A stretch of DNA of 64,000 nt from Panopea generosa (Eukaryota > Mollusca > Bivalvia > Adapedonta > Hiatellidae). The notes below the pieces were generated by a model. It did not search any database, was not told the DNA's origin, and saw only the letters and a list, made by a program, of their open reading frames with translations. Positions 1 through 64,000 of this stretch are shown one piece after another; positions within the stretch are counted from its first letter, which is position 1; every line of letters starts with the position of its first letter. Both the position numbers and the translations under genes were made by a program. Where the stretch lies: contig CM055901.1 in assembly GCA_029582155.1 (NCBI GenBank), forward strand, positions 21,307,597-21,371,596, given 5' to 3'.

Positions 1-213
1 CCAATGCAGGAGGTACCAAATGATTCCAGTTACATCTTGAATAAACAACAAATGACATCAACAGACAAAAGTTTCTGTAGGGTATTGATATATCCACTCC
101 TGCTTAATATGTTGTGTTTTAATTCTGTTGAATGTATACAAAGTATTATTCACCTTTGGATCTTACTCTACGTGTCCAATTCCAGAAAAAAATAAACAAT
201 TTCAATGATGTAT

Positions 214-502
214 GATTGAATTGAATATTTTGCGTTATTTTTTTGCCATCGAGGGCTAAAAGATGATCAGTTAAACTAACCACTGTTTCCTGGGATCCTG
301 GAAAGTTAACCAATACTCCAGCACACCCAATCTCCGCAAGTTACTGATAACTTTTCCACTTGAATCAGCAATGATAGACAAAGGATAATGAGATGCACTG
401 TCATATATCAACCATCACAGAGACTGGCAAGATGTGGATTCGAACTTGTGACTCCCGGAGTGATAGTCACACATGTTAAGGACTGAGCTAATCGAGCCTG
501 GC
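214..502 (-). mobile_element. tRNA-derived SINE, family A, full-length-like
   Basis: Read on the minus strand it starts with a tRNA-like head (gccaggctcgattagctcag, then B box ggattcgaacttg in antisense) and ends in a body shared with copies at 11031, 11320 and 15128: the 'actgattcaagtgg' block, the 'gggatcctgg' block and an end near 'ttagccctcgatggcaaaaa'. The tRNA head is diverged. Confidence 0.75.
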
Positions 503-572
503 AATGATGTATGAATTTATCTTAGATTCAATTACACAACATTTTATAATCCAGTGAGATATTTTTATTAGT

Positions 573-1700
573 TATATAACCATAATATCTCGGACAAATT
601 TTTGAACTGGCCAAATATGATTATTAATGTCAGTGTTATGGCCCTTGAAACATTAAAAAAGGCACTATTTGACCTTGTTTGAATGCTAGCACCCGCATTT
701 TTCTTTTGAACCCGGCCAAACTTGCACAGGAGTTATATAACCATAATATCTCGGAAAAGTGTTTGAACTGGCCAAATCAAAATATTGAAGTCAGAGTTAT
801 GGCTCTTGAAACATTAAAAAATACAATATGTGACCATGTGCACTCTAGCATTTTTCATTTGATTCTCATCAAACTTACACAATATTTATATAACCATGAT
901 ATCTGGGGACAAGTTCTTGAAACAGCTAAATTGCAATAATAATGTCCAGAGAAATGGCCCTTGAATTACCAAAAACTGCACTGATTGACCTTGTGTACAC
1001 TCTAGCACTAGCTTTTTTCTTGTGATTCTCATGAAACTTACAGTTGTTGTTTAACCATTATATCTGGACAAGTTCTCAAATTGGCTAAAGCGGGTAATTA
1101 ATGTCAGAGTTATGGCCTTTGACTTGTCAAAAAGTGCATTATGTTACCTTGTGTGCATTCTAGTACAAACTTACATGGTTGTTATATAATCAAAATATCT
1201 TGAACAATTTCTTGAACTGATCGAACTATTGTCTTAGTTATAGCCTTGAATCATAAAAAATGCACTTGTCGTTTCATATGATCCTCATTAGACTTACACA
1301 GTAGTTATAAAGTATAATATCAAGGTCAAGTTTTTGGCCATAACAGGTAATTGGTGTTGGTGTTACTGACTTTGAATTGTCAGAAATTGTGTTATTTTAC
1401 CTTGTATGACTTACTCTGTTATTATGTTACCATAATAAAATGAATGAGTTCTTGAACTGGCCAATCGGATTAACATTGTCAGACCTACGGCCCTTGTCAA
1501 AAATTGTGGGCTTTTGATGTTGTGTGCACTCTAGCACTCACACTTTATATTTGATCTTCATTAAACTTACACAGTTGTTATGTAATCCTAATATTTTGGA
1601 CAAATTCTTAAATTGGCCAAATTGGATAATTATTGTTGGGTGTTGTGGTCCTTGAATCAACAAAAATTGCATTATTTGAATTTATTGGCGTTTTGGCATT
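573..1700. repeat. Degenerate tandem repeat, about 130-160 bp units
   Basis: About seven diverged copies of a unit containing 'gttatataaccataatatct', 'gaactggccaaat', 'gtcagagttatggcccttga' and 'tgtgcactctagca'. Copies begin near 573, 733, 885, 1045, 1175, 1305, 1430 and 1575. No coding potential is seen. Confidence 0.75.
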
Positions 1701-1704
1701 GTCT

Positions 1705-1755
1705 CCTCTGCGTAAGGGTGAGCGATTAAGGGCCATTCTTGCCCTCTTGTTATTT
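1705..1755 (+). repeat. 3' end fragment of the 'ggtgagcg...ctcttgtt' element
   Basis: The stretch 'ggtgagcgattaagggcc...gccctcttgtt' matches the 3' end style of the element at 24171-25149. I read it as a truncated copy joined to the tandem repeat before it. Confidence 0.45.
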
Positions 1756-2044
1756 GATGTATGTAATTTTTTAACACTACTGCATTACTTGAAAACTATT
1801 TCCATGAAGAAATTTGATAATATGTCAACATTGACCAAAACACACAATTAGTTTTTAAATTAATGCAGACATTTTAAATGTCTGGCAATAAACATAGTTG
1901 ACTTTGCTCGGCCTATGATCAAAATACCATTAGTATACATATACCACATATTGAAAAGTTTGAGGTTTATCAGTTTAGAATTATGAAAGATTTTTACCCC
2001 CCCGCCCTCATTTTTGGAGTGGCATATAGGAATCACAGTGTCAG

Positions 2045-2890
2045 TCCGACTGGTATTTTGTTTCCGGCCTGTACCTTTGTCATGTATTAATGGTTTTATT
2101 AATACTTGCTACAAATGATCAACATAACATGACAATTTGTTGCAAGTAAAACCCACACCTATACTACAAAGGTCAATGTCACACTTTGAGTTTGTTTAAC
2201 AACACTGAGTCTGTGTTAGATTTCATGTCCGGCATGTAACTTTGTCATGCATAGATCAATTTTATAAATACCTGCTACAAATGATCAACATAACATGACA
2301 ATGTGTCTCACGTAAAGCCAGACTCCCACTTCAAACGTCAAGGTCACAATTTAACTTTGTGTTACGACACTTTCAAGTCTGTTTGAGAGTTTATGTCCGG
2401 TCTGTAACTTTGTTACCTTTGGATAAATTTCAAAAATACTCTGCTCAATTCACCAGCATGACATGACAATCTCTTACGTGTAGGACCCACACCCATACCT
2501 CAAAGGTCAAGGTCACACTTTGAGTTGTTTGACAACACTTACAAGTCTGTGTGAGATTTTGTGTCCGGCCTGTAACTTTGTCATGCATAGATGGATTTTA
2601 TAAATGCTTGCTACAAATGATTAACATAACACTTGGCTCAATTATCAACATGACTCGTGTCAAGACCCAGAACCTTACCTCAAAGGTCAAAGTCACACTT
2701 TCTGTTTGTTTAATATTTCATGTCTGGTCTGTAACTTTGTTTTACATAGGGGGATTTCAAAATAGCTGGACGCAAGTGTTCAACATGTCATGTTGTTGTG
2801 TAATCTGCATTTACCTGTAGAAATACCCGGACCTCAACATCAGATGTTATGGTCAAGGTTACACAAAGGTCAAGGTCACATTTTAATATT
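2045..2890. repeat. Tandem repeat, about 165 bp unit, 5 copies
   Basis: Copies begin near 2059, 2227, 2395, 2562 and 2722, each with 'gtccggcctgtaactttgt', 'atgatcaacataacatgac' and 'ctcaaaggtcaaggtcacac'. The copies are diverged and irregular in length. Confidence 0.8.
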
Positions 2891-2899
2891 AAAAAAAAA

Positions 2900-4860
2900 A
2901 CATGAAATTGCACACCTAGTCTGAAATGTCAGTTCACGACTCTTGATATTCATGTATATATCGCTACCTATTATAAAATATATTATTTTCACAGATCATT
3001 TGGGGTGCATGTGACACTTATAAGTGACATTTCTTGTTAATTTTTACTTTCAGATTTTGGATAAATTTCCACTTATGAAAGTTTCTTTAAATGTATTTCT
3101 ATTGATGCAAATTGTTTTAAAAATATTTCGGTATTTCAATAATAGTAGGTTATTTAAACCTTGTGTATATAACTAAAGAACTAATGATCAAAGCAGTTTG
3201 CCATAAATTATATGCACACACCTCTATGATATTTGGTTTTGGAGATACTAAAGCCATGACAAAAAAAAATCTAAAATCTATTTTTATAAAATTTTTAAAG
3301 AAATCTTGGTGTCAAATTGATTATACCATGATTTTTCAAAAATTTCTAATTAGCTAAACACATTTATTTCAAATATAACATGCCTATATATACTCACTGA
3401 ACCCATATTACCAAAAGGTTATCTAGTTAAACTTTTTTTTAGAATGGGGATTTCGTTTCAAGTTTACCGCTTCAATTGAAATATTGGTTTCGTCACGTTT
3501 TGGTGGATTTGACCATTCATATTCTAATTATGTATGATAATATGCTTTTTATCCATTTTAAAAATAATTACATTTTTAAGACATTTATAGTTTTTTTCCA
3601 GATACACTCCCTTTAATGACAAGAGATCTGACAAAGATGGGGAGCTTGCAACAGGATAAACCTAAACGCATAACATAGTTTTGGACAGGATAGAAAAAAG
3701 TTTTCCAATGACATTGAACACCCTCCGTCTTTCTGTAGATAACTTTAGTTGTATAACCAACAATAAAGCCCACTTACTTTATTGGAAATTATGAAGAAAA
3801 CGAAGAAACTAGAACTTTTTAACAGTTTTATTCAAGTACTTGATCTAAAATACTTATATTATGACAACATGATATAATAAGTAATATATCAATGACAAAA
3901 TTGGGCACAAAAACAACAGTGTAGTAAGTATTAGTCACATGCTCATAATATAAATACTGTGCGTGCATGTATCAAGCGGCCTAGCAGTGATAAAAACAAG
4001 ATAAGTTTATAAATTTACATTCAATTAATATTCTACATGAATCTAAGAGGATCTTTATTTATGAAAAAAGTACCAGATTCTAATGCACCTTCAATCCAAA
4101 ATTGTGACTTGCGTATAATCTTGATATATTGTTCTGTGCAATTTAAGGATTGTTATCAATAAATCAAAATATCTATGAGTAGAACAACTCACAGGTCAGG
4201 GTATAAACAAAGAAAGCATTCTCATGTTTATTCCTTGTCCACTATATACAATCCCTATATGCGACTATCACATCCTCACATGTACAGATTCTAAATTATT
4301 AAGGTTTTGGAATATTTAACTGTAAAAATGAAACTTTAAAATTCGGAAAAAATATCAAACAATAGATAAGAAAATGTGTATATATCATTTACAGACATAT
4401 TATTTTTAAAGTAACATTGTAATAGGAAAAGACTTGTTTCTTCAGAAAGTAGCCAATTACTTGCTCAACTTGTAATGTCAAATAAAAAATGTTGAGAATA
4501 AGTATTAGACTCGACTCATTGACAGATTCAGGCCAAGGACTTCACCTGCTTGGTAAGTAATACTTATATATACATCTTGAGGACAGATGACAACATCAGG
4601 ATCGTTATAAAACATAGTTCACAAACATGTTAAAACAAGCTACATACAAAATATTCACAACTTGCTTGGTTTCTTGTATTGCCAAGACCCAAGTTATATT
4701 CACATTAAAATATACATCAAATAATAAAGTTGCAAATCAGCAATATATCATCACTAATTATTTTTTTCATACTAATGATAAACAGCACTTAAATGTTAAT
4801 GACAATAATTCTGCGGAATCAAATATTAACAACAAATTAGATATGTGCCAATAGACACAG
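2900..4860. other. No gene or clear repeat recognised
   Basis: AT-rich sequence with frequent stops in all frames and no conserved protein, RNA or repeat structure that I can recognise. Confidence 0.5.
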
Positions 4861-4865
4861 AAGCT

Positions 4866-6106
4866 CATAGACAAAGTATGGTATATCCAGACTAAACAAT
4901 ATCTATGTGGTATTACTTATTCAATGTACACCTATAGACAAAATATGATATATCTCGACTTAACAATATCTATGTGATATTACTTATTCATTGTACACCT
5001 ATAGACAAAGTATGGTATATCAAGACTAAACAATATCTATGTGGTATAACTTATTCATTGTACACCTATAGACAAAGTATGGTATATCCAGACTAAACAA
5101 TATCTTTGTGGTATTACTTATTCATTGTACACTTATAGACAAAGTATGGTATATCAAGACTAAACAATATCTATGTGGTATAACTTATTCATTGTACACC
5201 TATAGACAAAGTATGGTCTATCCAGACTAAACAATATCTATGTGGTATTACTTATTCATTGTACACCTATAGACAAAGTATGGTCTATCCAGACTAAACA
5301 ATATCTATGTGGTATTACTTATTCATTGTACACCTATAGACAAAGTATGGTCTATCCAGACTAAACAATATATGTGGTATTACTAATTCATTTTACACCT
5401 ATAGACAAAGTATGGTATATCCAGACTAAACAATATCTATGTGGTATCACTTTTTCATTGTACACCTATAGACAAAGTATGGTCTATCCAGACTAAACAA
5501 TATCTATGTGGTATTACTTATTAATTGTACACCTATAGACAAAGTATGGTCTATCCAGACTAAACACTATCTATGTGGTATTACTTATTCATTGTACACC
5601 TATAGACAAAGTATGGTCTATCCAGACTAAACAATATATGTGGTATTACTTATTCATTGTACACCTATAGACAAAGTATGGTATATCCAGACTAAACAAT
5701 ATCTATGTGGTATAACTTTTTCATTGTACACCTATAGACAAAGTATGGTCTATCCAGACTAAACAATATCTATGTGGTATTACTTATTCATTGTACACCT
5801 ATAGACAAAGTATGGTCTATCCAGACTAAACAATATCTGTGTGGTATTACTTATTCATTGTACACCTATAGACAAAGTATGGTCTATCCAGACTAAACAA
5901 CATCTATGTGGTATTACTTATTAATTGTACACCTATAGACAAAGTATGGTATATCCAGACTAAACAATATCTATGTGGTATTACTTATTCATTGTACACC
6001 TATAGACAAAGTATGGTATATCAAGACTAAACAATATCTATGTGGTATTACTTATTCATTGTACACCTATAGACAAAGTATGGTATATCAAGACTAAACA
6101 ATATCT
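4866..6106. repeat. Minisatellite, about 67 bp unit, about 18-19 copies
   Basis: Unit reads 'tatagacaaagtatggt', 'ctatccagactaaacaatat', 'ctatgtggtattacttattc', 'attgtacacc'. Copies are very similar, differing by single bases (tct/tat, ttattc/ttattaa) and by a two-base deletion near 5369 and 5636. High similarity suggests recent expansion or ongoing homogenisation. Confidence 0.95.
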
Positions 6107-6107
6107 A

Positions 6108-7250
6108 AGAAGCTGAGCAGTGAGTGCAGTTTTAACACAGTTAAACACAAGAAATTCAGCTTTTAATTCAGAACATTGCATGGGTGTGAGAAGCGTCACC
6201 TAATGCACAACTAAGGAACGGTTTTGCCAATGCTGAACCAAACTATTTAAAAAACAGAGCTTAACACAAAAACATCGCATTTTGTAAGTTAAGACAAATG
6301 TCTAAATGTTAATTCTGTCTAAAAGAACCATTTCCTGAATTATTACTCATTACACAACTGAAGACGAAATTTCGTGACCTCAGGCCAAACAGTTTCAAAG
6401 CAACAGAGCTGAACACAAAAGCATGTCACTGAAATATTGCCACAAACAGAAAAGTAACACATCTCAATTTTCCTTTGAAAAAGTGGTGATAATTTGATCA
6501 TAATATCAGCAGATGAATTTTACAAGTTTTATCATGTTAGTTATTTTAGAATACCATTTGCAACACTTTAAGTCTAATACAGGTGTGCTCTCGGCCAGTA
6601 TAGTCCACAACGACAACCTTAATGATACAGGACAGTAAACAAAAGGAATGATGAAACAGTATATTAAGGATCAAAAACATTAACAGAAAAACATTAAAAA
6701 TTACCCGTCTCGCCACTAGTGCAGTCAGATATTACTATTTCTACTTACCAGTAGTCAACCAACCCTTTACCACATCTATTTCACAAATGATTAACAAAGA
6801 AACCTTATTCTTTCCACTCCTATATAAATGAAGTGTTTCAACAACTTGATTATCACAACTTCCTCAACAAACCACACAAGTTCAAAATATCCTATTTTTG
6901 TCATCACTTGCTAGGAAGTTCAAGCTTGATGCAAATTTATCAACGAGTAAACTAACAACAATCTAATAAGAATAGTTAAACAAAAGTGAGACAACTCTGA
7001 CCTTGGGTAATGTTTGAATGGGCAATATTACAATAAAAGCCAATGTTACCAAAGTCGTGTTCATGCTAGTATATTGTACTTAGAAAATATTATGGAAAAA
7101 TAATGTCACAGAAGACAGCATCTTGCAACACGAAGGTTACAAAAACACTGAAATATAGATCAATTAAATTAAGATGTTTTCACAGGAAAATAAATGGTAT
7201 GTCCAATAATCAATATGAAAGTTAAAATGGTTGAACAAATCAACAACTTA
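6108..7250. other. No gene or clear repeat recognised
   Basis: AT-rich non-coding sequence with no recognisable domain, tRNA-like head or inverted terminal repeat. Confidence 0.5.
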
Positions 7251-7254
7251 CTAC

Positions 7255-7720
7255 TAGGGATAGGCAACTTGCATCTCACGACTAAATGTTGATAAAACCG
7301 CACATGAAGGACTAATTATTTAGCAAATTAATCATTTAGAATTCACAGGCAACTGATTTCTTACACATGAAATGTAAATGGTATGTACATATGTAGCCTT
7401 AGATGTTATATAATGTTTTGATCATGCAAAATGACCTTGAATTAAAAATATTGCAATTTTGAAGTCAAATTTTAAATCATTTTGTTGTTTTTGGTTGCAG
7501 TATACTTACTTCATAATCTCAATTTTAAACAATCTTTGCTGGAAATGGACACGTTTTAAGATAATTTCATTGTGCAAAGCAAGAATTTTGATTTTTTTCC
7601 CTGAGATTAATAGAAATAAAGATACTAGTAAACGAAAATGAGATTTGCAAGATTTTTTGTGAATACTTCAAAAAATATCAAACAGTTGCTTTTCCTTCTC
7701 TATATAATTACTTAGACAAA
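7255..7720 (+). repeat. Dispersed repeat, copy 1 (about 450 bp)
   Basis: Shares a colinear series of blocks with 19797-20245: 'taggcaacttgcatctc', 'taaatgttgat', 'attcacaggcaact', 'cttgaattaaa', 'gagatttgcaagattttttg' and 'gttgcttttccttctctat'. No coding capacity is evident. Probably an old, unclassified transposable element. Confidence 0.65.
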
Positions 7721-8880
7721 ATAATACTTTCAAATTTCATAAATAAGTTATTATTGGAATACATTTGATTTAACTGGAAGTAAAGTGTCCGCCATTTTGG
7801 TTTAAAGAAGTAAAATGAAGTGCTGTATGTACAACAATTTATTTAAGAAAAAAACACAAAGTAACAAATTAAAACTAAATTTGAACAAATGTTCTTGTAT
7901 ATATAGAGATAATTATTTGTGAATAACCAAGACATAAATGTACAGACCAGACTACGGCGAGTGTGCCTAGCTACAATGTAAACCATAGATACAATATCAA
8001 GGCCTCTGCCTAACCAATAAATTTGGTGTCGACCATGACTTATATATTATGGAATTACATGCAACACATCTGGACAGGGTGGACAAATTTACATACATGA
8101 AGTGATAGCTTTATATGAGTAGGATCCAGTTAAGGATTCATGACTACTCACATGTTATATAAAGGACAGATTTTATAAACCCGTTGGATCATATAGATAC
8201 AGTGAATTCATATATATTTAATTTCATAAAGGGATATAAATTAATATCATTGATTTGTATGCAGAATTCATTCTGTCTTTGTAAACACAATGGGACTATA
8301 TACATGAAACTTAAAATTACTTTCATACATGAACAAGTACTCATACATTCATACATGCACTCACATATATACATCATTCACACACACACGCTCTCTCTCT
8401 CTCAACAATACACATTTGCACTCACACTCCATTTATGCTACACATGCTTATAAGATAGGCTAATTCAAAGAAGTTCTTCTTCAGTAAAGATGTTATCCTT
8501 AATTAACTAATGACATCAAAAGTCAAAGTGTGTTTTCAGACGTTTCAAATCTCTCTATTTCTTAGTAACACAAGTGGAGTCTGATATATAACAGCTGAAT
8601 AATTAACTTGACCTTGATGTGAGGATGCTGCCAACCTGCAACATCATTCACCCAGTAACATATAACAAGAGGACCATAATAAGTCACTGTTAGCATGCTT
8701 GTAAATAGCAAATAGAAGAAGTGATGAAGGCACAGTTTTGATGGCATGATCACATAGTGCAACATTCAACTCAACACTTTTGATATTATCCATTGTTGTT
8801 TTAAACTTATCTGAGATCCTATATATATGAAATGACAGTGTCAGTTTGATAAAAACAATCCTATGCAAAATTCCACTGCA
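7720..8880. other. No gene recognised; short CT/CA microsatellite
   Basis: Non-coding AT-rich sequence. A simple stretch 'cacacacacgctctctctctctc' type lies at about 8380-8403. Nothing else stands out. Confidence 0.5.
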
Positions 8881-8884
8881 ATCG

Positions 8885-9725
8885 TGTATAGATATACACA
8901 TAATGTTGTTTATAACAATTATGTACAGATTTACACATAATGACATTAAAACAACTGTGTATAAATATACACATAATGTTGTTTAAAACAATTGTGTAAA
9001 GATATACACATAATGTTATTTATAACAATTGTGTATAGATATACACATAATGTTGTTTATAACAATTGTGTATAGATATACACATAATGTTATTTATAAC
9101 AATTGTGTATATATATATATACACATAATGCCATTAAAACAACTGTGTATAGATATACACATAATGCCATTAAAACAACTGTGTATAGATATACACATAA
9201 TGTTGTTTAAAACAATTGTGTAAAGATATACACATAATGTTATTTATAACAACTGTGTATAGATATACACATAATGACATTAAAACAACTGTGTATAGAT
9301 ATACACATAATGACATTAAAACAACTGTGTATAGATATACATATAATGTTGTTTAAAACAATTGTGTAAAGATATACACATAATGTTGTTTATAACAATT
9401 GTGTATAGATATACACATAATGTTGTTTATAACAATTATGTACAGATTTACACATAATGTTGTTTATAACAATTGTGTATAGATATACACATAATGTTGT
9501 TTATAACAATTGTGTATATATATATATACACATAATGCCATTAAAACAACTGTGTATAGATATACACATAATGCTATTAAAACAACTGTGTATAGATATA
9601 CACATAATGTTGTTTAAAACAATTGTGTAAAGATATACACATAATGTTATTTATAACAACTGTGTATAGATATACACATAATGTTTATAACAACTGTGTA
9701 TAGATATACATGTACACATAATGTT
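8885..9725. repeat. Minisatellite, about 36-37 bp unit, about 22 copies, with a hairpin in each unit
   Basis: Unit is 'tgtgtatagatatacacata' followed by 'atgttgtttataacaat' or by 'atgacattaaaacaac'. GTGTATA-GA-TATACAC is a perfect 7-bp inverted repeat in most units. Two spacer types (ttgtttataacaatt and cattaaaacaact) alternate irregularly along the array. Confidence 0.93.
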
Positions 9726-9862
9726 GAGTTAAAAATGTTTTATTTTTTGGTAACTCTATCTGCAAGTAGCACATTGAACCATTCACCCCTTATTTAAACA
9801 ATTTCTGTTTTAAGTGACAGCACCTCCAATACGTCAACACTTTGGAAGCTAAAGAAAGTCAG

Positions 9863-10203
9863 TGTATGGATACTACATGTATGTTTTTGTGAAACATTGT
9901 GGTGTTTACAAGAAAGTTAATGGGCTGAACTGACAGACATATTGTAATGTATGGATACTACATGTATGTTTTTGTGAAACACTGTGGTGTTTACAAGAAA
10001 GTTAATGGGCTGAACTGACAGACATATTGTCATGTATGGATACTACATGTATGTTTTTGTGAAACACTGTGGTGTTTACAAGAAAGTTAATGGACTGAAC
10101 TGACAGACATATTGTCATGTATGGCTACTACATGTATGTTTTTGTGAAACACTGTGGTGTTTACAAGAAAGTTAATGAGCTGAACTGACAGACATATTGT
10201 CAT
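9863..10203. repeat. Tandem repeat, 85 bp unit, 4 copies
   Basis: Four nearly identical copies of a unit beginning 'tgtatggatactacatgtat' and ending 'tgacagacatattgtca', at 9863, 9948, 10033 and 10118. Only a few substitutions separate them. It lies about 600 bp beyond the LEPROT-like stop codon and could be in its 3' UTR or beyond. Confidence 0.9.
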
Positions 10204-10799
10204 AATGTTAACTCTTTTTGCATTTGTAGTGTGGAGCTACAAACTAACAAGTTAACGTAAAGATAAGATAGAGGATGAATAACAACAGCTCACTTTGAGC
10301 TTAAACGAGCTAAAAAAACATTGCCACTTGGATTATTTTACTCATTTAGTTTAGGTCCCTGCATAGTTGCCCTATATATTAAAAGAAAATATATTACAAA
10401 GCGGGAATCAGTATTAGGAAGTCAGGTTTAGTAAGTACAGAAACAAACATGTGACTCTTTTAGTTTAGTCCTACTGTGAAATAAATGAAGCTGGAAACCA
10501 ACGATCAGTAGACAACCTTTGTAAAGTCAAGTACAACAGGGTACCAGCAGTAAGAGGTATACACTACTAGCTGGACATCATATCCAGATTCTCAGATCTC
10601 TCACACAAGCAGCAAATGTTGTAAACCGCACCATGCAGAATGCAATGTGTTACACGCCCAGTAAATGGGACTACAGGATTCAGTCATCTTGAACCAGTTA
10701 TTACAAGATACCTTGTCATGTGACTTTTATAATCTCACAGAGCATTTAGTACTAACAACATAACGTAATAATTCATTTTGAAACATGTACACTGGTTTG
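10204..10799 (-). other. Downstream / 3' UTR region of the LEPROT-like gene
   Basis: Sequence after the LEPROT-like stop codon. No protein signal is seen and the polyadenylation site cannot be fixed by eye. Confidence 0.4.
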
Positions 10800-10913
10800 C
10801 TACCACATTGAATAATCATTATCTTCATTAGCAAAAACAAAGAAATATCCCAGAATGGTTATAAAGACGACAATACTGCCAGCTGACACCAGTGCACATG
10901 CACCCCACTGTAT
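10800..10913 (-). CDS. LEPROT: LEPROT-like last exon with TM4
   Basis: Acceptor ctttatttcag, then [37 protein letters not shown] and TAG at 10802-10800. It parallels the human ending IKWGACGLVLAGNAVIF through FSWEQW. The acidic tail after TM4 and the terminal Trp are typical of animal members. Confidence 0.93.
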   Translation of the reverse strand: MQWGACALVSAGSIVVFITILGYFFVFANEDNDYSMW

Positions 10914-13900
10914 CTGAAATAAAGTATAATGAAGATTGTCATTTCATACACTCCAACACCGACTTACATATATATATATTTGTAATGATAATTGGCAGTA
11001 AATATTTTTACTTCCTCTTGAAATCTGATGACCTGTCCCTGTTAGCTCAGCAGTTCAGCATTTGACTATCAATCAAGGGGTCGTGAGTCCTAATCCTTGT
11101 CCAGTCACAGTCTCCATGATGATTAATATACAACATTGCATCCCATTGTCCATTGTCACCACTGATTCAAGTGGGAAAGTTATCAGTTACTTGCAGTAAT
11201 GGTGTACTTGAGTACTGGTTAACCTTTCAGGATCCCGGAAAGAGTGGCTATGTTAAATTTTCACCTGTTAGCCCTTGATGGCATAAAAATGACACTTAAT
11301 ATTCAAACAAACAAGCCAGGCCTGATTAGCTCAGTCGGTTATATGTCTGACTATCAATCTAGGGGTCGTGAGTTCGAATTCCCCGCCAGGCAACAGTCTC
11401 TGTTATGATTGATATTCGACATTGTGTCTCATTATCATTCATCTCTCACCACTGATTCAAGTGGAAAAGTTATCAGTTACTTGTGGAGACTGGGTGTGCT
11501 CGAGTACTGATTAATCCCAGGAAACAGTGGTTAGTTTTACTGATCGTCTGTTAGCCCTCGATGGCATAAAAATGAGCTAAATATTCAATAAATCAAACAA
11601 AAAACAATTCTTGATGGATTGTAGAATGATTAGCATGTTTTTTTTAATTTGACCAAAATCAGTTACCAATTACAAATAACCTATATGTAATGCCTATTAA
11701 TTAATGTCATATTTATTTAACATTTTTCTATGTGATATTTATTTAGTTCTTGTATTCAAATGGATAACATTGAATGTGCATAGAAATAAATCATGTCAAA
11801 TGTTTGTCATCATAGTCAATGCTTGCAAATACATATACAAGGGTATTGATAGAAGTGATAGAATCTCCCCTAACAAGTGTCTGACTGAGTAGCAGCTACA
11901 TTGTGTTTGTAAAGGGAAAATAAGTGAAAAGGGAAGATAATTCTGAGAATATTCATGATATTAATTTTGTTCTTGCACTCTACAATTCCACACCCTCTAT
12001 CCATGTTCCAAATCTCTTCGGATTCACTACACCGGACAAGCAAATTGAACCAAAAATAAGTAGAAAAGGAGAGATAAGTCTGCCATTATTCAAGATAGGG
12101 TTATGACTTTTTCTCTCTGTATTTTCACATTGCTCTCTATCAATTGTCCAATTTGCATTAGATTCCTTCACATAGTTTTGAAGATATGCTCCAGATAAGT
12201 ACTTACTTTGCAGCTCTGGCCAGTATTATAGGTACATGTAGATTATACCTACTGTTGCAGCTCTGGCCAGTACTATAGGTAGATTATGCTTACTGTTGCA
12301 GCTCTGGGCAGTACTATAGGTAGATTATGCTTACTGTTGCAGCTCTGGCCAGTACTATAGGTAGATTATGCTTACTGTTGCAGCTCTGGCCAGTACTATA
12401 GGTAGATTATGGTTACTGTTGCAGCTCTGGCCAGTACTATAGGTAGATTATGCTTACTGTTGCAGCTCTGGCCAGTACTATAGGTAGATTATGCTTACTG
12501 TTGCAGCTCAGCCAGTATTATAGGTAGATTAAACTTACTGTTGCAGCTCAGGCCAGTATTATAGGTAGATTATACTTACTGTTGCAGCTCTGGCCAGTAT
12601 TATAGGTAGTCCAAGACAGGATACAACAATCCCTGTTGTTAGAAACACACACAACTCCACACAGGCACTACTGGCTGAATCAAAACTGCCAGACAAACGT
12701 CGCTGAGATAATTGTTGGTACAGGAACAAGAACATAAAAAAATAATACAAACATCGGCCACCAGTTGCTGAAATGTAAAAATACATTTTTTTATGCATAT
12801 CAAAACATTGGTGAAAGATTACCAATACATACAGAATATCATGTAAGTGTCTGATATTATCAAATTAATCATGTGAGGCTTAGAAAAAAAAAACGAGCGT
12901 CATCCTTGTTGTTTTCGTGATGAACCTGATGAAGTTGATAATATCAGACACTAACATGGTATTCTCTTTATCATGTCAATATTTCTGGTTCACATTTTTT
13001 ATGAAATTGAAAATCAGCATCAAATTTTTTATACAGCCAGTAGATATTCTATTGAAGGTGATGGCATCAGTTTTATCTGGTCCTGGTCTGGAAGGCTGTT
13101 AAATACAAGAGAAATTAAACACCTTGTTTTACACATATTTATTGAAGTCAGTGAATTGTTTATTATAAATATCCAGGTAATTCATCATTAGGAATATATG
13201 TATTTTTTTAATGGGTTTTAACACCATTTTCAACACATTTCAATTTATATATTATGGCATATCCAGTTTTAGAAGTGAAGGAAGACCTCAGAATGAATCT
13301 AAGTAGAACCACTGTCCTTTTGCAAGTAACTGGTAAACTTTCTCACATAAAGTTTTTGGAGTGAGCGGGACTCAAACATACTGACCTTAGCCGTAAGAGG
13401 AAAGTGTTCTTGAGATGGCGCCTTTGACCACTCAGCCACAGAGGACCGTTATTAGGAATGTAATAAAACAAAAAAAAAATTAACTAACCAACTACGTGAC
13501 ATATACCCTGTGTAACAGCCAATTTCTTCACCCCTGCTAATTCTCTACCCGGGAAAGAAATCAGCCACCTAATTCTTTTACCAGAGGGGAACAGGATAAT
13601 TCGGTAGAAAGAACCAACTACCTGGGGAAACTTTTAGATGAGGGAATGAATTTGACTACTACACTGGTAATGGTTCATTAAGTATAGCCTCTTGAAATGT
13701 GGTAACCTGTCAAGGGGACCACAGACTGAGTACAAGATGACTTCATTATGTAATATCAATTATCAATAAGTATCAATCTGCTTCCTGTACATGCCGGATA
13801 TGAAGTGTGATACTTTACCAGTGTAATTAGGACAATGAGTGGGATATTTTCATTATACTTATTATAACAATACACATACATGTATTTAGTAAGTATTATA

Positions 13901-14510
13901 TGCAAGGAAAAAGAAATTCTTGGTCTTCCTTCTAAAAAATGATGGGGAAGACTCCAATTAAACATATTTAGTTTCTGTCAAGTTTTGGGACCTTCTAAAT
14001 GCTAAACCATTGGTATTTTAGCTTTAAATGATAATTACATGCTATATATTCATTTTAAACTATATTTCATTTTTTTTTAAAACACTGAAAATTCATTTTT
14101 TCCTAAAAGACAGCCTTTAAGGATAAACCAACATTCCAAGAGCCTTTTGCAACAAAGTATTGTACCATTTTTTTAGCTCATAGACTGATTTTCAGTGCCT
14201 AAACTGAAGATTTAAGAGGCGATAAATCATATTCTTATCAAACCTATTTTCTTACGCTAAACCGTAACTCCATAAAACCAAACTTTTTGCTAAGGTGAAC
14301 AGATGGATGGACATGTTGGAACCAGTATACCATTATGCAGGCGGTATACTGATCTGTTTATACAGCATTTAAATTATAGTTATACAAAAACAAACATGCC
14401 AAATAAATAATACTTATATTTAAAACTGTCCTTACTTGAACTGTTCTAGTGCACATCCTAACACCAACAAGGTAATACCCACAGCTGCAGCAAATGCCAG
14501 TCCTATCAAC
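10800..14510 (-). CDS. LEPROT: LEPROT/LEPROTL1/VPS55-family membrane protein (spliced, 3 firm exons)
   Basis: Small four-helix protein of endosome and Golgi membranes. In mammals LEPROT and LEPROTL1 lower surface levels of leptin and growth hormone receptors; yeast Vps55 works with Vps68 in late endosome to vacuole transport. Exons on the minus strand: 14510-14436, 12767-12580, 10913-10800, all GT-AG. Recognisable segments are [61 protein letters not shown] and the end [17 protein letters not shown] through DYSMW-stop. TM1 is in the first firm exon, TM2 and TM3 in the middle exon, TM4 in the last. Total length with a short first exon would be about 127-130 aa (human 131). Exon 12580-12767 carries one extra base. 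The first exon is uncertain. Family assignment is strong; LEPROT versus LEPROTL1 cannot be told. Confidence 0.9.
11031..11305 (+). mobile_element. tRNA-derived SINE, family A
   Basis: Head 'tgttagctcagcagttcagc' (A box) and a degraded B box, then the family body with 'accactgattcaagtggg' and end 'ttagcccttgatggcataaa'. It sits directly upstream of a second, better preserved copy, in the same orientation. Confidence 0.75.
11320..11595 (+). mobile_element. tRNA-derived SINE, family A, best copy
   Basis: Head reads 'gcctgattagctcagtcggt' with A box, then 'ggggtcgtgagttcgaattc' with B box, then body 'accactgattcaagtgg' and end 'ttagccctcgatggcataaa'. The acceptor arms partly pair (GCCTG/CAGGC) but the T stem does not, so this is a SINE head and not a working tRNA gene. 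It lies in the last intron of the LEPROT-like gene. Confidence 0.8.
11600..12205. other. LEPROT-like intron, no further feature recognised
   Basis: Intronic for the minus-strand gene. Short ORFs on both strands here show no family resemblance. Confidence 0.5.
12208..12610 (-). repeat. 41-bp tandem array made of the LEPROT-like exon 3 end and its 5' splice site
   Basis: Ten copies in all. The last (12582-12610) is the true exon end, coding [10 protein letters not shown] then GTAAGT. The nine others run into the intron. On the minus strand most intronic units repeat the exon-end sequence and 'gcaacAGTAAG', so most carry a copy of the donor (two have altered bases there). Unit starts are near 12208, 12254, 12295, 12336, 12377, 12419, 12460, 12501, 12541 and 12582. 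Reading past the true donor hits a stop within a few codons. Confidence 0.92.
12580..12767 (-). CDS. LEPROT: LEPROT-like exon with TM2 and TM3, apparent +1 frameshift
   Basis: Acceptor aacatttcag (read on the minus strand). The first frame gives [20 protein letters not shown]. After one extra base near 12703-12706 the next frame gives [38 protein letters not shown] and RAAT, followed by a perfect GTAAGT donor. The exon is 188 nt and 187 would keep the phase to the last exon. Both halves match the family, so the break is a single-base event. The last 30 nt of the exon seed the adjacent 41-bp array. Confidence 0.9.
13208..13448 (-). mobile_element. tRNA-derived SINE, family B
   Basis: On the minus strand the head is 'ggtcctctgtggctgagtgg', with the block 'ggcgccatctcaagaacac' and the body 'actcgctccaaaaactt', 'gtaactgg...aaaacaggat' and an end near 'aaaatggtgttaaaaccc'. 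It shares these blocks in order with 40868-41106 and 56236-56455. It lies in a LEPROT-like intron. Confidence 0.75.
13449..14435. other. LEPROT-like intron, no further feature recognised
   Basis: AT-rich intron sequence between a SINE and the TM1 exon. No conserved ORF is seen. Confidence 0.5.
14436..14510 (-). CDS. LEPROT: LEPROT-like exon with TM1
   Basis: Acceptor ttcttctaaag, then one base plus [24 protein letters not shown] and two bases of an Asn codon, donor GTAAG. This matches the family TM1 and the GCALE motif. The hydrophobic run is about 20 residues. Confidence 0.88.
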
Positions 14511-14714
14511 CTTTAGAAGAAATAAACAGTAGCATGTCAAGTCATCAAATTAACAACAAAACCAATGAATTATAATGGTTTTAAACTCATTATAATTAAG
14601 ACCCTTTGTATCAGTTTTTTGCTCCTGTTTTTACATTTATAACATTTTGTCACAAATCTAACAAAAGTTAACAGAACTTTATTTCCCCAATAGTTTCAAT
14701 AAAATGTGAAATAA

Positions 14715-14935
14715 TGTTTTTTTGCAATCGGGGGCTAACAGATGATCAATGAATAGAACTTTATTTCCTAATAGTTCCAATAAAATGTGAAATTATGTTT
14801 TTACGTCATCGAGGGTAACAGACGAGGGCTAACAGACGATAACTTAACCTCACTACCGGTACTCTTCAAACTCACAATCCCTGGATAGATAGTCAGACAT
14901 GCTACCGACTTACCTAACTGGGACCAACTTGACAC
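14715..14935 (-). mobile_element. Rearranged SINE family A fragment
   Basis: Contains 'atcgagggtaacagacgagg', a short internal duplication of that block, and the antisense head 'actcacaatccctggatag' with the middle of the element missing. Likely a deleted, partly duplicated copy. Confidence 0.5.
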
Positions 14936-15127
14936 AAATACAAAGTATAATTATGACATGATCCGGTATAATTGTAAATAATACATGTTTTGAATATCAA
15001 TCAAATACAGACAAATAAAAACTAGTAATTTTTATTTAATGTATTGACAATAAGCCTTTATATTTGGGCAGTTATTTGCAAGTTGGAACGGGAGTGCTAG
15101 ATTCAGGCAGCCTCCATAAATCTTTAA

Positions 15128-15395
15128 AATTGATTGAATATTTAGTGTCATTTTTATGCCATCAAGGGCTTACGTAACAGACTATCAGTTAACCTAACCT
15201 ATTGTTTCCTGGGATCCTAAAAGGTTAACCAGTATTCTAGCACACCCTATCTCCGCAAGTACTGATAACTTTCCCACTTGAATCAGTGGTGAGAGACAAA
15301 TGATAATGAGACACAATGTCATATATCAATTATCACTGAGACTGTTGCCAGGCAGAGATTCGAACTCACAACCCCTGGATTGATAGTCAGATGTG
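15128..15395 (-). mobile_element. tRNA-derived SINE, family A, head truncated
   Basis: Antisense body 'atgccatcaagggcttacg', 'gggatcctaaaaggttaacc', 'cacttgaatcagtggtgaga' and B-box region 'gattcgaactcacaacccc'. The A-box end is missing. Confidence 0.75.
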
Positions 15396-16415
15396 AAAAA
15401 ACCTTTTAAAGTTATTTCATTGACACCAGTATTTATCAACATAACAAAATTATCAAAAATTATAGATTACAACAAAATTTTACTACTTTATCAAAAATAT
15501 GATATCTAATGTTTGCCATGATTTTCAATGCAAGGCTTTTAATGTAATCTAAAATACTCACTCTGCAAGTGGACAGCACATGAAATGGAAGAAAACAATA
15601 GAAATAAATTCACAGTGTAAACAACAGTAATATATCATTTTAGTTACCCAACAAAAATTAATGATTTCACAGTAATTTATTATGGAAAGTTCAAAAATAT
15701 GAACTCCCAACTATCCCAAGGGAGGACTGTGTAAGGCAATGTACTTGAAAGTGTACACAAATACACATAAATCTGTACATACATGTAAATACAATACCTT
15801 TTTTGAGGGCATCGCGTCAAGCTTGTGATCAAACCCCGAAACCTTTCATGCATCATTTACTTCTTACATTTACATTTTTCATTGCATTGTAAGATTTAGT
15901 GTCCCATAAGCCTCAAGTGTCCCATTTTTTATAATTTCAATATAGTGGTGGTCTAGTCTGTGTCTGAAGGTGACCAATGAACTGGATGCGATAACATCCT
16001 GGGCATGTCATTTCAACTGAAAATGTTTCTCTCAATGTTTGTCCTTTATGAATAGTTGGCTTGAGCTTCATTTCGTGTCCATGTGTACAACTAATGTCAG
16101 AGAGTATCAAAACTTCATCACAATCTATATTGTATTAGTTGATCATCAGTAGGTTTCAATAAGATCACCCCTTGACCTCCGTAGCTTTGGTTTCAGTGTA
16201 AGTAACATTTATGTCTATATATGTCTTTGATATTATTCCAATCAAGGGTTTTTATGAACGATAATCACATTAACAGGTCAAAGAAAGAATTGGGATGACT
16301 TGTCTTATGATGAGAAAAGTTGTCTTAAGTATGGGACTTAAAATGTGTGACGAGTTTTCATGGGACGAGTTATCTTTGGGATGTCTGGTCCAGAATTCCC
16401 ACAAGGTATATCCCT
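15396..16415. other. Probable LEPROT-like intron 1 or upstream, no feature recognised
   Basis: If the MAGIR exon is right this is intron. No protein or repeat match can be made by eye. Confidence 0.4.
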
Positions 16416-16418
16416 TGT

Positions 16419-17541
16419 ATACCTAATACCACGAGAATGTCGGATGAAGCATACCACTGCCTTGCCGTACCAGGATGAAGTGTACCAGTTTCTAAGACGA
16501 AGCGTACCACATATAGATTATATAGGGAAAACTAAGTAATATTAATGTATTGTTTGTAGTATTTATATTCCATGGGTGTATATATATTTTTTTTTTTCTG
16601 TTAAACTGTTCAAATGAAAAGTACGTTATTTTTTTTATCTCTAGACATCAATAAATTTCATATGTAAATAATATTTATGCATTTAACCAATAAATAATAT
16701 TTATGAATTATAATACGTCTCTGATTTAACTACAGGTTTTTTTTATTTATTCCAGTGTTACAGTATATCTTTTATATTGTATTATTTGGTAAAATAATAT
16801 ACTAATTAAAGTATTTCAATTGCATTTATTACAATTTTATTATAATAAAAAAGTTCATACGTTTAAGTACTTGTTTGTATATCCATGTACGTCCTTAGTG
16901 TATCTGAACAGAGATATGTGTCATTATGTCTCTGATCTGAATTAAATCACTATGAATTCCTGTATATCCATGTATTAATATAATCTTATATCATACAATA
17001 TTTATTTATTTAATTTAATATTAATAAACATGTGTAATTATAAGTTTGTACTGTTTGAGGATCTTAATTGGGTTCCGATTAAAGGAGTTGTTTTACAATT
17101 TATTGGGATTTTTTCATTTAATTAACCAGATAATACCCATTACTACTTTCTTTTTGTCAGTTTGCTTTAATATAGGACTGATTTGAGCAAATGATACTTG
17201 TTATTCACACCTAGTTGACAACGTATTATCTAGCGTCCCACCAGGTATTTACTACTATATAATCTGTATGTAGTACACTTCGTCCTGAAATGGTACTTCA
17301 AGGCAGTGGTACGCTTCTTCCTGCAACCATACCACGATATACCTATTACCGCGAATGCCTGTATAATAATAATCTGGGAAGACATACGCAAAGCTCCAAC
17401 TTCTGTTAGCGTTGGCATTTGTTTGCATTTCTTATAGGCAACTGTTTTTTACTCAGCATACTTAAGTAACCTTATTACTGTTTAGTAGTAATGCCATTCT
17501 TTATACGGTTGAACATTTTTTAGACTCGCGGTATTAGGTAT
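16419..17541. mobile_element. Inverted-repeat element, about 1.1 kb, non-autonomous
   Basis: Ends are 'atacctaataccacgag' (16419-16435) and its reverse complement with one mismatch (17525-17541). Sub-terminal blocks around 'gaagcataccactgccttg' near 16446 reappear inverted near 17305 ('caaggcagtggtacgcttc'). The interior is very AT-rich with no ORF. Target duplication is not clear. Fits a MITE-like DNA transposon. Confidence 0.6.
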
Positions 17542-17839
17542 GACCAATTTAGATGAACAGAGACACAGACATGTCTCTGATTAGGATGAACACTAAAATT
17601 TATTATAAATAATCATGTGATTTTTTGTGACGAGGCATCATCCGACCATGGGGGTGAATAAATTGAGGTTGAGAATTGAAAACCTTATATTTTTTTCAAA
17701 TTAATTCTTTGTCACATATGTTTTTAAATATCTACGTAGGTTTACACTAATATTTGTATAATTTTGAAATCATAAGGTCAGAAGTAACATGTAACTTGTA
17801 CATAAATCTGAAGGAAATAAATAAATTTTGACAGTTTAC

Positions 17840-17855
17840 CTCTAATTCCTGCCAT
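17840..17855 (-). CDS. LEPROT: Possible first coding exon of the LEPROT-like gene (MAGIR)
   Basis: ATG GCA GGA ATT AGA G followed by GTAAAC on the minus strand, with A at -3. The family N terminus is MAGVKA-like, so MAGIR is suggestive. It ends in phase 1. The best acceptor of the next exon (start 14510) needs phase 2 and would give a stop. A downstream acceptor (start 14502, after gatag) keeps frame as [14 protein letters not shown] but drops three residues compared with human. It may be coincidence. Confidence 0.35.
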
Positions 17856-18139
17856 TATTTTGATTATTACGTCATTGAATTTGTGGTTCCCGGTGCTGCA
17901 TATAGTCGTTTAGATCATTATCAAAGAACATATTCATCGGCCACATACTAACCGAATAATATTATTGGAGTACATCAGTGTCAAATGATACGTTACAAGA
18001 TTTAAGATACAAGAAACTTTATTTTGTGTCGGATGAACAAATAAAAAACACTAGCTGTAAAGCTATTTGCCGCATGATTTTTCATAAAATATCAAAAGGC
18101 AAAAGGCATATTTACTGGCATGATTATGCCTGATCTGCA

Positions 18140-18640
18140 ACAGTTGATCACAACATTTTATATCGTAAGGCGTGGTTTCAATCGTACTTGTCAGGTAGAA
18201 CACAAGGTGTTTATATTAACAATACCATGTCCGACTTCGAAAATAGTGTATTTGGAGTTCCTCAAGGAAGTATTTTGGAGCCATTACTGTTTTTATGCTA
18301 TGTAAATGATATTAGTATAAGTAAAAAATGTAAAATTATTTTCTATGCCGATGATAGTGCTATTCTTTTCTCACATAAAGATCCTGATGTAATAAGTGAA
18401 GTTTTAGGCAATGAACTAGAAAATTGTAATAAAAGACAGCATGTTTATTATTTGGGTCAAAACGCAGGCTTGCTAAAGTGAAACCATTTTTAGTGCTTAG
18501 TAATGGTCACACCATACAAACACAAACATCAGTCAAATATCTTGGTGCAATGTTAGATAAAGATTTGTCTGCTACATCCACAAAATTGTTACGCTTACAA
18601 CACCACATGGCCGCTGGTCTCTGAACCATTTCTAAACAGT
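18140..18640 (+). pseudogene. Non-LTR retrotransposon reverse transcriptase fragment
   Basis: In one frame: VDHNILY, then WFQSYLSGRTQGVYINN, FGVPQGSILEPLLFLCYVND and FYADDSAILFSHKDPDV. YADD is the RT catalytic motif (18344-18355) and GVPQGS the preceding RT motif. After a stop around 18481 a shifted frame continues with 'SVKYLGAMLDKDLS', the usual post-RT block. About 14 residues appear deleted between NILY and the WFQSY block. A dead LINE relic between the two host genes. Confidence 0.85.
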
Positions 18641-18866
18641 CATGATATTTCAGACTAGGCATATGGGCTCCAATTTTGGGAAACAAATTTTACCTGAGGT
18701 CTTACTAAGGTATTATAAGCCAGGCACTTGGTAGCCTAAGGAGCAACAGATAAGTTCCTCCTAAGGAATCCCATGGTTCTATTTGGCTTTAGAGTTATTG
18801 GTCGGGTGTGAGTGACCAAGGGTAGCGAGTTATTAAATGTGAGACAGATGCCACACTCTCAAGTAC

Positions 18867-19091
18867 TTGGTTATGGAGAGTGTATACAATAAAACGAGAT
18901 TTCGGGTATGTAACAATACGTGTGATAATTGTGATTATTGTTACCATGTATCTTGCGTGACTATGTCATCTGGTGATAAACACTACATACTAGTAAATAA
19001 ATATGATTGTGTGTTAACTCCCCGGCATCGTCGAATACCCCAAGGTGACAATACCGATACTCTCCATCCTTCACCGGGTGATGGACGATGA
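18867..19091 (+). pseudogene. PHD-like zinc finger fragment, probably LINE ORF1
   Basis: The ORF has C-N-N-T-C-D-N-C-D-Y-C-Y-H-V-S-C followed by 'VTMS', matching the cysteine/histidine pattern of PHD-type fingers that occur in ORF1 proteins of invertebrate LINEs. The rest is not recognisable. It lies just after the RT fragment in the same strand but in the wrong order for one element. Confidence 0.5.
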
Positions 19092-19524
19092 CTTCCCGGT
19101 TAATTCGATATTTGCCAACAATACTCCAGTTACACAGTCACTGAATCATGAATCATTTTAGTGGCCTTATTGTTAGCTAGAGGAGAGTCAACCGACGTCT
19201 TAACTATTCCCCACACGAGACCAACCTGCAACTTCATCCGTGAACCAGACTGACTGTCTGGTACAACTACCTGTACCAGTTCGGATAGATTTCCGCGATA
19301 GCTTGTCTTTTCAATTTGGACGAAACAATACTAAACATTCTTTAAGAACCATAGTTATTAATGTCCAGACCATCTAGAATAAAGTCGGCGAAGCTCAGGT
19401 TCTCGTACTCACGGTAGATAATACTAATCCTGATATATTGCAAGATTATCCACCACAATGCTGAGCTGGCACAAGGGCGTATTCAAATCACATATTCAAG
19501 TCTTTATATTAACTTGGAATTACG

Positions 19525-19650
19525 ATGGTTTTCTTTGCGCCCAATGTACATCCCCACTTACGAAAATTCCTGGATCCGCCCACAGATGCTCACAACATCA
19601 CGGTTACTGGCCGAGGATCAGAGGATTTCAAAATTGCTTCAGTCAACTTA
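19525..19650 (+). pseudogene. LINE ORF2 endonuclease N-terminal fragment
   Basis: Reads 'HNITVTGRGSEDFKIASVN'. The 'FKIASVN' block resembles the start of LINE AP-endonucleases (KIASLNINSL type). Similarity stops at 19650. It could be the other end of the element that gave the zinc finger at 18867. Confidence 0.4.
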
Positions 19651-19796
19651 TTCCTACTAGATTTATGTATGTATACATGCACATGCAGCTTCCTTACAGG
19701 TTGCTATGGTTTATCAAATTGTATATGTTCTGTCATTTTGTATAAATGTATATGTTATGCTAGATTCTATACCATTTGGAGAAAACAAGGGCTTGT

Positions 19797-20245
19797 ATAG
19801 AAAGATAGGAAACTTGCATCTCCTGGCTAAATGTTGATGAAATAGCACTGGTTCATAATTCACAGGCAACTGGTTTTTTGTATATAAACTGTAAGGTATA
19901 TTTAATATATGATTTTTAAACACGTTTCGATCGCGCAAAATATTCTTGAATTAAAGAAATTGAGGTTAGAAGAAAAATTTATTGCAATTTGTCGTTATTT
20001 TAGCTGCATTGTACAAATTTTGTAATCACAAGTACTTCAACGGTTTTAAACACAAATTTATGGGAATGGTATTGTTTTGATGACATTTCGTTCTGCAATG
20101 TAAGAACTTTTATTTGTGTTCAGAGATGAATAGGAAGTTAAGTTAATTGAAAACGAGATATTGCGAGATTTTGTGTGAATACGCGAGCTTTCATAAAATC
20201 TCATTCAGTTGCCGTTCCTTCTCTATTTATAATTCCTTGATTCAT
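19797..20245 (+). repeat. Dispersed repeat, copy 2 (about 450 bp)
   Basis: Colinear with 7255-7720: 'aggaaacttgcatctcctgg', 'taaatgttgatgaaa', 'attcacaggcaactgg', 'cttgaattaaa', 'gagatattgcgagattttgt' and 'gttgccgttccttctctat'. Diverged, same orientation as copy 1. Confidence 0.65.
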
Positions 20246-20249
20246 TGGA

Positions 20250-20710
20250 GGAAATAAAATATCTTTTATCTTTTCTAATTAACGTCCATATTGAAATTGA
20301 AAAGTAATATTGTGTATAATTTCTGTGTTGTGAAATATGAAATACATGTATATGTATTTCGGTAAAGACAATTAAATAAAACAATTATTACAATAACATG
20401 CACGCCGGAAAATATGCTGAAAGAACAATATTCCTATATGAAATGGGGAACAAAATATACAAATCAAGTGGCATAAAAAAATTATTATTATATTCTTTTC
20501 CTTTTTATTTGTATTTAATATTCACGAATCAGTTTATTAATTCATCTCACTTTCCAATTCCATACATATTTTTTTTTTGTTTTATAAAAAATATATATTT
20601 ATTTCACGTTCGCACGTGAAGTCGATCGACCATATATTCACCGGTGCGGACAGGAACAAGTTTCGATTTTCAAACCTCCACGTAAATTTTATATACTTGA
20701 TAAAATAAAC
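20250..20710 (+). promoter_or_regulatory. VCP: VCP upstream region / 5' UTR
   Basis: Sequence between the dispersed repeat and the VCP ATG. It should hold the promoter and 5' UTR. A transcription start cannot be placed by eye. The palindromic ACGTG pair at 20603-20620 is the only notable motif. Confidence 0.4.
20603..20620. promoter_or_regulatory. Palindromic ACGTG pair upstream of the VCP start
   Basis: A 7-bp inverted repeat TTCACGT / ACGTGAA separated by TCGC, about 95 bp before the VCP ATG. It contains an E-box CACGTG at 20613-20618. ACGTG cores are known targets of bHLH-ZIP and unfolded-protein-response bZIP factors. That VCP is controlled through this site is inference. No clear TATA box or start site can be placed. 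Confidence 0.3.
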
Positions 20711-46578
<25,868 letters not shown>

Positions 46579-46763
46579 ACTGTATTATTCCATTGAGAGT
46601 GTGGATATATTATCAGCTATTTATAAAAACAAAATGACTTTGATGAAACATAATATTTGATTATAATGTATGATAAAACATTGGTAAATTAATATGAACA
46701 AAGAAAAAACTATCACGTGGAAGTTTATGAAAGTGAAACATGTTCTTGTGACTTGCCTAGATA

Positions 46764-46769
46764 AATAAA
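46764..46769 (+). terminator. VCP: Probable VCP polyadenylation signal
   Basis: AATAAA about 185 bp past the VCP stop codon, followed within 30 bp by a GT-rich stretch (tgtgattgttgattg) that suits a downstream element. Longer 3' UTRs using later signals are possible. Confidence 0.5.
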
Positions 46770-48540
46770 TTGTGATTGTTGATTGAATGCTTGTGAAATT
46801 TACAACATTTTACAGCACCTTCAGTGTCATTCTTTCATCAAAATTTTGTTACACCATAAAATGTGCTTCATTGGATAGTATTCTAAGTGCTACAACTAAT
46901 ATTTTGTTTAAAATACCGTACTATTAACTTTGTTGACATTATTTTTTGCAAGATGTTTATATTGTTTTGACTTCATTTTACGTCAACCATTTTTCATTTG
47001 CAGTAATACCATTTTGACTGGCATGTTATTTCCATATAAATGAACAGAAATTGTATATTGGGCATACTTGTGCTGAAGCATTTACATAGATGATAAACCA
47101 TTAATTCAGTTTTAAAGTTGTAATTGCTATAGAGAAGAAGAAAAAATTGCTTTTTGGATGTTTACATAGACATTTTTTAATCCAAGTATTCATAATATTA
47201 CTTGTAAAGTATGTTGCAATATTTTGAAATTGCATAAACTGAATATAGATTATTCAAAATCTAAAGACGCAAAAATATTCTGTACAGTTTGCAAAAATTT
47301 TAAGTTGTTCATCTATTTATATATGAGCGTCATGTTTAGTAGAGAATATTTTCAGATAATTTCACCAGTGTTGTTAATTGGTGAGGTAATATACAAATTA
47401 ACTGGTCTAGCATCTGGTGTATATTGTCTTGATGATGCGACTCACAAAGGCCCTTTTCTCTTGGGCTTGTCATGTGGTGTCATTAAATTTACTTAAAAGT
47501 ATAAGCTGTTGTTTTGTTTATTACAAACCAGTGTGGTATACATGAGCCTGATTTATCAGTATTGTTTGATTTATCTGGATGTCGTGTCGTCTATTGTTTT
47601 GTAGCTGTGACCTTTCATGTATAGGTTTTCATGAAACTTTACAGGTGTAGACTGGAGTGTACATAATGTATGAAGTTGTCCTTTATGATACTCGGACAAC
47701 CTAAATTTCAAAATATTGCTGAAGTATAATTGTGATATATATATATATACCTAAATAAGATGTTGGAATTGAACAAAAATCTATCTTGATTTTATTTTTA
47801 AAAAAAGCTATTAGTTTACAAAAGAAAGTGCTTAAATTGTTATGCTCCGCAGTCCTTTAGCATTGGGTAGTATATAGCATTTGGTTTTTACCATTACTAT
47901 TTCTTGTTAAGGTGTGAGGGATCAATTTTAAACCACAAGTAATGCCTGAAACTTCATCCAAATGTTTTGACAACTAGAGTAGTGATAAAACCAACTTGTG
48001 TGTTGATTTTACTTAACAAGTAATTATGTACCTCATGACTAGACGATGTGTTGGAGAAGATAATTATGTATCTTAAAGGCAGTCAAGAGCTTTGATCAAA
48101 CTAGATGGCAGGGCTTGCACAAAATTTCAATTATCTTGTATGATTCACATGTTGATACAGTTTGGTTGTTATACTTTCCGAAAATTTATTTAAAACTATT
48201 GGTACATATTGTCACAAATGTCTAGGTGCATGTTTTTGAAATGTTACAGAATTTTTGTAGGGCGATCAATAATTACAATTGTCGCGTTTTATTGTTGTTT
48301 TTTTTGGCAAAACCATGTATAAAACTGTTAAACCTATTTCATTCAATGTTTGCATGGGTAGACAACAAAGAATGACCATTCCCCACAAATCCATATTTTT
48401 GAAATATAAACTTATTTGGTTGAAACCAGATAAAAGCTCCCAACCCAGATGATATATCAAAACCTTTAAAACTAAAGTCTGGGTTTCTATTTGCAAAACT
48501 TCATCATTGCTGGCTTATAATTTTATAAATTTTGAGGCAA
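46770..48540. other. Downstream of VCP, no gene recognised
   Basis: AT-rich sequence. A 90-codon ORF at 47224-47496 (+) shows no family features. Part of this could be alternative VCP 3' UTR. Confidence 0.4.
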
Positions 48541-49375
48541 TTTTTAGCTAGTTTTTTGAAGAAAATGAGAGGAGCTATTTATTTGTGCCGTCTGTTTTTT
48601 TGGGGCATGCTCATTTATTAGCAATCGCTACCTATACATCAATGAAACTTCATATGCAAATAACTATTATAAAGGGGTCAAGTGGGATTACTTTATTTTG
48701 AATTTATAGACAGAATTTTGTATTAATGTTTTATACTTTGAAAATTCGATTAAAGTCTTAGTAACGCGTTAATTTCTAGCCATTAAGCAATGAAATCTTA
48801 TTGTTGTGTCCAATACCATTTTAGGGACAAGTGCAATAACTCAATTTGATTTTAGGGCAGACTTAAACATAAAAATTAAAACACTCTGGCCTTAAGAACT
48901 ATTGAGACAGAAGCTTGTTACAAAACATGTACCAAATATTCTTGCCTATGAAAAAAAAACAATTCTGTCTATAAAGTTATCGTGATTCCATTATTTTTGT
49001 AAAAATATACGAAACCTATCTCTTGGCCCCTTTCCTTATGTTTTATTGGTCATATTCAAGAGCAATTGCTGGTGGGGACTCAAATCCACCACCTGCAGGT
49101 AGAATCGGACACCTTTAAACAAACCCCCTCCCCACTCACACACAATGAACCGCTACAGAGTTCATAAATTTACTGACAGAATAAGATAAAACATACTTAC
49201 ACATGAATTATTGCAATTTTGGTGAATAGACTAGAATAATTTTTTATTTTCCAATTGTGAGCCATTACTGGCATGTAAATAATATGCCATGACATACATA
49301 AATTGAAAAACACATTTGAATAAGGATTTAATGATATATGACATAAATTTTATCAGGTGAGATCACTATGCAACC

Positions 49376-49800
49376 ACTTATTAGATATGAATGAAACTTC
49401 ACGTGTGTTCAGCATCGTCAACAGAATGCCCAGCGACAAAAACCATAACTCTGGGTTGCATTTTGGCAGAATTACCTGCTCTTTTGGACTTTAAAAAATT
49501 TTGTTTAAAGTTTTTGAGCAGTAACATATTTGATCATTCTATCATTGGATAGGGAAGAAACTTCACATGTGTGTTCAACCTCGTCTAGGAAACTCATAGA
49601 GACAAGAACCATAACCCTTGATTGCCCTTTTATAGAATTATTTTTGGCAGGTTAAAGTTTTTGAGTTGGTACAAATTTCATCAACTTGTCATTGGACATG
49701 AATGAAACTTCACATGTGTGTTCAGCTCATAGAGACAAGAACCATAACTCTTGATTGTATCTTGGGTGAATTATTGCCCATTTAGACTTAGAAAAAGTTT
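49376..49800. repeat. Degenerate tandem repeat, about 140 bp, 3 copies
   Basis: Each copy has 'gaatgaaacttcacatgtgt', 'gacaagaaccataactct' and a 'tgaattatttgccc'-like end, near 49388, 49555 and 49700. Confidence 0.6.
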
Positions 49801-50776
49801 GTGGTACATGTACAAGGCCTTATGCTTAGATGCTTTACAAATAGGGTAAGTTTGTGGTCCTCTCATAAATTTGTTCCAAACCTTGACCCTGGGGGCAAAA
49901 TTGGCCTGCCTTAAGGGAACATTATACATAGCGTGACATACAGAAAACTTTAAAAAAAATTGAAGGCTGTTCAGGTATAATTTTTCACTTCTTTTTTTAA
50001 AAACAGTTTGGTTAATTTTTAAAAAAAAAATATTTTCATTTTTGTGAAAGTTTTTCTTTTTTTCTTTTTTTCTTTCATTTTCATGAAAGAGTAGCTGTGA
50101 CAAACTGCATGCTGGTACAATATTATTTCAACTATAGGTCCATTTTTATGAACTGGTACCAATATATTGCCCTATGATGTGAAGAGCATATATTATTGTA
50201 TATGTAAATAACTGAACAACTTGGAATGTGGAAGGATATCCAGCATTGATATACTGTATGACAATAGATCCATTTACAAGAACTGGTATACATGTACTAC
50301 CATTTGATTTGAAGTTAGTGCATTTATCGCATATGTAACACATTGATAAGCTATTCTTGAAACAGAAGGTCATCTCAACTATAGTTACACTATATTTTAA
50401 TTCTTGCTGGAATTATTTCAGGTAATGTTTAATTAGTATTTCTTGATATGCTTTATAAACTTCTATTATTTTAGTCGTGTCTTTGTAATATAAAGGGTTA
50501 TTATACGTACATGGTGTGCCTTAAGTTGGGTATACCTGTCGGGTTATGTGTCGGCAATGATTAATGAATTTACAAAGCAATTTTAAAGTTTGAATGACAA
50601 ATTAAATAATATTAAGGCAATATAAGCCATCCATTCATTTTTTTGTTTTCCACAAAAAGTAATATTGATAATGAAAATAATATTGTTGTTGAATTATTTT
50701 CCTTATTTTAAACAGACAAGCAATAATTATAGCTTAATTTTACCACCCCTGTATGTTGTTTTGGAACAATGTCGAA
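49800..50776. other. No gene recognised; short duplication
   Basis: The block around 'gtccatttttatgaactggt' (50138) recurs in diverged form at 50268 ('atccatttacaagaactggt'). Nothing else stands out. Confidence 0.4.
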
Positions 50777-51208
50777 TTAGTCGAGCGTGCAGTCCCTCCG
50801 ACAGCTCTTGTTTCCTCTTCTACCCAGATTTTTTCCAAAATCAGTCTGTAAAACTTTGGTTTTGAAGGTGGGATACCTTACGTGCACATACCTTTGATAA
50901 TTGTGTTTTGTCAGAATTTCATGAACACTTTCCAATGATGCAGCTATCTGAGAAATTGCATAGTGCGAGTCATCTGCTATCATGACTTCTACAGCAACAG
51001 TGTTCTAGAAGACAATTAAGTTTTAGGGTGCCCTACATGAGGTGGTAGGTCTTTGACTCTAGATTCTCCCTTTTTAAATACTGTTTACCCACCTGTAAAC
51101 AGTGGCTTTGGAAGGAAAAGAATCCCTATAAACATTTTTAACTTCTTGCAGAATATGTTTTCATGGTACATTCAAAGCACTATGTGTCTTTATGTAAGAC
51201 CTAATTTC
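50777..51208 (-). pseudogene. Mariner/Tc1-type transposase relic (two HTH segments)
   Basis: Minus strand, first segment: EIRSYIKTHSALNVP, stop, KHILQEVKNVYRDSFPSKAT and VYRWVN. This fits the N-terminal helix-turn-helix of mariner-like and SETMAR/GVQW3-type proteins. Second segment: MIADDSHYAISQIAASLESV, HEILTKH, the second HTH. Frameshifts and stops lie between them and the catalytic domain is absent. A dead fragment. Confidence 0.65.
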
Positions 51209-51299
51209 CTTCTTTTCTGCAGATTTTATGTTTACCAAAATAGTGTCAGTGTATACAAGTTAACTGTTTAAATGCTTATAACTTTGTGATAGCAAAACC

Positions 51300-51915
51300 A
51301 ATTGTGTTGAAATTTTTGATATACATCACTATTGAAATGACCTACAAGTTCACGAAAACTTTGTGTGCATACCTGTAATAATTTATACGGAAGTGTGTTT
51401 GTCTCAAAACATTTTGAATACCCTTCATACCGTTGAAAGGACTTAAGGGGACAATTGGGTTTACATGTACTTGAATTTGGTTTTAAGCAGATTTACTCCT
51501 GTTTAACACTTTAAATTTTAAAGCAAGTTCATATTTCAGTAAGTTTTGGTCACATCCCAAATATCATCACTCACTTCATTAAGAGGATTCCTGATGATAA
51601 GGTAGATAACTTGGTTTTGAATTTTAGTAGTATTGTAGCCCCTTTAATACATTGAAAATTTTGTTTAAGTTTTAAAGAAAGCTTACATCTTGTTAACTAC
51701 CAGCCAAACTTCAATGGAATATCACAACTGTCACCACTTCCATTAGGGGTACAAGTGAGCTAAATGCACTTAGGCAGAATTATTCAAGAAAGCTCATAGC
51801 TCAGAAAATACTTCAGAAAATATTGGGTCAGATTTTTATAGCATGCCTCACATTACTAACCAGTTTCAGTTAACCGATAGCTATTGTTTTGAGACAAGCT
51901 TTCAAAAGTTGAGCA
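51300..51915. other. No gene recognised
   Basis: Non-coding sequence next to the transposase relic. I see no domain or repeat. Confidence 0.4.
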
Positions 51916-51918
51916 CCC

Positions 51919-52115
51919 TGGGGCGGTAGTGTAATGGATAAAGTGTTGGCCGCTCACACCAGAGGTTGCGGGTTTGATCCCTAGCTCGACCTGATGCCTT
52001 TCATAAAACAACACTCAGTACTGGTTCTACCCAGGAAGGGGACTCGAGATTGGTGCATATAAGCTCTGAACTTTCATAGCAATCAAGCTAAATTAAATTA
52101 ATATAAACTAAAAGT
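51919..52115 (+). mobile_element. tRNA-derived SINE, family C
   Basis: Head 'ggggcggtagtgtaatggat' with A box and 'gttgcgggtttgatccctag' with B box, then a 130-bp body ending in 'aagctaaattaaattaat'. Unlike families A and B in head and body. It is the only copy in the window. Confidence 0.65.
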
Positions 52116-53650
52116 CAAGCACTCTGTCCTCTGAAAGCTCTTGCTATTAAACTTGACACAAATATTTCATATGATGAGAGGATGAATCTGCATTTATAGA
52201 TAATGTTCAGTTGTTAGAGATGGGTGTGTGATACTTGGTGTCTGAGCTAATAATTAAAAAATGAATTTTATGAAATTTCACACACTTCATCATGATTAGA
52301 CCAATATAGTACATGAATTTTCACAATGATGGTCAATTGTTGGGGTCAAATATCACATAACTTTATGCTTTTGTCATATTTCATATTAGAAATATAAGAT
52401 TACAATCATCTAATAGATTGGTATAAAACTCATTCTTCACTCTTGCACAACTGATCTGTATGGTGACATGATCCTGCCAGCATGTTAGTCACATTTAAGT
52501 CGACATCGGGGAACGTATGATGACATCTCACTCATTATAGTGAAATAATCTTCTTCAGTAAGTCACTTATTCAAATAGTTATGGTAACAGCAGTAAGTGA
52601 TAAACTGGCTGAAAAAAACATTTAGTGCACTCTCCTGCCACTAGCTTAATAGTTACTTATATCAACATTTACTGGACTAATTATAGAAATTATTTATCCT
52701 GGCAAGTTAAAGGGAATATATCAGGAAAACCCGCTATAAATTTCTTAAAAAAATAAATTTAAAATGGTTCACATACATCTCATTATCATTAATAAATAAA
52801 ATCCAAATGGCTTTGTTTGTAAATTCTATGAAAATGTGACAAAATTTGAGTGGTAAACTTGGAAGAAATTCTCGTTCTAAAAATAGATAGCACTTAAATA
52901 CTGCTAGATGACTTTCATATCGTTATGCGGGCTCTTTCTAAGATGAAACAGTGTTGATTACGCGTAGACCTGTATAACAGATCAAATTTAAATCAAAATG
53001 AACTCACGTGAGTCATTTAATACGTCACAATATATGTTGCAATTTTAAGCCGGACATCTATTTAGTCTAGCGTAGGCGCGGAGCCCAAGTTAGGAAATCC
53101 CTTTTCAATTTATTATTTTGGCATGATTAAATAAATACATTTTTGCAATACAGCGTCAGTGAATATATATGTGCATGATGTAATGGGAAAACTTGTTTTT
53201 TAGCCAATTTTAAAATTTTGAAAAATTCTGATATACCGGGTATTCCCTTTAAGATCATAAAAACAACTATTGATTGAAACTCTCCTGAGTTTCTTCTGTA
53301 AGAGTACATTTAACATATAACAATGTAATGAACATCAGATACTGTGGCAGCACCTTAACAGTACACATGCACTGGTGAAAATTTTGACCTTACCACAACT
53401 ATTTGTGGCAAGTTTGCATTTCCTTTTGTTGGAAATCTGTTAGCTAGTCTTTCTTTTATTGCACAAGAGTACTCTATAGACATTGGAGTGCCTGGTCTGT
53501 TAGAATTGTCTTATATGTCCATGTGTTGAAATGCTAACTCTAATGGAATGTAATATTTTGTTTGAAAATTATTAAACTTCTATACCATGTTAGTTTTCTG
53601 GAAGCATTGTTATACTACCACTTGAAGATATTCTCTCCTTCCTGTCCCAT
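52116..53650. other. No gene or clear repeat recognised
   Basis: AT-rich non-coding sequence. Confidence 0.4.
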
Positions 53651-53654
53651 ATAT

Positions 53655-54365
53655 CTGTGAATAATAATGAGAGGCCTCCTTCAGGACTAATCAGATCAGT
53701 TAAGTTTTCTTCTAGGTCTGGTCAGCCCAGTGTCATCTAGTGTCCAACACCTACAAGCTTTCTTGGATGTTTTTAGTAAGTACCCATCACATAGAGGCAA
53801 GTCATTTTTTCAGCATCTATCATAAAGAGGCTGATTCCAAGACTGATCAGGCAATCTTTATTTAGTGCCAAGTGTTTAATTAAAGGACTTCTTGGACTGG
53901 ACTGGCTAGTAATGTTTTGTACCAGCATTTAGAGGTCACTAGGGCAATTTCATCTTTGCTTAGTGCTCGGTATAAGTCTGCTATTAGGATTGATTGGGTC
54001 AGTTTCATTAACACCCAATGTTTGTCTAATCAGTTTTAGTACTCGGTATTTAATGAGTGCTTTTAGAATCTGTCAAGCTAGTCTTGTCTGATGCCAGTTT
54101 TATTTAGCATCCCACAAGCTATTAACAGAGGATATTTTTAGTATTGGTCAGTTTAACTTTATCTTGGCTAGGTCAATTTTGTTAAGTGCCAAGCAATTGG
54201 AGAGTACTTCAAGGATTGACCAGACTGGCTTTGTTTAGAACCAGCATTTTGGAGTACTGTTATGAATGGTTTGGCCAGTTTTGATTAGTGCCCAGCATTG
54301 AGCAATTCTAAGACATTCCAGGCCAGTTTTTGTTTAGTGCTGAGCATTTAGAGTATTCTTATAGC
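53655..54365. repeat. Degenerate tandem repeat, about 60-70 bp, about 10 copies
   Basis: Recurring blocks 'ggccagttttg', 'tttagtgcccagcatt' and 'agagtactcttaggactgat' in various states of decay. It ends at about 54365 where different sequence begins. Confidence 0.65.
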
Positions 54366-54533
54366 AGGTGCGGATCCAGGATTTCAGTTAAGAGGTGACG
54401 CGCAGGTTCGAATCCAGGAATGGATGTTGAGGGGTGGGGGGGATAAAGATTATAATAAATAAAGATAAAATTAATAACACGAATACCTTGAATTTTTTAT
54501 AAACATTTTTATTTCCAAAAAAAAAAATGTCAC

Positions 54534-54602
54534 TAGGCAGGCTCGAACGATAGACCTCTAGATTGACAGGCGCATGCCTTACCTATTACGCTAAAGTATC
54601 AC
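54534..54602 (-). mobile_element. tRNA-like fragment, possible SINE head
   Basis: Minus strand has 'tagcgtaataggtaagg' (A-box-like) and 'tatcgttcgagcctg' (B-box-like) at tRNA-like spacing. It does not fold into a good tRNA by eye and has no family body matching the others. Confidence 0.3.
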
Positions 54603-54609
54603 TTAGAGA

Positions 54610-56230
54610 TTGAGCATTTATTTACACAATCATAGCACATCACTCTCTTGTTAGGGGCAGGCTGAATTTCAGAGTTGTATTGATTATTTGTTTGCCTCAG
54701 TTTGTCCGCCAGTTTGGTTCTTTCTGTCTCGGTGCTTTTACGCAGTGTAGATATTTTAATTGTATACATGTTTTAGCAGCTGGTCCATCTAAAATCATTT
54801 ACACATGTCATGACATGCAGATATACATACATTTTCTTCTGCGTTTGACTTTCTGCAGATGATGATCTAATTGTAAAAAAGCTATTCAACTTCTTTTTTT
54901 AAATTTTGCTCGCTTTGATGGTGCCGACATCACAAACTTTTTCGCGTAAAATTACCCGAAACGATAAAGATTTAACGACAAGGAAAAAAAGACCAAACAC
55001 TGTGCGACAGTAGAATATACTCAAGCATCATGCTAGAAATAGGAAGTTGATACATGTTTTAGGTACATTAAATAAGTGCTTAATTGGTTTTAACACAAAT
55101 TGTTTAGATGGTTACTTCAGTTCAGGGTAAATGTGTAGAAGAAAACCTATGCTTGCCAAATTTTTATTTTTTTTTGGGGTGGGGGATGGGGGGGGCGTGC
55201 CAGTATAGGTCATCGTGATGTAACTACGTAATGTAATACTATATATAGTCTCTTAATTTCATTTCTATAGGGTAGAAGCATTTGTTTTTGTACATTTTGA
55301 TTATCTATATAAAAAGCGTAAATCAGTTTTTATCAGTATGACAGAAAAAAATTAAAGTAACTAGATCTTACCACTTTTTTGTTTTTCAAAGATTTATTTT
55401 AATACTGATATTTCTTTAAATAAGCCATGACACCACCAGCTTTACGAAAACTGTTTTTATTATTTTCTTGACTATGAAATTTCAGATAACGAGACTCAGA
55501 TATAGTTATTTCTGTGTGGTTATACCTCCATAGCTGTAAAGAATTATTTGATTTGTAACATTTTGATTACAGCGCTGCTGTGTGACCCTTTATTATAAAA
55601 CAATAAACTGAAATCTGAATAGTTGTTTCCATTTTACACAAAGTATAAAAACTTGTAACTTTGTTTTTATTGTACAAGTAGCTCAGTTAAATGATTGATA
55701 ACTCAAATTGTGAGATCTAGTTGATATTACATTAAAAATTAAAAAAGAATTTTTCATTTTGTATTTAGTTTTAAAGTCTGATATAGTTTTTCCGCTCCTG
55801 AAATCATTGTAAAGGTTTTAGATTGCTACAGAAAAAATGGCAGAGGTGGCTTGCATGTTCCAGTTGATTGGAGATACTGTATTTGAGACTTTTTCGTCTC
55901 GCCACAAAACAAGTAAAACGGGAGAAATAGACAGGTTTCCTATAAAGTATAAACTTTTATTGTTGATTGATAGTACTGGCTGAACTACAATAGTGCTCTG
56001 TTAAGACATTCATTAAACTTTATGGTTATACCTGCCTGGGTGGTACAGACTACACTGTGTATGTCATGCCCGACACACTTGCTTCACTTCATTTAAATGC
56101 AGCAATCTGTCAGGTTTATAAGACGCGAGATTTAAAGCTCTCTTCTCCAGAGAGAAAATGGAATTTACAAGACAATGGTCTGTCTTGACAACTGATGAAT
56201 CTGCTCCTGCAGATTTTGTTATTCTGCACT
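54610..56230. other. No gene recognised; G-rich patch
   Basis: Contains a G-rich run at about 55167-55195. Short ORFs only. Confidence 0.4.
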
Positions 56231-56235
56231 ATAAG

Positions 56236-56455
56236 TCTCCTCTGTGGCCGAGTGGTCTAAGGCGCCGTCTCAAGATCATTTACCTCTCACTGCTAAGGTT
56301 GTAGGTTACAGTCCCACTCGCTCCAAAAACTTTAAGTGAGAAAGTTTCCAGTTACTTTAGGTCTTCCTCCACCAGTAAAACAGGACATGCCATATATAAC
56401 CTGAAATGTTTTGAAAATGGCAGTTGAACCCTATTCACGAAACAAAAACAAAATA
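56236..56455 (+). mobile_element. tRNA-derived SINE, family B, best copy
   Basis: Head 'tctgtggccgagtggtctaa' and 'ggcgccgtctcaagatca', Leu/Ser tRNA-like with A box, then 'gttgtaggttacagtcccac' with a B-box-like stretch, body 'ccagttactttaggtcttcc', 'aaaacaggacatgccatata' and end 'taacctgaaatgttttgaaa'. Confidence 0.75.
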
Positions 56456-56459
56456 ATGC

Positions 56460-56948
56460 ACACTCATAATAATCTTTAATTTCATAACGCAGAGATCATG
56501 AACTGCATCTTACATAATTATGGAAAGTATGCATATATAGCATAAATAGTATAAACTGCATATATATGCCTCCAAGAAATATTTAAGTAGGTTTTTACTT
56601 GCAGGCAGAAGTTGTCAATGAATTTGATTCTACCTCACAGAAGTGTTTTAAGATTATGAATAGGTTCAGGTTATCTGCACATTTACCATTCTTATATTCA
56701 AGGTGAGGGTCACACTTACAAATTTAATGTTTAATTATGTCACAGCTCTGAATACTTACATGAAACATCAGAATTCTAATGTCAAGGCAAATGTTGAGGA
56801 AGGTCACATTCAACATTGATTTCTGTGTGTTCAAGGTCAATGTCGTACAATACTGATTGTATTTCAGGGTATACATGTATAACATCTGTAAGTAGAATTT
56901 TATTTATTAGGAATGATAATAGTCAAACACTGACTGTGGCATAATGTT
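56460..56948. other. No gene recognised before the large array
   Basis: Includes 'caaggtcacacttacaa'-like text similar in style to the 2.0-2.9 kb repeat, but no clear unit. Confidence 0.4.
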
Positions 56949-59900
56949 ACATGTTTTGTCATGCCCATTTTGTACTGTGATATGTCAGGTACTTACTACA
57001 TTGTGTACTGTAACATGTCCTGTCATGCCCATTTTGTACTGAGATGTTTTAGTACTTACTACATTGTGTACTGCAACATTTCCTGTCATGCCCATTTTGT
57101 ACTGTGATGTGTCTAGTACTGACTACATTGTGTACTGTAACATGTCCTGCCATGCCCATTTTGTATTGTGATATGTCTAGTACTAACTACATTGTGTAAT
57201 GTAACATGTCCTGTCATGCCCATTTTGTACTGATATATGTCCAGTACTTACTACATTGTGTACGGTTATATATCCTGTCATGCCCATTTTGTATTGTGAT
57301 GTGTCCAGCACTTACTACATTGTGTACTGTAACATGTCCTGTCATGCCCATTTTGTACTGTGATATGTCCAGTACTTACTACATTGTGTATGGTTATATA
57401 TCCTGTCATGCCCATTTTGTACTGTGATGTGTTGAGTACTTACTACATTGTGTACTGTAATATGTCCTGTCATGCCCATTTTGTACTGTGATATGTCCAG
57501 TACTTACTACATTGTGAACCGTTATATGTCCTGTCATGCCCATTTTGTATTGTGATTTGTCCAGTACTTACTACATTGTGTACTGTAACATGTCTTATAC
57601 TGTGATGTGTCCCATACTACTACATTGTGTACTGTAACATGTCTTGTCATGCCCATTTTGTACTAGTGATATGTCCAGTACTTACTACATTGTATACTGT
57701 AATATGTCCTGTCATGCCATTTTTGTACTGTGATGTGTCTAGTACTGACTACATTGTGTACTGTAACATGTCCTGTCATGCTGATTTTGTATTATGATGT
57801 GTCTAGTACTTACTACATTGTATACTGTAACATGTCTTGCACTGTGATGTGTTCCGTATTATACATTGTTAACTGTAACATGTCCTATCATGCCCCTTTT
57901 GTACTGTGATGTGTCTAGTACTTACTACATTGTGTACCAATTATATGTCCTGTCATGCCCATTTTGTACTGTTATGTGTCTAGTACTAGCTAAATTGGGT
58001 ACTGTAACATATCTTGTACTGTGATGTGTCTAGAACTTACTACATTGTCTACTGTAATATGTCCTGTCATGCCCATTTTGTACTATGATGTGTACTAGTA
58101 CTGACTACATTGTGTACTGTAACATGTCCTGGCATGCCAATTTTGTACTGTGATGTGTATAGTTCTTACTACATTGTGTATTGTAACATGTTTTGTACCG
58201 TGATATGTCTAGTACTTACTACATTGTGTACTGTGACATGTCCTGTCATGCCCATTTTGTACTGTGATGTGTCTAGTACTTACTACATTGTGTACTGTAA
58301 CATGTCTTATATTGTGATGTGTCTAGTATTTACTACATTGTCTACTGTAATATGTCCTGTCATGCCCATTTTGTACTATGATGTGTACAGTACTGACTAC
58401 ATTGTGTACTGTAACATGTCCTGTCATGCCCATTTTGTACTGTGATGTGTCTAGTACTTACTACATTGTGTACTGTAACATGTCTTATATTGTGATGTGT
58501 CTAGTATTTACTACATTGTGTACTGTGACATGTCCTGTCATGCCTATTTTGTACTGTAATGTGTCTAGTACTTAGTATATTGTATACTGTGTCTAGTACT
58601 TACTACATCATGTACTGTACCATGTCCTGTTATGCCCATTTTGTACTGTGATGTGTCCAGTACTTACTACATCATGTACTGTAATATGTTTTGTCATGCC
58701 CATCTTGTACTGTGATGTGTCTAGTACTTACTACATCATGTACTGTAACATGTCTTGTCATGCCCATTTTATACTGTGATGTGTCTAGTACTTACTACAC
58801 TGTGTACTGTGACATGTCCTGTAATGCTTATTTTGTACTTTGTTGTGTCTAGTACTTAGTATATTGTGTACTGTAGAATGTCTTGTCATGCCCATTTTGT
58901 ACTGTGATGTGTTTAGTATTTACTACATCATGTACTGTAACATGTTTTGTCATGCCCATTTTGTACTGTGGTGTTTCTAGGTACTTACTACATCATGTAC
59001 TGTAACATGTTTTGTCCATCTTGTACTGTGATGTGTCTATTACTAACTACATTGTGTACTGTAACATGTCTTGTAATGCCCATCTTGTACTTGTACTGTG
59101 ATGTGTCTAGTACTTACTACATCATGTACTGTAACATGTCCTGTCATGCTCATTTTGTACTGTGATGTGTCTAGTACTCTCTACATTGTGTACTGTAACA
59201 TGTCTTGTCATGCTCATGTTGTACTGTGTTGTGTCTAGTACTTGCTACATTGATGTACTGTAACATGTCTTCTACTCTGTGTGTTTAGTACTTACTCCAT
59301 TGTGTACTGCAACATGTCTTGTACAGTGTGCATCTAGAACTTACTACATTGTGCACTGCAACATGTCTTGTACTGTGATGTGTCTAGAACTTACTACATT
59401 GTGTACTGTAACATGTCTTGTACTGTGATGTGTCTAGAACTTACTACATTGTGTACTGTTACATGTCTTGTATTGTGTGCATCTAGAACTTACTACATTG
59501 TGTACTGTAATATGTCTTGCACTCTGTGTGTCTAGTACTTACTACACTGTGTACTGTTACATGTCTTGTACTCTGTGTGTCTAGTACTTACTACACTGTG
59601 TACTGTTACATGTCTTGTACTCTGTGTGTCTAGTACTTACTACACTGTGTACTGTTACATGTCTTGTACTCTGTGTGTCTAGTACTTACTACACTGTGTA
59701 CTGTTACATGTCTTGTACTGTGTGTGTCTAGTACTTACTACATTGTGTACTGCAACATGTCTTGTACTGTGATGTGTCTAGAACTTACTACATTGTGTAC
59801 TGTAACATGTCTTGTACTGTGTGCGTCTAGAACTTACTTCATTGTGTACTGTAATATTTTTTGTACTGTGATGTGTCTAGTACTAACTACTTTGTGTACT

Positions 59901-62866
59901 GCAACATGTCTTGTATTGTGTGTGTCTAGTACTTACTACATTGTTTACTGCAACATGTCTTGTACTGTGATGTGTCTAGAACTTACTACATTGTGTACTG
60001 TAACATGTCTTGTACTGTGTGTGTCTAGAACTTACTACATTGTGTACTGTAATATTTTTTGTACTGTGATGTGTCTAGTACTTACTTCTTTGTGTACTGT
60101 AATATGTCCTGTCATGCCAATTTTGTACTGTGATGTGTCTAGAACTTACTACAGTGTTTACTGTAATATGTCTTGCACTCTGTGTGTCTAGTACTTACAA
60201 TAGTGTTTACTGTGATATGTCTTGTACTCTGTGTGACTAGTACTTACTACATTGTGTACTGTAACATGTCTTGTATTGTGTGTGTCTAGTACTTACTACA
60301 TTGTGTACTGTGATATGTCTTGCACTCTGTGTGTCTAGTACTTACTACTGTGTTTACTGTAATATGTCTTGTACTCTGTGTGTCTAGTACTTACTACATT
60401 GTGTACTGTTACATGTCTTGTATTGTGTGTGTCTAGTACTTACTACATTGTGTACTGTAACATGTCTTGTACTGTGTGTGTCTAGTACTTACTACATTGT
60501 GTACTGCAACATGTCTTGTACTGTGATGTGTCTAGAACTTACTACATTGTGTAACAGTAACATGTCTTGTATTGTGATGTGTCTAAGTACTTACTACATT
60601 GTGTACTGTGATATGTCTTGCACTCTGTGTGTCTAGTACTTACTACATTGTGTACTGTAACATGTCTTGTACTGTAGTGTGTCTAGTACTTACTACATTG
60701 TGTACTGCAACATGTCTTGTACTGTGTGTGTCTAGTACTTACTACCTTGTGTACTGTAATATTTTTTGTACTGTGATGTGTCTAGTACTTACTACTTTGT
60801 GTACTGTAATATGTCCTGTCATGCCCATTTTGTACTGTGATGTGTCTAGAACTTACTACATTGAGTACTGCAACATGTTTTGTACTGTGATGTGTCTAGA
60901 ACTTACTACATTGTGTAACGTAACATGTCTTGTACTGTGTGTGTCTAGTACTTACTACCTTGTGTACTGTAATATTTTTTGTACTGTGATGTGTCTAGTA
61001 CTTACTACTTTGTGTACTGTAATATGTCCTGTCATGCCCATTTTGTACTGTGATGTGTCTAGAACTTACTACATTGAGTACTGCAACATGTTTTGTACTG
61101 TGTGTGTCTAGTACTTACTTCATTGTGTATAGTAATATGTCATATACTGTGTGTGTCTAGTACTTACTACATTATGTACTGTAATATGTCTTGTACTGTG
61201 ATGTGTCTAGTACTTATTACATTATGTACTGTAACATGTCTTGTCATGCCCATTTTGTACTGTGATGTGTCTAGAACCTACTACATTTTGTACTGTAACA
61301 TGTCTTGTACTGTGATGTGTCTAGTACTTACTACATTGTGTACTGTAATATGTCCTGTCATGCCCATCTTGTACTTAGATGTGTCTAGTACTTTCTACAT
61401 CATGCACTGTTATATGTTCTGTCATGCCCATTTTGTACTGTGATGTGTAGTACTTACTAATTTGTGTACTAATATGTCCTGTCATTCCCATTTTGTGCTG
61501 TGATGTGTCTAGTACTTACTACTTTGTGTACTGTAATATGTCCTGTCATGCCCATTTTGTACTGTGATGTGTAGTACTTACTAATTTGTGTACTGTAATA
61601 TGTCCTGTCATGCCCAATGTACTTACTACATTGAGTTCTTAACATGTCCTGTCATGCCCATTTTGTACTGTGATGTGTCTTGTACTTACTACATGGAGTA
61701 CTGTTACATGTCTTGTACTGTGAGTGTCTAGTACTTACTAAATTGTGTACTGCAACATATCTTGTCATGCCCATTTTGTACTGTGATGTGTCTAGTACTT
61801 ATTACATTGAGTAGGATAACATGTCTTATACTATGTGTGTCTAGTATTTACCACATTGTGTACTGCAACATGTCCTGTCATGCCCATTTTGTGCTGTGAT
61901 GTGTCTAGGTACTTACTACAGTGTGTACTGTAATATGTCCTGTTATGCCCATTTTGTACTGTGATGTGTCTAGTACTTACTAATTTGTGTACAGTAACAT
62001 GTCCTGTCATGCCCAAGATACTTACTACATGGAGTACAGTAACATGTCTTGTTCTGTGAGTGTCTAGTACTTACTACATTGTGTACTGCAACATATCTTG
62101 TCATGCCTATTTTGTACTGTGATATGTCTAGTACTTATTACATTGAGTATTGTAACATGTCTTATACTGTGTGTGTCTAGTACTTACTACATTGTGTACT
62201 GCAACATGTCTTGTCATGCCCATTTTGTACTGTGATGTGTCTAGTACTTACTACATTGTGTACTGCAACATGTCCTGTCATGTCCATTTTGTACTGTGAT
62301 GTTTTAGTACTTACTACATTGTGTACTGCAACATTTCCTGTCATGCCCATTTTGTACTGTGATGTGTCTAGTACTTACTACATTGTGTACTGAAACATGT
62401 CTTGTCACGTCCATTTTGTACTGTGATGTGTCTAGTACTTAATACATTGTGTACTGTAACATGTCTTGTACTGTGATATGTCTAGTAATTTCTACATTTT
62501 GTACTGTAATATGTCCTGTCAGTGCCCATTTTGTACTGTGATGTGTCTAGTATTTACTACATTGAGTACTGTAACATGTCCTCTCATGCCCATTTTGTAC
62601 TGTGATGTGTATAGTACTTACTACATCATGTACTGTAACATGTATTGTACTCCGATGTGTCTAGCACTTACTACATTGTGTACTGTAACATGTCTTGTCA
62701 TGCCCATTTGTTCTGTGATGTGTCAAGTACTTACTACATCATGTACTGTAACATGTTTTGTCATGCCCATTTTGTACTATGATGTGTCTAGTACTGACTA
62801 CATTGTGTACTGTAACATGTCTTGTCATGCCCATTTTGTACTATGATGTGTCTAGTACTCTCTACA
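56949..62866. repeat. 5.9-kb minisatellite with long (about 64 bp) and short (about 49-51 bp) units
   Basis: Core 'tgtgatgtgtctagtactta' + 'ctacattgtgtactgtaaca' + 'tgtc', followed in long units by 'ctgtcatgcccattttgtac' and in short units by 'ttgtac' alone. Long units dominate 56949-59250, short ones 59260-60780, and the rest is mixed. A run at 59510-59720 has near-identical 49-bp units. About 100 copies. Plus-strand ORFs inside (up to 175 codons) are repeats of one peptide and not genes. Confidence 0.95.
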
Positions 62867-63094
62867 TATTTTATTTGTCCTCTACTTTAGCAACTTCTGA
62901 AATTTGATGTTTCTTATACTTCGGCATTTAATGACATCATTAGGCATATGTTACGGTATAATGTGTATTCATATAATGTTGTGTGGCCTGTATTTAGGCT
63001 AATTATACTTTGTGTCTTGTAAGTAGTCATAGTCAATGGTATGCTGAGGTACTCATACATATATTTTGATGTTATGTTTCTTGTAATTGAGCAT

Positions 63095-64000
63095 AATTAT
63101 TTGATTTGTGGCATGTTCTGCTGTACCTTGACACATTTTGTGGTTATGTGATTTGTAATTGAGCATATTCTATAATGTGGCGTGTTCTGCTGTACCATGA
63201 CACATTTTGTGGTTATGTGATTTGTAATTGAGCATATTCTATAACGTGGCATGTTCTGCTGTACCATGACACATTTTGTGGTTATGTGATTTGTAATTGA
63301 GCATATTCTATAATGTGGCTTGTTCTGCTGTACCTTGACACATTTTGTGGTTATGTGATTTGTAATTGAGCATATTCTATAATGTGGCGTGTTCTGCTGT
63401 ACCATGACACATTTTGTGGTTATGTGATTTGTAATTGAACATATTCTATAATGTGGCGTGTTCTGCTGTACCTTGACACATTTTGTGGTTATGTGATTTG
63501 TAATTGAGCATATTCTATAATGTGGCGTGTTCTGCTGTACCTTGACACATTTTGTGGTTATGTGATTTGTAATTGAGCATATTCTATAATGTGGCGTGTT
63601 CTGCTGTACCACGACACATTTTGTGGTTATATGATTTGTAATTGAGCATATTCTATGTGGCGTGTTCTGCTGTACCTTGACACATTTTGTGGTTATGTGA
63701 TTTGTAATTGAGCATATTCTATAATGTGGCATGTTCTGCTGTACCATGACACATTTTGTGGTTATGTGATTTGTAATTGAGCATATTCTATAATGTGGTG
63801 TGTTCTGCTGTACCTTGACACATTTTGTGGTTATGTGATTTGTAACTGAGCATATTCTATAATGTGGCATGTTCTGCTGTACCATGACACATTTTGTGGT
63901 TATGTGATTTATAATTGAGCATATTCTATATAATGTGGCATGTTCTGCTGTACCTGACACATTTTGTGGTTATGTGATTTGTAACTGAGCATATTCTATA
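63095..64000. repeat. 69-bp minisatellite, about 13 copies, open at the window end
   Basis: Unit 'gagcatattctataatgtgg' + 'cgtgttctgctgtaccttga' + 'cacattttgtggttatgtga' + 'tttgtaatt'. 69 bp is 23 codons, so one minus-strand frame stays open for 287 codons (63097-63960) as a 23-residue repeat (core VQQNTPHYRICSITNHITTKC minus a residue). A 3-base loss near 63655 keeps frame; a 1-base loss near 63955 breaks it. The array is truncated by the window edge. Confidence 0.95.

Follow-up and report, generated by a model that had tools for sequence, protein, structure and literature searches.

Minisatellite-like tandem duplications of exon-intron boundaries, at either the 5′ or the 3′ side, have been described in amphioxus under the name of mirages. 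Mirages occur in the genes for Adh3, the globins BflGb6 and BflGb9, troponin C, and PGBD5, with units of 10 to 72 bp in Adh3, and their copies show length instability, keep AG or GT in many cases, and reportedly leave splicing undisturbed (PMC3087553; PMC3902484). The BflGb6 mirage is described as a homogenized core whose edges are excluded from homogenization (PMC3087553). In human IFI6 (6-16), a minisatellite supplies several splice donors, those of two downstream units being reportedly in use (PMC4526556). New introns have also been linked to human exon-intron boundary repeats and to a potato gene (PMC2812944; PMC4974935), and three works propose or report intron gain from tandem repeats at such boundaries (PMC3087553; PMC4974935; PMC2812944).

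We analyzed a 64,000-nucleotide stretch of the Panopea generosa genome (GCA_029582155.1, contig CM055901.1, positions 21,307,597 to 21,371,596 of the forward strand), referred to here as the window, in which an array of 41-bp units lies where exon 3 of a LEPROT/Vps55 gene meets intron 3. A preliminary description of the window had held that minisatellites do not normally duplicate a functional 5′ splice site. Repeats that do so are in fact a described class, the mirages (PMC3087553; PMC3902484), and several donors are likewise supplied by the IFI6 minisatellite. The LEPROT array is a good further example of this already known mirage type and not a new type. We interpret it as a mirage minisatellite, an expanded exon 3/intron 3 boundary from which the first donor is mostly used, and we give this reading a probability of roughly 0.78, which applies mostly to the class and origin of the array. 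Our literature search returned no mollusc LEPROT case, although one may still have been published, and the phrase "mirage minisatellites" was not found among the matches listed in one such search.

The LEPROT/Vps55 gene and its third exon

The gene had been called LEPROT-like from its sequence, and profile searches bore this identity out. All four LEPROT exon pieces matched Pfam PF04133 (Vps55), one of them above the curated cutoff on its own, and exons 2 to 4 joined as a conceptual protein, with an X placed at a break in exon 3, matched profile positions 1 to 120 of 120 (E 7.3e-36). We placed the exon boundaries by reading frame, splice consensus, and family match (Table 1). A search of the 1.47-Gb assembly yielded no second LEPROT copy with an E value below 1, the two other matches having E values of 2.5 and 3.8. 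Searches for LEPROT exon 1 by four simple patterns found nothing.

Table 1. Positions in the window of the LEPROT/Vps55 exons, intron 3, and the units of the boundary array
Feature	Positions	Strand	Details
LEPROT/Vps55 exon 2	14436-14510	minus	Donor CAA|GTAAGG; PF04133 E 1.2e-4, just under the curated cutoff alone
LEPROT/Vps55 exon 3	12580-12767	minus	188 nt; one-base frame break near 12703; PF04133 matched by both halves
LEPROT/Vps55 intron 3 (putative boundaries, from frame and family match)	10914-12579	minus	Starts with the array; 3′ end TTTATTTCAG
LEPROT/Vps55 exon 4, coding part to stop	10800-10913	minus	PF04133 E 2.8e-5, just under the curated cutoff alone
Array unit 1	12569-12609	minus	Authentic exon end (12609-12580) plus donor ACA|GTAAGT (GT at 12579-12578)
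Array units 2-10, within intron 3	12195-12568	minus	Later donors at 12538, 12498, 12457, 12416, 12375, 12334, 12293, 12252, and 12206

The uninterrupted reading frame of the LEPROT/Vps55 family is broken in exon 3 as assembled: the two halves of the exon are in different frames, with one extra base located within 12700-12706 of the minus strand. This break was absent from the preliminary account of exon 3. Since the locus is the sole LEPROT found in the assembly, the extra base may come from faulty assembly, may be allelic, or may indicate that the gene is damaged. The break weakens arguments built on protein function, and owing to it even splicing from the first donor gives no full protein from the present assembly; the anatomy of the array is not altered by it. 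We considered a shorter exon 3 beginning after the AG at 12704-12703 and rejected it by hand and by frame-0 translation, as its phase was mismatched to exon 2, whose last two bases begin a codon, and its frame ran into a stop. Rescue of the frame by a later donor was likewise rejected, as the broken frame (frame 1) reaches a stop well upstream of the array.

The presence of a frame break in the only LEPROT locus found, together with the failure to find exon 1 by simple patterns, would fit the case that the gene or allele were a decaying pseudogene in which the array grew across a donor that was no longer needed. However, apart from the break, exons 2 to 4 match the family well, their splice sites are consensus-like, and the end of the gene is intact. 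An assembly error or an allele would equally give a single extra base. We therefore regard decay of the gene as unlikely, if by no means negligible. Such decay would be compatible with the array being a mirage and would alter only the reason for which the array is tolerated.

Anatomy of the boundary array

Tandem Repeats Finder placed an array at 12202-12609 with a period of 41, 9.9 copies, and 93% matches, and we were able to align 10 units on the minus strand from 12609 to about 12195. The repeat unit consists of 30 nt of exon (CTA CCT ATA ATA CTG GCC AGA GCT GCA ACA) and 11 nt of intron. These findings agree with the preliminary description in that 10 tandem units are built from the exon end and its donor, with unit 1 being the exon end itself. 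The donor had been given as AG|GTAAG and required correction to ACA|GTAAG, since the join to exon 4 (ATA CAG TGG; LARAAT|IQWGAC) requires A as the last exon base.

The units form a uniform core with divergent edges. Units 4, 6, and 7 are identical and units 5 and 8 are one column off them, and the edge units 1, 2, 3, 9, and 10 diverge, unit 10 by 10 to 12 columns. Unit 3 is 40 bp long, 6 bp are inserted between units 9 and 10, and the last unit passes into unique sequence after GTAAGTACTTATC. The array sequence is confined to this boundary: CAACAGTAAG occurred seven times in the window, each time inside the array, compared to a mean of 0.22 expected from 100 shuffles, and a search of the whole assembly with a 31-base piece of the unit, allowing up to three mismatches, found eight sites, all in the LEPROT array and none beyond it.

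A repeat of this kind could arise as an artifact of assembly, and a mirage that was mis-assembled in a genome draft has been reported for amphioxus (PMC3087553). The LEPROT units, however, differ from each other by individual substitutions and indels, and the array spans only about 0.4 kb in a window where other arrays are common. We consider an artifact extremely improbable.

The array has three of the hallmarks by which mirages were described. Tandem repeats cross an exon-intron boundary, which we placed by frame and family match, and include its splice site; one authentic unit, which is coding and joins exon 4 in frame, is accompanied by intronic copies; and a homogenized core is flanked by excluded edges. 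The LEPROT units thus resemble amphioxus mirages in spanning the boundary, in keeping the splice signal, in having a similar unit length, and in their core and edge pattern. In contrast to the amphioxus cases, the array is in another gene and in a much larger genome (1.47 Gb), and it presents 10 units at a donor. Instability and splicing were examined in amphioxus, whereas the LEPROT array is known from the sequence of one assembly. Taken together, the 10 aligned units, the BflGb6-like core and edge pattern, the uniqueness of the unit in the assembly, and the richness of the window in minisatellites argue for the mirage reading.

The tandem duplication of a boundary with its splice signals is also common to the LEPROT array and to cases of intron gain, and both an AG and a GT are contained within the unit, with TATAG upstream of GT in units 4 to 9. 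A new intron or exon might accordingly be viewed as arising here by tandem duplication, as has been proposed or reported elsewhere in the works cited above. However, the stretch leading up to the AG does not look rich in pyrimidines, and a known intron position is simply extended. Furthermore, the intron-gain works report transcripts in support of their new introns or spliced forms (PMC4974935; PMC2812944), in contrast to the LEPROT case, which consists of genomic sequence. We judge that a nascent intron or exon has next to no probability at this locus.

A separate large composite array was observed at 56945-62867. Its minus strand holds the extended donor consensus GTAAGTACT in 54 exact copies. 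The window contains 55 occurrences of GTAAGTACT compared to 0.73 expected, and the one outside 56945-62867 is in unit 10 of the LEPROT array.

Ten donors and their coding outcomes

All nine extra donors keep GT, and seven of them (copies 2, 3, 4, 6, 7, 8, and 10) keep GTAAG, so that the earlier observation of a usable-looking donor in most extra copies is supported. The donor hexamers are GTAAGT in units 1, 2, and 10, GTAAGC in units 3, 4, 6, 7, and 8, GTAACC in unit 5, and GTAGGT in unit 9. Pairing with the U1 5′ end, which we confirmed in a U1 gene of the same assembly, gave duplex energies of -7.5 for donor 1, -5.6 for donor 2, -4.5 for donors 3, 4, 6, 7, and 8, -1.9 for donor 5, -7.2 for donor 9, and -7.0 for donor 10. 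On a donor matrix, whose scores are rough because it was built on approximate frequencies, donor 10 topped all 10. Donor 1 therefore does not stand out by either U1 pairing or the donor matrix. The preliminary description had suggested that U1 may be spread over the copies and that the cell must choose the first donor; both ideas are conjectural. Local pairing did not single out donor 1 either, as its probability of being unpaired was 0.04 versus 0.00 to 0.11 for the other nine. We also considered a hairpin that would mask the later donors, for which a TACTG...CAGTA stem is possible, and rejected it since the three units folded, out of 10, did no better than shuffles (z of +0.8 to +1.5).

As a separate observation, U1 RNA genes are clustered in the assembly. 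Among the 42 matches listed, 19 genes lie about 2 kb apart on contig C2 (1137285-1176714), and 9 lie about 1 to 5 kb apart on contig C5 (44282540-44303106).

The donors differ in their coding outcomes. Donor 1 joins exon 4 in frame to give LARAAT|IQWGAC...SMW followed by the stop, as in the family, and it is the only one of the 10 with an open frame into exon 4. Each of the nine later donors leads through six codons past the true donor (VSIIYL) to a stop, which precedes the junction by 20 nt for donor 2 and by up to 352 nt for donor 10, and use of any of them would drop the last hydrophobic stretch of LEPROT. The truncation foreseen in the preliminary description thus holds for all nine. The accompanying argument that 41 is not a multiple of 3 is correct for the unit length but does not extend to every donor, as the 40-bp unit 3 and the 6 bp between units 9 and 10 bring donors 3, 6, and 9 (81, 204, and 327 nt) into frame when only length is considered.

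Retention of GT in all extra units and of GTAAG in most, and the nearly equal U1 pairing of donors 1, 9, and 10, may be taken to suggest that the array is a bank of competing donors that would lower or tune the level of full-length LEPROT. The LEPROT repeat is like that of human IFI6 in offering multiple donors at an exon end, and IFI6 provides a precedent for repeat-borne donors in use (PMC4526556). The alternative donors of IFI6 lead to other isoforms, whereas the later donors of LEPROT lead to the early stop described above. However, the GTAAGC of the core units pairs more weakly with U1 (-4.5 against -7.5), and amphioxus mirages reportedly splice normally (PMC3087553; PMC3902484). A regulatory bank of donors is, in our analysis, quite unlikely.

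We instead favor a model for the mirage in which 41 bp across the junction of exon 3 with intron 3 were probably duplicated in tandem and then expanded through ordinary minisatellite turnover, presumably by slippage or unequal exchange, with the extra units lying in the intron. The exon-proximal donor would be used in most transcripts, given that it is the earliest to be transcribed and lies next to the remainder of the exon. A later donor would occasionally be used, to yield a protein that lacks the last hydrophobic stretch or an mRNA subject to decay. Taken by itself, predominance of the first donor is somewhat more likely than not. The open frame into exon 4 from donor 1 alone and the undisturbed splicing reported for published mirages speak for the model. 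Counting against it, no clear advantage in strength separates donor 1 from donors 2, 9, and 10, and predicted pairing does not favor it. The reported use of downstream repeat donors in IFI6 and the frame break in exon 3 also count against the model as a whole. The array itself is probably functionless and tolerated because the first donor survives or because the allele or gene was already damaged.

Boundary repeats in a minisatellite-rich genome

We surveyed 63 exon loci, taken as the best 30 of 136 PF00069 matches, all 21 PF00004 matches, and the best 12 of 85 PF00153 matches, each with 1.5-kb flanks. Two of these loci (L050 and L056) are inside the window, some loci are neighbors or paralogues, and arrays at exon ends outside the profile match would be missed. 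Arrays with a period of 10 or more make up 21.6% of the window. In the survey, arrays covered 8.0% of the flanks (15070 of 189000 bases) and 0.24% of the coding matches (70 of 29496), and in two arbitrary 5-kb stretches arrays made up 0% and 52% of the sequence. The LEPROT array fits a genome filled with minisatellites, as indicated by this coverage in the window, the flanks, and the arbitrary stretches. An array of three or more copies was observed at 27 of the 63 loci and within 300 bases of the match at 8 of them.

Exon sequence was repeated in the same-strand flank at 2 of the 63 loci (L031 and L065), and the LEPROT locus (L001) passed as a positive control. At L031 (contig C11; locus positions 1340-1602, minus strand), a kinase-like exon has its final ~120 nt, including GTAAGTAAT, in two tandem copies with 93% identity. 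This duplication could be mirage-like or could be a duplicated stop-codon region. Because the frame ends in TAG at the boundary, what looks like a donor there could instead be a stop codon, and we thus describe L031 as mirage-like only. L065 was rejected as a mirage, its repeat being a dispersed 37-nt piece at 86% identity. Since one of the 63 other loci is mirage-like, the LEPROT case may not be unique in the genome.

Other features were noted alongside the survey. At L016 (contig C7; locus positions 2-1460), 48.5 copies of a 32-bp unit start ~20 nt beyond the likely donor of a kinase exon, inside the intron, with units that read AGGTAAGTGA when taken on the strand opposite the gene. In the window, AAA-ATPase (PF00004) exon matches were observed on the plus strand at 32834-33118, with three stops within the match, and at 38474-38665, and a Walker-A-like piece was observed at 31179-31313.

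The LEPROT array in itself is an expected product of minisatellite growth. It offers a natural setting in which to test how the splicing machinery selects a single 5′ splice site out of 10 near-identical neighbors. Since the full C terminus of the family can come from the first donor alone, the readout of splicing would be straightforward to interpret. A broader and very unlikely proposition is that exon ends are often caught in growing arrays in this genome, as at LEPROT exon 3 and perhaps at L031 and L016, so that mirages would keep supplying competing splice sites and new introns in genomes other than that of amphioxus, and that the number of donors would set the amount of full-length LEPROT. 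Our findings suggest that mirage repeats, described in amphioxus, also occur in another minisatellite-rich genome, and mirages beyond amphioxus bear on how introns shift and arise.
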